NCBI RefSeq assembly: GCF_900156025.1
Contig: NZ_FTMO01000002.1
Span: forward strand, 248,001 to 312,000
DNA: 64,000 nucleotides
DNA from: Allobosea sp. TND4EK4
GTDB lineage: Bacteria > Pseudomonadota > Alphaproteobacteria > Rhizobiales > Beijerinckiaceae
Direction: 5' to 3'
The position numbers and the translations under genes were made by a program. The notes below the pieces were generated by a model. It was not told where the DNA came from and made no database searches. It saw only the letters and a list, made by a program, of their open reading frames with translations. Positions 1 through 64,000 of this stretch are shown piece by piece; within the stretch, counting starts at the first letter, position 1, and each line of letters starts with the position of its first letter.

Positions 1-162
1 CGCGCGACCGAATCGCGGAACCGCGGGGCTCATCGCAGGTTCCGAGGCACCCACCTCTTGATCGAGGCGCAGGCAGCGCCCATCATCGCCCGCATTGTGC
101 TTCGGCGATGCGCGCACCTGCCGTCGCGAGAGCGGTGGCGAGTTCGGAGACCTGTTCCTTTC

Positions 163-912
163 ATGTCCTCTTCGTTCTGGGGCGCGCTCGGCGGCGGCGG
201 CGTCGGTTTTGCCCTTGGCGGCCCATTGGGCGCCCTGCTCGGAGCCCTCGCCGGTCACGTCCTCGTCGATCGTGAGGGAGCGCCCTTTGGGCCCGCTCCG
301 CGCGAGCTCGTCTTCACCACCGGCCTCGTCGCGCTCGCGGCGAAGATGGCGCGCTCGGATGGGGTCGTAACCTGCGACGAGGTCACAGCCTTCCGCCGGA
401 TCGTCACGGTGCCGCCGGGCGAGGAACAGCGCGTCGCGCGGCTGTTCGACCTGGCCAAGCAGACCAGTGCCGGCTTCGAGGCCTATGCCGGCCAGATCGC
501 CGCCGCCTTCCGCGACGAACCGGCGCTGCTGGAGGGCGTGCTCGACGGCCTCTTCCTGATCGCCGCGGCGGACGGCGCGGTTCATGAGGCGGAATACGCC
601 TATCTGCGTGGGGTCGCAGCGATCTTCGGGATCGCCGATGCCGATTTCGCCCGTATCGAGGCGCGCCATGTCCGCCGGCCGGACGACCCCTATCTCATCC
701 TCGGCGCCAGCCGCGAGATGGCAGACGACGAGTTGAAGCGGCATTACCGCCGCCTGGTCGCCGAGAACCATCCCGACCGCGAGATCGCCCGCGGTCTGCC
801 TCAGGAAGCGGTCGCGATCGCGACCCGGCGCCTGTCGGCGATCAACGCGGCCTGGGACATGATCGCCCATGAGCGCGGCCTCGCCCGCCGCCTGTCGCAC
901 GAGCCGGCCTGA
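163..912 (+). CDS. DjlA-like co-chaperone (TerB + J domain)
   Basis: A 249-residue protein with a short glycine-rich hydrophobic stretch near the N-terminus (about residues 4-32) that could be a membrane anchor. A TerB-like helical domain follows (about 45-165; repeated acidic signatures such as KMARSDGVVTCDE and IAAADGAVHEAE). A C-terminal J domain (about 183-245) carries the HPD tripeptide in ENHPDRE, the motif that stimulates the DnaK ATPase. This order is that of DjlA-type membrane co-chaperones. The frame is open from 58, but I chose the ATG at 163 because the upstream residues are basic and unlike the family while MSSSFWGALGGG fits a DjlA start. The amidase gene begins 5 bp downstream, so the two are probably co-transcribed. 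The client is unknown. Confidence 0.85.
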   Translation: MSSSFWGALGGGGVGFALGGPLGALLGALAGHVLVDREGAPFGPAPRELVFTTGLVALAAKMARSDGVVTCDEVTAFRRIVTVPPGEEQRVARLFDLAKQTSAGFEAYAGQIAAAFRDEPALLEGVLDGLFLIAAADGAVHEAEYAYLRGVAAIFGIADADFARIEARHVRRPDDPYLILGASREMADDELKRHYRRLVAENHPDREIARGLPQEAVAIATRRLSAINAAWDMIAHERGLARRLSHEPA

Positions 913-917
913 CCGCG

Positions 918-1706
918 ATGACCGACGCACCGGCGCCCGACAGCCGCTTCGCCAGCAAGATCTTTGCCTCGCCCAACCATGGCGAGCGCAAGCACGCCGA
1001 CGGCACGCCCGGCCGGCGGCCGGACATGCTGATCCTGCACTACACCGGCATGCCGGTCGCGGGCGAAGCGCTGCAATGGCTGTGCAACCCGGTCTCGCAG
1101 GTGTCCTCGCACTATTTCGTCTTCGAGAACGGCCACACGCTCCAGCTCGTGCCGGAGGGCCGCCGCGCCTGGCATGCCGGCGCTTCGCACTGGGCCGGCG
1201 AGGCCGACATCAACTCCTGCTCGATCGGCATCGAAATCGCCAATCCGGGCCATCCCGGCGGCCTGCCCGATTTCCCCGAAGAGCAGCTCGTTGCGACGCT
1301 GAACCTCTGCCGCGACATCTGCGAGCGCTGGTCCATTCCTCCCGAGCGCGTGCTGGCCCATTCCGACATCGCGCCGGGCCGCAAGATCGACCCCGGCGAG
1401 AAATTCCCGTGGCGGCGCTTCGCCGAAGCCGGCATCGGCCTGTGGACCCAGCCCGCCCCGATCCGCGGCGGGCGCTATTTCAGCAAGGGCGATGCCGGCC
1501 AGCCCGTCGAGGCACTGCAGGCGATGTTCGCGATGCTGGGCTACGGCATCGCGGTCGATGGCCTGTTCGATGAGAAGACCGAAGCGGTGGTCGCCGCCTT
1601 CCAGCGCCATTGGCGGCAGGAAAAGGTGGACGGAGTGGCGGATGCCTCGACGATCACCACCCTGCGCGATCTGCTGGCGACGAGCGCATCCTCCCGGATC
1701 GCGTGA
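918..1706 (+). CDS. N-acetylmuramoyl-L-alanine amidase (AmpD/AmiD type, PG-binding tail)
   Basis: A 262-residue Amidase_2-fold zinc hydrolase, expected to cleave the bond between MurNAc (or anhydro-MurNAc) and L-Ala of the stem peptide. Probable zinc ligands are the histidines in LILHYTG (about residue 41), WHAGASHW (about 91) and VLAHSDIAPGRK (about 152). A C-terminal peptidoglycan-binding domain (about 195-258, with VDGLFDEKTEAVVAAFQ) follows. There is no signal peptide or lipobox, so a cytoplasmic AmpD-like role in muropeptide recycling is as plausible as an envelope role. It sits 5 bp behind the DjlA-like gene. It fits biochemically with the recycling genes at 43-55 kb, although it is far from them. 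Confidence 0.9.
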   Translation: MTDAPAPDSRFASKIFASPNHGERKHADGTPGRRPDMLILHYTGMPVAGEALQWLCNPVSQVSSHYFVFENGHTLQLVPEGRRAWHAGASHWAGEADINSCSIGIEIANPGHPGGLPDFPEEQLVATLNLCRDICERWSIPPERVLAHSDIAPGRKIDPGEKFPWRRFAEAGIGLWTQPAPIRGGRYFSKGDAGQPVEALQAMFAMLGYGIAVDGLFDEKTEAVVAAFQRHWRQEKVDGVADASTITTLRDLLATSASSRIA

Positions 1707-1761
1707 ACGCGCCATAACGACCGGTTATCCGACAAAAGGAGCAACGGTCGCTTAACGGCTG

Positions 1762-2778
1762 ATGACTAGCGTCGTTGGGTCAACCCGGCAGCCGGAGAAC
1801 GACTGCTTGAACAACCTTTCTGTCAGTCACAGCCCGGCGCTTCCGAATGGCCTGAACCCCGGCGCGATCGGCGCGTGGGAATGCCGTCTGGCCGGCGACG
1901 TGCTGTCCTGGACAGATGGCGTCTACGACATCTTCGGACTGCGGCGCGGCGCCAGGATCCACCGGCCCGATATGCTCGATCTCTACGAGGAGCGCTCCCG
2001 GCTGGAGATGAACCGGCTGCGCAGCCAGGCCATCGCGACGGGCAGGCCCTTCTCGCTCGATTGCCGGATCAGGTCGGCGGACGGCAGGAAGCGCTGGATG
2101 CGGCTGATCGTCGGCGTCGAGAGCTCCCATGGTCGGCCGGCACGCATCTTCGGCTCTAAGCAGGACGTGACGGCGGAAAAGGGCTTCTGGACCGACCTCG
2201 CCCGCAGTTGCGAGCCACGCGCGATGGCGAGCGGCGCGATGCTGCGGAGCTTCGACGAGGCCCTTCTGGGGTTTGCCGAGCGATCCGGCGGCCTGGACTG
2301 CGCGCTCGTCATCTATGCCGTCGATGATTATCCGAGCCTGCTCGCGAAATACGGCACCGTCGCCTGTGACGACATGTCGGAGCATCTCGGGCAGCGCCTG
2401 CTCCGGCTTTTTCCCGATGCGCTTGCTTCGGGAAGGTTGGCGGACGGCTCCTTCGCGGTGCTCTACCCGAGCCAGCACGATCCGGAGAGGCTTGTTTCCA
2501 CGCTCGAAAGTGCCCGCCGGCTCCTGCGCCGGCCGGTCACCCGAGGCTCGGTCACGATCGAGTTCAATATCTCGGCCGGTGCCGCGACGAGCAGCTCCAT
2601 CGGCGGAACCGCTACCCAGCCCAGGCTGATGGCTGCGGCCGAAGCCGGGCTCAAGGCCGCCCGGATGACGGGCGGCGACAAGCTCAGGCTGTTCGACCGC
2701 CCGTTGACGGGCGCGCAACTCTGGCGCGCGCCTGTCCATGATGCGGCCGTGAAGACCCTCAGCCCTTCACGCTCTTGA
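1762..2778 (+). CDS. PAS-domain protein with degenerate GGDEF domain
   Basis: About 338 residues. A PAS-like sensory domain lies at about 30-135 (GAIGAWECRLAGDVLSW and WTDGVYDIFGLRRG, ending in the PAC-like IFGSKQDVTAEK). A GGDEF-fold domain follows at about 165-315. The expected GG(D/E)EF active-site motif reads LADGSFAVLYP, so the metal and substrate residues are gone and cyclic-di-GMP synthesis is unlikely; a receptor or regulatory role is inferred. The start is uncertain: the first ATG at 1762 is used, but the conserved part begins near residue 30. The 3' end overlaps the convergent flavoprotein gene by 20 bp. Confidence 0.75.
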   Translation: MTSVVGSTRQPENDCLNNLSVSHSPALPNGLNPGAIGAWECRLAGDVLSWTDGVYDIFGLRRGARIHRPDMLDLYEERSRLEMNRLRSQAIATGRPFSLDCRIRSADGRKRWMRLIVGVESSHGRPARIFGSKQDVTAEKGFWTDLARSCEPRAMASGAMLRSFDEALLGFAERSGGLDCALVIYAVDDYPSLLAKYGTVACDDMSEHLGQRLLRLFPDALASGRLADGSFAVLYPSQHDPERLVSTLESARRLLRRPVTRGSVTIEFNISAGAATSSSIGGTATQPRLMAAAEAGLKAARMTGGDKLRLFDRPLTGAQLWRAPVHDAAVKTLSPSRS

Positions 2779-3328
2779 CCACGTCGGCGACGTTCCGCCC
2801 GAAGGCTTCGGCGGTCTTGAGGTCGCCCGGAACCATCTCCTCGACCGAAGCGTCGGAAGGCGACGTCACCAGCAGTCCGAGATAGCCGCCGAGATTGTTG
2901 AGATCGTCGCGGGTGGACGTCTTGGCGTTGGAGGGATGCATTCCCGTGCCGGTCCAGAGCATCTTGTGCTGCGCGGCCAGCGCCGAGAGATAGGTGATGG
3001 TGTTGCCCTTGTCGCCGTTCAGCGTGGCGGAATTGGTGAAGCCGGCCGCGACCTTGCCCTTCCAGTCCATGGTGTACCAGGGCTTGGACGAGGCGTCGGC
3101 GAACTTTTTGAACTGCCAGGAGACGGTGCCCATATAGGTCGGCGAGCCGAAGATGATGGCGTCGGACGCCTTCAACACGTCCCAGGCGCTCTCGGGGACG
3201 TTGCCTTCGGCATCGATGGCAATCAGTTCGACCTTGGCGCCTTCGGCGCCCGCGCCTTGGGCGACGGTCTCGGCGACGCGCTTGGTGTGGCCGTAGCCGG
3301 AATGGAAGACGATGGCGATCTGGGTCAT
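2759..3328 (-). CDS. WrbA-like flavodoxin-fold protein, NAD(P)H:quinone oxidoreductase family
   Basis: A 189-residue flavodoxin-fold protein. The FMN phosphate loop is at the N-terminus (HSGYGHTKRVAE, residues about 8-19), and the family motif FGSPTYMGTVSWQFKKF (about 75-91) contributes to isoalloxazine binding. By family it would be a soluble FMN-dependent NAD(P)H:quinone reductase or flavodoxin. The start at 3328 gives MTQIAIVFHSG, a normal flavodoxin first strand; the open frame extending upstream encodes unrelated basic sequence. It converges on and overlaps the end of the PAS-GGDEF gene. Distinguishing WrbA from other flavodoxins would need a family comparison. Confidence 0.85.
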   Translation of the reverse strand: MTQIAIVFHSGYGHTKRVAETVAQGAGAEGAKVELIAIDAEGNVPESAWDVLKASDAIIFGSPTYMGTVSWQFKKFADASSKPWYTMDWKGKVAAGFTNSATLNGDKGNTITYLSALAAQHKMLWTGTGMHPSNAKTSTRDDLNNLGGYLGLLVTSPSDASVEEMVPGDLKTAEAFGRNVADVVKSVKG

Positions 3329-3453
3329 GGCGTGGCTCCTGTCTGAACCGGAAGGTGACAGGAAGATGTTGCGGCGCAGCGACGAGCGCAACGCTTGCGC
3401 CGTTGCAATCCTGCATGATCGCGCTGGCGTGGCGGCAATCCTTTCGCAATCAT

Positions 3454-3536
3454 CGTCATTGCGCGCGGAGCGAAGCATTCCCGAAGGACGTCGCGCGCTG
3501 TCGCCGCTGGACTGCTTCGCCACGCTGGCAATGACG
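3454..3536. repeat. Intergenic palindromic repeat
   Basis: Two imperfect inverted arms of about 23 bp: CGTCATTGCGCGCGGAGCGA near 3454 and CGCCACGCTGGCAATGACG ending at 3536. They can form a long hairpin in transcripts of either strand. The sequence resembles the REP-like repeats common between genes in Rhizobiales. It lies between the flavoprotein start and the end of the PhnA gene. Confidence 0.7.
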
Positions 3537-3568
3537 CAAGCCGTGATCGATGGCTCGAGGCAGGTCCC

Positions 3569-3871
3569 TCAGCGCTTGCGGACGAACTCCGTGCGCAGCA
3601 CGAGGCCCTTGATCGCATCGTGACGGCAGTCGATTTCCTCGGGATTCTCGGTCAGGCGGATCGTCTTGATCACCGTACCCTGCTTCAGGGTCTGTCCGGC
3701 GCCCTTCACCTTGAGGTCCTTGATCAGCACGACTGAATCGCCGTCGGCCAGGAGGTTGCCGGCGGCATCCTTGACCTCGACCTTCCCGGCCGCGGCGGCC
3801 GCAGCCGCCATCTCGGAAGCCGGCCGCCACTCGCCGGTCGCCTCGTCATAGACGTATTCGTCGTCGGCCAT
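3569..3871 (-). CDS. PhnA/YjdM-domain protein lacking the zinc ribbon
   Basis: A 100-residue protein whose C-terminal 70 residues match the PhnA (YjdM) fold well: KDAAGNLLADGDSVVLIKDL, then KVKGAGQTLKQGTVIKTIRL, then IDCRHDAIKGLVLRTEFVRK. The N-terminal zinc ribbon of full-length PhnA is replaced by an acidic segment and an alanine run (residues about 21-28); the only cysteine is the one in IDCRHD. The family was named from phosphonate utilisation, but its molecular role is unclear and no phn genes are nearby. The start at 3871 (MADDEYVYDEATGEW) is preferred over the longer frame. Confidence 0.85.
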   Translation of the reverse strand: MADDEYVYDEATGEWRPASEMAAAAAAAGKVEVKDAAGNLLADGDSVVLIKDLKVKGAGQTLKQGTVIKTIRLTENPEEIDCRHDAIKGLVLRTEFVRKR

Positions 3872-3980
3872 CTTGCTCAGCCTGTCCCATGATCGCGGGA
3901 AAAGCCCCGGCCCGACTGCGTTAGCCGAGCAAGAGGCATAATTCAACGACCGATATCTGTATAATTACCGCCGGCCAGCC

Positions 3981-4078
3981 CGTCATTCTCGGGCGAAGCA
4001 TGGCTCGGACCCGAGAATCTCCTGCGGAAAAGCGCGCGCGCTCTTCCAGAGATGCTCGGGTCAGGCCCGAGCATGACG
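3981..4078. repeat. Palindromic repeat and terminator-like hairpin after metH
   Basis: The outer arms begin CGTCATTCTCGGGCGAAGC and end CCCGAGCATGACG. An inner perfect 8-bp hairpin, TGCTCGGG (4053-4060) with CCCGAGCA (4066-4073), lies just past the metH stop on the minus strand and could stop or stabilise the met transcript. There is no clear U-tract, so it may be an ordinary intergenic repeat. Confidence 0.6.
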
Positions 4079-4091
4079 CGCCTTCGTCCGC

Positions 4092-7844
<3,753 letters not shown>

Positions 7845-7849
7845 CGGGA

Positions 7850-8761
7850 TCACTCCGCCGCCACCGCCTGCGCCGCGGCCTTCTCGGGCTTGAGACCCAC
7901 GAGATGGCAGATGGCGTAGACGAGGTCGGCCTTGTTCATCGTGTAGAAGTGCAGGTCGGCGACGCCGCGGTCGATCAGGTCCAGCACCTGCTCGGCGCAG
8001 ACCGCCGCAGCCACGAGCCGGCGCGTCGCCACATCCTCCTCCAGCCCCTCGAAGCGGTCGGCCAGCCATTGCGGCACGCTGGCGCCGGTCTTGCGGGCGA
8101 AGTTGGCCGTCTGCTTGAAGTTCTGGACCGGGACGATGCCGGGCAGGATCGGGATGTCGATCCCGGCCGCACGCACCTTGTCGAGATAGCGGAAATAGAC
8201 GTCGTTATCGAAGAAGAACTGGGTGATCGCCCGCGTCGCGCCGGCATCGACCTTCATCTTCAGCGCCTCGATATCGGCGTCGAGAGAGGCGGCCTCCGGA
8301 TGCTTCTCCGGATAGGCGGAGACGGTCACCTCGAAATCGCCGATGCGCTTCAGCCCCGCCACGAGATCGCAGGTCTGGTGATAGCCCTCCGGATGCGGCT
8401 CGTAGACGGTCCCGAGACCGCCGGCCGGATCGCCCCGCAGCGCCACGACATGCCGCACCCCGGCGTCCCAATAGGCGCGGATCACCTCGTCCACCTCGGC
8501 CTTGCTCGCCGAGACGCAGGTCAGATGCGCGGCGGGCTTCAGCTGCGTCTCCTCGACCATGCGCTTGACCGTGGCGTGGGTCCGCTCGCGGGTGGAGCCG
8601 CCGGCGCCATAGGTCACCGAGACGAAGCTGGGGCCGAGCGGTTCGAGACGGCGCACACTCTCCCACAGCGCGACTTCCATCTCCTCCGATTTGGGCGGGA
8701 AGAATTCGAAGGAGACGCTGGGGCGGCGCGAGCCGTGCCGGCTGGGGCGAAAGGCGTTCAT
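7850..8761 (-). CDS. metF: 5,10-methylenetetrahydrofolate reductase
   Basis: A 303-residue FAD-dependent TIM-barrel enzyme that reduces 5,10-methylene-THF to 5-methyl-THF, the substrate of MetH. Family signatures include [13 protein letters not shown] near the N-terminus with the catalytic glutamate, [14 protein letters not shown] (about 48-61) and [10 protein letters not shown] (about 111-120), plus the folate/FAD-site region [11 protein letters not shown]. Its ATG overlaps the TGA of the upstream ArsR-methyltransferase gene (TGATG at 8759-8763), so translation is probably coupled. metH follows after 5 bp. Confidence 0.97.
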
Positions 8762-9774
8762 CAGGCAACCTCGAGATTGTCTTGGCGCAGCGGCGCATCG
8801 GACTGCAGGCGCCGGTCCCGGCCGCGCCACAGCATGACGGGCAACCGCCCGGATTTTCCGTCCGCCAGCGTGACCTCCTGGGCCAGATCGCAGGCGAGGC
8901 CCGCCTCGGTGAACCAGCCCGATATCTGCTGGCGCGAGAAGCCGAGGCGCCGATGCGCATGCTCACTGCGCAGGAACTCCATCTCATGCGGCGCAAAATC
9001 GACCACGATCAGCCGCCCGCCCGGCGCCAGCACGGCGGCCGCCTCGCGGATGGCGCGCCCCGGATCATCGAGGAAGTGCAGCACCTGATGGACCACGACG
9101 AGGTCGAAGGAGCCGCGCGCGAAGGGCAGCGCATAGATATCGCCCTGCCGGAGCTCGACGCGGGAAAGTCCCGCCTGCTCCAGATTGGCGCGCGCCACCG
9201 CGAGCATCGCGTGGTTGGCATCGACCCCGACGGCTCGGCCATATTTCGGCGCGATCCGCTCCAGCATGCGGCCCGTCCCGGTGCCGAGATCGAGCATCGC
9301 GCCGGGCGAGCCCTGGCCCACGGCCTGCTCGACCGCCGCCTCGACCAGATGATCCGGCACATGCAGGCTGCGCAGCCGGTCCCAGTCGCGCGCGACGCTG
9401 GCGAAATAGCTTTGCGCAGCTTCCGCGCGGCTCGCCCGCACCGCCGCCAGCCGCTCGCGATCGGCTGCGAGCACGGGATCGGCGAGATCGAGCCAGGCCG
9501 CGAGCGAGGCGGCGAAGGCCCCGCCCGTTCCGGTCTCGTCCAGACGGAAGAAGGCCCACGCCCCCTCGCGCGAGCGCCGCACCAGCCCCGCCTCCGTCAG
9601 CAGCTTGAGATGGCGCGAGATGCGCGGCTGCGACTGGCCGAGAATGTCCGTGAGGTCGGAGACCGAGAGTTCGCCCTGCGACAGCAAGGCGAGGACACGC
9701 AGCCGCGTCTCCTCTCCCGCAGCCCGCAAGGCCGCGAGGAGAACATCCGAGGACAAGGCCGTTGGCTGCTGCAC
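8761..9774 (-). CDS. ArsR-family regulator fused to a SAM-dependent methyltransferase domain (SahR-like)
   Basis: A 337-residue two-domain protein. An ArsR winged helix lies at about 10-90 (ALRAAGEETRLRVLALL, then ILGQSQPRISRHLKLLTEAG as recognition helix). A class I SAM-binding domain lies at about 145-300 (glycine motif LDLGTGTGRML, acidic loop VGVDANHAML). The start is GTG at 9774, preceded by GGGAGGC; a longer TTG-initiated frame would run through the palindromic operator at 9803-9818. Being first in an operon with metF and metH, it most probably regulates the methionine cycle, with SAM or SAH as effector through the methyltransferase fold. SahR-type ArsR regulators of SAH and methionine metabolism are known in Proteobacteria; orthology is inferred here from context and domain order. 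Confidence 0.88.
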   Translation of the reverse strand: MQQPTALSSDVLLAALRAAGEETRLRVLALLSQGELSVSDLTDILGQSQPRISRHLKLLTEAGLVRRSREGAWAFFRLDETGTGGAFAASLAAWLDLADPVLAADRERLAAVRASRAEAAQSYFASVARDWDRLRSLHVPDHLVEAAVEQAVGQGSPGAMLDLGTGTGRMLERIAPKYGRAVGVDANHAMLAVARANLEQAGLSRVELRQGDIYALPFARGSFDLVVVHQVLHFLDDPGRAIREAAAVLAPGGRLIVVDFAPHEMEFLRSEHAHRRLGFSRQQISGWFTEAGLACDLAQEVTLADGKSGRLPVMLWRGRDRRLQSDAPLRQDNLEVA

Positions 9775-9802
9775 GCGAACGCCTCCCGCGCCCCAAAGAG
9801 AT

Positions 9803-9818
9803 ATAAAGATATCTTTAT
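9803..9818. promoter_or_regulatory. Candidate operator of the met operon
   Basis: The perfect 16-bp palindrome ATAAAGATATCTTTAT stands out as AT-rich in a very GC-rich background. It lies about 29 bp upstream of the GTG start of the ArsR-methyltransferase gene. Position and form fit a dimeric ArsR-family operator that would autoregulate the operon and control metF-metH. Binding is inferred, not shown. Confidence 0.75.
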
Positions 9819-9981
9819 GTCGAAAGCGGCGTTCGTGCAAGCGGATTGTCGGGCCGGAAAACAGGACGCAACCGCGACGTCTCTTTTGGTGGCGGCCTCA
9901 GGTTGGGAACCGATCCATCACAGCGAGCGACGCAGCCTGATGCGCAATTTCCGCGATCGGCCCGTTGCGGACCTTAGGGGG

Positions 9982-10434
9982 CTAGTCTCCAAAATCGTAT
10001 TTCACAGCCACGCTTCCCGACGCGTCGCGTCTTCTCAGCTTGAGGGTGATTGGACCAAGCCTGGAGTACGATAGCGAGAAACCTATCCTGAGAACTCGGT
10101 CACTCTCCCAACTGATCGATGGAGACGGAGGGCATTCGGCCTCGAAGACCGCGTTATCGCGTCCCGCTGTTGACGGGTCCAAGGCCTCGACAGGAACAAT
10201 CGACACGCGGTTATAGCAGTACGGAGAGATTCCTCCGCCGCCTGCCCATTGTGCGGCGACCACTTTGTAGCGTCCGTCAGGGGACAAAATTTGGTTGATA
10301 AGCTGGGGCTCCTCGTCGCGCCGCACGACTGGGCCAATGTACCGCGAGAGCCCGATCATGATCGTGACAAAGCCAATAGCGGCCAAAATGGCGGCTACGA
10401 CTGCAATAAGCGACCTCAACATCGAGCGTAGCAT
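9982..10434 (-). CDS. Hypothetical membrane-anchored protein
   Basis: A 150-residue protein with one N-terminal membrane helix (about residues 8-31) and a soluble domain of about 110 residues containing SPDGRYKVVAAQWAGGG and SPYCYNRVSIVP. This layout resembles small membrane-anchored DUF5412-like proteins, but that link is a guess. Codon use is visibly less GC-rich than its neighbours, which may mean later acquisition. No partner gene is adjacent: the met operon lies on one side and an 800-bp gene-poor stretch on the other. Confidence 0.55.
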   Translation of the reverse strand: MLRSMLRSLIAVVAAILAAIGFVTIMIGLSRYIGPVVRRDEEPQLINQILSPDGRYKVVAAQWAGGGGISPYCYNRVSIVPVEALDPSTAGRDNAVFEAECPPSPSISWESDRVLRIGFSLSYSRLGPITLKLRRRDASGSVAVKYDFGD

Positions 10435-10902
10435 GGCAACCTGACTAGTCTTCGATCAAATCAAGTCAAGGTCCGCTATCGGCCCATATCGGTCCTTTGC
10501 TCAGCACAACAGCGTCCTGATCGCGCCGCCCTGGATCGCGCATTGCCAACTCACTGAGACAGAGGCAGGCCGATTTATCCCCGCTCCTTCGCCGCGCCTC
10601 TATCCTGCGCGCGTCCATCCGACCGGGGGGCTTCGCGAGGCATCGTGGGCCGGATGGGGAGCGGGTTTCGCGTCACCGGGCCGTTGCGGGTCCGTCGGAC
10701 GCGGAGGTGCCGACTTCGCACGGGCCGAACAGGCAGGCCCTGGCCCTCGCCGGGCATTAATGCGAAGCGGACCCCCAGATACCCGTGCGCGGAGCCGGGC
10801 AGCGCGAGGTCGTCGCTGTTCGACACATCGACATCGACTCGACATCGGCACGCAGCCGTCGACTGCGAACGCCGCCCGGCTCCGCGCATCCCCCGGATGC
10901 GA

Positions 10903-10952
10903 GAGCATCGGACCGAAAAGGGGAATCCACTTTCCGGAAGAATCCGATGCTC
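10903..10952. repeat. Palindromic repeat, CCGAAAAG family
   Basis: Outer arms GAGCATCGGA (10903-10912) and TCCGATGCTC (10943-10952) are perfect complements. The core, CCGAAAAGGGGA near 10913 and CCACTTTCCGG, is a degenerate form of the core seen in the repeat at 30075-30120. Confidence 0.7.
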
Positions 10953-11090
10953 CAGCAAGAAATTAGAACATCGTAACCGCATCCAGCGGACGCGCGATGG
11001 TCTAAGCCCGAAACCCCGCAGGCCACGCCTGGACGGGGGGTTCGGTGCGTCGTCGAGATCGGTTTGGAACCTCTGGCATCAGGCGCGTCT

Positions 11091-11200
11091 CATCCCGGAC
11101 GCAGCGAAGCGGAGATCCGGGATCCATGCCGGAGCGCTCGCGATCAAGGTTCGGGAATGGACCCCGGATCGGCGCCGCCGAAGACGGCTTGTCCGGGATG
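11091..11200. repeat. Palindromic repeat, CATCCCGGAC family
   Basis: Outer arms CATCCCGGAC (11091-11100) and GTCCGGGATG (11191-11200) are perfect inverted copies, with inner GGGATCCATGCCGGA-like and GGAATGGACCCCGGAT-like segments. The same family recurs at 29251-29353 and 43151-43258. Confidence 0.75.
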
Positions 11201-11233
11201 ACACGCGCTCCTGTCGATGCGGCGCTGATCAGG

Positions 11234-11854
11234 TCAGGCGCGCTCGCTGACGCGCCGCTTCGCCAGGATCGGCGGCAGCAGCACGACGGGGTCGCCCGCC
11301 ACGATCGGCCCGGCGAGATCCACCGAGAGCACGAGCCCGCGCAGCTCCGCCGCTGCCCGCACGAAGCTGAATTCGAGATCGGCCCGCCCGAGGGCCTCGG
11401 CCACCGCCCGCCCCGCCTTTCGGCAGGGGGTATTATAGGCTTCCACGCGCAGCACGGCGCCGCCGTCGAACCGGCCCTTGCCGCCCCATTGGCCACCGAA
11501 GGCCAGCCGGCTGCCCGGCGCCATGGACGAAAAATCGGGAAAGCCGGAGATCAGCAGATTGGCGCCGAGCCATTCGGGCTCGATCCGCTCGGCACCGAGC
11601 CGGCCGGCGATGACGCCAAGTTCCGCAGGGCAGAGCGCCGAGAGCTGCCTGTCGTTGCGCAGCACAGCGCCACGCGGCAGCCAGGGCTCGCGTGGCCCAG
11701 CCTTTCGGCTGGCGCCGGAATGCCGGTCGCCGACGATACCGGCCAGATCGATCGTCAGGCTCGCCGCGGCCTGCGTGACGAAAGCATGCGGCCCGACGCC
11801 CGCCGCTGCCGAAAACACGCCCTCGACACGGCCGATGGTCCGCACAGCCCTCAC
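11234..11854 (-). CDS. MOSC domain-containing protein
   Basis: A 206-residue protein with MOSC signatures: GDRHSGASRKAG (about 42-53) and, near the C-terminal third, YNTPCRKAG, whose cysteine is the position linked to sulfur carriage in MOSC proteins of the molybdenum cofactor sulfurase family. It is a stand-alone MOSC with no MOSC_N or ferredoxin domain. Expected role: molybdenum or metal-sulfur cofactor chemistry, or detoxification of N-hydroxylated compounds; the substrate is unknown. The start is taken as GTG at 11854, and another in-frame GTG nine bases in is possible. The cold-shock gene starts upstream on the same strand. Confidence 0.85.
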   Translation of the reverse strand: MRAVRTIGRVEGVFSAAAGVGPHAFVTQAAASLTIDLAGIVGDRHSGASRKAGPREPWLPRGAVLRNDRQLSALCPAELGVIAGRLGAERIEPEWLGANLLISGFPDFSSMAPGSRLAFGGQWGGKGRFDGGAVLRVEAYNTPCRKAGRAVAEALGRADLEFSFVRAAAELRGLVLSVDLAGPIVAGDPVVLLPPILAKRRVSERA

Positions 11855-11900
11855 AGCCCCGGCCGGGGCCGGGCGGCCGGCAGGGCGGCGCGCCGCCCTG

Positions 11901-12104
11901 TCAGAGGACCTTCAGATCCCCGGCAGCCGTCTTGCCGCGCTCCGTCTTGAGTTCGAACGAAAGCTTCTGCCCCTCGTTCAGCGTCATCAAGCCTGCTTCC
12001 TTGACGGCGGTGATGTGCACGAAGACATCCTTGCCGCCATCCGAAGGCTGGATGAAGCCGAAGCCCTTCTCGGTATTGAACCACTTCACGGTTCCGGTCG
12101 CCAT
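11901..12104 (-). CDS. Cold-shock family RNA-binding protein
   Basis: A 67-residue single cold-shock domain. RNP1 is KGFGFI (13-18) and RNP2 is VFVHI (27-31); the opening [14 protein letters not shown] is typical. It binds single-stranded RNA or DNA as an RNA chaperone. The start at 12104 gives the canonical N-terminus; the upstream in-frame extension is not family-like. Cold induction cannot be judged from the sequence. Confidence 0.95.
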
Positions 12105-12230
12105 AGCCGTATCCCTCGCAGCCGCGCCTGCGGACACGTGGACGATCGCCGACAGCCCGCAACCATGAGGATTGACCGAAATCGGCACCTTGTCGAGATG
12201 AAACGCCGTGCAGATGCATCATCTCTTCGA

Positions 12231-14429
12231 TCAAGTCTTGGTCAGCAGAACCTGCGTCTTGGCTTCCGCTCGGGAAGAGCCGCCGAGATAGATCTCGACC
12301 TCCCCGGGATCGACGACAGACCGCCCCTGCTCGTCATGGACGCCGAGCTGGCGGGCATCGAGCCGGAACCGCAGCGTGCGTGTCTCGCCGGCCTTGAGCA
12401 TGACCTTCTGGAAGCCCTTCAGCTCCCGCAACGGCCGCGACAGGCTGGCGACAGGCTGGCGGATGTAGAGCTGCGCCACCTCCTGCCCCTCGAGCGGCCC
12501 TGCATTGGTGACGTCGACCGAGACCTCGACAGTGCCCGAAAGCGGCAGGGACGAGGCCGAGACGCGCGCGTTCGCATAGGTAAAGCGGCTATAGGATAGT
12601 CCGAAACCGAACGGGTAGAGCGGCTCGTTGCGCTCATCCATGTAGATCGACTCGTAGCGCTGGCGGATCTTCTCCGGCCGTCCGGTCGGCAGCTGGTTGT
12701 AATAAACCGGAATCTGCCCGACCGAGCGCGGAAAGCTCATCGGCACGCGCCCAGAGGGGTTATAGCGCCCGGTCAGGATGTCGGCGATGGCGGGCCGGGC
12801 TTCGGTGCCGCCATGGAAGGTCTGCAGGATCGCCGCGACATGCTCGCTCGCCCAGGTGAGGACGAGCGGCCGCCCGGTCTGCAGCACCAGCACCACCGGC
12901 TTGCCGGTGGCGACCAGCGCTTCCAGCAGCTCCTGCTGCACGCCCGGCAGGTCGAGCTTCGTGCGCGAAGCCGCCTCGCCCATGAACTCGCAATCCTCGC
13001 CCAGCATCGCGACGACGAGATCGGCCGCGGCGGCGGCGCGGATGGCGGCCTCCTTGTCGGCGAATTCGGTGCCGCAGTTCCTGGTGAAGGCGGGCTGATA
13101 GGCGATCGCAACGCCGGCCGGCAGCCGCTCGCGCAGCGCATCCGGCAGCGAGGTGATCTTGCGCCGCCCAAGCCCGGCCGGATCGGTCCAGACCCGCTCC
13201 TCCTCCGGCACCGCCATCGCGCCGATCACGGCGACGGACTTCACGCCCTCACGGATCGGCAGGATGCCGTCGGCGTTCCTGAGCAGGATCGCCCCTTCCC
13301 GCGCGGCCTGCAGCGCCACCGCGCTGGCCTCGGCCGTCTGCATGAGCTTGGGCGCCTGCGACGGATCGACATCGGGCTTCTCGAACAGGCCCATATGATA
13401 TTTGACGCGCAGCACCCGCCGCACCGCCTCGTCGAGCGCCTTCATCGGCACGCGCCCGGCCCGCACCTCGCCGGCCAGATGCTTGTGGTAGACGTCACCC
13501 ATCATGTCCATGTCGATGCCGGCGAGCAGCGCCTTGCGCGCGGCTTCCGCATCGTCGCGGGCGATGCCGTGCAGCCTCAGCTCGGTGATCGAGCCGAAAT
13601 CGGAGGTGACGAAGCCGCGGAAGCCCCATTTGCCACGCAACAAATCGGTCAGCATCGCCTTGTTGGCTGTCGCCGGCACGCCGTTCAGCGCGTTGAAGGC
13701 CGCCATCGCCGTCATCGCGCCGGCATCGAAGGAGGCCTTGAAGGGCGGCAGATAGAGGTCGAAGAGCTGGCTGGTCGGGATCCAGGTCGAGTTGTAGTCG
13801 CGCCCGCCCTCGGCCGCGCCATAGCCGACGAAATGCTTGGGCGTCGTCGCGACCCCGCCGCGCTGGTAGCCATGGGTGCGTGCCGCCGCCACGACCGAGC
13901 CGAGATAGGCGTCCTCGCCCGCCCCCTCCAGCACGCGGCCCCAGCGCGGATCGCGCGAGATGTCGACCATCGGCGCGAAGGTCCAGTTGACGCCGGCGGC
14001 GGAAGCCTCGCGCCCGGTCCAATACGCCGCCTGCTCGATCAGCCCGGGATTCCAGCTCGCCGCCTGGCCGAGCGGCAATGGAAAATAGGTCGAGAAGCCA
14101 TGGACGGCGTCGAGCCCGATGATCAGCGGGATCTTCAGGCGGCTCTCCCGCACCGCCTTCTGCACGGCCAGCACCTCGGCCGGCACGACGAAGTTCATCA
14201 CCGCGCCCATGTCGCCGCTGCGGATCTGTCCGGCGTCGAACCCGTCGCCGCGGCCCGACAGATGCAGCTGCCCGACCTTCTCCTCCAGCGTCATCCGCTT
14301 CAGCAGCGCATCGACCTTGCGCTCGATCGCCTGCGCCTCCCGGCCGGTCTTCCAGGCGAGGGGCTGCTGGGCGAAGGCCGCGGCGGCCGGCAGGCAGAGC
14401 AGGAGGGCAGCGACGAGCCGCAGAAGCAT
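12231..14429 (-). CDS. bglX: Periplasmic beta-glucosidase, GH3 (BglX type)
   Basis: A 732-residue glycoside hydrolase family 3 enzyme with a Sec signal peptide (MLLRLVAALLLCLPAAAAFA, 1-20), so periplasmic. The N-terminal (beta/alpha)8 domain (about 40-360) has GLDAVHGFSTYFP and the nucleophile aspartate in FVTSDFGSI. The alpha/beta sandwich domain (about 400-610) has AMLGEDCEFMGEAASR. A C-terminal fibronectin III-like domain (about 640-725) ends in VDPGEVEIYLGGSS. Length and order match BglX rather than the short cytoplasmic NagZ, so it should act on beta-glucosides and not on muropeptides. It is divergent from the YitT gene. Confidence 0.93.
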   Translation of the reverse strand: MLLRLVAALLLCLPAAAAFAQQPLAWKTGREAQAIERKVDALLKRMTLEEKVGQLHLSGRGDGFDAGQIRSGDMGAVMNFVVPAEVLAVQKAVRESRLKIPLIIGLDAVHGFSTYFPLPLGQAASWNPGLIEQAAYWTGREASAAGVNWTFAPMVDISRDPRWGRVLEGAGEDAYLGSVVAAARTHGYQRGGVATTPKHFVGYGAAEGGRDYNSTWIPTSQLFDLYLPPFKASFDAGAMTAMAAFNALNGVPATANKAMLTDLLRGKWGFRGFVTSDFGSITELRLHGIARDDAEAARKALLAGIDMDMMGDVYHKHLAGEVRAGRVPMKALDEAVRRVLRVKYHMGLFEKPDVDPSQAPKLMQTAEASAVALQAAREGAILLRNADGILPIREGVKSVAVIGAMAVPEEERVWTDPAGLGRRKITSLPDALRERLPAGVAIAYQPAFTRNCGTEFADKEAAIRAAAAADLVVAMLGEDCEFMGEAASRTKLDLPGVQQELLEALVATGKPVVLVLQTGRPLVLTWASEHVAAILQTFHGGTEARPAIADILTGRYNPSGRVPMSFPRSVGQIPVYYNQLPTGRPEKIRQRYESIYMDERNEPLYPFGFGLSYSRFTYANARVSASSLPLSGTVEVSVDVTNAGPLEGQEVAQLYIRQPVASLSRPLRELKGFQKVMLKAGETRTLRFRLDARQLGVHDEQGRSVVDPGEVEIYLGGSSRAEAKTQVLLTKT

Positions 14430-14583
14430 CAGGACGATCTCTCCGGTGAAGGAAGACCTGCGCCTACAGGATCGGACGGGGCGGCTCAACCGCTGGCTCC
14501 GTCGCAGCGGCCGGATCGGCGGTGGCGCACCCATTGCATGACGATGGCCATGTCCCCCGCCAGCGGCTAACAGGTGTGCAGCC

Positions 14584-15207
14584 ATGTCGCAGACAGCCAT
14601 CGTCATGACCCCGCACCGGCACCGCTTCTACGAAGACCTGCTCGCGATCCCGCTGGGCTCGCTGATGGTCAGCATCGGCGTGGTGCTGTTCGCCAAGGCG
14701 ACCGTGCTGACCGGCGGCGCCGCGGGCCTGGCGCTCCTGTTGCAATTCGCAGCGGGCTGGAATTTCAGCGTCCTGTTCTTCGTGATCAACCTGCCCTTCT
14801 ACTGGCTGGCGCTGCGCCGCATGGGCCTGCCCTTCACCTTGCGCACCATCGCCGCCGTCGCCCTCATCTCGGTCTTCGTCTGGGCGACGCCGCTCTGGCT
14901 GCGCATCGAATCGGTCGCGCCGCTCTATGCGGCCATCGCAGGCGGTGTCGCGATGGGCCTCGGCCTGCTCGCGCTCGCCCGCCATCGCACCGCCATCGGC
15001 GGCGTCAACATCCTCGCGCTCTATCTGCAGGAGCGGCACGGCATCCGCGCCGGCTGGGTCCAGCTCGGCATCGACGCGATGATCTTCGCCGCCGCACTCT
15101 TCCTGCTTCCGCTCGACAAGGTCGCGCTCTCGCTCGTCGGGACCGTCGTCATCAACGCCATCCTGGCGATGAACCACAAGCCCGGCCGCTACATGGCGGT
15201 ATCCTGA
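14584..15207 (+). CDS. YitT family membrane protein
   Basis: A 207-residue inner-membrane protein with five predicted helices (about 24-44, 52-75, 83-103, 112-135 and 155-175). It carries the YitT core pattern VLFAKATVLTGGAAGLALLL and TAIGGVNILALYLQ, the repeated TGG/IGG glycine motifs of the DUF161/YitT family. The cargo is unknown. The C-terminal cytoplasmic DUF2179 domain of Gram-positive members is absent, as is usual for short proteobacterial versions. It lies 155 bp from the divergent bglX start. Confidence 0.85.
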   Translation: MSQTAIVMTPHRHRFYEDLLAIPLGSLMVSIGVVLFAKATVLTGGAAGLALLLQFAAGWNFSVLFFVINLPFYWLALRRMGLPFTLRTIAAVALISVFVWATPLWLRIESVAPLYAAIAGGVAMGLGLLALARHRTAIGGVNILALYLQERHGIRAGWVQLGIDAMIFAAALFLLPLDKVALSLVGTVVINAILAMNHKPGRYMAVS

Positions 15208-15291
15208 CGCAGGGCCTCCTGCCTTCGGAGCGGTTGCACCGTGCCGGCCATCATGCGACTCAAACGCCGAAAGCGAACGGCGAGACGAGAC

Positions 15292-16464
15292 ATGGCCCAG
15301 CCCCTGACGATCGAAGATCTGCGCATCATGGCCAGGCGCCGCGTGCCGCGCATGTTCTACGATTATGCCGATTCCGGCGCCTGGACCGAAGGCACCTACC
15401 GCGCCAACGAGACCGATTTCGCCAAGATCAAGCTGCGCCAGCGCGTCGCGGTCGACATGACCAACCGCTCGCTGGCCTCGACGATGATCGGCCAGCCGGT
15501 CGCGATGCCGGTCGCCATCGCACCCACCGGCATGACCGGGATGCAGCATGCCGATGGCGAGATTCTCGCGGCCCGCGCCGCCGCCAAGGCCGGCGTGCCC
15601 TTCACCCTCTCGACCATGAGCATCTGCTCGATCGAGGACGTGGCGAACCACACCAGCGCGCCCTTCTGGTTCCAGCTCTATGTGATGAAGGACCGCGACT
15701 TCATCTCGCGGCTGATCCAGCGCGCCAAGGCCGCCGGCTGCTCGGCCCTGGTGCTGACGCTCGACCTGCAGATCCTCGGCCAGCGCCACAAGGATATCCG
15801 CAACGGCCTCTCGGCCCCGCCCAAGCCCACTCTGGCGAACATGATCAACCTCGCCTTCAAGCCGTGGTGGTGCCTGAAGATGCTGGACACGCCGCGCCGC
15901 CAGTTCGGCAACATCGTCGGCCACGTCACCGGCGTCGCCGACATGTCCTCGCTCGGCTCCTGGACGGCCAGCCAGTTCGACCCGAAGCTGAACTGGGACG
16001 ACATCAAGTGGATCAAGGACCAGTGGGGCGGCAAGCTGATCCTGAAGGGCATCCTCGACCCCGAGGATGCCGAGACCGCGGCGCAGAGCGGCGCCGATGC
16101 GCTGATCGTCTCCAACCACGGCGGGCGCCAGCTCGACGGCGCTCTCTCCTCCATCGAGGCGCTGCCAGGCGTCGTCGATCAGGTCGGCAACCGCATCGAG
16201 GTGCTGTTCGACGGCGGCATCCGCTCCGGTCAGGACGTGATCAAGGCGCTCGCGCTGGGCGCACACGGCACCTTCATCGGCCGTGCCTTCCTCTACGGGC
16301 TCGGCGCCATGGGCGAGAAAGGCGTCACCGCGACGCTCGACATCATCCGCAAGGAGCTCGACACCACCATGGCCCTCTGCGGCCTGCGCGACATCCAGAA
16401 CGTCGACGAGCGCATTCTGGTGGGCGGCCGCGAGGGAGCGATCAAGCGGCTGGCGGGGGGGTAG
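15292..16464 (+). CDS. lldD: FMN-dependent L-lactate dehydrogenase / alpha-hydroxy acid oxidase
   Basis: A 390-residue FMN-binding TIM barrel. Signatures are PVAIAPTGMTGMQHADGE near the FMN site, the catalytic-histidine motif SNHGGRQLDGALSS (about 281-294) and the phosphate-binding GGIRSGQDVIKALALGA. It oxidises L-lactate (or another L-2-hydroxy acid) to the keto acid, probably at the inner face of the membrane with quinone as acceptor. ATG 15292 is chosen because MAQPLTIEDLRIMARRR is the normal family start. No lactate permease or lldR-type regulator adjoins it. Substrate assignment within the family is likely but not certain. Confidence 0.88.
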   Translation: MAQPLTIEDLRIMARRRVPRMFYDYADSGAWTEGTYRANETDFAKIKLRQRVAVDMTNRSLASTMIGQPVAMPVAIAPTGMTGMQHADGEILAARAAAKAGVPFTLSTMSICSIEDVANHTSAPFWFQLYVMKDRDFISRLIQRAKAAGCSALVLTLDLQILGQRHKDIRNGLSAPPKPTLANMINLAFKPWWCLKMLDTPRRQFGNIVGHVTGVADMSSLGSWTASQFDPKLNWDDIKWIKDQWGGKLILKGILDPEDAETAAQSGADALIVSNHGGRQLDGALSSIEALPGVVDQVGNRIEVLFDGGIRSGQDVIKALALGAHGTFIGRAFLYGLGAMGEKGVTATLDIIRKELDTTMALCGLRDIQNVDERILVGGREGAIKRLAGG

Positions 16465-16525
16465 GGTTCGAAGGGCTAGGCCGTCGCCTCAAGGGCTCGC
16501 TTTCGGCAGAGCGAAAGGACGGTGA

Positions 16526-17251
16526 GTGACCTGGTCGATCGTTGCGCGCGACGCGGAAACCGGCGCGTTCGGCGTTATCTGCGCCTCCCGCGCGCTAGCC
16601 GTCGGGGCGGTCGTACCCTATGGCGCCGGACGGACCGGCGCGATTGCAACGCAGGCCTTCGCCAATCCGTTCTGCGGCGTCGATGGTCTCGCGATGCTTA
16701 GGGAAGGCTGCACCGCGCCGGAAATCGTGGCGGCTTTGTTGAGCGCCGATCAAGGACGCGATCACCGGCAGTTCCATCTCATCGACCGGGAAGGACGAAC
16801 TGCTGCCTATACCGGTACAGCCTGCCTGAACTGGAGCGGCAGTGTGGAGGGACCGGAGGTTTCGGTGGCGGGAAACATGCTGCACGGGCCACAGGTCGTC
16901 GCGAGCACGCTCGACGCCTACATATCGGCATCCGCGGCGGATTTCGACGAGCGCCTCATCATCGCCATGGAAGCGGGCGAGGCGGCTGGCGGTGATCGCC
17001 GCGGCCGTCAGTCCTGCGCCATGAAGATCTGGTTGGACGCGCCGTTTTCGCGTTTCGACCTGCGTGTCGACGATCACCCCGAACCACTGACGGAGCTTCG
17101 CCGCCTGTGGCGATTGGCTCATCAGGGCTATGTGCCGTTTCAAACCGCACTCCCCTCCCGGTCCAACCCGGCTGGAGCAACGGATCGCGAGGCCGTTTAT
17201 CGCATGTGCGAGGCTTACGCTGCGGCCTGGAACGCCGAAAATCCCGAATAG
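16526..17251 (+). CDS. DUF1028 family protein (Ntn-hydrolase-like)
   Basis: A 241-residue DUF1028 protein. The N-terminus MTWSIVARDAETGAFGV and the segment VVPYGAGRTGAIATQAFANP are typical. The family is thought to share the Ntn-hydrolase fold, with Thr2 here positioned as a possible N-terminal nucleophile; activity and substrate are unknown. GTG start at 16526 with purine-rich GAAAGGACGG before it. The gene follows lldD by 61 bp and may be co-transcribed. A hairpin terminator lies about 85 bp downstream. Confidence 0.85.
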   Translation: MTWSIVARDAETGAFGVICASRALAVGAVVPYGAGRTGAIATQAFANPFCGVDGLAMLREGCTAPEIVAALLSADQGRDHRQFHLIDREGRTAAYTGTACLNWSGSVEGPEVSVAGNMLHGPQVVASTLDAYISASAADFDERLIIAMEAGEAAGGDRRGRQSCAMKIWLDAPFSRFDLRVDDHPEPLTELRRLWRLAHQGYVPFQTALPSRSNPAGATDREAVYRMCEAYAAAWNAENPE

Positions 17252-17337
17252 CCGTACGAGGACGAACGTCGCTCGCAGGCACAGAGGTCGAGAATACGAC
17301 ACTGCATTCGATCTCAGGCCGGGGTCTTTCAAAAAAG

Positions 17338-17370
17338 GGGCCCGCATCGATCAACGACGCGGGCCCTTTC
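17338..17370. terminator. Rho-independent-like hairpin between convergent genes
   Basis: Perfect 8-bp GC stem, GGGCCCGC (17338-17345) and GCGGGCCC (17359-17366), followed by TTTC on the plus strand and preceded by an A-run (17331-17336). It could therefore end transcription of both the DUF1028 gene and the convergent ABC binding-protein gene. Confidence 0.75.
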
Positions 17371-17426
17371 TGCCTTATGGCTGTCTCATAACGCCGGGAT
17401 CGCTCCCGGCGCAGCCTTGTTCAGCC

Positions 17427-19214
17427 TCAGGCGCGATACCACGCCGCCAGGTTCCAGGTGTCGACGTCCCAGCCTGAGTGGTCGTGCATCAGGCTCTGCG
17501 CCGCGGCGACGACCTTGGTGCGCGAGAGGATCGGCAGGATGACGTTGGCCTCGCAGAAGATCTCGTTGACCTTGATCAGCAGCTCGGCGCGCTTGGCAGG
17601 GTCCAGCTCCTTCTGCGCGGCCTTGTAGGCCTCGTCCGCCGCCGGGTCGGAGTAGCGGGAGATGTTGCGGCCGAGCCACTTGTTCTCCTTGTTCGCGATC
17701 TCCCATGAGGTGAACTGGTTGAGGAAGCGCTCGGGATCCGGCTGCGGCTGCGTCGTGGTGTACATCTCCATGTCCACATAGAGCTTGGTGTAGGTGTCGG
17801 GGTTCGCCACGTCCGAGGAGAAGAACACCGAGGCGGTGACCGACTTCAGCTCCAGATCGATGCCGGCCTTCTGGCAGGCCTGCTTGATGATCGCCTGCAC
17901 CTTCTGGCGCGGGGCGTTGATCGAGGTCTGGAAGACGTATTTGAGCTTCTTGCCATCCTTCTCGCGGATGCCGTCCGAGCCCTTCTTCCAGCCGGCTTCG
18001 TCGAGGATCTTGTTCGCCTTGTCGAGGCTGAACTCGTATTTCAGCTTCTGCGACTTGAAGCGCGCCGGCTGGTTGACGAAGCTCGCGGTGGCGGTGCCGG
18101 CGCGGCCATAGATGAACTTCTGGATCGAGTCGCGGTCGATCAGCAGGTTGATCGCCTTGCGCACGGCCGGGTCCGACAGCGTCGGATGCTTCGTCTTGAC
18201 GCTGGAGCGCTCGCCATCGACCTCGGTCCAGGGATCGGTGGTGTTGAGCGTGATGAACTCGATGTCGCCGGCGGGGGCTGCGCTGACCTTGCCGCGGCCG
18301 CCGGTCTCCATGCGCTTCAGCAGCTCGTCCTCGACGAGGGTGTCCCAGGCATAGTCGTATTCGCCGGTCTGCAGCACGGCGCGCGCCGCCGAGACCGCGT
18401 CACCGCCGCCCTTCACCTCGAGCGTGTCGAAATGCGGCCGGTTGGCGACATGATAGTCCGGGTTGCGCTCCGCCTTGATGATGTCGCCCGGCTTGAAGTC
18501 GGTGAACTTGTAGGGGCCGGTGCCGACGGGCTTCAGATTCTCGGGCGCCTCGCGCGACTTGGCACCGATGAACTCGCCGAAGCGGTGCTTCGGGATGATC
18601 ATGCCGGCGACACCGACGAAGGGGTCGGCCCAGAACGGCGTCGGCTTGGCGAAGATCACCTTGACCGTGAGGTCGTCGATCTTCTCGACCTTGATGTCCT
18701 TGTAGGCGCCCGAGGTGTAGGCGGCCGTCGCCGGATCGGCCGCATACTGCCAGGTGAAGACGACGTCGTCGGCGGTGAAGGGCTTGCCGTCATGCCATTT
18801 CACGCCCGGCTTGAGCTTCCAGGTGACGGTCGTCCCGTCGGCCGAGAGGCCACCATTCTCCTTGGTAGGCACTTCCGCCGCGAGCTGCGGCACGAGGTTG
18901 CCTTCCTTGTCCCAGCCGGCGAGCGGCTCGTAGAAGATGCGCGAGGAGATCTGGTCCTTGGTGCCCGAGGCGAAGTGCGGGTTCAGCAGCGTCGGCGCCT
19001 GCCAGAGCAGCATCTTCAGCGGGCCGCCGCCGCCGGCCTTGGTCGGCTTGTAGTCGAGCGTGGCATTCGCCATCGCGACCCCGTTCCAGAGCAGGATCTG
19101 GCTCGCGACGGGGGCGGCGATGCCGACGGCCGCCATGTTCCTCATGAAGGAGCGCCGCGACAGGCGGCCTTCCTTCAGATCTTCAACCATGCCTTGAATC
19201 GTTTCGCTGCTCAT
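17427..19214 (-). CDS. Tat-exported peptide/nickel-type ABC substrate-binding protein
   Basis: A 595-residue SBP_bac_5 family periplasmic binding protein. The N-terminus carries a twin-arginine signal (GRLSRRSFMRNMAAVG, about 17-32). The family pattern follows: FYEPLAGWD, the WHDGKPFTADDVVFTW segment (about 138-153), VGTGPYKF and repeated SDPAVRKAINLLIDRD. Ligand class is probably oligopeptide or a related compound, but it cannot be read from sequence. No permease or ATPase gene adjoins it, so it is an orphan or uses a transporter elsewhere. A convergent terminator lies just past its end. Confidence 0.9.
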   Translation of the reverse strand: MSSETIQGMVEDLKEGRLSRRSFMRNMAAVGIAAPVASQILLWNGVAMANATLDYKPTKAGGGGPLKMLLWQAPTLLNPHFASGTKDQISSRIFYEPLAGWDKEGNLVPQLAAEVPTKENGGLSADGTTVTWKLKPGVKWHDGKPFTADDVVFTWQYAADPATAAYTSGAYKDIKVEKIDDLTVKVIFAKPTPFWADPFVGVAGMIIPKHRFGEFIGAKSREAPENLKPVGTGPYKFTDFKPGDIIKAERNPDYHVANRPHFDTLEVKGGGDAVSAARAVLQTGEYDYAWDTLVEDELLKRMETGGRGKVSAAPAGDIEFITLNTTDPWTEVDGERSSVKTKHPTLSDPAVRKAINLLIDRDSIQKFIYGRAGTATASFVNQPARFKSQKLKYEFSLDKANKILDEAGWKKGSDGIREKDGKKLKYVFQTSINAPRQKVQAIIKQACQKAGIDLELKSVTASVFFSSDVANPDTYTKLYVDMEMYTTTQPQPDPERFLNQFTSWEIANKENKWLGRNISRYSDPAADEAYKAAQKELDPAKRAELLIKVNEIFCEANVILPILSRTKVVAAAQSLMHDHSGWDVDTWNLAAWYRA

Positions 19215-19470
19215 AGCCGACCTTCACATCACAACAAGAAAGAAGCCGGCCAATAAATGGGCCGGTTCTAAACTGACCTAAGGTGAACCAAAGCCTGAAG
19301 AAGCTTGGATTCGCCTTCGTGCTAGTGAGGCGTATCTTAAGCCGGTCTTAAAGTGACCGATGGCCGCAGCATGGCCGGGCAGCGTGCCGCACATTGCGGC
19401 AAATGGTTGCGGGCTGAGCAATCCCATTGCTCGGCCATCGGCTCGACGCCGAGCAGCACGAGCCTGGAAT

Positions 19471-19509
19471 CACGGCGTCATCCCGGGCCAAGCCCGGGAT
19501 GACGCCGTG
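19471..19509. repeat. Perfect 18-bp inverted repeat hairpin
   Basis: CACGGCGTCATCCCGGGC (19471-19488), loop CAA, then the exact reverse complement (19492-19509). It is a flawless stem just after the ettA stop on the minus strand, and may act as a transcript end or be a compact member of the CATCCCGG repeat family. Confidence 0.85.
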
Positions 19510-19522
19510 TCCGGACAAAACC

Positions 19523-21175
<1,653 letters not shown>

Positions 21176-21338
21176 GGGGCGTGCGGGCTCCGCTGGCGGA
21201 CCGATGGTCGGGCGTGTCGGGAAATCTGGCGCGTATGTAGCGAGGCGCATCGCAAGCCGCAACCGGTGGCGCGATTGTACACCGACATCGGCGGCCTGAA
21301 TAATGCCGCGCCGGGCGAGCATCGAAGGGGCATCCGAC

Positions 21339-21881
21339 GTGTCAGATGAAACAGGCCGCGCCACCATCGAGCTGCGTCTGGCCAACAGCGACCAGCTGTT
21401 CAACACGCTCGATCCCTTTCCCTTTCGGGAGGGCGACATCGATGTCGATGCCGAGCGCTACATCGTCGAATGGGCGCAGGACCTACCCGAGGACTCGGAC
21501 ATCGCGATCGTCATCCATCTGCAGGGGGCGGCGGACCCCGGAAAGCCCCGTCCCGATCTCGCCGCCGCCATCACCGGCTGGTTCGCCGCCAAGGCGCGCG
21601 CCGAATCCCACGCCCTGCGGGCGCTGTTTCGCGACGGGAGGCTCGCCTTCCTGATCGGCTTCGCCGGCCTGTCGTTTTGCCTCTTCCTGAGCTTTCTGCT
21701 GACCCAGCGCTCCGAAGGCCCCTTTGCCCGGGTCCTGCAGGAAAGCCTCGTGATCATCGGCTGGGTGGTGATCTGGCGCCCGGCCGAGATGTTCCTCTAC
21801 GACTGGCTGCCGCTGCTCCGCCGCAAGCGGCTCTACCAGAGGCTGGCCAGGGCCGCAGTGACGGTGAGGATGGAGGCCTGA
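21339..21881 (+). CDS. Hypothetical protein with one to two membrane helices
   Basis: About 180 residues. An N-terminal soluble part contains [20 protein letters not shown] and a [19 protein letters not shown] segment. A hydrophobic helix follows ([18 protein letters not shown]), then a weaker one around [17 protein letters not shown] and a basic tail. I do not recognise a named family, although similar uncharacterised proteins are common in alphaproteobacteria. GTG 21339 is preferred for its upstream GAAGGGG; ATG at 21303 is an alternative. It converges on the beta-lactamase-like gene with a 7-bp gap. Confidence 0.65.
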
Positions 21882-21888
21882 AGCGCCC

Positions 21889-22884
21889 TCAAGCCGGCTC
21901 GACCAGCCCGGCCAGGAAGCGCACGAACCGCTTCGTCCGGCCAGGCCGGGCCGAGGGACGTTGCGCCAGTTGCACGACGACCAGCCGATGCGCGGGAACC
22001 ACCGCGATGAACTGGCCGCCGAACCCCGCCGCGAACGCCGCACCCGGTCCAAATCGTGCGGCCGGCAACGTCCACCACAGATAGCCATAGCCGAGATCAC
22101 CGCGATCCGTCGTCGAATGCGCGCTCAGCGACTGGGCGACCCAGTCCGATGGGATGATCTGGCGCCCGCCCCAGTTGCCGCGATCGAGGATGAGTTGGCC
22201 GAAACGGAGCGCGTCCCCCGCCGTCAACTTGAATGGATAGGCCTCATGACGGGATTGTGGAACGCGCACATACCGACCGTCATCGGCTTCGAAGTCCACC
22301 ATCCCGATGGGCCGCGCGATGCGATGGGCGAAGCTGGCGAAGATGTCCTCGCCGGTCTGCCGCCGGTAGATGGTGCCCAGAGCGTTGAAGTCCCAGTTGT
22401 TGTAGAACCAGAACGTGCCGGGGGCGTGGCTGCCGCGCGCCGGTCGCTTCTCGCGCATATCGGCGGTCTCATGGGCGGACACATGATAGACCCCTGAGCG
22501 CGCTCCGAGCAGATCGCGCACCGTCGCCTGTTTTTCGGGCTCGGTCAGGGCGGGCGGCAGATCGTCGATGCCGAGTTGCGCAAGCGTCGCCGACGGGTCG
22601 ATTCGCTTCTCGGCGATGGCGATCCCATGGAGCGCGCCGAGCAGGCTTTTGCGCACCGAGGCGACATCGATTTTAAGCCGCTCATTCCCCAGGCTCGCCA
22701 GCCGCTGGCCGTCGCGCATGACGATCAAGGCCGCCAGGGCCTCATCCCGAAATTGCTCGTCCGCCAGGCTGGCGGCGGCGCTCGATCCCGCCGAGCCTCG
22801 CGCATGCAAGGCCGACGCCGCACCGAGCCAGGAAAAAGCGGCCAGCGCAAACAGGCGGCGACGCGTGGGGTCGATCATGCTCAT
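21889..22884 (-). CDS. Class C beta-lactamase-like serine hydrolase
   Basis: A 331-residue penicillin-binding-protein-like serine hydrolase, probably exported (MIDPTRRRLFALAAFSWLGA has a twin-arginine-like basic stretch before a hydrophobic core). The active-site S-x-x-K is in ASVRKSLLGALHG (about 75), and the Tyr-x-Asn motif in FWFYNNWDFNALG (about 162). The third motif, usually K/H-x-G, is not clear; the region GPGAAFAAGFGGQFIAVVP may fill it. Members include esterases, peptidases and beta-lactamases, so the substrate is undefined. Start at 22884 (MSMIDPTRRR), or two codons later. Confidence 0.85.
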   Translation of the reverse strand: MSMIDPTRRRLFALAAFSWLGAASALHARGSAGSSAAASLADEQFRDEALAALIVMRDGQRLASLGNERLKIDVASVRKSLLGALHGIAIAEKRIDPSATLAQLGIDDLPPALTEPEKQATVRDLLGARSGVYHVSAHETADMREKRPARGSHAPGTFWFYNNWDFNALGTIYRRQTGEDIFASFAHRIARPIGMVDFEADDGRYVRVPQSRHEAYPFKLTAGDALRFGQLILDRGNWGGRQIIPSDWVAQSLSAHSTTDRGDLGYGYLWWTLPAARFGPGAAFAAGFGGQFIAVVPAHRLVVVQLAQRPSARPGRTKRFVRFLAGLVEPA

Positions 22885-23048
22885 CGCCGAAATCCGGGGG
22901 CGCTTGTCAGGAGTGAGGTATGGCGCAGCGATCCACGGCTTCATTATGACGCGCGCGCTTCACGAACGCGCCAGACCCGTGACCCGGCTCTTTCCTCGGC
23001 CCGGCTTTTGCCGCAGCCTGAACGGGCTGGGCAGCATGGGAGCCGTCG

Positions 23049-23885
23049 ATGACGATGTCGAAGCCTCTTGTCAGGTGGACCCTGGCGCTGGCCGGACTGG
23101 CCGCGGCGGCGTTCTTGCAACCTGCGGCTCCCGCCGCGGCCCAATCCGACGAACCTGGCTGCCGGCCGGAGATGGCGTCGCTGCGGCCGCCGATCCAGCC
23201 CGCCAATCTTGCCCTCGCCAACCTCGCCAAAGACGAGGTGCGGCTGACCTTCGTCGGCCACGCCAGTTTCCTGATCGAGACGCCCGCCGGGGTGAAGGTC
23301 GCGACTGATTACAACGATTATGTCCGGCCGCAGGTGACGCCCGACATCGCCACGATGAACAAGGCGCATTCGACCCATAATTCGCGCAATCCCGATCCCG
23401 CGATCAGGCAGTTGCTGCGCGGCTGGGACCCCGCCGGCGCGGGCGCCGCCAAGCACGACGTCACGGTGGGCGACGTGCGCGTCCGCAACGTACCGACGAA
23501 CATCCGCAGCTATGATGGCGGCACCGATTACGACGGCAACTCGATCTTCGTCTTCGAGATCGGCGATCTCTGCATCGCTCATCTCGGCCATCTGCACCAC
23601 CCGCTGGAGCCCGGCCATCTGCGCGCGCTCGGCCGCGTCGATGTCGTGCTCTTCCCGGTCGACGGCAGCTACACGCTCGACCAGGACGGCATGCTGGAGG
23701 TGCTGAAATCGCTGCAGGCGCGCGTGATGATCCCGATGCACTTCTTCGGCGGCGGTACGCTCGCCCGCTTCCTCGCGCGCAGCGAGGGGCTCTGGCCGGT
23801 CGAGCGCCGCGAGCAGGCGACGATCACGCTGGGCAAGGCGACGCTGCCGGCCAAGCCGGCCATGATCGTCCTGCCGGGACATTAG
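23049..23885 (+). CDS. MBL-fold (UlaG-like) metal-dependent hydrolase, exported
   Basis: A 278-residue protein with an N-terminal signal peptide (about 1-31, ending PAAPAAAQS). The metallo-beta-lactamase fold follows: LTFVGHASFLIETPAGVK on the first strand, metal-ligand regions around MNKAHSTHNSRN and IAHLGHLHHPLEP, and a late VMIPMHFFGGG with a further histidine. The classical HxHxDH is altered to a pattern around NKAHSTHN. Substrate unknown; UlaG relatives hydrolyse lactones or phosphoesters. It is not obviously in an operon. Confidence 0.85.
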   Translation: MTMSKPLVRWTLALAGLAAAAFLQPAAPAAAQSDEPGCRPEMASLRPPIQPANLALANLAKDEVRLTFVGHASFLIETPAGVKVATDYNDYVRPQVTPDIATMNKAHSTHNSRNPDPAIRQLLRGWDPAGAGAAKHDVTVGDVRVRNVPTNIRSYDGGTDYDGNSIFVFEIGDLCIAHLGHLHHPLEPGHLRALGRVDVVLFPVDGSYTLDQDGMLEVLKSLQARVMIPMHFFGGGTLARFLARSEGLWPVERREQATITLGKATLPAKPAMIVLPGH

Positions 23886-24027
23886 CGTTCCGCACGGCCC
23901 AGCCGCCGGGTCAAGGACGCCAAGCCGCCTGAACGCCGACGTTAACGCGTCGCTGAGGCTGATCCGAGGCTTGTCTTGCCGAAGCGGCAGATCGTGACAT
24001 CCTCTCGTCCATCGGGAGTCCGTCCTC

Positions 24028-24354
24028 ATGCGCCGCATCGCTGCCATCGCCTGCCTGCTCGCGACCGCCACATTGCTGCCTGTTCAGGCCGAGGCGGCCA
24101 AGATTCGCATCGGCGGGCGCAGCTCAGCCTCGTCCACCACGACCAGCCGCAGCATCGCTGTCGCGCCTGGCGTCGCCCTTGGCGCGAACCGCGCGCAGGC
24201 CGCTGGCAGCCAGCCCGGGCGTGTGCCTTTCCCGCCTGCGACGGTCCATCGGACGCAGGAGCCCGTCCCGCTGCGCCTCTCGGCGAACAGCGAGGCCAAG
24301 AAGCCGTGGTGCCAGACCGATATCGTGGTCGGCGGCTTCTGCATGATGAACTGA
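24028..24354 (+). CDS. Small secreted hypothetical protein
   Basis: A 108-residue protein with a clear Sec signal peptide (MRRIAAIACLLATATLLPVQ, cleavage probably after QAEAA, about 24). The mature part is low-complexity, rich in Ser, Ala and Pro, and ends with two cysteines (PWCQTDIVVGGFCMMN) that could form a disulfide. No family recognised. The upstream AUG context has GGGAGTCC as a possible ribosome site. The end is 12 bp from the convergent aldo/keto reductase. Confidence 0.6.
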   Translation: MRRIAAIACLLATATLLPVQAEAAKIRIGGRSSASSTTTSRSIAVAPGVALGANRAQAAGSQPGRVPFPPATVHRTQEPVPLRLSANSEAKKPWCQTDIVVGGFCMMN

Positions 24355-24366
24355 CGGAGCAGCCGC

Positions 24367-25374
24367 TCAGGCGCGGCTGACGCGCCCTTCCAGCGGATAG
24401 GCCGGATCGTTGTAGCCCGGCGTCGAGGGATGGCCCGGCGGCACGAGCGAATCCACCAGCGCCTCGTCCTCCGCCGTGAAATCGACATCGAGCGCCGAGA
24501 GATAGGCCTGCCATTGCTCGAAGGTGCGAGGGCCTGCGATCGCGGCGGTCAGCAAGGCGTTGTTCAACACCCAGCGCACCGCGAACTGGATCGGCGTCAG
24601 CCCGCGCTTTTCGGCATGCTCCCTGATGATCTGGGCGATGACGAGGCTTTCCTGGCGCCACTCCGCCTGCATCATCCGCCTGTCGCCCCGCCCCGCCCGC
24701 GTGCCTTCCGAAGGCGCCTGTCCCGGCGCGTATTTCGCCGTCAGCACGCCCCGCGCCAGCGGCGAATAGGAGGCGACGCCGAGACCGTAATGCCCGCAGG
24801 CCGGAAGGTGCTCGACCTCGGGCATCCGGTTCATCGCGTTGTAGCAGGGCTGGCTGACCACCGGCCGGTCGATGCTTAAGCCGTCGCAGATCCGGCAGAT
24901 CTCCGCCAGCCGCCAGGAGCGATAGTTGGACAGGCCGAAATGGCGGATCTTGCCCTGGCGGACGAGATCGGCCAGCGCATGCACCGTCTCCTCCAGCGGC
25001 GTCTGGTGATCCTCCTTGTGGAGATAGTAGATGTCGATGAAGTCCGTCCCGAGCCGGCGCAGGCTGTCTTCGCAGGCCTGCATCACCCAGCGCCGCGAAA
25101 GGCCGCTCCGGTTCGGCCCCTCCCCCATCGGATTGGCGACCTTCGTCGCCAGGATCCAGTGCTGGCGCTGGCCTGCGATGGCGCGCCCGGTGATCTCCTC
25201 CGAGCGGCCCTCATTGTAGGCATCGGCCGTGTCGATGAAGTTGATGCCGGCCTCGCGGGCATGGCCGACGATGCGCAGGGATGTCGCCTCGTCGGTCTGG
25301 CCGCCGAACATCATCGTACCCAGGCAGAGCGGCGAGACCTTGAGGCCGGAGCGGCCGAGGCGGCGATAATCCAT
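24367..25374 (-). CDS. Aldo/keto reductase
   Basis: A 335-residue (beta/alpha)8 NADPH-dependent oxidoreductase. The catalytic tetrad is visible: Asp and Tyr in FIDTADAYNEGRSEE (about 50-60), Lys in ILATKVANP (about 80) and His in IYYLHKEDHQTP. The C-terminal NADP-binding part has AAIAGPRTFEQWQAYL. It acts on aldehydes or ketones; the substrate is unknown. ATG at 25374 gives the usual MDYRRLGRSGLKVSPLCLG. It is divergent from the FliK-like gene with about 175 bp between. Confidence 0.93.
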   Translation of the reverse strand: MDYRRLGRSGLKVSPLCLGTMMFGGQTDEATSLRIVGHAREAGINFIDTADAYNEGRSEEITGRAIAGQRQHWILATKVANPMGEGPNRSGLSRRWVMQACEDSLRRLGTDFIDIYYLHKEDHQTPLEETVHALADLVRQGKIRHFGLSNYRSWRLAEICRICDGLSIDRPVVSQPCYNAMNRMPEVEHLPACGHYGLGVASYSPLARGVLTAKYAPGQAPSEGTRAGRGDRRMMQAEWRQESLVIAQIIREHAEKRGLTPIQFAVRWVLNNALLTAAIAGPRTFEQWQAYLSALDVDFTAEDEALVDSLVPPGHPSTPGYNDPAYPLEGRVSRA

Positions 25375-25549
25375 GGCGATGTCCTTGTGCTGGCGCGCCC
25401 GACCTTGCGACGGCCGCGCCCGCGGCGCCAGAGCCATCGACGCGCGAGAGTCATCGACGCGCGCCAGCCCCGCACCGCGCCTCCGCCGGCCGCGCAAGGA
25501 AATCCTTAAGCTTTTCTGGGACCGTGACGCATTCTCTTGCGGTCACCCG

Positions 25550-27100
25550 ATGAATCTCGCCCAGCTCATCCAGAGCCAGAACTTCGCGCTGCTGATGCAG
25601 GCGCTGGACCAGGCCGGCGCGCTGACGGCCGGGCGCACCGTGCCCGCACGCCTGCTGGCGCTGGAGCCGGACGGCACCGCGACCGCCGCGATCGGCGACG
25701 CCAAGGTCTCGCTCGTGCTCGCGGGTGCCCAGGCAAAGGAGGCCGCGCTCCAGCCCGGCGCGACGCTGATGCTGCGCCTCGAGGCGCCCGAACGGCCGGG
25801 CGGCGATCTTCGGGCCACCCTCGTCGAGATCCGCCCCCGCCCAACCCTGCCAAGCCCGGCCCCGGCAGCGGGGACCGCGCCGCAGCCGGCGCCCGCCGCA
25901 CCGCCTGCCCTCGGCAACCCACCCGTGCTCCCGGCCACGGTCGCGCAGTCAGGTGCCGCAGGAGCCGCCGCCCCGCCAGTCGCGCTTTCGGGTTCGGCGC
26001 CGCCGGCACCCGCCCCGGCCGCCTCGTCTGCTGAGGCCGGCCCCGCCGGAGCAGCCGCGGTGAAAGCAGGTCCCGCAGCGGACATGGTGCGCGGCCCCGG
26101 CGGAAGCCCCGACGCCGCGCCGACCCCCTCGCCTCGCGCGCTGATCGGCCCGATGCTCGGCGCCGCGCTTCAGCGGCAGGACAGCCTCGCGCCGCTCTTT
26201 GCCAATCTGCGTGGAATTTCGGAGGGCGCGCTGGCCCTCGCCCTGCCGAAGTCGATGCTGGCAGCGGTCGATCATGTCCTGGCCCAGGCGATTCCGGTGG
26301 AACGGGCGCAGCTGACCGGCCCAAGGCTGCAGGAGGCGGTGAAGGCCTCAGGCCTGTTCATGGAGGCGAACGCCGCCACCGGACGCGTCGTGCCGCCCAC
26401 CGGCGATCTCAAGGCGGCGCTGACGGCGCTGCGCCAGACGCTGGCGCCCCTGATCGAGGCTCTCTCTCCCTCGCCCCAGACAGTGCGGCAGGCACAGGCG
26501 GGGAGCCATGTCACGCTTCAGGACACAATCGCCCCGCCCCCGCCGCGCCGCGACGGCCCGCTCGCTCCGCAGGCCCCAGCGGAACGCAGCATCGTCCCCG
26601 GCGACACGCCTGCCTCAATCGCAGCGACAGTGCTCAAGCAGACCGATGCGGGGCTCGACCGGATCAAGCTGACGCAATATGCCTCGCTGCCGCTGGAGAC
26701 GCCCCGGCCGGAGAGCCCGCAGGCCACGCCGCAGCGCTGGCTGACCGAGATCCCGCTGGCCTTCCATCACGGGACCGCGATTCTGCCGTTGCAGGTCGAG
26801 CGGGACCCGCCCCGCCGCAGCGTCGAGGGCATCTCGCCGCCGGTCTGGCGCATTCGCTTCGCGCTCGACGTCGAGCCGATGGGGCCGTTGCAGGGCGTCG
26901 TCACGTTGCAGGGCCGCGCCGTCGGCGTCACGCTCTGGGCCGAGCGGGAGGAAACCGGGCAGATGCTGCGCGGCGCCGCGCCCGGCCTGGAATCGGCGCT
27001 GCTCCATGCCGATTTCGGCGCAGGGGCGGTCGATGTCCATACGGGCCGCCCGCAGGTCGCACAGCCCACCGCGGGGCAGTTCCTGGACCGCCTGTCATGA
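25550..27100 (+). CDS. FliK-like flagellar hook-length control C-terminal domain protein
   Basis: A 516-residue protein. The N-terminal part (about 1-95) opens MNLAQLIQSQNFALLMQALD. A long proline/alanine-rich spacer (about 95-190) and a helical middle follow. The C-terminal segment (about 400-505: GTAILPLQVERDPPRR, then IRFALDVEPMGPLQGVVTL and GVTLWAEREETGQML) matches the FliK/Flg_hook C-terminal domain. FliK domains measure hook or needle length and switch export specificity through FlhB. The next gene, overlapping by ATGA, is an FlhB C-terminal homologue, which supports an export-switch pair. No other flagellar gene is in the window. The start at 25550 drops a basic, non-family extension. 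Confidence 0.75.
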   Translation: MNLAQLIQSQNFALLMQALDQAGALTAGRTVPARLLALEPDGTATAAIGDAKVSLVLAGAQAKEAALQPGATLMLRLEAPERPGGDLRATLVEIRPRPTLPSPAPAAGTAPQPAPAAPPALGNPPVLPATVAQSGAAGAAAPPVALSGSAPPAPAPAASSAEAGPAGAAAVKAGPAADMVRGPGGSPDAAPTPSPRALIGPMLGAALQRQDSLAPLFANLRGISEGALALALPKSMLAAVDHVLAQAIPVERAQLTGPRLQEAVKASGLFMEANAATGRVVPPTGDLKAALTALRQTLAPLIEALSPSPQTVRQAQAGSHVTLQDTIAPPPPRRDGPLAPQAPAERSIVPGDTPASIAATVLKQTDAGLDRIKLTQYASLPLETPRPESPQATPQRWLTEIPLAFHHGTAILPLQVERDPPRRSVEGISPPVWRIRFALDVEPMGPLQGVVTLQGRAVGVTLWAEREETGQMLRGAAPGLESALLHADFGAGAVDVHTGRPQVAQPTAGQFLDRLS

Positions 27101-27390
27101 GCGCGCCGCGCCCGCCCCGCATCGCTGTCGCGCTCGAATATGATGGGCACGGCGCCCCGCGCGTCACCGCCAAGGGCCGCGGCGAGCTGGCCGATCGCAT
27201 CGTCGAGACCGGGCGCGAGCACGGCGTCGCCGTCGAGGAGAATGTCGTGCTGGCGCAGGCGCTGTCCGCCGTGGAGCTCGACGACGAGATCCCCGAGGAG
27301 CTCTACCGCGCCACCGCGCAGGTCATCGCCTTCGTGCTGTCGCTGCGCGGTGAGCTCGACCGCGTCAGGCGCGGCGGCCGGCGCTCGTGA
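27097..27390 (+). CDS. FlhB C-terminal-domain-like protein (export switch homologue)
   Basis: A 97-residue stand-alone homologue of the cytoplasmic tail of FlhB/YscU: IAVALEYDGHGAPRVTAKGR, then ADRIVETGREHGVAVEENV and a following LAQAL. It begins where FlhB would begin just after its autocleavage motif; the NPTH sequence itself is absent, as are the membrane helices. Such FlhX-type paralogues can substitute for part of the FlhB tail. It overlaps the FliK-like gene by 4 bp (ATGA) and the acetyltransferase gene by 4 bp (GTGA), implying coupled translation. Confidence 0.88.
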   Translation: MSAPRPPRIAVALEYDGHGAPRVTAKGRGELADRIVETGREHGVAVEENVVLAQALSAVELDDEIPEELYRATAQVIAFVLSLRGELDRVRRGGRRS

Positions 27391-28550
27391 ACAGCGGCAT
27401 CGTCGTCCGGCGGCTTGACGCAGCCGCCTATGCCGGGCTGGGCGAGGCCTTCGCCGAGCTGGCGGGCCATGCGCTGGAACCCAATCCGCATATGGCCCCT
27501 GCCGCCGTGGGCGCTGCGACGAAGCTCGTCCCACCCGAGGAGATCGTGGTGCTCTGCGCCTGGCTGAGCGAGGCGCTCGATTTCGAGAGGCTGGTGGGCG
27601 TCTGGGCCTTCCGCCGGATGAGCGGGCCGCGCAGCGGCTTCGCGCCCGTGCTGGTCTCGCCCCTGGTGCCGCTCTACGAGGTCTCCTCGCTGCCGGTGGT
27701 CGACCGCGACCGCGCGGCGGACGCCTGCCGCGCTCTGATGCGCCATGTGCTGGCCTCCGGCGACCTTCCCCACAGCCTGAGCCTTCCGCTTCTGCCGCTC
27801 GAAGGGCCCGGATTCGATGCCCTGTCCGAGGCTTGCGCCGACATCGGCGGCAGCATGGCAGTCTATGAGAGCTGGTCGCGCCCGGTCATGATCCCGCGAC
27901 CCGGCGACGAGCCGGAAAGCTATCTGCGCCGCTCGCTCGGCTCCCGCTACAAGAAGCGCATGCAGCAGGTCCGCGCCGTCGGCCGCAGCGGCGCCCTCAC
28001 CTTCCGCCGCAGCCGCGGCGCCGCGGCGAGCGAAGCGCTCGAGGCCTTTCTGGTGCTGGAAGCCGCCGGCTGGAAGGGCAAGAGCGGCACCGCCATCGCC
28101 TGCGATCCCGATCATGCCCGCTATATCCGCCGGCTGGTGCAGCTTTTCGCGGAGGCGGACGGCGTGCTGGTGGACGCCCTGCTGCTCGACGGCAAGACGC
28201 TGGCGATGGGCCTGCTCCTCGAAAGCGCAGGCCGGCGCCATTTCCTCAAGATCGCCTATGACGAAGCCGAGGCCCGCCATTCGCCGGGCCGGCTGCTGAC
28301 CGTCGCGATGCTGCGCGCCGACCTGGGCGGCGCGCCGCCCGCCTTCTTCGACAGCGGCGCGGGCGAGGAGGTCGATGCCGGCACCTATGTCTGGGGCGAG
28401 AGGCGGCGCATGGGCAATGTCGTGATGCAGATCGGCAAGAAAGGGTTCGATCCGGTGCGCATTGCCGCGGCCGCCCGCTACTGGATGAGACGCCTGCGGG
28501 CCGTCCTGCACCGGCACCGGCAGAAGGGGGCTGCCAAGCCCGGCGCTTGA
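27387..28550 (+). CDS. GNAT-fold acetyltransferase (CelD/BioF2-like, Acetyltransf_6)
   Basis: A 387-residue protein with a tandem GNAT arrangement. The second half (about 165-330) has the Acetyltransf_6 pattern SLGSRYKKRMQQVRAV, LEAAGWKGKSGTAI and the glycine-containing segment around HSPGRLLTVAMLR. This is as in proteins annotated as cellulose-biosynthesis CelD-like or FemAB-like transferases. GTG start overlaps the FlhB-like stop (GTGA at 27387-27390). Substrate unknown. The coupling to export-switch genes is conspicuous: it might modify a secreted or surface product, but that is speculation. Confidence 0.75.
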   Translation: MNSGIVVRRLDAAAYAGLGEAFAELAGHALEPNPHMAPAAVGAATKLVPPEEIVVLCAWLSEALDFERLVGVWAFRRMSGPRSGFAPVLVSPLVPLYEVSSLPVVDRDRAADACRALMRHVLASGDLPHSLSLPLLPLEGPGFDALSEACADIGGSMAVYESWSRPVMIPRPGDEPESYLRRSLGSRYKKRMQQVRAVGRSGALTFRRSRGAAASEALEAFLVLEAAGWKGKSGTAIACDPDHARYIRRLVQLFAEADGVLVDALLLDGKTLAMGLLLESAGRRHFLKIAYDEAEARHSPGRLLTVAMLRADLGGAPPAFFDSGAGEEVDAGTYVWGERRRMGNVVMQIGKKGFDPVRIAAAARYWMRRLRAVLHRHRQKGAAKPGA

Positions 28551-28682
28551 CCCGCACGCCGACGCGTCGCTAACCACGGTGCTCCGCCGCTCGTCAGAAA
28601 ATTGGCGTACGGCTCGGCCATCGCGCGCCCCTTCGAGGGCATCCCGATGGTCGATCTCATTTCCGCAGCATCGGAGACGGCG

Positions 28683-29216
28683 ATGACCTCGATAGCCCGG
28701 ATCGGTATCGTCACCGTCTCGGACCGCGCCTCGGCCGGTCTCTATGCCGACGAGGGCGGTCCCGCGATCCGGGCCTATTTCGAGAAGGTCCTCACCTCGC
28801 CTTGGGAGGCCGTCGCCCGCATCATCCCCGACGACCGGGCGCTGGTCGCGCAAACCCTGATCGAGCTCGCCGACCGCGAAGGCTGCTGTCTGGTCGTCAC
28901 CACGGGCGGCACTGGCCCAGCCCCGCGAGACGTGACGCCGGAAGCGACCGAGGACGTGGTCGAGAAGCCGATGCCGGGTTTCGGGGAACTGATGCGCCAG
29001 GTCAGCCTCGCCAAGGTGCCGACCGCGATCCTGTCGCGCCAGACCGCCGGCATCCGCGGCAGGACGCTCATCGTCAACCTGCCGGGCCGGCCCCGCGCCA
29101 TCGCCGAATGCCTCGACGCGGTGATGCCGGCGATCCCCTATTGCATCGACCTGATCGAGGGCCCCTATCTGGAAACGGATCCGGCGGTGATCGCGGCGTT
29201 CCGGCCGAAGAAGTAG
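28683..29216 (+). CDS. mogA: Molybdopterin adenylyltransferase
   Basis: A 177-residue MoaB/MogA-fold enzyme that adenylylates molybdopterin before molybdenum insertion. Signatures are RIGIVTVSDRASAGLYADEG at the N-terminus, the TTGGTGPAPRDVTPEAT loop (about 73-89) and the C-terminal NLPGRPRAIAECLDAVMPAI. ATG 28683 fits MogA proteins and has GGAGACGG upstream; longer in-frame starts at 28602 and 28647 are less likely. It stands alone here with no other moa/moe genes nearby; a MOSC protein lies 17 kb away. Confidence 0.93.
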   Translation: MTSIARIGIVTVSDRASAGLYADEGGPAIRAYFEKVLTSPWEAVARIIPDDRALVAQTLIELADREGCCLVVTTGGTGPAPRDVTPEATEDVVEKPMPGFGELMRQVSLAKVPTAILSRQTAGIRGRTLIVNLPGRPRAIAECLDAVMPAIPYCIDLIEGPYLETDPAVIAAFRPKK

Positions 29217-29250
29217 GGTTCCGTCTTCCTGCAAGAAAGAATCGCGGGTC

Positions 29251-29353
29251 AACCCGGGCGACCGCGGGGAGACCCGGGATCCATGCCGGAAGGTTTCCTA
29301 TCAGCGTTCCGGAATGGATCCCGGATCTTCGCTTCGCCTTGTCCGGGATGACC
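29251..29353. repeat. Palindromic repeat, CATCCCGGAC family
   Basis: It contains GACCCGGGATCCATGCCGGA, then TTCCGGAATGGATCCCGGAT and ends GTCCGGGATGACC. It is a full-length relative of the copies at 11091 and 43151. It lies between mogA and the convergent glutathione peroxidase. Confidence 0.75.
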
Positions 29354-29379
29354 GCGATGAAGAGCCCAGGAGAAACAGC

Positions 29380-29937
29380 TCAGCCCGTCCCCAGCTCCCG
29401 CCCGATCGCCTGCACCAGTTGCGGCGCCAGCGGGCCCGTCGCGGCACCGAAGCCGCCGACGAGCGAGCCGTCCCGGCCGATCAGGTATTTGTGGAAGTTC
29501 CAGCGCGGCGCCTCGGCCGGTTTCAAGGCTGCCGCCCAGCGATAGAAGGGATGCGCCTCCGGCCCGCGCACGGGCGCCTTGTCGACGAAGGTGTAGGTCG
29601 CGCCGTATTCGTCATGGGCCGCCTGCGCGATCGCGGCGCCCTCCAGCGGCTCCTGCCCGCCGAAATCATTGCTCGGAACGGCGACCAGCATCAGGCCGCG
29701 CTCGCGATAGCGCTGCCAGAGCTGCTCCAGCGTCGCCATCTGGCCGGCGAAACCGCAGCGGGTGGCGGTATTCACGATCAGGATCGGCCGGCCGCGGTAG
29801 TCCGAAAGCGGCAGCGTCTTTCCGTCAGGCCTGCCGAAGGCGAAACCATATGCGCCTCCTGCCGCGCCCTGTCCTCTCGCCGCGCCGGGCATCACGCTCG
29901 CCGCCAGCCCCGCCATCACCATCCGCCGATCCATCAT
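29380..29937 (-). CDS. Glutathione peroxidase family protein, exported
   Basis: A 185-residue thiol peroxidase. The peroxidatic cysteine is in NTATRCGFAGQM (about 59; Cys in place of selenocysteine). The conserved glutamine is in PSNDFGGQEP, and the tryptophan in WNFHKYLIGRDG. The N-terminus MMDRRMVMAGLAASVMPGAA looks like an export signal, so a periplasmic location is likely, unlike most bacterial members. It reduces hydrogen or lipid peroxides using thioredoxin or glutathione. Start at the double ATG 29937; the upstream frame lacks family similarity. It is convergent with mogA across a palindromic repeat. Confidence 0.9.
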   Translation of the reverse strand: MMDRRMVMAGLAASVMPGAARGQGAAGGAYGFAFGRPDGKTLPLSDYRGRPILIVNTATRCGFAGQMATLEQLWQRYRERGLMLVAVPSNDFGGQEPLEGAAIAQAAHDEYGATYTFVDKAPVRGPEAHPFYRWAAALKPAEAPRWNFHKYLIGRDGSLVGGFGAATGPLAPQLVQAIGRELGTG

Positions 29938-30074
29938 CGCATCCTCCTCCGCACGATGCAGATACGTCGAGCGCGCACGAACGGATGCGCCCCGCAAGCC
30001 TCTCGGCTCCGGGGCGCATCGGCAATGCACATTGGCGCGAGCCGCCCAGGCGGCCTGGCGGGATCATCGCAGGG

Positions 30075-30120
30075 GCATCGCATGGTTCCGAAAAGTGGAT
30101 GCCACTTTTCGGTTCGATGC
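30075..30120. repeat. Palindromic repeat, CCGAAAAGTGG family
   Basis: Perfect core CCGAAAAGTGG (30088-30098), loop ATG, CCACTTTTCGG (30102-30112), flanked by outer GCATCG (30075-30080) and CGATGC (30115-30120). It is 8 bp past the stop of the last chemotaxis gene on the minus strand and may end that long transcript. A degenerate copy is at 10903. Confidence 0.85.
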
Positions 30121-30127
30121 CGAGGCC

Positions 30128-30514
30128 TCAGCAGGCGAGGACCTTCTTCACCCGCACTTCGAGGTCGCGCAGCTCATAGGGCTTGACGACGTAATGGTCG
30201 GCCCCGTTGGAGGTCGCCTCGTCCATCTTGTCGACCGAGCGCTCGGAGGTCGCCATGATGATCTTGATCTGGTTCAGCTCCGGCACCGAGCGGATGGCGC
30301 GCAGCAGGTCGATGCCGCTCATCCCTTCCATGTTCCAGTCGAGCAGAAGCAGATCGTAGCGCTTGGTCTGCATCTTCATCAGGGCCTCGCGGGCGTTCTC
30401 CGCCTCGTCGATGTCCTGGAACTCGATCTGCTTCAGGAAGTAGGTCGCCAGGCCGCGCATGCTCTTCTGGTCGTCCACCACCAGGATGCGGTACTCGCTT
30501 CTGGCCTTTGACAT
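30128..30514 (-). CDS. CheY-like single-domain response regulator
   Basis: A 128-residue receiver with all canonical phosphorylation residues: the acidic pair in ILVVDDQKSMRG, phospho-acceptor Asp in LLLLDWNMEGMSG (about 58), Ser/Thr in MATSERSV and Lys in HYVVKPYELRD. It is the last gene of the chemotaxis cluster, 10 bp after cheB. Probably a CheA target, either the motor-binding CheY or a phosphate sink; the cluster holds another canonical CheY at 37841-38200, so roles may be split. Confidence 0.92.
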   Translation of the reverse strand: MSKARSEYRILVVDDQKSMRGLATYFLKQIEFQDIDEAENAREALMKMQTKRYDLLLLDWNMEGMSGIDLLRAIRSVPELNQIKIIMATSERSVDKMDEATSNGADHYVVKPYELRDLEVRVKKVLAC

Positions 30515-30524
30515 GTCCGTCTCC

Positions 30525-31628
30525 TCACGCCGTCCGCAGATTGGGGCGCTCGCCGAGCAGGTGGCTCACAGCCGCGCCGATCTGGCCCAGCGGCACCACC
30601 CTGTCGGCGGCCCCGATCTCGAAGGCCGCTTTCGGCATCCCGTTTACCACGCAGGTTTCCCCACTTTGGATTAACGTCTCCGCCCCGGCCTTCCTCATGG
30701 CTAACAATCCGTCTGCGCCGTCTCGCCCCATGCCGGTGAGCAGGATGCCGAGCGCCTGGGCGCCGATGCTGCGCGCCACCGAATGAAACATCACGTCGAC
30801 GGAGGGCGAGTGCCCGCTGACCAGCGGACCCTCCTTCAGGCAGCAGATGAATTCGCCGCGCCGCTCCTCGATTTCCAGGTGGCGCGGCCCGCCCGGCGCG
30901 ACCACTGCCATGCCGGGCCTGAGCCGGTCGCCATCGGCCGCCTCGCGCACGTCGAGACCGGTTGCCGAGGCGAGCCTGCCCGCGAACTTCGCGGTGTAGC
31001 CGGGCGGCATATGCTGGACGACCGCAATGGGGAGCCGCAGATGCGCCAGGTCGCGCATCACCGTCTGCACGGCCGGGACGCCGCCGGTCGAGGCGCCGAT
31101 CGCGATGAAGGAGGTCTTGCCCGGGCGCATCGGCTCGCGCGCCGATGCAGGCCGCGCCGAGGCCAGGGCAGAGGGCTGTGCCATCTGGCGTGCGGCGGCG
31201 ATCATCTTGCGGCTGCCGGCCGCGCGCTGAAGCGCGCCGACGAGATGGGCCATGAAGCCTTCGAGCGTGTTGGTCGTGCCGTCCGGCTTCTCGATGAAGT
31301 CGATGGCGCCGAGTTCCAGCGCCTGAATGGTGTTGTCGGCGCCCGGCCCGCCGAAAGCCGAGACGATCAGCACCGGCAGCGGGTCCTGCTTCAGCACGCG
31401 GGCGAGGAGCTTCAGCCCGTGCCGGCCCGGCAGCTCGAGGTCGAGCGTGACGACATCCGGCCGCAACTCCTGGATCGCGTCCCAGCCCTCTTCGGCGGAG
31501 CCGGCCACCCCGATGACCTGGAAGCCCGGCGCAGCATCGATGATCTTCGTCATCAGCTTCTGCATCAGGATGGAGTCGTCGACGACCAGTACTTTGACAG
31601 GGGCCGTGGACGAGGGTGTGAAACTCAT
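30525..31628 (-). CDS. cheB: Chemotaxis protein-glutamate methylesterase/deamidase
   Basis: A 367-residue CheB. The N-terminal receiver (about 12-125) has KVLVVDDSILMQ and VVTLDLELPG. The C-terminal methylesterase domain (about 170-360) has the catalytic serine in FIAIGASTGGVPA, histidine in QHMPPGYTAKFA and aspartate in TGMGRDGADGL. It removes methyl groups from receptor glutamates when phosphorylated by CheA. ATG at 31628 overlaps the cheD stop (TGATG) and has GGAGGTG upstream, which decides it over the GTG two codons earlier. Confidence 0.96.
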   Translation of the reverse strand: MSFTPSSTAPVKVLVVDDSILMQKLMTKIIDAAPGFQVIGVAGSAEEGWDAIQELRPDVVTLDLELPGRHGLKLLARVLKQDPLPVLIVSAFGGPGADNTIQALELGAIDFIEKPDGTTNTLEGFMAHLVGALQRAAGSRKMIAAARQMAQPSALASARPASAREPMRPGKTSFIAIGASTGGVPAVQTVMRDLAHLRLPIAVVQHMPPGYTAKFAGRLASATGLDVREAADGDRLRPGMAVVAPGGPRHLEIEERRGEFICCLKEGPLVSGHSPSVDVMFHSVARSIGAQALGILLTGMGRDGADGLLAMRKAGAETLIQSGETCVVNGMPKAAFEIGAADRVVPLGQIGAAVSHLLGERPNLRTA

Positions 31629-32218
31629 CACCACACCTCCACTTCACCGGCGACCGGCTGCGTCTTGAGCCGGTTGAGGTAGGCCATTTCCTGCTGCTGG
31701 TCGGGATCGCGCGCGGTCGACTGCACGTGCTGCACCCAGGCCCGGCCGGTCGCGGGCTGGTAGTGGATCCTCCGCGAGCGGTTGCCGCCGACATCCTTGG
31801 AGACGATCGGAATGCCTTCGCGCTTCAGGAACTCGTTGACGAAGGCGATGTTGCCGTCGCCGATCGCCAGCATCGTCGCGCCCGAGAGCACCCGCGCACC
31901 GCCAAACACTTTCGCCTCGAGATTGGCGCGCCTGGCACCGCGCTTCAGCAGGCCGTTGATGAGCACCTCCATCGCGGTGTCGCCATAACGCTCGCCGGCA
32001 TTGGCGTCGCTGCCGTTGTTCTTCGGCAGCAGGAAATGGTTGAGCCCCCCGACCCCGGCCTGCGGATCGCGCATGCAGACCGAGACGCAGGAGCCCAGCA
32101 CGGTCGCGACGATCTCGTCCTTGGCGGAGGTGATCTCATGCTCGCCCGGAGCGACGGTGATGATCGTCGCGTCGAAGCGCGGGTCGAAATAGCGGCGAGA
32201 GGACCGTGTAACGCTCAT
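31628..32218 (-). CDS. cheD: Chemoreceptor glutamine deamidase
   Basis: A 196-residue CheD. The catalytic cysteine is in VLGSCVSVCMRD (about 43) and the histidine in GGLNHFLLP (about 60). It converts receptor glutamines to glutamates, making CheR/CheB sites. The start at 32218 overlaps the cheR stop by ATGA. It lies between cheR and cheB, a usual order. Confidence 0.95.
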   Translation of the reverse strand: MSVTRSSRRYFDPRFDATIITVAPGEHEITSAKDEIVATVLGSCVSVCMRDPQAGVGGLNHFLLPKNNGSDANAGERYGDTAMEVLINGLLKRGARRANLEAKVFGGARVLSGATMLAIGDGNIAFVNEFLKREGIPIVSKDVGGNRSRRIHYQPATGRAWVQHVQSTARDPDQQQEMAYLNRLKTQPVAGEVEVW

Positions 32219-33102
32219 GCTGTCCTCTCGTAGATCGTCCGGCCGATGAGGCGAAGATTGGCGTGCGGCTGCGGCAAGGATTCCGAATGGCCGAGATAGA
32301 GGAAGCCACCCGGCGCGAGCAGCGTTACGAACCGGTCGAGAATCGAAGCCTTGGTCTGGGTGTCGAAATAGATGAAGACGTTCCGGCAGAAGATCACGTC
32401 GAACGGCCCGCTCATCGGCCATTTCTCGATCAGGTTCAGGCGCTTGAAGGCGATCATCCGGCGCATCTCGTCCGCCATGCGCACCTCGCCGCGGGCGGCG
32501 TTGCCCTCCAGCTTCATCAGCGGCTTCACATCGGCCGGCAGCCGCTCGATCAGATCGGTCGGATAGATGCCGGCCTCGGCCCGCGCCAGGATGTCGGTGT
32601 CGATGTCTGTCGCGAGGATCTTGAAATCGATGTCGTGACGGTTGCCGATCGCCTCGCGGCAGGATGCCGCGATCGAGTAGGGCTCCTCGCCCGAGGAGCA
32701 GGCCGCCGACCAGATGCGGATGCGGCCCCTCCGGCTCGCCCGCTCCTGCACCAGCCGCGGCATCACATCCTTGCGCAGGTGGTCGAAATGGTGGCGCTCG
32801 CGAAAAAAGGCCGTGTGGTTGGTGGTGACGGCGTTGATCAGCTCGGGCAGCTCGCCCGCGGCCTGAGGCGTCTTCAGGAAGGCGCAATACTCCGCCACCG
32901 AGTTGAGGCCCAGCGCCTTGACGCGGCGGGCCAGGCGCCCGCGCGTCATCGCTTCCTTGTGCTCGCGGATGACGATCCCGGCCTGCTCATAGACAAGGGC
33001 CGCGATGAACTTCATGTCGTCGCGCGTCAGCGTGACGTCGGCCGCGGACGCGGGCGATGCGAAGCCCATGGGGGGGAGAGGGACGAGGCCTGATCGCGAC
33101 AT
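32215..33102 (-). CDS. cheR: Chemotaxis protein methyltransferase
   Basis: A 295-residue CheR. The N-terminal helical domain (about 22-85) has GIVIREHKEAMTRGRLARR. The SAM-binding domain has the family motifs TTNHTAFFRERHHF, IWSAACSSGEEPYSIA (SAM glycine loop) and DVIFCRNVFIYFD. It methylates receptor glutamates. The start at 33102 is 2 bp from the receptor gene stop; the next ATG (33069) would also leave the domain whole. Confidence 0.96.
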   Translation of the reverse strand: MSRSGLVPLPPMGFASPASAADVTLTRDDMKFIAALVYEQAGIVIREHKEAMTRGRLARRVKALGLNSVAEYCAFLKTPQAAGELPELINAVTTNHTAFFRERHHFDHLRKDVMPRLVQERASRRGRIRIWSAACSSGEEPYSIAASCREAIGNRHDIDFKILATDIDTDILARAEAGIYPTDLIERLPADVKPLMKLEGNAARGEVRMADEMRRMIAFKRLNLIEKWPMSGPFDVIFCRNVFIYFDTQTKASILDRFVTLLAPGGFLYLGHSESLPQPHANLRLIGRTIYERTA

Positions 33103-33104
33103 GA

Positions 33105-34907
33105 CTATCCGTTCCCTGCACGCAGCGGAGCCGGCCGGCCCCCTGCTGCGACGCGGCGTTGCGCCGGGTTGAAGGCTGTGGCCGCGATGGGCTGGCGCTC
33201 CTGCGCCGGCCGCATCGGCTGGGCGGCGGCGGTGGTGAAGCCCGCCACCGCCTGCTGCAGTCGGGCGATCTGATCGCCGAGCGCCGCCGTTGCCTCGGCG
33301 CTCTGCCTGGCGAGCTCCACGCTCTCATGCAGCTCGCCGTCGATCTGCCCGACCTTGCGGCTCATCGCCTCGACGCTGCGCCCCTGCTCGGCGGTCGCGG
33401 TGGAAATGTCCGCGACCATCGCGGAAACCTTGCCGACGGCGCCGACGATCCGGCCCAAAGCCTCGCCGGTGTCGCGGACGAGGCGCACGCCCTCCCCCAC
33501 CTGCCCGTTGGAGGTTGCGATCAGCCCCTTGATGTCCTTGGCCGCCTGCGCCGAGCGCTGCGCCAGCGCCCGGACCTCGGAGGCGACGACGGCGAAGCCC
33601 TTGCCGGCGTCACCCGCCCGGGCCGCTTCCACAGCGGCGTTCAGCGCCAGCAGATTGGTCTGGAAGGCGATCTCGTCGATCACGCCGACGATGTCGGAGA
33701 TGCGCGACGAGGATGTCTCGATCCGCTCGATGGCGCCCACGGCCTGCGCCACGACGCCCTGCCCGTGCTCGGCCGCCCCCATGGTCGCGCCGGCGAGATC
33801 GGCGGCCTCGCGGGAGCGGGCGGCGCTGCTGCGCACGCTGGCGGCGACCTCGCCCGCAGAAACCGTGGCCTCGCCGAGCATGCCGGCGCCCTGCCCCGTC
33901 CGCCCAGCCAGATCCTCGACCGAGCCTGCGACCCTGTCGGCCGACCAGGCCGCCTCGTCGGCCGCCGCACGGACCGTCTCGAGCGTGAGCGCGATGCGGT
34001 CCAGCGCCTCGTTGAGGTCGGCCTGCAATGTGGCCAGGGCACCGCTGTAGCGGCCGGTCATCCGGCCCGTCATATCCCCGCATGCCAGCCTCTCGGCGGC
34101 CGTCGCGATGTCATGGAGCGCCTCCTCGGCGCAGGCCGCGACTGCATTCAGAGCTTCTGCCGCCTCGCTGAAGCCGGAGCCGGGAGAAACGGGCAGGCGC
34201 TTCGAGAAATCGCCCTCGGCGGCCGCTGCGGCCATCTCGCGCAGCGCCAGCGAGAAGGCGCGGTCGCCGCTGAGCTCCTGCCACTCGACAGCCGTCGCCT
34301 GCGAGCCGTCCTGCTCGAGCGCCGTGAGCACCAGCCGGACGGTCCGGCGGCCCAGCGCGATCTCCACGGCCTCGCCGCTGCGGGCGCGGTGCTCGGCGCC
34401 GATGCGCTCCATCACCCGCCCGAGCATGTCCTTGGCGGAGCAGCCGGGAAAGGCCGCGCGGAAATCGTCCTGCGCTTCGGCGAAGAAGCGCAGCAGCGCC
34501 TTGCTCGCATAGACGACATGGCCCTTCGCGTCGCAGATCATCACGGCGCTGCGGCCCTGGTCGAGCGCTGCGCGGATGCGGGCCGCGTCCGTCGTTTTGC
34601 CGCTGAGCGACGCCAGGGCACGGGCGAGCTCGCCGGCCTCGCCGCTTTGGGACGGTGCGGGCATCGGGCCGGGCTGACCTTCGGCCAGGCGCACCAATGC
34701 CTCGCGCAGCGGCTTGATGCGCCGTGTCGCCAGCCATGCTGCGAGACTGCCGAAGCCTGCCACGAGGGCAGCTGCCGCGACCCCGCCGGCCGGCAGTCCG
34801 GCGGCGTTGCCGGCATAGACACAGCCCGCCGCGAGCAGCGCCGAGCCGGCTGCGTTCAACGGCTGGCTGATCGAGAGCGGTGAGAGAGGGCCGAGCGCGT
34901 TGCCCAT
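33105..34907 (-). CDS. Methyl-accepting chemotaxis protein, membrane-bound with PAS-like domain
   Basis: A 600-residue receptor. Two closely spaced N-terminal membrane helices (about 15-37 and 40-62) leave almost no periplasmic loop, so sensing is probably cytoplasmic. A PAS-like region (about 110-225) has [25 protein letters not shown]-like/helical linker (about 235-330) precedes the signalling domain. The receptor tip is [20 protein letters not shown] followed by [18 protein letters not shown]. There is no CheR-tethering pentapeptide at the C-terminus (ends PLRAGNG). ATG 34907 is preferred to an upstream TTG. It lies between cheW and cheR in the operon. Confidence 0.92.
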
Positions 34908-34973
34908 GAAATCCGTTCGTTTCTTGGTCTTGCCCGCTCTCTCACGCAACGCCGGGCTTCTTGCAGGAATGGA

Positions 34974-35483
34974 TCAGGCGGCGCGGCTGGTCTTGACCTG
35001 AATTTCGCCGCCGTCCCTGATCACGGCTGCCAGATCGAGCAGCGCGACGATGTCGGTATCGAGCAGGACGAGGCCTTCGATCAGCCCGTGCTCGTCGCGC
35101 TCCAGGTCCGGAGCCGGACGCACGGCCGAGACCGGCACGTCGACGATGTCCGAGACCGAGTCGACCAGCAGGCCCGCCGTCTTGTCCTCGACATCGACGA
35201 CGACGATGACATGGGTCGCGGTGGCATCGGTGACGCCCATCCCGATCGCGGTGCGCAGGTCGTAGACCGCGAGGATCACGCCGCGCAGGTTCAGCACGCC
35301 GCGCACATGCGCCGAGGCATGCGGGAGCGGCGTCGTCGCCTGCCAGCCCTTGATCTCGCGGACCATGCCGACATCGATGCCGAAGGTGCGATCGCCGACC
35401 TTGAAGGTGACGATACGACGCGCCGCCGCTTCCGGCTGCGCAGACGAGAAGTGCTTTTCGCCGAGTTGGAGGGTCATGGTCAT
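34974..35483 (-). CDS. cheW: Chemotaxis coupling protein
   Basis: A 169-residue CheW SH3-like double barrel. Pattern: RRIVTFKVGDRTFGIDVGMV (about 22-41), HVRGVLNLRGVILAVYDLRT (about 59-78) and the late LIEGLVLLDTDIVALLDLAAV. It links receptors to CheA. The start overlaps the cheA stop by ATGA (35480-35483); a second ATG two codons later is possible. Confidence 0.95.
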   Translation of the reverse strand: MTMTLQLGEKHFSSAQPEAAARRIVTFKVGDRTFGIDVGMVREIKGWQATTPLPHASAHVRGVLNLRGVILAVYDLRTAIGMGVTDATATHVIVVVDVEDKTAGLLVDSVSDIVDVPVSAVRPAPDLERDEHGLIEGLVLLDTDIVALLDLAAVIRDGGEIQVKTSRAA

Positions 35484-37831
35484 CCAGCCATCTTGAGGTC
35501 AGATTGGGTATTGCGCTCGCTATGGGCGGCAAGACGCAGCATGGAGTCGATATCCAGGATCAGGGCGACGAGGCCGTCGCCCAGGATCGTCGCGGCAGAG
35601 GCGCCGTTGACGGCTCCGTAATTCGCCTCGAGGCTCTTCACGACGACCTGCTGCTGGCCCACGATCTCGTCCACCGCGATGCCGACATTGTTGCCGCGCT
35701 CGGTCTCGGCGATGATCACGATGTTCTCGTTGGTGGTGCCCATCGAGCCCATCACGTCGCCGAGGCGGTAGAGCGGCGTCACCTCGCCGCGCCAGCGCAG
35801 GACCTCCTGGCCGAAGGGCAGCCGTTCGATCGGCGTGGAAGCCAGATGCTGCGTCTCGATCACCGAGGCGATCGGGATGACGTAGCGGTCATCGCCGCAG
35901 CGGATCACCATGCCTTCCAGCACGGCCAGCGTCAGCGGCAGGGCCAGCGTGAACTTGCAGCCACGCCCCGGCTCGGAATCGACCGAGATGCGGCCGCCGA
36001 GCGATTCGACGTTCCGGCGCACCACGTCCATGCCGACACCGCGGCCCGAGACGTCGCTGATGACCTCGGCGGTGGACAGGCCCGCGGCGAAGATGAGCTG
36101 GTCGATCTCTTCCGGCTGCAACCGCTCGTCGGCACCGACGAGGCCGCGCGAGCGCGCCTTCATCAGGAGCCGGTCGCGGTTGATCCCGCGCCCGTCATCG
36201 GTCACGGAGATGACGATGCGGCCGGCGCGATGCTCGGCGACGAGCTTGATCACGCCCTCGCGGGGCTTGCCCGCCTCGACGCGCTCGTCCGGCGTCTCCA
36301 GCCCGTGATCCATCGAGTTGCGGATCATGTGGGTCAGCGGATCGGCGAGTTCCTCGATGATCGTCTTGTCGACCTCGGTGTTTTCGCCCTCGAGCACGAG
36401 GCGCACTTCCTTGCCGAGCGTCTGGGCGAGTTCGCGCACCAGCCGCGGCATGCGCTGGAACACGGCCTTCACCGGCTGCGCGCGGACCGCCATGACATGG
36501 TCCTGCAGTTCGCGGGTCTGGCGCGACAGAGTCAGGATGCCCTCGGCGGTCTTGGCATAGACATCATAGGGCAGCGACCGCACGCATTCGACCAGCATCG
36601 ACTGGGTGATGACGATCTCGCCGACGAGGTTCATCAGTTTGTCGATGCGGTCGAGATCGACGCGCACGCTGACGGCCTGGCGCTGGCGTGCCGCCGCCTG
36701 GTCATTGGCCGGCGCGCGGACCGCGGCAGCCCGCGCCGCGGCAGGCTCCGCCGCCGGCACGGCGGCAGCGTGCACCGGGGTTACGGGCGCGGGCGCCGGC
36801 TGGATATCCGGCTGGGCGGCAGCCTCGGTCGCGGGGCCGAGCTTCGCAAGGATCGCCGAAAGATCGGCAGCCACCGTGCTCGGCACCTCGGAGGTGGAAG
36901 CAGGTTCGGGAGCCGGCTGGGGAGCGGACACCGGCGCCTGTGCGGCGGCGGCAGGCGCCGCGGCCACGGCCGCGTCGCCCTGCTCGATCGTGAACTCCTC
37001 GGCCGCGAGCGTGAAGTCGAACAGCCCGTGCAGCTCTTCGACCGACATCTCGGTCCGCAGCGCGACGTCGAAGCCCATCCAGCAATCGGTGACGTCCAGG
37101 CTTTCGAGCGGCGGAACGCGGCTCAGATCGCACATGATGGAGACGATGTCGTCCGCCGGCAGGGAGGCGAGCACGACGCGCGGCTCGATGACGCGCCGGA
37201 ACAGGTCGGATTCGGGCCGGATCCTCAGCGTAACGTCGCGGCCGGGCTTGGCGGGCGCCGGAGCTTCGTCGTCCCAGCCGTCATTCGCTGCCGCGGTGGA
37301 CGGAGCATCGGCAGCACCCGCCTTGGCCTCGACCATGGCGAGCAGATTGCCGAGCGCGGCGATGCCGGGAGGCGCGTCATCGGATTTGGCGGGCGCAGCC
37401 GGCGCCGCGGCGACAGGGGCCGGCGCGGCGGCAGCTGCGGGAGCGCTGACCCTGTCCTGCCCGACCTGGGCGAGAGCCGCGAGCAGATCCGGGCGTTCGG
37501 TGGCCGGCTCGTCGTTGCGCGCGGCGGACACCAGATCGGCCACGGCGTCCGAGCAGCGCAGGAACAGCGAGAACGGCGCATCCTCGATCGCGACGCGCCC
37601 GGAGCGGAGATGGTCCAGCGCAGCCTCGAAGACATGGGCGAAACCGACCAGCTCCGTGCAACCGAAAGCGCCCGCTCCGCCCTTGATCGAGTGGATGGCG
37701 CGGAAGGCGGCATTGACGTCTTCCGGATCGACCGAGCCCTCCTCGAGCGCCTGGAGCTTGAGCTCCAGCGCCCCAAGGAGCTCTTCGCATTCCTGGAAGA
37801 ACGTTTGCTTGAGTTCTGCCAACGGATCCAT
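35480..37831 (-). CDS. cheA: Chemotaxis sensor histidine kinase
   Basis: A 783-residue CheA. The P1 HPt domain has phospho-accepting His47 in AIHSIKGGAGAFG. A long Ala/Pro-rich region (about 130-390) has an inserted P2-like segment around SLDVTDCWMGFDVALRTEMS. P3 dimerisation starts near VRVDLDRIDKLMNLVGEIVI (about 395). The P4 ATPase has N box IRNSMDHGLETPDE, G1 VTDDGRGINRD and G2 SDVSGRGVGMDVV. The P5 CheW-like domain is at about 640-775. It phosphorylates CheY and CheB. cheY follows 9 bp upstream in gene order. Confidence 0.97.
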   Translation of the reverse strand: MDPLAELKQTFFQECEELLGALELKLQALEEGSVDPEDVNAAFRAIHSIKGGAGAFGCTELVGFAHVFEAALDHLRSGRVAIEDAPFSLFLRCSDAVADLVSAARNDEPATERPDLLAALAQVGQDRVSAPAAAAAPAPVAAAPAAPAKSDDAPPGIAALGNLLAMVEAKAGAADAPSTAAANDGWDDEAPAPAKPGRDVTLRIRPESDLFRRVIEPRVVLASLPADDIVSIMCDLSRVPPLESLDVTDCWMGFDVALRTEMSVEELHGLFDFTLAAEEFTIEQGDAAVAAAPAAAAQAPVSAPQPAPEPASTSEVPSTVAADLSAILAKLGPATEAAAQPDIQPAPAPVTPVHAAAVPAAEPAAARAAAVRAPANDQAAARQRQAVSVRVDLDRIDKLMNLVGEIVITQSMLVECVRSLPYDVYAKTAEGILTLSRQTRELQDHVMAVRAQPVKAVFQRMPRLVRELAQTLGKEVRLVLEGENTEVDKTIIEELADPLTHMIRNSMDHGLETPDERVEAGKPREGVIKLVAEHRAGRIVISVTDDGRGINRDRLLMKARSRGLVGADERLQPEEIDQLIFAAGLSTAEVISDVSGRGVGMDVVRRNVESLGGRISVDSEPGRGCKFTLALPLTLAVLEGMVIRCGDDRYVIPIASVIETQHLASTPIERLPFGQEVLRWRGEVTPLYRLGDVMGSMGTTNENIVIIAETERGNNVGIAVDEIVGQQQVVVKSLEANYGAVNGASAATILGDGLVALILDIDSMLRLAAHSERNTQSDLKMAG

Positions 37832-37840
37832 CGGCCAGCC

Positions 37841-38200
37841 TCAGTTCTGGTAGCGCGCGACGAGGCCGAGCAGGGTATTGGGCTCGAACGGCTTCACCAT
37901 CCAGGCGCTGGCGCCCGCACGGCGACCTTCGGCCTTGATCTCTGCGCCGTTCTCGGTGGTCAGCACGATGATGGGGGTGTTCTGGCCCGCAGGGCGCGCC
38001 CGGCAGGCCCGTGTGAACTCGATGCCGTCCATGATCGGCATGTTGAGGTCCGTGATGACCACGTCGGGCTTGAACTGGTCGAATTTGGTCAGCCCCTCCT
38101 CGCCGTTCTCGGCCTCGGCCACCTCGTGGCCTGCATTGCGCAGCGTGAGGCTCAGGAGGCTGAGCAGGGTCTTGGTATCGTCGATGGCCAGGATTTTCAT
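37841..38200 (-). CDS. cheY: Chemotaxis response regulator
   Basis: A 119-residue CheY with a complete active site: acidic pair in ILAIDDTKTLLSLL (Asp7-Asp8), phospho-acceptor Asp51 in VVITDLNMPIMDG, Thr in IIVLTTENGAE and Lys in AWMVKPFEPN. Start at 38200 is the family start. It lies between the STAS gene (5 bp upstream) and cheA. Confidence 0.95.
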   Translation of the reverse strand: MKILAIDDTKTLLSLLSLTLRNAGHEVAEAENGEEGLTKFDQFKPDVVITDLNMPIMDGIEFTRACRARPAGQNTPIIVLTTENGAEIKAEGRRAGASAWMVKPFEPNTLLGLVARYQN

Positions 38201-38205
38201 GCCGG

Positions 38206-38487
38206 TCACTCCAGAACGAGAGCGCTTTGCGCGGCATTGAAGCCGATCGCCTGCAGGGATTGACGGCACTCCGAAGAGGCCGCCTTGAGCGTGACCGAGA
38301 GCCCGCGCGCCGCCGCGCTTGTGGCTGCGGAATGGAGGAGCTGGACCCAGAGACTGGGCAGGGGCCCGGCACTGGCGCACTCCACGGCAATGCTCTCCTT
38401 CTGCTCCAGTGCGACGAGCAACTGGTTGCGGAAGGCGGCAGCCTCGGAGCGGCCGAGGAAAGCTGGTAGCGAGACGGTGATGACCAT
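38206..38487 (-). CDS. STAS-domain protein of the chemotaxis operon
   Basis: A 93-residue STAS-fold protein (SpoIIAA/MlaB-like): VITVSLPAFLGRSEAAAFRN at the N-terminus, SIAVECASAGPLPSLWVQLL in the middle where anti-anti-sigma proteins carry the phosphorylatable serine, and a SECRQSLQAIGF segment. It resembles the STAS proteins found next to cheA in several alphaproteobacteria. A regulatory role on kinase or receptor output is inferred. The start at 38487 is chosen over a longer arginine-rich frame. Confidence 0.85.
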   Translation of the reverse strand: MVITVSLPAFLGRSEAAAFRNQLLVALEQKESIAVECASAGPLPSLWVQLLHSAATSAAARGLSVTLKAASSECRQSLQAIGFNAAQSALVLE

Positions 38488-38601
38488 TGAGCTCAACCCG
38501 GAATGACGCGTGGTCAAGCTTCGGGCGGAACTGGTAAAAATTTCACTAAACCTTCGCGCGGCCGTCAATATTTTGGACGTGAGCGAGGCAGAACCGCGAC
38601 T

Positions 38602-39069
38602 TTAGAACATACTGTTGCTGATGGCCCGCGGCACCAACGTCACCCGACCTTCGTTCTCGCGGTATTTCCGCGGCACGTTGATGATGCCGGACAGGTGCAT
38701 CCAGAGATTGTTCGGGGAGATCGGCTTCGTAACGATCTCATGGGCACCGAGCTTGGCCGCCTGCACGACCGCGCGCTTGTCCGGGCGCTCCATCATCACC
38801 AGCACCGGCGCCTTGGCGAAAGGCGAGGTCTTCTGCGAACGGATTGCCGTCAGGCATTTTGGGCCGCCCCCGTCGGGCAGGTCCCAGTCGAGGATCACGA
38901 TGTTGGGCTGCTTCTGGATGAAGACCGTCGCCGCAGAGGCGATGTCGGCCGCCTCGAAGATGCGGTGGAGCTGCGCCTGATACAGCATCGTGCGTATGAT
39001 CCGCCGGTAATGCGGGCTCGCATCGATCAGCAGGACTGAGAGGTTTGGGAAGGAAGGCGCGATATGCAT
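38602..39069 (-). CDS. Divergent CheY-like receiver protein
   Basis: A 155-residue single-domain receiver with altered active site. The phospho-acceptor is present in IVILDWDLPDGGG and the lysine in EIVTKPISPNN. The N-terminal acidic pair is reduced to one (VLLIDASPHYRR) and the conserved Thr/Ser is Met (PVLVMMERPDK). The tail of about 25 residues (INVPRKYRENEGRVTLVPRA) is basic. Phosphorylation may be weak or absent. First small gene of the che cluster after the soluble receptor; the 114-bp gap to the STAS gene may contain an internal promoter. Confidence 0.85.
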   Translation of the reverse strand: MHIAPSFPNLSVLLIDASPHYRRIIRTMLYQAQLHRIFEAADIASAATVFIQKQPNIVILDWDLPDGGGPKCLTAIRSQKTSPFAKAPVLVMMERPDKRAVVQAAKLGAHEIVTKPISPNNLWMHLSGIINVPRKYRENEGRVTLVPRAISNSMF

Positions 39070-39127
39070 GATGCCGGCCTGACAGAACTCACTGACTCAA
39101 CACACAAAAACCCGGGCGCCGGCGGCG

Positions 39128-40600
39128 TTAGACCTTGAGCCCGATCCGGAAGCCGCCCCAGTGCCGGCCCCGCACCATGATCGGCGCCGACAGGTCTTCC
39201 ATCACCAGGAATTCGCCACCGCCCATGTCACGGCGGTAGCTCTGCAGCAGGAAAGGCTTGCGATTGCGCGCCGCCGTCAGCCCGGTCCGGTCGTCGAAGA
39301 TGCGGCGGTTGCGGCAGTTGGCGTTGTTCCAGACCGGATCGGCGCCCTGCGGCTGCGCATATTTGCGGTTATGTGTCGGCAGGAAGCCGTTGCGGTCGAC
39401 GGCCGCGCAGAACACGATGCGTGCGTTCGACTCCAGCAGCTTCTCCTGGATCTGCGGCAGCAGCCGGTCTGTCAGGCTGACGAACCGCGTCATGTGCTGG
39501 ACCGGATTGGAACCCGGCACCTCGCGATAGGCCTCGTCGAAGAGTTCGGCCATGCCGATCTCGCCTCGCTGCAGCGCCTGCTCGAACAGGGCCGAGATTG
39601 CCTCTGCCGTCTCCATCACCGTGGCGATCAGCTCCGACTGGGCCGTGCGAACACCGGATGCCGCGATCGAACCGAGGATGCCCTCGCTGATCGCGACGAG
39701 GGCGTCGGTACGCCGCGCCGCCTGTTCGAGATTGTCCGTCGAGTGGTCGACGCCCGCGACCAGCGCCGCCAGGTCCTGCCCCGCCTTGGCACAGGCGGCG
39801 GCATTCTCCCGGGTGGGCTGCGAGATCGCCTCGATGCCGCCGATGAGATCGACGACGGAGCGGCCGAAGCTGTCGAACTCGCCAAGCTGCTGCGCGATCG
39901 TTCGGCTGCCCTTGATCGCCCTTTCGGCCGTCTGCGCGTTGCCTTCGCTGCGGCGCGACAGGCCATCGACGGCGCGCACGAGCTGGTCGAGCTGGCCAGC
40001 GCTGGCGGCCGTGGCTTCGCGGGTCTGTTCCGCTAGCGTCTTGACCGCCGCCGCGATCACGGCGAAGCCCCGCCCCGCCTCGCCGCTGCGCGCGGCTTCG
40101 ACGCCGGCATTGATCGCCAGCAGCTGGATCTCGCGGGTGATGGACTGGATCGCGTCGCTGGAGGCACGGGCCTTGTGGGCGTCGGCGACGGCCTGCGCCA
40201 GCGCCCGCGACATCGATTGCGCCTCTTCGGCGAGGGTCCCGATATCGGATTGGGCAGCGTTGAGGCCGAGCTTGACCGAGCTGGTCACCCGCTCCAGGCC
40301 GCTGCGCACCGAGGAGGCTGCGGCCTGCGCGCCCTCGGCCGACTGCTGGATTGCGCGGTTGGCGTCGGAGACCTGGGCGACGGCACCGACAACCCGGCGC
40401 AGGCCATCGGTCTGGCCCTCCAGTTCCCGCGTCACGTCGCCGATGCGTCCCGCGATGTCGGTGATTTCCGCGCCCAGCTTGCCGAAGCGCTCGGCGATCT
40501 CGCGCACGGCGCGCTCGGCCCCCGGGGCAGGCGTGTGGTCCGTCGTCGCTGCCGCCGCGCGCGGCGGCAGGCGCTCGGCCTCGAAAGCCAGTGCGTGCAT
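39128..40600 (-). CDS. Soluble methyl-accepting chemotaxis protein with C-terminal sensor
   Basis: A 490-residue receptor with no membrane helix. The signalling region is N-terminal (about 30-330, tip [20 protein letters not shown] followed by [18 protein letters not shown]). The sensory part follows at the C-terminus (about 345-490) and includes [18 protein letters not shown], a [16 protein letters not shown] segment and a close of [20 protein letters not shown]. The C-terminal block looks like the domain of cytoplasmic receptors sensing internal signals. The signalling-before-sensor order is inverted compared with classical receptors. It is upstream of the che genes on the same strand and probably heads the cluster. 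Confidence 0.88.
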
Positions 40601-40809
40601 GATGGAGCGGTTCCCGGCACAAATGTCGCCGAACCGTAGCTAAACGCGGTAAACCGGCGGTTAAGAGGGATTTTGCCTGCGAAGCCTTCCGGCGATGCAG
40701 CAGCTGAACCCACGGGGATGTGAACGGACGCCAAGAACCATGCCCGAAGCCCGCGCGTAGGGTCCGGTACCGAACCAGTCGGTCCACGATGATCAAGGGA
40801 GCACGACAG

Positions 40810-41559
<750 letters not shown>

Positions 41560-41589
41560 ATTGACTCCCGACCAGGACAGCAAAGGCGC

Positions 41590-41746
41590 GGGAACCCCTC
41601 TCCTGCAAGGAGAGGGGTAGGGGTGAGGTGTTGGCCGCTGGGCCCGTGAATTGCAGCCTCGCCGCTTCGCAGCGACCGCCTCACGGCGAAATCGGTGAGG
41701 GGCCTACCCCTCGCCCTGCCCTCTCCCTCTGGGAGAGGGTTCCCCG
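41590..41746. repeat. 150-bp palindromic element, copy 1
   Basis: The left end begins GGAACCCCTCTCCTGCAAGG and the right end closes CTCTCCCTCTGGGAGAGGGT followed by TCCCC. The ends are inverted copies and each carries a small CTCTCC..GGAGAGG hairpin. Between are GGGTGAGGTGTTGGCC-like and GGGGCCTACCCCTCGCCC segments. The same element recurs at 52530-52681. It resembles a non-autonomous palindromic (MITE-like) repeat. No coding content. Confidence 0.8.
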
Positions 41747-41772
41747 CGCTATCCGAGCCTACGCGGCGCAGG

Positions 41773-42996
41773 CTAGTGCCCCGCCTTCACCCCGCCGCCC
41801 TCGCTGAGCCGCGGAAGGAACCAGGCCAGCAGGCCGATCAGCGGGATGAACGAGCACATCCGGTAGACGGTCTCGATGCCGTACCAGTCGGCGAACTCGC
41901 CGAGCAGCGCCGCCGCCAGGCCGCCGAGGCCGAAGGACAGCCCGTAGAAGAACCCGCCGACGAGCCCGACACGGCCCGGCATGAGTTCCAGCGCATAGAT
42001 CAGGATCGCCGCGAAGGCGCTCGACATGATGATGTTGATCACGATCGTCAGCACGCCCGTCCAGAACAGGTCGGCATAGGGCAGGATCAGGGTGAAGGGC
42101 AGCGCGCCCAGGATCGAGAACCAGATGATCTTGTTGCGGCCAATCCTGTCTCCGAGCATGCCGCCGCCGAGCGCCCCCGCCGCCGAGGAGGCGAGGAACA
42201 GGAAGAGCATGACCTGCGAGTTCTGGATCGAGATCCCGAACTTGCCCATCAGATAGAAGGTGTAGAACGAACTGAAGCTCGACGTGTAGGCGTTCTTCGA
42301 GAACAGCAGGATGATCAGGATCGCGATCGCGAAGGCGACCGCGCCCTTTGGCCGCGTCGGTGCGGGTTTCGCCGCGCCGGCTGGCTTGAGCGGGCGTGCC
42401 CGGTCCAGCCGCGCATAGCTGGTCGCCGTCCAGACCATCAGCATCATCGCGATCAGGGCCGCGACCGAGAACCAGGCGAGGCTCCCCTGCCCCCGCGGCA
42501 CGATGATGAAGGCCGCCAGCAAGGGGCCGAGCGCCCCGCCCGTCTGCCCGCCGACCTGGAAGATGCCCTGCGCCAGCCCGTGCTGGCCGCCCGATGCATT
42601 GCGCGCCATGCGCGTCGCTTCCGGGTGGAAGATCGAGGAGCCGATGCCGACGCAGGCCGCCGAGAGCAGCAGGAGCCCGTAGCTGCCGGCATAGGCGAGC
42701 CCGATCAGTCCCATCAGGCTGAAGCCCATTCCCACCACCATCGAATAGGGCAACGGATGCTTGTCGGTGTAGAGCCCGACCGCCGGTTGGAGCAGCGACG
42801 CCGAGACCTGGAAGGTCAGCGTAATCAGCCCGATCTGACCGAAATCGAGCCGGTAGCTCTCCTTGATGATCGGATAGATCGCCGGGATCAGCGACTGGAT
42901 CATGTCGTTGAGCAGATGCGTCAGGCTGAGCGTAAGCAGCACCGGCATCATCGCCTTCTGGGCGGTCGAGGCGGCGGTCGGCGTGCTGACGGCCAT
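41773..42996 (-). CDS. MFS transporter, fosmidomycin-resistance (Fsr) type
   Basis: A 407-residue major facilitator with 12 predicted helices. The first helix region carries the Fsr family pattern SLTHLLNDMIQSLIPAIYPI; the motif A-like loop is VGLYTDKHPLPYSM, and the second half repeats GGMLGDRIGRNK. Expected to export fosmidomycin-like phosphonates or other small compounds; the natural substrate is unknown. The start at 42996 follows the family; the upstream in-frame region is repeat-derived. It stands alone between two palindromic repeats. Confidence 0.88.
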   Translation of the reverse strand: MAVSTPTAASTAQKAMMPVLLTLSLTHLLNDMIQSLIPAIYPIIKESYRLDFGQIGLITLTFQVSASLLQPAVGLYTDKHPLPYSMVVGMGFSLMGLIGLAYAGSYGLLLLSAACVGIGSSIFHPEATRMARNASGGQHGLAQGIFQVGGQTGGALGPLLAAFIIVPRGQGSLAWFSVAALIAMMLMVWTATSYARLDRARPLKPAGAAKPAPTRPKGAVAFAIAILIILLFSKNAYTSSFSSFYTFYLMGKFGISIQNSQVMLFLFLASSAAGALGGGMLGDRIGRNKIIWFSILGALPFTLILPYADLFWTGVLTIVINIIMSSAFAAILIYALELMPGRVGLVGGFFYGLSFGLGGLAAALLGEFADWYGIETVYRMCSFIPLIGLLAWFLPRLSEGGGVKAGH

Positions 42997-43150
42997 GGCA
43001 AAAAGGCTCCGCGCCGGAGGGGTGACGGAACCGATTCCCGCCCCGGACTCCGGGGGCGCTCTGTAGACGATCGGACCGGGCGCAACAATCGAGCACGGCG
43101 GTATTGCCGTTATGCAAAAGCAAGCCGGCTCGCAAATGAGACGACACCGT

Positions 43151-43258
43151 CGTCCCGGACAAGCGGCTTGAGCCGCGCCATTCTGGATCCATGTTCGGCC
43201 GCGCGCGGACAAGGTTCAGGCATGGATTCCGGGTCGAGGCTTCGCTCCGTCCGGAACG
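43151..43258. repeat. Palindromic repeat, CATCCCGGAC family
   Basis: Begins CGTCCCGGAC and ends GTCCGGAACG with inner TTCTGGATCCATGTTC and GGCATGGATTCCGGGTC arms. It is related to the copies at 11091 and 29251. Located between the MFS gene start and the end of nagA. Confidence 0.7.
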
Positions 43259-43282
43259 AGCGCACGTCGATGACTCGACGGC

Positions 43283-44386
43283 TCAGCCGCTGCGCAAAAT
43301 CGAGAGTGCCGCCTGACGCCCCACCGCGATGCGGCCGTGGCTCTCCGACAGGCCGAGGAACGCGGCCGGCGTGACCGTCGCCATCGCGAGCGCCTGTTCG
43401 AGGCTCGCGCCGCCATGGCGGGCCATGTTCAGGACCGCGCTGCTCATGTCGAGATGCGCGCCGGCAAGACGCCCTTCCGCATTGACCAGCCTGCCGCCCT
43501 CGACATGGATCGTCTCGCCGAAGAGCTCGAAGGCCTCGCGCGGCGAGCCGATGGTCGCCATCGCGTCGGTGACGAGCATCAGCCGCCGCGGCCCCATCGC
43601 CTTGAAGGCTGCGCGGATGCTCGGCCAGGCGACATGATGCCCATCGGCGATCAGCCCCGCCGCCAGCCCTTCATTGGCCAAAGCCGCGCCGACGATGCCT
43701 GGTTCGCGCGAGCCGAGCTGCGACATCGCGTTGAAGAGATGCGTGACGCCCGACAAGCCCTCGGCCTGCGCACGCGCCATCTGCTCGTAGCTCGCGACGC
43801 TGTGCCCGGCGCAGACCCTGACGCCCCGTTGCACCAGTGCCCGGATGAAGCCCTCCGGCACGCATTCCGGAGCCAGCGTCACCAGCGTGACTCCGGTCGG
43901 GCCAAGAGCCGAGAGAAGCGCGACATCCTCCGGCTCGGGCCGCAGCAGGTTGGCGACCGGATGCGCGCCGTGGCGCTCGGGATTGATGAACGGCCCCTCG
44001 ATATGCAGGCCGGTGCAGCCCGGCACGCCCTGAGCGAGCGCATCGCGCGTCGCCGCGATCGCCTGCGCGATCCCGGCGCGGCTGGCGCTGATCAGCGTCG
44101 GCAGCAGATGGCGCGTGCCGAAACGGGCATGAGCCTCGCAGATCGCCACGATCCGCTCGACGCTCGGCCCGTCGTTCAGCATCACGCCGCCACCGCCATT
44201 GACCTGGATGTCGATGAAACCCGGCGCCAGCACCGCATCGTCCGGCAAGTCCTCGATGGCGCAGCCGGGCTCTGTATCGGCGGGCAGGATCGCCGTGACG
44301 CAGCCGCCCTCAGCGACGACGACCCGATCGGCGAGCATCCGCTCGCCATCGAACAGCCGCGCAGCGCGCCAGGCCTGGCGCCTCAT
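43283..44386 (-). CDS. nagA: N-acetylglucosamine-6-phosphate deacetylase
   Basis: A 367-residue amidohydrolase-fold enzyme that turns GlcNAc-6-P into GlcN-6-P and acetate. Signatures are LAPGFIDIQVNGGGGVMLND (about 54-73), metal-site glutamate in LHIEGPFINPERHGAH, metal histidines in VCAGHSVASYEQM and THLFNAMSQLG, the ADGHHVAWPS substrate segment and the catalytic Asp in LVTDAMATIG. The ATG at 44386 overlaps the stop of the SIS gene (TGATG); a GTG one codon earlier is possible. Last gene of the murQ-gntR-SIS-nagA operon, taking up the GlcNAc-6-P made by MurQ. Confidence 0.95.
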   Translation of the reverse strand: MRRQAWRAARLFDGERMLADRVVVAEGGCVTAILPADTEPGCAIEDLPDDAVLAPGFIDIQVNGGGGVMLNDGPSVERIVAICEAHARFGTRHLLPTLISASRAGIAQAIAATRDALAQGVPGCTGLHIEGPFINPERHGAHPVANLLRPEPEDVALLSALGPTGVTLVTLAPECVPEGFIRALVQRGVRVCAGHSVASYEQMARAQAEGLSGVTHLFNAMSQLGSREPGIVGAALANEGLAAGLIADGHHVAWPSIRAAFKAMGPRRLMLVTDAMATIGSPREAFELFGETIHVEGGRLVNAEGRLAGAHLDMSSAVLNMARHGGASLEQALAMATVTPAAFLGLSESHGRIAVGRQAALSILRSG

Positions 44387-45420
44387 CACAGCGTCTCCGT
44401 TACCTTGCGCAACCCCGGCGGCCTGTCGACATCGCGACCCTGCCGTTTCGCCTCGGCCTCCAGCGCCCGATAGGCCGGTGCCAGCAGCGCGATCGCATCC
44501 AAGGCCGGATCGCCGCCGGCCGACAGCCTCTGCAGTCGGGGCCGCGCGCCGCAGGAGGCGAAGACCGGCGCGCCGGCCTGTGCCAGTGCGGACAAGGAGG
44601 ACGCGATGCTCTCCGACACTTCGCCGCCGGGATCGAGCCCCAGCACCGGATGCTCGGCCCGGATCGCCGCCTTCGGACCATGCAGGACCTCGGCCGCGCT
44701 ATAGGCGAGCACCGGTACGCCCATGACCTCGGCGGATTTCAGTGCCACCTCCCGCGCCGGTCCCAGGCTGAAGCCGCGTCCGATGACGTAGCCCGCGGGT
44801 GCGCTCGCCAGATGGCGTGCCCAGTCCGACCAGTCGAGCGTCAGCGCCTCGCCGAGCCGCTTGGGCGCGGCCTCGACGGCGCGCCGGAAGCCTTCGTCAT
44901 CCGAGAGCGCGGCGACCAGCAGTGAGCCCGCGAGCATGGTGTTGACCACCGTCTTGGTGGCCGCAACGGCCAGTTCCGGCCCCGCCAGGATCGGCAGGAC
45001 ATGGCGACAGGCGCGCGCCGCCGGCGAATCGGGGTCGTTCACCAGCGCGATCGTCTGCGCACCGGCCGCCGTCGCCTGCTCGGCTGCCGCGATGAGATCG
45101 GGACTGCGGCCGGACTGCGAGACAAGGACATAGAGCGCCCCGGCGAGCCGCGGCTCGGCCCCGTAGCGCGTCACCACCGAGGGGGCCGCCGGTGCGGCAC
45201 TCAGGCCCAGCCGCGTCTCCAGCAGGTAGCGCAGATGCGTCCCCGCATGGCCCGAGCTGCCGCGCCCGCTGACCACGGCATGGCTGATCCGGCCAAGATC
45301 GAGCGCGCGAGCGATCGACGCGACGGCACCCTGCCCTCCATCGAGCAACCTGGCAGCAGCTTGCGGAATTTCGGCGATCTCGCGCGCCATCCGCGAGGGC
45401 GTCGGTTCCTGCGCGCTCAT
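44386..45420 (-). CDS. SIS-domain sugar-phosphate isomerase, probable GlcN-6-P deaminase (NagB-II/AgaS type)
   Basis: A 344-residue protein with two SIS domains (about 28-165 and 195-330): SHAVVSGRGSSGHAGTHLRY, then YVLVSQSGRSPDLIAAAE and, in the second half, VLAYSAAEVLHGPKAAIRAE. The arrangement is that of GlmS-type isomerase domains without the amidotransferase, as in NagB-II or FrlB/AgaS enzymes. Located between gntR and nagA, it most likely converts GlcN-6-P to fructose-6-P and ammonia. Start at 45420 overlaps the gntR stop (ATGA). Confidence 0.87.
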   Translation of the reverse strand: MSAQEPTPSRMAREIAEIPQAAARLLDGGQGAVASIARALDLGRISHAVVSGRGSSGHAGTHLRYLLETRLGLSAAPAAPSVVTRYGAEPRLAGALYVLVSQSGRSPDLIAAAEQATAAGAQTIALVNDPDSPAARACRHVLPILAGPELAVAATKTVVNTMLAGSLLVAALSDDEGFRRAVEAAPKRLGEALTLDWSDWARHLASAPAGYVIGRGFSLGPAREVALKSAEVMGVPVLAYSAAEVLHGPKAAIRAEHPVLGLDPGGEVSESIASSLSALAQAGAPVFASCGARPRLQRLSAGGDPALDAIALLAPAYRALEAEAKRQGRDVDRPPGLRKVTETL

Positions 45421-46196
45421 GACGGCTGCCCCATGGCTTCTCCCTTCAGCGTGGCGACGAAGTCGTAGCGGTCGCCGCGATAGGCCGAGACGGTGAACTC
45501 GACCGGCTTGCCATTGGCCAGGAAGGCACGCCGCTCGATGCGCAGCAGCGCGCTGCCGGCCGGCACGCCGAGATGGCGCGCCTCCTCCGCCGTCGCGAGA
45601 CCCGCATGGATGCGCTGGACGCCATGGGCAGGCGCGGCGCCCCGCTCGGCCAGTGCCGCATAGAGCGAGGCTTCGATCAGGTCCGCCGAGGGCAGGACCG
45701 CGGCCGGCACCACCGCGCATTCGATCGCCAGCGGCTCGCCATCGGCGGTGCGCACCCGGATCAGCCGCACGACGTTCTCGCCCGGCGCGAGTCCGAGCGC
45801 CATCGTCTCCTGCGGCTTCGGCCGCGCCACCTCCTTCGACAGCCAGACCGAGCCGGGCCGCTCGCCGCGATTGGCGATATCCGTCGAGAAGGAGGCCAGC
45901 ACCGACAGCGGTTGCTCGATGCGCGAGGCGACGAAGGTGCCCGAGCCGTGCCGGCGCGAGAGCGTGCCACTCCGGATCAACGCGTCGATCGCGTTGCGCA
46001 CCGTGACGCGCGCATAGCCGGTGAGGTGCGCAAGGTCACGCTCGGAAGGCACGGCGTCCCCGGGCTGGAAAACGCCGCTCTCGATCAGCCGCGCCAGCGC
46101 GCCGGCGAGCCTGAGATAGCGCGGCGTCGGGTCGTCGCCCGCCAGCGCCTGCAGGATCGCTTCCTGCTTGGCGGGAACGGGGCCGGGCGCGCTCAC
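45417..46196 (-). CDS. GntR/HutC-family regulator with UTRA domain
   Basis: A 259-residue regulator. The N-terminal winged helix (about 25-92) has VFQPGDAVPSERDLAHLTGY and ARVTVRNAIDALIRSGTLSR. The UTRA effector domain (about 112-250) has NVVRLIRVRTADGEPLAIE and VEFTVSAYRGDRYDFVATL. HutC-type regulators of amino-sugar genes respond to GlcN-6-P, GlcNAc-6-P or MurNAc-6-P. Its GTG start overlaps the murQ stop, and it overlaps the SIS gene, so it is embedded in the operon it probably controls. A candidate operator is listed ahead of murQ and ahead of the ABC genes. Confidence 0.93.
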   Translation of the reverse strand: MSAPGPVPAKQEAILQALAGDDPTPRYLRLAGALARLIESGVFQPGDAVPSERDLAHLTGYARVTVRNAIDALIRSGTLSRRHGSGTFVASRIEQPLSVLASFSTDIANRGERPGSVWLSKEVARPKPQETMALGLAPGENVVRLIRVRTADGEPLAIECAVVPAAVLPSADLIEASLYAALAERGAAPAHGVQRIHAGLATAEEARHLGVPAGSALLRIERRAFLANGKPVEFTVSAYRGDRYDFVATLKGEAMGQPS

Positions 46197-47119
46197 GGCG
46201 CGGCCTGGCGCGCCGCCGCCCCCTGCAACTCGCCGCCCCCCGCGAGCGCCACCAGCGCATGCCTGAGATTGCCGCGATGCTCCGTCAGGAGCGCCTCGGC
46301 GAGCGCCGGATCCGCCCCGCTGGCCAGCAGCACAGCGCGCTTCACGTCGCCGCCGACACAGTCGAGATGCCGGGCCGCAGCGTCCATCCCGCAGCCGGTG
46401 ATCATGTCCACCATCTGTGCGGCGCGGTGCCTGAGCTTGGCGTTGGTGGTCCGCATGTGGACCATGAGCCCGCGATAGACCCGACCGAGCCGGATCATCA
46501 GCAGCGTCGAGAACAGGTTGAGCACGATCTTCTGCGCCGTGCCGGCCTTCATCCGGGTCGAGCCGGCAACAACCTCCTCGCCGGTCTCGATCAGCACGGC
46601 GTGGTCGGGGCTGTGCAGCAAGGCCGAACCCCGGTTGTTGGCGACGCCGATGGTCAGCGCGCCGCGCGCCTTGGCCTCGGCGATGGCCGCGAGGGTGAAG
46701 GGGGTGCGCCCGCTGGCGGCGATGCCGATCACCACGTCGTTGGGTCCGACATCCGCGTTGCGCATCGCCTCGGCGCCGTCATCGACGGAATCCTCGGCAT
46801 TTTCGACGGCATGCAGGATCGCCTCGTCGCCACCGGCGATGGCGAAGCCGAGGCGCTCCTCCGGCCAGTCGAAGGTCGGAGTCAGCTCCGCCCCATCCTG
46901 CACGCCGATGCGCCCGGAGGTGCCCGCGCCGGCGTAGATCAGCCGCCCGCCGGCCTCCAGCCGCGGCACGGCCGCCGCCACTGCCGCGCCGATCGCCGGC
47001 AGGGCGGGCATGATCGCCGCCACCGCCATCAGCTGGCCCTCGTAGAGCGCCTTCAGGATGTCGAGATCGCCCCAGGCGTCCAGCTCCTGATAGCGCGCGC
47101 TGACATCTTCGGTCGCCAT
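46193..47119 (-). CDS. murQ: N-acetylmuramic acid 6-phosphate etherase
   Basis: A 308-residue SIS-fold lyase that removes D-lactate from MurNAc-6-P to give GlcNAc-6-P. Family motifs are GGRLIYAGAGTSGRIGVQDG (about 57-76), then AELTPTFDWP, the IAGGDEAILHAVENAEDS stretch with the catalytic glutamate, IGIAASGRTPFTLAA, and VAGSTRMKAGTAQK. Start at 47119 is the family start. First gene of the overlapping murQ-gntR-SIS-nagA operon. Substrate MurNAc-6-P would come from AnmK, encoded 400 bp away. Confidence 0.96.
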   Translation of the reverse strand: MATEDVSARYQELDAWGDLDILKALYEGQLMAVAAIMPALPAIGAAVAAAVPRLEAGGRLIYAGAGTSGRIGVQDGAELTPTFDWPEERLGFAIAGGDEAILHAVENAEDSVDDGAEAMRNADVGPNDVVIGIAASGRTPFTLAAIAEAKARGALTIGVANNRGSALLHSPDHAVLIETGEEVVAGSTRMKAGTAQKIVLNLFSTLLMIRLGRVYRGLMVHMRTTNAKLRHRAAQMVDMITGCGMDAAARHLDCVGGDVKRAVLLASGADPALAEALLTEHRGNLRHALVALAGGGELQGAAARQAAP

Positions 47120-47134
47120 GGAAAGCCTCTTTGT

Positions 47135-47155
47135 GACCAGACCAAAATAAGTCCA
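47135..47155 (-). promoter_or_regulatory. Candidate GntR operator ahead of murQ
   Basis: Read on the minus strand: TGGAC (47155-47151), six bases TTATTT, TGGTC (47144-47140) and another TGGTC (47139-47135). The TGGWC-N6-TGGTC arrangement with an 11-bp period also occurs ahead of the divergent ABC operon at 48709-48724. It begins 16 bp before the murQ ATG. Recognition by the GntR protein is inferred. Confidence 0.5.
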
Positions 47156-47523
47156 CTTGAACCTGGTTAGCAAGCGCCCGCCCTGGGAAAAAGCGGCCGG
47201 CGACCGTCCCGGCCCCCTTCGGGAAGCAGCTTGCTGCGGCGCCCCGGAGCCTTTTCATCGCCGTCACGCTTGAATCGCCATGGCAACGCCTTGAATCAAC
47301 ATGGCGAAAGGAGTCTCCAACCCCCTGGGAATTCGTGGATTTCTCCAACCGCTCGGTCGAGCCGGATCAGCATGGCCGGGCACCGCGCAACGCGACAGCC
47401 GCACCCGCCTGCGCAGCAGGCCTGCCCCCTCGTGTTCCAGCAAAACGGATTCGCACTCAGCGGCTTGCACCCCGCGCCTGAATCGTCGCTTCAGGCTTCG
47501 GCCGGGCTTCGCCCCGCCAAATC
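47156..47523. other. Non-coding stretch between murQ and anmK
   Basis: No convincing gene: short open frames lack family features. It contains a tandem direct repeat, CTTGAATC-nn-CATGGC, at 47269-47284 and 47290-47305 (21-bp period), and a hairpin GCCTGAA..TTCAGGC near 47476-47497 just past the anmK stop, which may end the anmK transcript. The direct repeat could be a protein-binding site. Confidence 0.5.
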
Positions 47524-48627
47524 CTACCGCGGCAGGTTCAGCCGCCCGCCGGTCAGCGGCTCCGGCACGCCTGTGGTGCCCGGCAGGCTGAGCGGCAGGC
47601 CTTTCACAGAGCGGATCGCGAGATAACCGAAGGTCTGTGCCTCGATCACGTCGCCGGCCCAGCCGGCGGCCTCCACCGGCTCGACCGGCACGCCGAGGCG
47701 CTCTGCGAAGCGTTGCATGAAATGCCGGTTGAGCCGGCCGCCGCCCGTCACCAGCCAGCGTTTGGGCCGCTTCGGCACATGCCGCAGCGCGTCGACCACG
47801 CTCTCGATGGTGAAGGCCGCCAGCGTCGCCGCCCCATCCGCATCCGACAGGGGCTCGACCACCTGGGCCCGGCGGTGGAAGTCGTTCCGGTCCAGCGATT
47901 TCGGGGCCGGACGCTCGAAATAGGGATTGGTCATGAACGCGGTGACGAGATCCTCCCGCACGGTTCCGCTCGCGGCAAGCTCACCATCGGCATCGAAGGC
48001 CTGCCCTCGCCGCTTCAGCACGAAATCGTCGAGGATCGCGCTCGCGGGCCCCGTGTCGAAGGCGATGACCTCCTCGCCATCGATATAGGTGACGTTGCCG
48101 ACGCCGCCGAGGTTCAGCACCATCACCGGCTGGTCCAGCCTTTGCGCCAGCGCCTGGTGATAGAGCGGCGCGAACGGCGCGCCTTCGCCACCAGCCGCCA
48201 CATCCGCATGGCGGAAGCGATCGACGGTCGGGATTCCAAGCGCAGCGGCGACCGCCGGCCCGTCGATGAGCTGGCGGGTGAAGCGGATTTCCGGGCGATG
48301 ATAGACGGTCTGGCCATGCAGGCCGACGAGATCGATGGTGGCCGGATCGAGCTTCTGCTCGGCCACGAAGCGCCGCACCGCGTCCAGATGGGCCGCCGTG
48401 ACCGCTGCTTCGAGCTCCATCAAGGGGTCGTCGACGGCCCGCTCGGGAGCGGCGATCAAGTCCTGCAGGGCCTGGCGGGTCGCCGGCGGATAGGCATATC
48501 CGGCGCCGGGACCAAAGCTCAGCTGCTCGCGCCCGTCGCTGGTCACGATCGAGACGTCGATCGCGTCCATCGAGGTGCCGCTGATCACGCCGATCGCGGT
48601 CAATACCGGCTTGTCGAGATCGCGCAT
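47524..48627 (-). CDS. anmK: Anhydro-N-acetylmuramic acid kinase
   Basis: A 367-residue ASKHA-fold kinase that opens the 1,6-anhydro ring of anhMurNAc and phosphorylates it to MurNAc-6-P. Motifs are VISGTSMDAIDVSIV (about 14-28), DLVGLHGQTVYHRP, VVNLGGVGNVTYID-type phosphate loop (here VMVLNLGGVGNVTYIDG), FDTGPASAILDDF and the adenosine segment VTGGGRLNRHFMQRF. Start at 48627 is the family start. It stands on the same strand as murQ but as a separate unit about 400 bp downstream-facing of its promoter, and is divergent from the ABC operon. Confidence 0.95.
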   Translation of the reverse strand: MRDLDKPVLTAIGVISGTSMDAIDVSIVTSDGREQLSFGPGAGYAYPPATRQALQDLIAAPERAVDDPLMELEAAVTAAHLDAVRRFVAEQKLDPATIDLVGLHGQTVYHRPEIRFTRQLIDGPAVAAALGIPTVDRFRHADVAAGGEGAPFAPLYHQALAQRLDQPVMVLNLGGVGNVTYIDGEEVIAFDTGPASAILDDFVLKRRGQAFDADGELAASGTVREDLVTAFMTNPYFERPAPKSLDRNDFHRRAQVVEPLSDADGAATLAAFTIESVVDALRHVPKRPKRWLVTGGGRLNRHFMQRFAERLGVPVEPVEAAGWAGDVIEAQTFGYLAIRSVKGLPLSLPGTTGVPEPLTGGRLNLPR

Positions 48628-48701
48628 CGTTTCGGCCCTTCCCCCTGCCTGCTTTGCCGTGCAAAGGCTTGCATCGGCTCTAGGCGATCGGCTAAGCGTT
48701 G

Positions 48702-48726
48702 TCCAGATTGGTCCATAAGTGGTCCA
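48702..48726 (+). promoter_or_regulatory. Candidate operator between anmK and the ABC operon
   Basis: Contains TGGTCCATAAGTGGTCCA (48709-48726), a direct repeat of TGGTCCA with an 11-bp period, preceded by TTGTCCA, so TCCA recurs three times at 10-11 bp. The TGGTC-N6-TGGTC core matches the site ahead of murQ. It lies in the 142-bp divergent intergenic region and could control both anmK and the transport operon. Confidence 0.5.
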
Positions 48727-48769
48727 CCTGCGACACTGCCGGTGCCACATCATAAGCGAGGGGTGGGTC

Positions 48770-50299
48770 ATGCATCGCGACGTCCGTCAGGGTTCCAAGC
48801 TCTCCCGCCGCCTGCGCTGCGGCATCGCCGCCGCCGCTTTCCTGCTCGCTGCCGGAACAGCCGGCGCCCAGACGCTCGAGGTTGCCGTCGAGGCTTCTCC
48901 GGCCGGGCTCGACCCGCATATCGTCACCGCCTTCGCCTCCTCCCAGATCGTGCTGGGTCCGATCTATGAAGGGCTGACCGCGCTCGACAAGGACCTGAAC
49001 ATCGTCCCGGGCCTGGCCCAATCCTGGACCATGTCGGCGGACGGCAAGACCGTCACCTTCAAGCTGCGCCCCGGCGTCACCTTCCATGACGGCAAGCCGA
49101 TGGAAGCGGAGGATGTCGCCTCCTCGCTGCGCCGCGTCGTCTCGAAGGATGTCGGCTCGCCGCTTGCCAGCCGCCTCGCCGCGATGGAGAGTGCCACCGC
49201 CGTCGATGCCACGACGCTTGAGCTGAAGCTGAAGGAGCCCTCGGCCCCGCTGCTCGCCTCGCTCACCGGCATCGCCATCGTCCCGCGCGGGCTGGAGGCC
49301 AACAAGGATGCGCTCCAGCGCGCGCCGGTCGGCACCGGCCCGTTCAAGTTCGAGGAATGGCGGCCCAACGGCTTCATCCGCCTTGCCAAGCATGCCGGCT
49401 ACTGGAACGCCGCCGGAGTGAAGCTCGCCGGGGTGAAGTTCAACTTCGTGCCGGAGGCCGCGACCCGTGCCGTCGGCATCGGCAACGGCCAGTTCGCCCT
49501 GCTGCCGCATATCGACGCCGCCACGGCGATGCAGCTCGAAGGCAAGCCGAATGTCACGATGCAGAAGACGCAGGAGCTCGCCTACACCCTGATCGGCATG
49601 AACGTCTCCAAGCCGCCCTTTGACAATGCGAAGGTCCGCGAGGCGCTGAACTACGCGCTGAACCGCAAGGAGATCATCGACGCCGCTTTGTTCGGCGCCG
49701 GCGCGCCGGCCGCGCCGCTTCCACCCGTGCTCAAGGACTGGGCCGTCGAAGTGAAGGACCTGCCCTGCTACGCCTATGACCCGGCCAAGGCCCAGGCGCT
49801 GCTCAAGGAATCCGGCGTCGCCCTGCCGATCAGCGTCAGCATGACGATGCTGCCCCGACAGGATATCCGCGACATCGCCCAGGTGGTGCAGCAGCAACTC
49901 GGCAAGGTCGGCATCAAGGTCGAGCTGAAGAATCCCGAGCTCGGCCAGTTCGTGCAGGACTGGCGCAACTCCAACTTCGACCTCTTCGCCTCGACCAATG
50001 CCGGCAGCATCGAGCCGGACGATTATTTCTACCGCGCCTTCCGCACCGGCGGCTCGACCAACGTGTTCAAATATTCGAACCCCGAGCTCGACGCCCTGCT
50101 CGACAAGGGCCGCGCGACGCTCGACAAGCCGGCGCGCCAGACGATCTATCGCGACGTGCAGAAGATCCTCGGCTGCACCGGCCCGGCCGCGCATATCGCC
50201 TACCCGACGCTGTTCAGCGCCGTACGCGGCAATCTGCAGGGCTACCAGATCTACGCCAACCGCTCGCTCGTCTCCCTCGGCGGCGCCAGCCTGCGCTGA
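48770..50299 (+). CDS. Peptide-type ABC transporter substrate-binding protein
   Basis: A 509-residue SBP_bac_5 protein with a Sec signal peptide (about 1-33, LRCGIAAAAFLLAAGTAGAQ). Typical patterns: YEGLTALDKDLNIVPGLAQS, VTFHDGKPMEAEDVASSLRR and VGTGPFKFEEW, then VREALNYALNRKEIIDAALF. Ligand is not readable. Its place beside anmK, murQ, nagA and murA suggests a muropeptide or amino-sugar-containing ligand rather than plain peptides (inference). Start at 48770 has GAGGGGTGGG just before. First gene of a five-to-six gene operon. Confidence 0.9.
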   Translation: MHRDVRQGSKLSRRLRCGIAAAAFLLAAGTAGAQTLEVAVEASPAGLDPHIVTAFASSQIVLGPIYEGLTALDKDLNIVPGLAQSWTMSADGKTVTFKLRPGVTFHDGKPMEAEDVASSLRRVVSKDVGSPLASRLAAMESATAVDATTLELKLKEPSAPLLASLTGIAIVPRGLEANKDALQRAPVGTGPFKFEEWRPNGFIRLAKHAGYWNAAGVKLAGVKFNFVPEAATRAVGIGNGQFALLPHIDAATAMQLEGKPNVTMQKTQELAYTLIGMNVSKPPFDNAKVREALNYALNRKEIIDAALFGAGAPAAPLPPVLKDWAVEVKDLPCYAYDPAKAQALLKESGVALPISVSMTMLPRQDIRDIAQVVQQQLGKVGIKVELKNPELGQFVQDWRNSNFDLFASTNAGSIEPDDYFYRAFRTGGSTNVFKYSNPELDALLDKGRATLDKPARQTIYRDVQKILGCTGPAAHIAYPTLFSAVRGNLQGYQIYANRSLVSLGGASLR

Positions 50300-50329
50300 C
50301 GCCTCAAGGACGGCTCCAGGGATCGAGGC

Positions 50330-51283
50330 ATGCTTCGCCATCTGCTCCAGCGCGGCCTCGATCTCGTCATCGTGCTGTTCGGGATTTCCGCGATCGTCTT
50401 CCTGATGATCCGGCTGATCCCGGGCGATGCGGTCGCGATCATGCTCGGCGCCAACACCGAAGTGACGCCGGAGCGGCTCGCCGCGATGCGCGCCGAACTC
50501 GGCTTGGACAAGCCGCTGATCGAGCAATACCTGTCATGGGTCGGCCGCGCGCTGCACGGTGATTTCGGCACCTCGATCTGGACCGGCCGCCCCGTCATCC
50601 AGGAAATCGCGGCGCAGATCTGGCCGACGCTGGAACTGACCTTTCTCGCCCTTCTGTTCGGCGCGGTGCTGGCTGTGCCGCTCGGCTGCCTGATGGCGCA
50701 ATGGCGCGGCGGCAAGGCCGACCTCGTGCTGCGGCTCGGTGCCATCGCGGGGCTGACCATCCCCTCGTTCTGGCTCGGCATCGTCATGCTGATCGCCGTC
50801 GCCGCCTGGCTGCCGGGCTTCGCCTCGCTGGGCTATGTGCCGTTTTCGGAAGACCCGCTCGGCAATCTCCAGCGCATGCTTCTGCCGGCGGTCGCGCTGG
50901 CCTTGCCGATCCTCGCCAACCTCTCGCGCCTCGTCCGCTCGGCGATGCTGGATGCGCTCGGGCAGGACTATGTCCGCACCGCCCGCGCCAAGGGGCTGGC
51001 CGAGAACGCGGTGCTCTACCGCCATGCCCTGCGCAACGCATTGATCCCCTTCGTCACCAGTGTCGGCATCATGGCGGGCTATCTCTTGGGCGGCGCCATC
51101 GTGGTCGAGCAGGTCTTCTCGATCCCCGGCCTCGGGCGCCTCATCCTTGGGGCCATCGCCGAGCGCAACTACCCGCTGGTGCAGGCGACGATCCTCGTCG
51201 TCACCGTCGGTTTCGTCGCGGTCAACGCGCTGGTCGATCTCGCCTATGCGCTGATCGACCCGCGGCTGAGGACGGCGTCGTGA
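50330..51283 (+). CDS. ABC transporter permease, DppB type
   Basis: A 317-residue inner-membrane permease with six predicted helices. N-terminal DppB pattern VIVLFGISAIVFLMIRLIPG, and the cytoplasmic EAA loop ALGQDYVRTARAKGLAENAV (about 207-226) that docks the ATPase, ending IPGLGRLILGAIAERNYP. It pairs with the DppC-like permease, whose GTG overlaps its stop. No ATPase gene follows in the operon. Confidence 0.92.
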   Translation: MLRHLLQRGLDLVIVLFGISAIVFLMIRLIPGDAVAIMLGANTEVTPERLAAMRAELGLDKPLIEQYLSWVGRALHGDFGTSIWTGRPVIQEIAAQIWPTLELTFLALLFGAVLAVPLGCLMAQWRGGKADLVLRLGAIAGLTIPSFWLGIVMLIAVAAWLPGFASLGYVPFSEDPLGNLQRMLLPAVALALPILANLSRLVRSAMLDALGQDYVRTARAKGLAENAVLYRHALRNALIPFVTSVGIMAGYLLGGAIVVEQVFSIPGLGRLILGAIAERNYPLVQATILVVTVGFVAVNALVDLAYALIDPRLRTAS

Positions 51284-52098
51284 GCCAGAGCCGCCGCATC
51301 GCGCTGGTCGCAGGTATCTTCGTGGCCTTGCAGATCGCGCTCGCCGTCAGTGCGCCGCTGATCGCGCCCTATGATCCGCTGGCCCAGGACATCGTCGCCC
51401 GCCTCAAAGGCCCCAGCCTCGCCCACTGGCTCGGCACCGACCATCTCGGCCGCGACATCCTCTCGCGCATCCTCTACGGCTACCGCACGGCGCTGATCGC
51501 CTGCGGCATCGCGGTGGGTCTCGCCCTCGTGATCGGCGGCGGGTTCGGCCTGCTCGCGGCCTTCTATCGCGGCTGGTGCGAGCGCATCGTCATGCGCGCG
51601 ATGGACATCCTCTTCGCCTTCCCGGTGATGCTGCTGGCGATCGGCATCATCGCCATGCTCGGCCCGCGGACGGAGAGCGCCGCCATCGCCATCGCCGTGG
51701 TCTATGTGCCGATCTTCGCCCGCCTGCTGCGCGGCCCCGCGCTGGTGCTGATGGAGAGCGATTTCGTGGCCGGCGCGCGCTCGATCGGCGCTGGCGACCT
51801 GCGGATCATGCTGCGCCATATCCTGCCGAACCTCGCCTCCGTCATCCTGGTCCAGACCTCGCTGCTGCTTTCGGCCGCGATCCTGGTCGAGGCCTCGCTC
51901 TCCTTTCTCGGACTCGGCACCCAGCCGCCGACTCCTTCGCTCGGGCTGATGCTGGCCGAGGGTCGCAACTTCGTGCTGCTCTCCCCCTGGAACGCGATCT
52001 TCGCCGGCCTCGGCATCCTGCTGCTCTCGCTCGGCTTCAACCTGCTTGGCGACGCGCTGCGCGACGAGCTCGACCCGCGCCTGCGGGACCGGACATGA
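51280..52098 (+). CDS. ABC transporter permease, DppC type
   Basis: A 272-residue permease. It has the DppC signatures GTDHLGRDILSRILYGYRTA (about 52-71), EAA loop LMESDFVAGARSIGAGDLRI and LPNLASVILVQTSLLLSAAI, with LSFLGLGTQPPTPSLG near the end. GTG start at 51280 overlaps the previous stop (GTGA). The stop overlaps the GNAT start (ATGA). Translation along the operon is therefore probably coupled. Confidence 0.92.
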   Translation: MSQSRRIALVAGIFVALQIALAVSAPLIAPYDPLAQDIVARLKGPSLAHWLGTDHLGRDILSRILYGYRTALIACGIAVGLALVIGGGFGLLAAFYRGWCERIVMRAMDILFAFPVMLLAIGIIAMLGPRTESAAIAIAVVYVPIFARLLRGPALVLMESDFVAGARSIGAGDLRIMLRHILPNLASVILVQTSLLLSAAILVEASLSFLGLGTQPPTPSLGLMLAEGRNFVLLSPWNAIFAGLGILLLSLGFNLLGDALRDELDPRLRDRT

Positions 52099-52574
52099 TC
52101 CGGCGGGCCCGCGCCGAAGACATCCCCGCCGCCGCGGCGTTGATGGCCAAGGCCTATGCCGTGCATTTCCGCCCGATCATCGGCGAGGCGGCGCTGGGTT
52201 TCGACCAGGCCCATTTCGAGGCCCGCTTCGCCCGCGATCTGGCGGATCTGACCGTCTTCGACGACGGCGGCATCGAAGGCCTGCTCCTCCTCGCCGGGGG
52301 CCACATCGCCATGCTCTTCGCCGCGACGCCCGGCGGCGGCCATGGCACCGCCCTTCTCGCTCATGCCGAGGCGCAAGGCGCGCGCTCGCTCGAAGTCTTC
52401 GGCACCAATGACCGCGCGCGGCGCTTCTATGAGCGGGCTGGCTGGCGGGTGGCGAGTGAGTATCAGCGTGAATTCGCCGGAGCGGAGCACCGCTTTCTGC
52501 GCTACGAGAAACACTCATCCAGCAAGCGTGGGGAATCCCTCTCCTGCAAGGAGAGGGATGGGGGTGAGGTGTAG
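52095..52574 (+). CDS. GNAT family N-acetyltransferase
   Basis: A 159-residue single GNAT domain: MIRRARAEDIPAAAALMAKA, the acetyl-CoA loop region AATPGGGHGTALLAHAEAQG (about 75-95), and EVFGTNDRARRFYERAGWRV near residue 100-120. It overlaps the DppC gene by ATGA, so it belongs to the transport operon. Acceptor unknown; an amino sugar such as de-acetylated muramic acid or glucosamine would suit the context but is a guess. The last about 15 residues (from SKRGESLSCKERDGGEV) and the stop come from a palindromic repeat inserted at or after the gene end. Confidence 0.87.
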   Translation: MIRRARAEDIPAAAALMAKAYAVHFRPIIGEAALGFDQAHFEARFARDLADLTVFDDGGIEGLLLLAGGHIAMLFAATPGGGHGTALLAHAEAQGARSLEVFGTNDRARRFYERAGWRVASEYQREFAGAEHRFLRYEKHSSSKRGESLSCKERDGGEV

Positions 52575-52681
52575 GCCGATGACCCAGTTTGCCTTGCCTT
52601 CGCCGCGGTCAGTCAGGTGGGGCTTCGCCTCAAACGGGCCTGCCCCTCGCCCTGCCCTCTCCCTCCGGGAGAGGGTTCCCC
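52530..52681. repeat. 150-bp palindromic element, copy 2
   Basis: Begins GGGGAATCCCTCTCCTGCAA and ends CTCTCCCTCCGGGAGAGGGT followed by TCCCC, the same inverted ends as the element at 41590-41746, with the shared GGGGTGAGGTGTAGGCC-like and CTGCCCCTCGCCCTGCC parts inside. It overlaps the 3' end of the GNAT gene and separates it from murA. Confidence 0.8.
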
Positions 52682-52718
52682 CCGCCTAGACTGCCCGCCT
52701 TGGAGAGGCTCGTCTCTG

Positions 52719-53978
52719 ATGGAAAAGCTCCTGATCCGCGGCGGCAATCGCCTGTCCGGAACCGTCGACATCCGCGGCGCCAAGAATGCCGCCCTGCCCG
52801 CCTTCGCCGCCTCCCTGCTCTCCGACAAGCCGTTGACCCTGCGCAACCTGCCGGACGTGGTCGATGTCCGCACCATGCAGGCGCTGATGGAAGGCTATGG
52901 CGTCGTGGTCTCGGGCCGCTCGACCGACACGCTGACCTTCGATGCAGCCGGCGCCGCGCCGCGCGAGGCGAGCTACGACATCGTCCGCAAGATGCGCGCG
53001 ACCATTCTGGTGCTCGGCCCGCTGGTCGCCCGGTTCGGCCGGGCGCGTGTCTCGCTGCCCGGCGGCTGCGCCATCGGTGCGCGACCGGTGGATCTGCACA
53101 TCAAGGCGCTGGAAGCGCTCGGCGCCACGATCACGGTCACGGGCGGCTATATCGAGGCCGCCGCGCCGAATGGCCTCACCGGCGCGCGGATCGTCTTCCC
53201 CTTCTCCTCGGTCGGCGCGACCGAGACCGCGCTGCTGGCGGCAAGCCTCGCCCGCGGCGAGACCGAAATCGTCAACGCCGCCAAGGAGCCGGAGGTCGCC
53301 GATCTCGCGCAATGCCTGCGCGCCATGGGCGTGACGATCGAGGGCCTCGGCACGCATCGCCTGCTTGTCCAGGGCACGAGCACGCTGCGAACCGCGAGCC
53401 ACGAGATCGTCGCCGACCGCATCGAGGCCGGCACCTATGCCGTCGCAGCCGCCATCACCGGCGGCGAGCTCGAGCTGGTCGGAGCGAGGCTGGAGCATCT
53501 GGCTGCTGTCGGCGAGGCGCTCGAGGCGGCGGGCGTCCGGCTCTGGCCGAGCGACCGGGGCCTGATGGTGACGCGGCCGGGCGCGCTCAGCGGCATCGAC
53601 GTGATGACCCAGGCCTATCCCGGCTTCTCGACCGATCTGCAGGCGCAGTTCATGGCGCTGATGTGCGTGGCGGAGGGCACATCGCTGATCCGCGAGACGG
53701 TGTTCGAGAACCGCTTCATGCATGTGCCCGAGCTTGTCCGGCTCGGCGCCGACATCACCCTGAAGGGCACCAGCGCCACGGTGCGCGGCGTCGGCCGCCT
53801 GAAGGCGGCGCCGGTGATGGCGACCGACCTGCGCGCCTCCGTCAGCCTCGTGCTCGCAGGCCTCGTCGCCGAGGGCGAGACGATTGTCAGCCGCATCTAC
53901 CATCTCGATCGCGGCTATGAGGCGCTCGACCGCAAGCTGAAGCGCTGCGGCGCCGATATCGAGCGGGTGCCCGCATGA
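52719..53978 (+). CDS. murA: UDP-N-acetylglucosamine 1-carboxyvinyltransferase
   Basis: A 419-residue EPSP-synthase-fold enzyme that transfers enolpyruvate from PEP to UDP-GlcNAc, the first committed step of peptidoglycan synthesis. The N-terminal Lys-Asn pair is in IRGAKNAALPAF (about 22). The PEP-reactive cysteine of the fosfomycin loop is in SLPGGCAIGARPVDLH (about 117), and the C-terminal FMHVPELVRLGADI is typical. Start at 52719 with GGAGAGG upstream. It is separated from the GNAT by a palindromic repeat and overlaps the kinase gene by ATGA. Its position in a recycling island is unusual; it may be a second copy. Confidence 0.95.
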   Translation: MEKLLIRGGNRLSGTVDIRGAKNAALPAFAASLLSDKPLTLRNLPDVVDVRTMQALMEGYGVVVSGRSTDTLTFDAAGAAPREASYDIVRKMRATILVLGPLVARFGRARVSLPGGCAIGARPVDLHIKALEALGATITVTGGYIEAAAPNGLTGARIVFPFSSVGATETALLAASLARGETEIVNAAKEPEVADLAQCLRAMGVTIEGLGTHRLLVQGTSTLRTASHEIVADRIEAGTYAVAAAITGGELELVGARLEHLAAVGEALEAAGVRLWPSDRGLMVTRPGALSGIDVMTQAYPGFSTDLQAQFMALMCVAEGTSLIRETVFENRFMHVPELVRLGADITLKGTSATVRGVGRLKAAPVMATDLRASVSLVLAGLVAEGETIVSRIYHLDRGYEALDRKLKRCGADIERVPA

Positions 53979-54844
53979 GCGCCGTGCCGCTTTATCTCGG
54001 AGTCGATGGCGGCGGCACCGGCTGTCGCTGCCGGCTGGAGACGGCCGAAGGCGAGGTGCTGGGCTCCGGCATCGCCGGCCCCGCCTCGCTGCGGCTGGGG
54101 CAGGAAATCTCGCTCGCAGCGGTGTTGCAGGCGACACGCGGCGCACTGGCGGAAGCCGGCTTGAGCGAGACCGATCTGAACCGCATCCATGCCGGCATCT
54201 GCCTCGCCGGGATTGGCCGCAAGGGCGCGCGGGAAGGGCTTGCGGCCTGGCAAAGCCCCTTCGCCCAGGCCATCTTCGAGAGCGACGGGCTCGGCGCCTG
54301 CCTCGGTGCCCATGCCGGCGAGGATGGCGGCATCGTCATCGTCGGCACCGGCTCGATCGGGCTCGCCCGGATCGCCGGCGCGGAGCTGCGCATCGGCGGC
54401 TACGGCTTTCCGATCGGCGACGAGGGCAGCGGTGCCGATCTCGGCCTCGCGGCGATCCGGGTCGCGCTGCGCGCCCATGACGGGCGCGAGCCCGCCACCC
54501 GCTTCACCCGCGACGTGCTCGCCCGCTTCGAGGGCGATCCCTTCGAGGTCGTGGCCTGGATGGACAAGGCCCACGCCACCGACTACGCGACGCTCGCCCC
54601 ACTGGTGCTGCGTCACGCCGATCTCGGCGACGCCCACGCCCGCTCCATCATGCAGAACGCGGCGGCCATGATCGATGCGATGGTGCGCACCTTGTTCGAC
54701 CGCGACGTGCCCCGCGTCAGCCTGATCGGCGGCCTGTCTTCCGCCATGGAAGCCTGGCTCGCCCCCGATGTCCGCCGCAGGCTCTCCCCCGTTCAGGGCG
54801 ACGCGATTGCGGGCGCCCTCTCTCTGGTGCGCGGCCGCCGGTAA
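53975..54844 (+). CDS. BadF/BadG-type ATPase, probable amino-sugar (GlcNAc/MurNAc) kinase
   Basis: A 289-residue ASKHA-fold protein: phosphate 1 loop YLGVDGGGTGCRCRLE (about 7-22), connect region VGTGSIGLARI with preceding DGGIVIV, GFPIGDEGSGADLGL (about 141-155) and the adenosine segment VSLIGGLSSAMEAW. This is the pattern of N-acetylglucosamine kinases of the BadF family (NagK/MurK-like). It overlaps murA by ATGA (53975-53978) and ends the operon, 4 bp from the convergent LysR gene. It would feed NagA with GlcNAc-6-P or MurQ with MurNAc-6-P. Confidence 0.9.
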   Translation: MSAVPLYLGVDGGGTGCRCRLETAEGEVLGSGIAGPASLRLGQEISLAAVLQATRGALAEAGLSETDLNRIHAGICLAGIGRKGAREGLAAWQSPFAQAIFESDGLGACLGAHAGEDGGIVIVGTGSIGLARIAGAELRIGGYGFPIGDEGSGADLGLAAIRVALRAHDGREPATRFTRDVLARFEGDPFEVVAWMDKAHATDYATLAPLVLRHADLGDAHARSIMQNAAAMIDAMVRTLFDRDVPRVSLIGGLSSAMEAWLAPDVRRRLSPVQGDAIAGALSLVRGRR

Positions 54845-54847
54845 GCT

Positions 54848-55753
54848 TCAGCGCAGCCGCGCGGCGAGAAAGTCCACGAAGGCGCGGACGCGCGCCGGGA
54901 TGCTCGCGCCACCGACGAAGACGGCGTGGATCATTTCGACATCGCCGGGATTGAACGCCTCCAGGATCGGAACGAGCCGCCCGTCCGCGATCTCCTGCGC
55001 GACGCTGAAGGCGCCGACGCGGGCGATGCCGACCCCGATCGCCGCGAGCTGCCCCAGAGTCTCGCCATTATTCGCCTCGATCGTGCCCTTCACGCTCAGG
55101 GCGAAGTCGCGGCCATTGCGCACGAAGGGCCAGACGGGCTCGACCCGCCGGAAGTTGAAGTTCAGGCAGTTATGGCCGTGCAGGTCCTCCGGCATCTGCG
55201 GCATGCCGAAGCGGGCGAGATAATCGGGCGAGGCGACGATGACCCGCCGTGTTTCGCCCAGCTTGCGGGCGGTGAGCGTACTGTCGGCAAGCGGCCCGAA
55301 GCGCACTGCCACATCGGCCTGTCCGGCGGCGACATCGATCACCGCATCGGTCAGCGCGATGTCGACGAGGATATGCGGGTAGAGCGCCGCGAATTCGCCG
55401 AGCAGCGGCACGACGCAGAGCCGACCATGGGAATGCGCCGCGCTGACACGCAGGCGCCCGCGAGGCGTTCCCTGATCGGCGATCTGCTGCTCGGCATCGT
55501 CGAGATCGGCGAGGATGCGCCGCGCCGCCTGCAGATAGCTTTGCCCTTCGGCGGTCAGGGTCAGCGCCCGGGTCGAACGCAGCAGAAGCCGCACGCCGAG
55601 CCGAGACTCGATGCGGTCGACGGTGCGGCTGACGGCCGAGGGGCTGAGCCCAAGCTGCCGCGCCGCGCCCGAAAAGCTACCCTGCTCGACGACCGCGGCG
55701 AACATCGCCAGCGCATGGGCCCTGTCGGAGCTGGGCTGCATCTTTGCGTTCAT
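54848..55753 (-). CDS. LysR-family transcriptional regulator
   Basis: A 301-residue LTTR. The N-terminal helix-turn-helix (about 13-72) has FAAVVEQGSFSGAARQLGLS and PSAVSRTVDRIESRLGVRLL. The effector domain is at about 95-300. It is divergent from an aldo/keto reductase gene with 87 bp between, which is the usual layout for a regulator and its target. The open frame runs far upstream of 55753 but only the part from MNAKMQPSSDRAHAL is family-like. Effector unknown. Confidence 0.93.
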   Translation of the reverse strand: MNAKMQPSSDRAHALAMFAAVVEQGSFSGAARQLGLSPSAVSRTVDRIESRLGVRLLLRSTRALTLTAEGQSYLQAARRILADLDDAEQQIADQGTPRGRLRVSAAHSHGRLCVVPLLGEFAALYPHILVDIALTDAVIDVAAGQADVAVRFGPLADSTLTARKLGETRRVIVASPDYLARFGMPQMPEDLHGHNCLNFNFRRVEPVWPFVRNGRDFALSVKGTIEANNGETLGQLAAIGVGIARVGAFSVAQEIADGRLVPILEAFNPGDVEMIHAVFVGGASIPARVRAFVDFLAARLR

Positions 55754-55840
55754 CGCAAATATCCTAGGCTGAATCAGCCCATAACCACCGGCTGACCCGG
55801 TGTCTATCTGTGCCTCACCCTCGCAAAGGAAGAGTGAGCC

Positions 55841-56875
55841 ATGGACTATCGTCAACTGGGATCGTCGGGGCTGCGCGTGCCGGCCCTGAGCTTCGGCACC
55901 GGCACCTTCGGCGGCGAGGGGCCGCTGTTCAGCGCCTGGGGCCAGAGCGATGCGCGCGAGGCGCGCCGCCTGATCGACATCTGCCTCGAGGCCGGCGTGA
56001 CGCTGTTCGACACCGCGGATGTCTACTCGAACGGCGCCTCCGAAGAAATTCTCGGCGAGGCTCTGCGCGGGCGCCGCGGCGACGTGCTGATCTCGACCAA
56101 AACCGGCCTGCCCATGGGCGACGGCCCGCAGGATTGGGGCGTGTCGCGCGCGCGGCTCATCCGCGCGGTCGAGGCCGCGCTGAAGCGCCTCGGCACCGAT
56201 CATCTCGACCTGCTGCAGCTCCACGCCTTCGATGCCTCGACCCCGGTCGAGGAGCTGATGGGCACGCTCGACGGGCTGATCGCACAGGGCAAGCTGCGTT
56301 ATGCCGGAGTCTCCAATTACCCCGGCTGGCAGTTGATGAAGGCGCAGGCCGTGGCGGACCGCCATGGCTGGCCGCGCTTCGTCGCCCATCAGGTCTACTA
56401 CTCGTTGATCGGGCGCGCTTATGAGGACGAGCTGATGCCGCTGGGGCTCGACCAGGGCATCGGCGCGCTGGTCTGGAGCCCGCTCGGCTGGGGCCGCCTG
56501 ACCGGCAGGATCGGGCGCGACAGGCCGATCCCGGCCGGCAGCCGCCTGCACGAAACCGAACAATTCGCACCGCCCGTCGAGACCCAGCATCTCTACCGCG
56601 TCATCGACGCGATCGAGATTGTCGCCGCCGAGACCGGTCGCACCGTGCCGCAGATCGCGCTCAACTGGCTGCTGCGGCGCCCCACCGTATCCTCCGTGAT
56701 CATCGGCGCGCGCAACGAGGAACAGCTGCGCCAGAATCTCGAAGCGGTCGGCTGGTCGCTGACGCCCGAGCAGGTCGCGGCGCTCGATGCGGCGAGCGAG
56801 GTGCTCCCGCCCTATCCCCACACCCCCTATCGGCAGCAGGAGGGCTTTGCCCGCCTCGCCCCGCGCGCCGTCTGA
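55841..56875 (+). CDS. Aldo/keto reductase
   Basis: A 344-residue NADPH-dependent reductase. Catalytic residues: Asp and Tyr in TLFDTADVYSNGASEEILG (about 51-56), Lys in VLISTKTGLP (about 88) and His in DLLQLHAFDAS (about 127). The C-terminal cofactor site has VSSVIIGARNEEQLRQNL. It is divergent from the LysR gene and followed by an MFS transporter at 9 bp, suggesting a LysR-controlled reductase-efflux pair. Substrate unknown. Confidence 0.94.
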   Translation: MDYRQLGSSGLRVPALSFGTGTFGGEGPLFSAWGQSDAREARRLIDICLEAGVTLFDTADVYSNGASEEILGEALRGRRGDVLISTKTGLPMGDGPQDWGVSRARLIRAVEAALKRLGTDHLDLLQLHAFDASTPVEELMGTLDGLIAQGKLRYAGVSNYPGWQLMKAQAVADRHGWPRFVAHQVYYSLIGRAYEDELMPLGLDQGIGALVWSPLGWGRLTGRIGRDRPIPAGSRLHETEQFAPPVETQHLYRVIDAIEIVAAETGRTVPQIALNWLLRRPTVSSVIIGARNEEQLRQNLEAVGWSLTPEQVAALDAASEVLPPYPHTPYRQQEGFARLAPRAV

Positions 56876-56884
56876 GGCCTCGTG

Positions 56885-58069
56885 ATGAAACTCAATCCCG
56901 GATTGATCGCGCTGTCCGTCGGCGCCTTCGGCATCGGCGTCACCGAATTCGCGCCGATGGGGCTGCTGCCCATCATCGCCAACGACCTCGGAGTCTCGAT
57001 TCCCAGCGCGGGGCTGCTGATCAGCGCCTATGCGCTGGGCGTGATGATCGGCGCCCCGCTGATGACGCTGACGACCGGCCGCGTGCCGCGACGCAGGCTG
57101 CTGATCGCGCTCGCCGGCATCTTCACCGCCGGCAACCTGCTGGCGGCCGTGTCGGATGGCTACGGCATGCTGCTGGCGGCGCGCCTGCTCACCTCCTTCA
57201 ACCACGGCGCCTTCTTCGGAGTGGGCTCGATCGTGGCCGCAAGCCTCGTCCCGCCGCAGCGGCAGGCCGGGGCTGTCGCAGCCATGTTCATGGGCCTGAC
57301 CATCGCCAATGTCGTCGGCGTGCCGCTCGCCACCTGGGCCGGGGAGCATCTCGGCTGGCGCGCCTCCTTCTGGGGCATCTCGGCGCTCGGCGTGCTGACC
57401 ATGGTGGCGCTGCGGCTGACGCTGCCGCCGCTGCCGGCGCCGAAAGGGGCGAAGGTCATGGCGGAGCTGCGGGCCCTGACCCGCGGCGCCGTGCTCGGCG
57501 CGCTGGCCCTGACGGTGATCGCATCGAGCGCGATGTTCACCGTTTTCACCTATATCGCGCCGATCCTGCGGGATGCGACGAAAGCCTCCCCCGCCTTCGT
57601 CACGGCGATGCTGTTCACCTATGGCGTCGGCCTGACGCTGGGCAACTGGCTCGGAGGCCGCTTCGCCGACCGCTCGGTCGACCGGACGCTGGTTGTGACC
57701 CTGGCGTCGCTCACCGCCGTGCTCGTGGCCTTCGCGATGCTGATGGGGCAAGCCGCTGTGAGCGCCGTGCTGATCTTCCTCTGGGGGATCGCGAGCTTCG
57801 CCCTGGTCCCGCCGCTGCAGGTGCGGGTGATGTCGGCGGCCTCCGACGCGCCGAACCTGGCCTCGGCCGTCAATATCGGTGCGTTCAACCTCGGCAACGC
57901 CGCGGGCGCGGCGCTCGGCGGCGGGGTCATCGCCATGGGCTGGGGCTATCCGGCGGTGGCGCTGGCGGGAGCCGCGACCTCGGCGCTCGGCCTCCTCGCT
58001 GTCCTCATCGGGACCCGCCGGACCGAGCAGGCTCCGGCGGCGCAGCTCGGCGAAGCGGGCTGCCGATGA
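56885..58069 (+). CDS. MFS transporter (AraJ/YdhP-like drug:H+ antiporter type)
   Basis: A 394-residue permease with 12 predicted helices. The first helix has GAFGIGVTEFAPMGLLPIIA, typical of the DHA1 AraJ-like branch. A motif A-like loop MTLTTGRVPRRRLL and motif C-like AMFMGLTIANVVGVPLATW are visible. ATG at 56885 follows a GTG at 56882 and either could start. It lies 9 bp behind the aldo/keto reductase, convergent with the Cfa gene (43 bp). Substrate unknown. Confidence 0.92.
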   Translation: MKLNPGLIALSVGAFGIGVTEFAPMGLLPIIANDLGVSIPSAGLLISAYALGVMIGAPLMTLTTGRVPRRRLLIALAGIFTAGNLLAAVSDGYGMLLAARLLTSFNHGAFFGVGSIVAASLVPPQRQAGAVAAMFMGLTIANVVGVPLATWAGEHLGWRASFWGISALGVLTMVALRLTLPPLPAPKGAKVMAELRALTRGAVLGALALTVIASSAMFTVFTYIAPILRDATKASPAFVTAMLFTYGVGLTLGNWLGGRFADRSVDRTLVVTLASLTAVLVAFAMLMGQAAVSAVLIFLWGIASFALVPPLQVRVMSAASDAPNLASAVNIGAFNLGNAAGAALGGGVIAMGWGYPAVALAGAATSALGLLAVLIGTRRTEQAPAAQLGEAGCR

Positions 58070-58112
58070 ACCGCCTGGCGGGAGAGTGGGCTCCCGCCTC
58101 CAGCCCCATGGA

Positions 58113-59348
58113 TCAGGCTCCGCGCAGGGCGATCAGCTCGACATCGATCGTCTTGGCCCGGAAGCCGGCCTCGCAATAGCAGAGATAGAATTCCCACAAC
58201 CGCCGGAACGCGTCGTCGAAGCCCAGCGGCGCGATCTCGTGCCAACGTTCATGGAAGCGGCGGCGCCATTCCTTGAGGGTGTGGGCATAGCTCTCGCCGA
58301 AGCCGAGTTCCTCGGCGACCGCGAACCCTGCGGAGGCGGCCTGGCGGCGCAAGGCGGCCACGGACGGCAGGCAGCCGCCGGGGAAGATGTAGCGCTGGAT
58401 GAAGTCGGTACCCTGCTGGTAGCTCTCGAAGATCGCATCCTCGATCGTGATCGCCTGCAGCACCACCCGTCCGCCCGGCTTCAGCGATCGCGCCAGCGTG
58501 GCGAAATAGGACGGCCAATAGGCACGGCCGACCGCCTCGATCATCTCGATCGAGACGATGCGGTCGAACTCGCCGGTGATGTCGCGATAATCCTGCAGCC
58601 GCAGCTCGACCTGCCTGCTCAGCCCCGCCGCATCGACGCGGCTTTGCGCGGCTTCGAGCTGGGCGGGCGACAGCGTGATGGCCGTCACCCGGCAACCTTC
58701 GCGCGCGAGCCGCTCGGCCAGTGCTCCCCAGCCGCAACCGATCTCCAGGACATGCTCGCCCCCGGACAGGTCGAGCATCGCGACGATCCTGTCGAGCCTC
58801 CTCTGCTGGGCGATCTCGAGCGTCTCGGCCGGGTGCGCGTAGAGCGCCGAGGAATACATCATGCTCTCGTCGAGCCAGCGGCGGTAGAAGTCGTTGCCGA
58901 GGTCGTAATGCGCCGTGATGTTGCGGCGGCTTCCCTTGCGGGTGTTGGCGTTGAGCAGGTGCCTCGTGCGGTTGAGCAGGCGAGCGGGCCAGCTGCCGGA
59001 GACGAGTTCGCGCAAGGTAGCGTCGTTCCGCGCGCCGAGCTCGATCAGGGCGGTGAGATCGGGCGTTTGGAGATCGCCGTCGCGATAGGCTTCGGCGAGG
59101 CCGATATCGCCATCGATCAGGAGCCGGCGTATCGAGCGCCAGTTGCGCAGGATCAGGGTCGCCTGCGGGCCGGGCGCGGCGGGGCCGCTGCACAGGCGCT
59201 CGCCATCCGGCGTGAAGATCGTCAGCTGGCCGATCGCGATGCGCGACAGCAACCGGCGCAGGAACCAGCGTGAGAGGCTGAGGCCGCGCGGCAACGCGAA
59301 CTCCTGTGCGGCCAAGCGGAGGGGGCGGTCGGTTTCGGGCCGGCTCAT
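58113..59348 (-). CDS. Cyclopropane-fatty-acyl-phospholipid synthase family methyltransferase
   Basis: A 411-residue CFA-synthase fold enzyme. The N-terminal domain (about 1-120) precedes the SAM-binding domain: ITAHYDLGNDFYRRWLDESM (about 140-159), SAM loop VLEIGCGWGALAERLAREGC (about 193-212), SIEMIEAVGRAYWPSYFATL and the late QRYIFPGGCLPSV. It methylates unsaturated acyl chains of membrane phospholipids. The ATG overlaps the DUF1365 stop by ATGA. With the DUF1365 and FAD genes it forms the operon that elsewhere accompanies rpoE-chrR; related loci make cyclopropane or furan fatty acids. Confidence 0.93.
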   Translation of the reverse strand: MSRPETDRPLRLAAQEFALPRGLSLSRWFLRRLLSRIAIGQLTIFTPDGERLCSGPAAPGPQATLILRNWRSIRRLLIDGDIGLAEAYRDGDLQTPDLTALIELGARNDATLRELVSGSWPARLLNRTRHLLNANTRKGSRRNITAHYDLGNDFYRRWLDESMMYSSALYAHPAETLEIAQQRRLDRIVAMLDLSGGEHVLEIGCGWGALAERLAREGCRVTAITLSPAQLEAAQSRVDAAGLSRQVELRLQDYRDITGEFDRIVSIEMIEAVGRAYWPSYFATLARSLKPGGRVVLQAITIEDAIFESYQQGTDFIQRYIFPGGCLPSVAALRRQAASAGFAVAEELGFGESYAHTLKEWRRRFHERWHEIAPLGFDDAFRRLWEFYLCYCEAGFRAKTIDVELIALRGA

Positions 59349-60148
59349 GGCTGCAACGGTCCTTTCGCATGGGGTGCCGCGGCGCTGCCGAGGGTGAAGC
59401 CGCGGGCCGGCGCTGCCGGATGAGGCCGCCAGCGGATCCGCTTCGCCAGCAGCCGCACGGCGTGCCAGTGAATGGCGGCAGTCACCTTGAGGGTGAGGAG
59501 CGGATGCGTGACCAGCAGGCGCAGCAGCGCGGTATCGCTCAGGGCCACCCGTTCGCCGCTCAGAACAGCCGCGATCATGCGGCCTTCGCCGTCCTGGGCG
59601 TCGATGGCGATGGAGACACGCGCGTCGGGCGGCGTGACCGTGAAGGCGTAGCGCATGTCGAGTCCCATGAAGGGCGAGACATGGAAGACCTTCCCGGCCT
59701 CCTGCCGCAGCACACCGCCGTCGAGGACGGCCGGAGCGACATAGCTGTGGACCTCGCCGAAGGTGTTGTGCACCTCGTAGACGGTCGCGCACAGGCTGCC
59801 GTCGCGGCGGTAGCAGAAATACGTGCTGAGCGGGTTGAAGGCATAGCCGAGGATGCGCGGCATGGTCAGCAGCCGGATCGGCCCGCCATCATGCGCGATC
59901 CCGGCCTCGGCCAGCATCGCCTCGACCTGCGGCCGCAGCGGCTTCCCGCTGCGGTCCCCGTAATCCGCATCGCGGAAGCTGTAGAGGTTGAAGCGGTCGC
60001 GCGAGAACAGCCTGAGCTCGCCCGCGAGCCCGTCGATCTCGTCGAGGTCGAGCAGCGTCCAGAACACGCGGTAGGACAATGCATGGGGCCGGGGCCGGAA
60101 GCGGTGGTGTCGCACCCGGCCGACATAGAGGGCGGAACGCTCTTTCAC
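59345..60148 (-). CDS. DUF1365 family protein
   Basis: A 267-residue cytoplasmic protein. Pattern: RSALYVGRVRHHRFRPRPHA, then FNPLSTYFCYRRDGSLCATV (about 101-120), VEVHNTFGE-like YEVHNTFGEVHSYV and FHVSPFMGLDMRYAFTV. The family is almost always next to a CFA-synthase-like gene and an FAD amine oxidoreductase; its reaction is unknown and lipid modification is inferred. GTG start at 60148 overlaps the FAD gene stop; it overlaps the Cfa start by 4 bp. Confidence 0.9.
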   Translation of the reverse strand: MKERSALYVGRVRHHRFRPRPHALSYRVFWTLLDLDEIDGLAGELRLFSRDRFNLYSFRDADYGDRSGKPLRPQVEAMLAEAGIAHDGGPIRLLTMPRILGYAFNPLSTYFCYRRDGSLCATVYEVHNTFGEVHSYVAPAVLDGGVLRQEAGKVFHVSPFMGLDMRYAFTVTPPDARVSIAIDAQDGEGRMIAAVLSGERVALSDTALLRLLVTHPLLTLKVTAAIHWHAVRLLAKRIRWRPHPAAPARGFTLGSAAAPHAKGPLQP

Positions 60149-61485
60149 GCAGCCCGCTCCAGCGGCAGCGAGGCCGGAATGCGTCCCGACTCGTCGCGCA
60201 CCTGCCAGGGCCTCCGCACGCCGCCGAGCGCTTCGGCGACGGCAAGACCGGCCTGCAGGCCATCCTCATGGAAGCCCGAGCCGAAATAGGCGCCGCAGAA
60301 CCAGCTCCGCCGGGCGCCCTGCAGCGACCAGAGGCTTTGCTGCGCGCCGAGTGCGGCGGCGTCGAACAACGGGTGCTCGTACATCTCCTCATGCAGGACC
60401 GTCCCGGCGCGCAGGGTCTCCGGCGGGTTGAGGGTGACGAAGAGGGGCTGCGCCTCAGGCAGGCCCTGAAGCCGGTTCATCCAGTAGGTGACCGCGCAGG
60501 CTGCGTCAGGCCGGACCCGCTCGCCGAGATGGTTCCAGCTCGCCCAGGCCCGGCGACGCTTCGGCATCAGCGCCGCATCGCCATGCAGCACGGCCCGGTT
60601 GCGGCTGTAGCGGAAGGCGCCGAGGGCTTCGCTCTCCGCCGTCCCGGGATCGGCCAGCATCGCGAGAGCCTGGTCGGCATGGCAGGCGAAGACGACATGG
60701 TCGAAGCTCTCGCTCCAGCCTTCGCCGGTCAGCACGACGTCGTTGGGCCCGCGCCGGACCTGCCGCACCGGGGCGGCCGTTCTGGCTTCGCCGGAGAAAG
60801 CCGCGCGCAGCTTCTGCACATAGACATCGCTGCCACCGCTCACTGTTCGCCAGACCGGCCTGTCGGTGAGCTTGAGCAGCCCGTGATTGTGATGGAAGCG
60901 GAGGAAGGCGGCGGCCGGATAGGACAGGATTTCCGCGCAAGGCGCCGACCAGATCGCGGCGGCCATCGGCAGGAGATGATCGTCGCGGAACGCCTCGCCA
61001 TAGCCGCCGGCGGCGAGATAATCACCGAGCGAAAGACCTGGGGCGACGTCGGCGGCCGCATCGCGGGAGGCGTTGCGATAGAAGCGGGTGAGGTCCCGCA
61101 GCATCGACCAGAAGCGCGGGCGCACCAGATTGCCGCGTTGGGCGAAGAGACCATCCAGGCTGGTGCCGCTATATTCGAGCTGCCCCGCGTCGAGCGAGAC
61201 GGCGAAGGACATCTCCGTCGGCTGCGTCGCGACGCCGAGATGCTCCATCAGCGCGGCGAAGTTCGGATAGGTCGACTCGTTATAGACGATGAAGCCCGTA
61301 TCGACCGGGGTTTCCCCGGCAGGCCCGGAGATGCGTACGGTGTTCGCGTGCCCGCCGAGGCGGGGCGCCGCCTCGAACAGCACGACCTCATGCGCCTGTC
61401 CCAGAAGCCATGCGGCCGAGAGACCCGAGATACCGGCGCCGATCACGGCGATCCTCATCGGCCTGTACTGCGCTCGCCCCATCAT
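60145..61485 (-). CDS. FAD-dependent amine oxidase family oxidoreductase
   Basis: About 446 residues. The FAD dinucleotide motif is IAVIGAGISGLSAAWLLGQA (about 12-31), followed by RLGGHANTVRI, DTGFIVYNESTYPNF and a C-terminal FCGAYFGSGFHEDGLQAGLA that closes the FAD site. It is a flavin amine oxidase-like or desaturase-like enzyme, likely acting on lipids with its operon partners. The start is uncertain: ATG 61485 follows GAGAGCGG, whereas the ATG at 61503 would lie at or before the predicted transcript start; ATG 61458 is also possible. First gene of the operon with DUF1365 and Cfa. Confidence 0.9.
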   Translation of the reverse strand: MMGRAQYRPMRIAVIGAGISGLSAAWLLGQAHEVVLFEAAPRLGGHANTVRISGPAGETPVDTGFIVYNESTYPNFAALMEHLGVATQPTEMSFAVSLDAGQLEYSGTSLDGLFAQRGNLVRPRFWSMLRDLTRFYRNASRDAAADVAPGLSLGDYLAAGGYGEAFRDDHLLPMAAAIWSAPCAEILSYPAAAFLRFHHNHGLLKLTDRPVWRTVSGGSDVYVQKLRAAFSGEARTAAPVRQVRRGPNDVVLTGEGWSESFDHVVFACHADQALAMLADPGTAESEALGAFRYSRNRAVLHGDAALMPKRRRAWASWNHLGERVRPDAACAVTYWMNRLQGLPEAQPLFVTLNPPETLRAGTVLHEEMYEHPLFDAAALGAQQSLWSLQGARRSWFCGAYFGSGFHEDGLQAGLAVAEALGGVRRPWQVRDESGRIPASLPLERAA

Positions 61486-61509
61486 CCGCTCTCGATTGTC
61501 CATGTCGGC

Positions 61510-61537
61510 TATACGCGGGGCGCGTCGGACTGGATTT
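61510..61537 (-). promoter_or_regulatory. Candidate RpoE-type ECF promoter of the FAD-DUF1365-Cfa operon
   Basis: On the minus strand: AAATCC (61537-61532), 16 bases, then CGTATA (61515-61510). The spacing between ATCC and CGTAT is identical to that ahead of rpoE (62672-62699). It lies just upstream of the FAD gene. Weaker -35 (AAATCC rather than TGATCC). Confidence 0.65.
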
Positions 61538-61644
61538 GTCTCGCGGGCCAACAAAACCGTGGATCCCGGTGACCCGCCCCCGGCTTTCCTGCGTAACCGA
61601 AGAAGCCCGCTTTCCGGTAAGGGCCTGCCGCGGAGACATGGCAC

Positions 61645-62229
61645 ATGAAGCGTCTGACAGCGGCGATCGGCGCCTATGCGGCACATCGCGATCCGCGGGC
61701 CGCCATCGCCAACACCGTCGCGCTGGTCATCGTCTCGAACCAGCCCTTCTATCCGCTCTATCTGTATTGGGCGGTCTCGCCGGCCATCGCGCCGTCCTAC
61801 CTCACATTCCTGTCGACGCCTCTCTTTTCCGCCGTTCCACTCGCCATGCGGCGAAGCCCGGTTCTCGGCCGCTCGCTGCTTGTCCTGGCCGGGATCGGCA
61901 ACACTTTGCTCTGCCGGGCCGCCTTCGGTCCCGGTTCTGGGGTCGAGGTCTTCCTGTTCCCCTGCATCATGCTGGCAATGCTGCTGTTCCGGCGCTCCGA
62001 GCGCGGCTTGGCCATCGCTTTCACGGCGCTCGGCTTCGGCGCCTGTCTGCTGCCGGCCTCGCTGCTGGGGGCGCCGCTTCATGTCTATCAGCCGGCGGAA
62101 TACGTGGCCTTGCAGCGCCTGAACTTTCTGAGCGCGGCCTCGCTGACCGCACTGATCGGCTGGCTCTTCGTCACCCGGCCCGGCACGAATTCGCCTCCGG
62201 ACGAAACCGACCGGACCACCGGAGCGTAG
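61645..62229 (+). CDS. Hypothetical multi-pass membrane protein
   Basis: A 194-residue protein with about five hydrophobic segments (about 20-45, 52-68, 77-90, 103-118, 120-142 and a last at 155-175) and a short charged tail. It has no recognised family signature; it resembles bare membrane-sensor modules without the output domain. It begins 159 bp from the divergent FAD gene and is followed 30 bp later by the DUF2147 gene, so co-transcription is possible. No ECF-like element with N16 spacing was found ahead of it. Confidence 0.65.
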   Translation: MKRLTAAIGAYAAHRDPRAAIANTVALVIVSNQPFYPLYLYWAVSPAIAPSYLTFLSTPLFSAVPLAMRRSPVLGRSLLVLAGIGNTLLCRAAFGPGSGVEVFLFPCIMLAMLLFRRSERGLAIAFTALGFGACLLPASLLGAPLHVYQPAEYVALQRLNFLSAASLTALIGWLFVTRPGTNSPPDETDRTTGA

Positions 62230-62259
62230 ACAGCAGGCACGCCCAGAAAGGAGATCGTC

Positions 62260-62625
62260 ATGACGCGCCTTGTTGCTTTGGCCCTGGTCGCCCTTTCCGC
62301 CAGCGGGGCGGCTGCCAACGGTATCGACGGGACCTGGCTGCGCGACGACGGCAATGCCCGCGTCCGCATCGCACCCTGCGGCGACAAGGTCTGCGCCACC
62401 AATCTCTGGATCGGCGACACCAGCAAGGGTGAGGAGGTCGGCGACAAGCTGGTCATGACGCTGGCCAGGCAGCCTGACGGCACCTTCTCCGGCAGCGCCT
62501 ACGACGCCAAGCGGGACCGAAGCTACGCAATGACCATCATCGCCAGGGAAGGCGAGTTGACGACCCGCGGCTGCATCGTCGGCGGCCTTCTTTGCCGGGA
62601 CGTGAACTGGACGGCAGCCCCGTGA
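62260..62625 (+). CDS. DUF2147 secreted protein
   Basis: A 121-residue protein with a Sec signal peptide (MTRLVALALVALSASGAAAN). The DUF2147 pattern is clear: GIDGTWLRDDGNARVRIAPC, GDKVCATNLWIGD and the paired cysteines in TTRGCIVGGLLCRDVNWTA. Periplasmic, role unknown. AGAAAGGAGA precedes the ATG at 62260. It lies between the membrane-protein gene and rpoE. Confidence 0.88.
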   Translation: MTRLVALALVALSASGAAANGIDGTWLRDDGNARVRIAPCGDKVCATNLWIGDTSKGEEVGDKLVMTLARQPDGTFSGSAYDAKRDRSYAMTIIAREGELTTRGCIVGGLLCRDVNWTAAP

Positions 62626-62671
62626 ACCAGTGCCGCGTGAGCCGGTGCCGAAGGTATGGCCGCGCCTCCTG

Positions 62672-62699
62672 TGATCCGACCTGACGAGATCCGCGTATC
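62672..62699 (+). promoter_or_regulatory. Candidate autoregulated ECF promoter of rpoE-chrR
   Basis: TGATCC (62672-62677), 16 bases, CGTATC (62694-62699). The -35 TGATCC matches the known consensus for RpoE of the ChrR-controlled ECF11 group. The transcript would begin near 62706, so the annotated start further downstream gives a normal leader. Confidence 0.75.
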
Positions 62700-62756
62700 T
62701 GTCCTATGGTTCCCGCACTCGCCCTGAATGTCGATGGGATGCGCAAGGCGAGAGCC

Positions 62757-63326
62757 ATGGTGCAGAGAGGCCGGTCCGTCGTCTTGTTCGACCCCAATCG
62801 ATTGATAGCCGCCATCGCCCGCTCGGGCGACAGGCAGGCTTTTGCCGAGCTGTTCGACCATTTCGCGCCGCGCGTGAAGGGACTGCTGATGCGCGGCGGG
62901 GCCTCGGCTGAGCTCGCCGAGGAGGTCGCTCAGGAGGCGCTGCTGGCGGTGTGGCGAAAGGCGGCCCTCTTCGATCCGACAAAAGCCAGTGCCTCGACCT
63001 GGATCGCCACGATCGCGCGCAACCTGCGCATCGACATCGCCCGCCGCGAGACACGCTCGCGCCTGTCGCAAGTTTACGAGATTTTGGATGAAGAAGACCC
63101 CGAACGCCCCGATGATGTGCTGTCCGGCGCCGAGCGCGAGGCGCGCGTGCGTGCCGCGATGAACCATCTTTCGCCCGATCAATACCGCGTGGTCGAGCTC
63201 GCCTTTCTGGAAGGCTTCAGCCACCAGGATGTCGCAAAGCGTCTGGCCATTCCGCTGGGAACCGTGAAATCCCGCTTGAGGCTGGCGCTTTCGCATCTGC
63301 GCGGCCGGCTGGAGGATTTGCGATGA
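62757..63326 (+). CDS. rpoE: ECF sigma factor, RpoE (ChrR-partner type)
   Basis: A 189-residue sigma-70 family ECF protein. Region 2 (about 22-90) has RQAFAELFDHFAPRVKGLLM and ASTWIATIARNLRIDIARRE. Region 4 (about 130-185) has YRVVELAFLEGFSHQDVAKR followed by LAIPLGTVKSRLRLALSHLR. The ATG at 62757 is preferred because AAGGCGAG precedes it and upstream ATGs at 62706 and 62739 fall at or near the predicted transcript start. Overlaps chrR by ATGA. In Rhodobacter this pair responds to singlet oxygen; the same role is inferred. Confidence 0.93.
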   Translation: MVQRGRSVVLFDPNRLIAAIARSGDRQAFAELFDHFAPRVKGLLMRGGASAELAEEVAQEALLAVWRKAALFDPTKASASTWIATIARNLRIDIARRETRSRLSQVYEILDEEDPERPDDVLSGAEREARVRAAMNHLSPDQYRVVELAFLEGFSHQDVAKRLAIPLGTVKSRLRLALSHLRGRLEDLR

Positions 63327-63946
63327 GCGTCGTCCATCGCCCCTCGGACGAAACGCTCGCCGCCTTCGCGGGCGGGCAGCTCGATGAAGGGCTGGCCGTG
63401 GTCGTGGCCTGCCATGTCGCCGCCGATCGCCGCAGCCGCGAGCGCGTGCACGAGCTCGAGGCCGTGCAGGGCGCCTTGCTGGACCGGGTCGAGCCCGTGC
63501 CGATGACGGCCGGGCCGCCGGATCCGGAGCACAGGACGCCGGCCGGGCCTCACGATCCGGCAGGTTTGCCCACCGAGCCGGAAATGCCGGCGGTCCTGCG
63601 CCCCTATGGCCTCGGCCCGTGGCGGCCGATCGGCATCCGCATCGCCATGCGGCGCGTCGACGTCCCCCGCGCCGAGGCGCGCGTCTTCATGCTGCGCGCC
63701 GGGCCCGGCATCGCCCTGCCGCACCACAAGCACACCGGGTTCGAATGGACCACGATCCTCTCCGGCGCCTATGAGCATGAATATGGACGCTACGCGGCCG
63801 GCGATTTCGACGAGGCCGATGCGGAGCATGTGCATACGCCGCGCGTCGATCCCGTCGAAGGATGCACCTGCATCGTCGCGATGACCGGCGGCGTGCAGTT
63901 GCAGGGCTGGCTTGGCCGGCTGCTGCAACCGCTGGTGCGGTTTTGA
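63323..63946 (+). CDS. chrR: ChrR-family anti-sigma factor with altered N-terminal zinc site
   Basis: A 207-residue anti-sigma factor. The N-terminal anti-sigma domain (about 1-80) begins HRPSDETLAAFAGGQLDEG. The C-terminal cupin (about 95-200) has zinc-type ligands in LPHHKHTGFEWTTILSG and HVHTP. Of the four residues that bind zinc in the Rhodobacter anti-sigma domain, His5 and His31 remain but positions 35 and 38 are Asp and Ser (ACHVAADRRSRE). It may bind zinc differently or not at all in that domain. The ATGA overlap with rpoE implies coupled production. Confidence 0.92.
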   Translation: MSVVHRPSDETLAAFAGGQLDEGLAVVVACHVAADRRSRERVHELEAVQGALLDRVEPVPMTAGPPDPEHRTPAGPHDPAGLPTEPEMPAVLRPYGLGPWRPIGIRIAMRRVDVPRAEARVFMLRAGPGIALPHHKHTGFEWTTILSGAYEHEYGRYAAGDFDEADAEHVHTPRVDPVEGCTCIVAMTGGVQLQGWLGRLLQPLVRF

Positions 63947-64000
63947 CGCTCGCATCCTTCGCAGCAGCCCTTGTTTTCGTGGCAGCGGCGATGTCGGCCT
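63943..64000 (+). CDS. Possible start of a further gene, cut by the window edge
   Basis: A TTG at 63943 overlapping the chrR stop opens a frame that reads MTLASFAAALVFVAAAMSA to the edge, a hydrophobic helix or signal-like start. A TTGA overlap like this occurs in coupled operons. Too short to identify. It could be the next gene of the stress operon, or an accidental frame. Confidence 0.3.
   Translation, partial: MTLASFAAALVFVAAAMSA

Follow-up and report, generated by a model that had tools for sequence, protein, structure and literature searches.

Loss of the zinc site from the anti-sigma domain of a ChrR-family protein in the Bosea lineage and in other alphaproteobacteria

Results and Discussion

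Genes and features of the locus

The 64,000-nucleotide stretch of Allobosea sp. TND4EK4 DNA analysed here (the window) carries an ECF sigma factor gene followed directly by a chrR gene, and a divergent group of genes on the opposite strand:

58113..61593, minus strand: divergent gene group (Pfam), comprising the next three entries
58113 to about 59345, minus strand: cyclopropane-fatty-acid-synthase-like CMAS gene (CMAS-type methyltransferase; Pfam)
59345-60148, minus strand: DUF1365 gene (Pfam)
60145-61593, minus strand: flavin amine oxidase gene (Pfam)
62672..62697, plus strand: sigma-E-type promoter TGATCC-N16-CGTA, the sole exact match to TGATCC-N14-19-CGTA in the window
62706..63326, plus strand: ECF sigma factor gene (Sigma70_r2 and r4_2; PDB 2q1z_A, R. 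sphaeroides SigE, E 1.4e-38)
63323..63946, plus strand: chrR, ChrR-family anti-sigma factor, 207 aa, ATG start (matches to TIGR02451 and PDB 2z2s_B)
63323..63487, plus strand: anti-sigma domain, about residues 1-55 (AlphaFold2 model of residues 1-70 and alignment with 2z2s)
63623..63880, plus strand: cupin domain, ChrR cupin-like PF12973, residues about 101-186 (Pfam, 46.4 bits against a cut-off of 27, residues 99-186)

The chrR product scores 148.7 bits against the TIGR02451 ChrR model (cut-off 124.5) over residues 5-206, and the family assignment made in the initial annotation is therefore borne out over the whole length of the protein; against the ChrR equivalog model of NCBIfam (NF051881) it reaches 180.6 bits of the 300 required. 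Among solved structures, the chains 2z2s and 2q1z of R. sphaeroides ChrR are nearest (2z2s_B, E 3.7e-21). The chrR ATG and the stop of the sigma gene share four bases (ATGA), and the closest PDB match of the sigma factor is SigE, so that a sigma gene of the ECF11 kind lies beside chrR, as judged from overlap and structure match. The window gene is a real, intact gene for a ChrR-type anti-sigma factor. A search of the window genome for ChrR returned this full protein and, at E 0.007, a single weak match restricted to residues 69-142 and interrupted by a stop. A second ChrR that does the zinc-dependent job elsewhere in the genome was considered and rejected, there being one TIGR02451 match at E 1e-5 (G000). 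The genome also holds a second, less similar ECF sigma factor (33%).

Fifteen related loci came from named genomes, of which 12 are Bosea, one is assigned to Boseaceae and two carry an order name only. In phylogenies, the window protein and 20 relatives (L003-L022) form a clade, hereafter the Bosea clade, with support of 100 in the full-length tree and 99 in a tree made from the cupin alone. The system is patchy within the genus of the window: among ten genomes listed (G000, G011, G052, G084, G110, G132, G148, G163, G176 and G189), four have a ChrR of the Bosea type, two have an unlinked kind described below, and four give no match at E 1e-5.

The R. sphaeroides sigma-E promoter contains TGATCC, and a promoter of this type precedes the sigma gene of the window. 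When the whole window is shuffled, 22 of 100 shuffles yield at least one match to TGATCC-N14-19-CGTA, so the weight of the promoter lies in its constancy across the clade, where TGATC[CT]-N16-CGTA stands ahead of the sigma gene in all 21 members; its offset is identical in 20 of them, and in L022 it lies 12 bases farther upstream. Across the wider sample (described below), TGATC[CT]-N14-18-CGTA occurs upstream of 43 of 52 sigma genes linked to zinc-less ChrR and 118 of 170 linked to site-bearing ChrR, against 0.23% of shuffles; the span surveyed ran from 400 bases upstream of the sigma match to 30 bases into it. A search for TGATCC-N14-19-TAAGA gave no match. The -10-like CGTATC ends a few bases ahead of the sigma ATG at 62706, and the SigE match starts at residue 33; a leaderless sigma mRNA is possible, as is a true sigma start further in.

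Together with DUF1295 and DUF2177 genes on the downstream side (Pfam; L281), the divergent group gives the locus a neighbourhood reminiscent of the furan-fatty-acid genes in the R. sphaeroides regulon. A 2019 review counts such genes among the core members of the regulon and describes them as required for turnover of ChrR (PMC6852236). A sigma-E promoter for the divergent fatty-acid operon was sought and rejected: there is no exact match, and none on the minus strand with one mismatch. One-mismatch matches number three in the window against 2.56 expected by chance, and one of them (TGACCC-N16-CGTA, 61570-61595) lies ahead of a MASE7-like gene at 61645.

Three of the four zinc ligands are replaced

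In R. sphaeroides ChrR, the zinc of the anti-sigma domain is held by His6, His31, Cys35 and Cys38 (PMC6852236), and work with a model peptide indicates that of the N-terminal His-His pair the second histidine alone coordinates zinc (PMC6432622). We mapped these positions by aligning the window protein with 2z2s and 2q1z, an alignment that is gapless across the anti-sigma domain. The corresponding codons are as follows (counts are for the 21 members of the Bosea clade unless otherwise given):

63338..63340, plus strand: codon 6, Arg6 in place of zinc ligand His6; Arg in 19, His in 1, Phe in 1
63410..63412, plus strand: codon 30, Cys30, variable; Cys in 12, Ala in 7, Thr in 1, Ile in 1
63413..63415, plus strand: codon 31, His31, the sole remaining ligand of the zinc site; His in 21, and in 96 of 105 zinc-less proteins
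63425..63427, plus strand: codon 35, Asp35 in place of zinc ligand Cys35; Asp in 17, Asn in 3, Glu in 1
63434..63436, plus strand: codon 38, Ser38 in place of zinc ligand Cys38; Ser in 21

By this alignment, the His-His-Cys-Cys (HHCC) site has lost three of its four ligands, with His31 alone left. The initial annotation had placed Asp35 and Ser38 at the positions of the zinc cysteines, which the gapless alignment confirms. It had also listed His5, His31 and the cupin ligands as retained: the latter two hold, and His5 is indeed present, yet it is not a ligand. The count of losses is thus three rather than two, because the true N-terminal ligand, His6, is Arg6 in the window. His5 lies one residue off, and by spacing alone it could still pass for the ligand; the gapless alignment is what excludes it. 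The suggestion that Cys30 may matter fares worse; as a substitute ligand it is rejected, since it is a cysteine in a mere 12 of the 21 clade members.

The motif that defines the zinc-binding anti-sigma (ZAS) class, H-x3-C-x2-C, reads His31, Asp35 and Ser38 in the window protein, and at the position of the N-terminal His or Cys ligand, 24-25 residues ahead of the motif histidine, Arg6 aligns to His6. The protein is accordingly a ChrR by family that falls outside the ZAS class by its defining motif. The cupin site, by comparison, is complete. Its ligands His135, His137, Glu141 and His171 are intact and correspond to the cupin zinc ligands His141, His143, Glu147 and His177 of R. sphaeroides ChrR (PMC6852236).

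The domain may keep the fold of a class I anti-sigma domain, a bundle of three helices with a fourth helix added, of which the first three are covered by our model. An AlphaFold2 model of residues 1-70 (mean pLDDT 77.1) has helices at 9-16, 22-34 and 36-55, with pLDDT values of 56, 67, 79, 92, 94, 87 and 64 in successive ten-residue blocks from residue 1; such models contain no zinc and say nothing on stability. The best match of the domain model is RsiW (Z 4.8, 66 residues, rmsd 5.7), with an unrelated C. elegans chain close behind (Z 4.3), and 2z2s is absent among the seven chains aligned to it. The full-length model is poor (pLDDT 51.3): Foldseek places 2q1z first (E 9.2e-06), but with an rmsd of 20.6, and the match to RslA is weak (49 columns, E 1.6). 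Asp, Asn or Ser commonly caps helices, and in the model Asp35 is predicted to stand just ahead of helix 3, with Ser38 in the first turn of that helix, so Asp35 likely caps helix 3. That Arg6, Glu33 and Asp35 form a polar cluster in place of zinc is a guess; Glu33 is found in 20 of the 21 clade members, the window itself having Ala33.

Conservation and selection in the Bosea clade

Both zinc cysteines are missing from all 21 members of the Bosea clade, as the alignment of related ChrR proteins proposed with the initial annotation brings out. The loss of the zinc site is fixed in this clade and is not a chance feature of one genome. Six residues of the domain (L12, F15, G18, L20, H31 and S38) are invariant across the clade, and His5 is present in 20 members. 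Individual members differ at the remaining positions: L013 combines His6, His31 and Asp35, and L022 has Gln5, Phe6 and Asn35, which of the ligands leaves His31 alone.

Within the clade, residues 1-55 have a dN/dS of 0.185 (199 pairs), against 0.536 in the linker and 0.106 in the cupin; these values derive from pairwise counts over unsaturated pairs only, synonymous changes being near saturation throughout. In four small site-bearing groups, the anti-sigma domain gives values of 0.119-0.192, three of which rest on 2-6 pairs. The clade value is like those of site-bearing groups; the anti-sigma domain is under purifying selection and is not decaying. The nearest site-bearing protein (L119) is 67% identical to the window domain across 51 positions, and apart from its ligands the domain is ordinary in sequence.

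Distribution of the zinc site among relatives

We assembled a non-random sample of 277 distinct proteins: the window protein, the 15 first loci, 69 from a search of the family, 90 from a search of the order, and the rest from a search of the phylum. From the family search, 72 of 98 listed places were taken in, the other 26 being weaker or partial matches, some of them full-length. The 90 from the order comprise, among the matches listed, the best 30 and 60 chosen for family spread and lower scores. The phylum search contributed every full-length match and one shortened one (L279). The alignment holds 278 rows (one of them a duplicate, L280, identical to L091) plus the R. sphaeroides reference. 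One protein with an overlong frame (L187) was kept outside the alignment and read by hand as Gln/His/Lys/Thr, that is, zinc-less.

The site is present in 172 proteins (170 with the full HHCC, one with CHCC and one cut short at its start) and absent from 105, so its loss is not peculiar to the window genome. An alignment-free test agrees in every row: all 173 scored as site-bearing (one a duplicate) contain H-x3-C-x2-C, and none of the 105 other proteins does. Cysteines that had simply shifted, which would have undone the original observation, are not found, as none of the 105 zinc-less proteins has a CxxC in its first 70 residues. The cupin ligands present a different picture: all 277 distinct proteins have His-His-Glu-His, as does the R. 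sphaeroides reference. This count applies to proteins retrieved with ChrR queries, in which the cupin contributes to the score, partial cupin-only matches lying outside it.

The phylum-search set comprises 110 proteins, 79 with the site and 31 (L187 among them) without. Every one of the 47 that belong to other classes than the window keeps it, and those from within the class are divided between 32 with and 31 without (L187 included). In this sample, loss is therefore confined to the Alphaproteobacteria. A sigma gene stands directly upstream of chrR in 170 of 172 site-bearing cases, in 52 of 105 zinc-less cases and in 21 of 21 in the Bosea clade.

The ligands have not gone equally. Of the 105 zinc-less proteins, 96 still have His31, 12 have His6 and eight have Cys35; not one has Cys38. 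The eight that keep Cys35 without Cys38 fall in two clades, and the reverse combination is not seen in any of the 105. His5 is also frequent where the site is present (134 of 174 rows). One protein outside the Bosea clade (L212) has the same Arg6, His31, Asp35 and Ser38, which hints at convergence on Asp35 and Ser38. Family f60, in which L199 (HHSA), L205 (HHSA), L211 (HHNA) and L220 (QHSV) stand beside 17 site-bearing relatives, is a place to catch loss in progress.

The site was lost more than once

Phylogenies were built with the ligand columns excluded, using FastTree for the full-length and cupin-only alignments (279 rows each, including the duplicate L280) and quick maximum likelihood for a set of 68 rows. 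The minimum number of changes between presence and absence of the site is 12 on the full tree, 13 on the cupin-only tree and 11 on the 68-row tree. Reading all changes as losses gives 13 separate zinc-less clades on the full tree and 17 on the cupin-only tree, of which three and four, respectively, are single rows, and one multi-row clade per tree is poorly supported (52 and 30); these clade counts depend on an arbitrary rooting on one gamma-type row, the gamma-type rows not forming a clade. AU tests reject placing all zinc-less rows in one clade (p 9e-9) and placing all sigma-linked zinc-less rows in one clade (p 0.001), and are borderline for uniting Bosea with a group that mostly keeps Cys35 (p 0.047); the groups to be tested were named once the trees had been seen. 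More than one loss is secure, and several losses are likely.

A second zinc-less kind without a linked sigma factor

Within the same order there is a second kind of zinc-less ChrR-like protein (e.g. L052, L063 and L267), for which none of 53 loci has an ECF match in the fetched stretch; the 53, which include one locus cut by a contig end (L046), are otherwise L050-L086, L158, L168, L171, L173, L175, L258, L267-L272 and L274-L276. Like the Bosea ChrR, these proteins have lost the site, have intact cupin ligands and are associated with a TGATC[CT] promoter, TGATC[CT]-N14-18-CGTA standing upstream of the chrR-like gene itself in 50 of 53 cases. His31 is kept in 52 of the 53. Unlike the Bosea ChrR, they have no sigma gene in the fetched stretch, and they stand apart from the Bosea clade in both trees: 51 form one clade in the full tree (support 94), which breaks into five pieces in the cupin-only tree. 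Eleven genomes with this kind (L284-L294) have as their best ECF sigma one encoded elsewhere and 41-51% identical to that of the window, some of them also holding weaker ECF matches. The 41-51% identical sigma factors are candidates for a partner in trans.

How a ChrR without the zinc site may work

The window protein resembles R. sphaeroides ChrR (2z2s and 2q1z; ECF11) in its two-domain plan, the gapless alignment of its anti-sigma domain, its cupin ligands, its adjacent ECF sigma gene and its TGATCC-type promoter, and differs from it in having Arg, Asp and Ser at 6, 35 and 38 and in its linker. With the ZAS class (RsrA, RslA and RsiW) it may share a three-helix fold, to go by prediction and by weak model matches to RsiW and RslA, but it is without H-x3-C-x2-C. 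A further comparison is with RseA and RskA, class I anti-sigma factors of the non-zinc type. These are membrane proteins from other ECF groups and are not known to have a ChrR cupin; the window protein, unlike these, is by sequence of the ChrR lineage. The fold of both is held without zinc (PMC6852236, PMC7406223), and that of RseA is the same as in the zinc-binding domains (PMC6852236).

Experiments on related proteins point in both directions. The SigW/RsiW structure persists zinc-free in an oxidised disulfide form (PMC5358783). In RshA, exchange of CxxC for AxxA leaves SigH binding intact and H49A abolishes it, and the protein prefers a [2Fe-2S] cluster over zinc (PMC3427169). If the spacing of H-x3-C-x2-C is a correct guide, H49 would correspond to His31, which would explain why 96 of the 105 zinc-less proteins still have His31. 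In V. cholerae, ChrR with C36S (C38 by our mapping) behaves like wild type, and with C33S (C35) it loses control (PMC11976125); that serine is tolerated in place of the second cysteine but not of the first fits the pattern that Cys35 is sometimes kept without Cys38 and never the reverse. On the other hand, the R. sphaeroides domain needs its zinc (PMC6852236), a zinc-free model peptide is mostly random coil, and its zinc affinity falls by at least three orders of magnitude when alanine replaces the N-terminal histidine (PMC6432622). Loss of the site should therefore be harmful unless compensated.

On balance, the window protein is probably a working, zinc-independent ChrR in which sensing is borne by the cupin. 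We infer that the three-helix anti-sigma fold is kept without zinc through packing and polar contacts, with Arg6 and Ser38 filling the former zinc site and Asp35 likely capping helix 3, and that this zinc-free domain binds and silences the adjacent ECF sigma factor. Singlet oxygen or an organic hydroperoxide would then alter the intact cupin metal site, releasing the sigma factor, and the freed sigma factor would transcribe its own operon from TGATCC-N16-CGTA. The initial annotation had proposed that the fold is held differently or that release is tuned in another way; retention of the domain, the sigma gene and the promoter without the site fits this.

An alternative that we regard as unlikely, though deserving of attention, is that the signal changed when the site was lost, the zinc thiolates being the singlet-oxygen sensor and the zinc-less proteins responding to peroxide, membrane or other cues. 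Zinc thiolates react fast with singlet oxygen and have been argued to be the sensor (PMC6432622), but the singlet-oxygen response of R. sphaeroides requires the cupin (PMC6852236) and the Bosea locus lies among fatty-acid-type genes, neither point being decisive. A changed signal is compatible with zinc-free binding of the sigma factor, and both can be true together.

It is also conceivable, if rather improbable, that the anti-sigma domain is loose, in which case the sigma factor would be constitutive in part or in full and the protein would be retained for its cupin or as a weak buffer. R. sphaeroides ChrR needs zinc to inhibit sigma-E (Newman 2001, via PMC6852236) and V. cholerae C33S is constitutive (PMC11976125). 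Against a loose domain stand the selection estimate and the six invariant residues in the Bosea clade, the gene overlap and promoter retained throughout that clade, and the sigma gene adjacent in half of the zinc-less cases (52 of 105).

A different metal site, in which His5, His31 and Asp35, with water or Ser38, bind zinc or another metal and the domain remains metal-dependent, seems more doubtful still. Residues that could form it are common in the clade (His5 in 20, His31 in 21 and Asp or Glu at 35 in 18 of the 21), and L013 even has His6, His31 and Asp35. However, three members have Asn35, L022 leaves His31 alone, His5 is common in site-bearing proteins as well, and according to the model-peptide study His5 of R. 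sphaeroides ChrR binds no zinc (PMC6432622). The chance that the observation is an artefact of a frameshift, shifted cysteines or a wrong family is negligible, and we reject it, given that both cysteines are absent from 20 relatives too, that no CxxC lies in the first 70 residues, that inspection of the chrR DNA by eye revealed no frameshift hiding one, and that the family score is full-length.

Implications for the role of zinc in ChrR

A coevolution study notes that zinc and non-zinc anti-sigma domains are mixed within some groups (PMC7406223), and zinc-less anti-sigma domains as such are on that account already known. Our literature search, which reached few subscription journals, returned no description of zinc-less ChrR proteins. 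The 2019 review describes the precise role of the anti-sigma zinc in the singlet-oxygen response as unknown (PMC6852236).

A working zinc-independent ChrR in the Bosea clade would be one case of a more general possibility, which we put forward tentatively and with somewhat more doubt than confidence: that zinc in the anti-sigma domain of ChrR is dispensable for holding the sigma factor and for sensing, and has been shed about a dozen times in alphaproteobacteria in a preferred order, the cupin rather than the thiolates being the indispensable sensor. The argument for the cupin is that its metal site has not been shed once. A sigma-linked, conserved zinc-less ChrR allows the role of zinc to be studied in natural proteins rather than in crippled mutants. 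One metal site has been lost repeatedly, and apparently in a set order, next to another that is always kept, which makes the question of how ChrR senses singlet oxygen testable.
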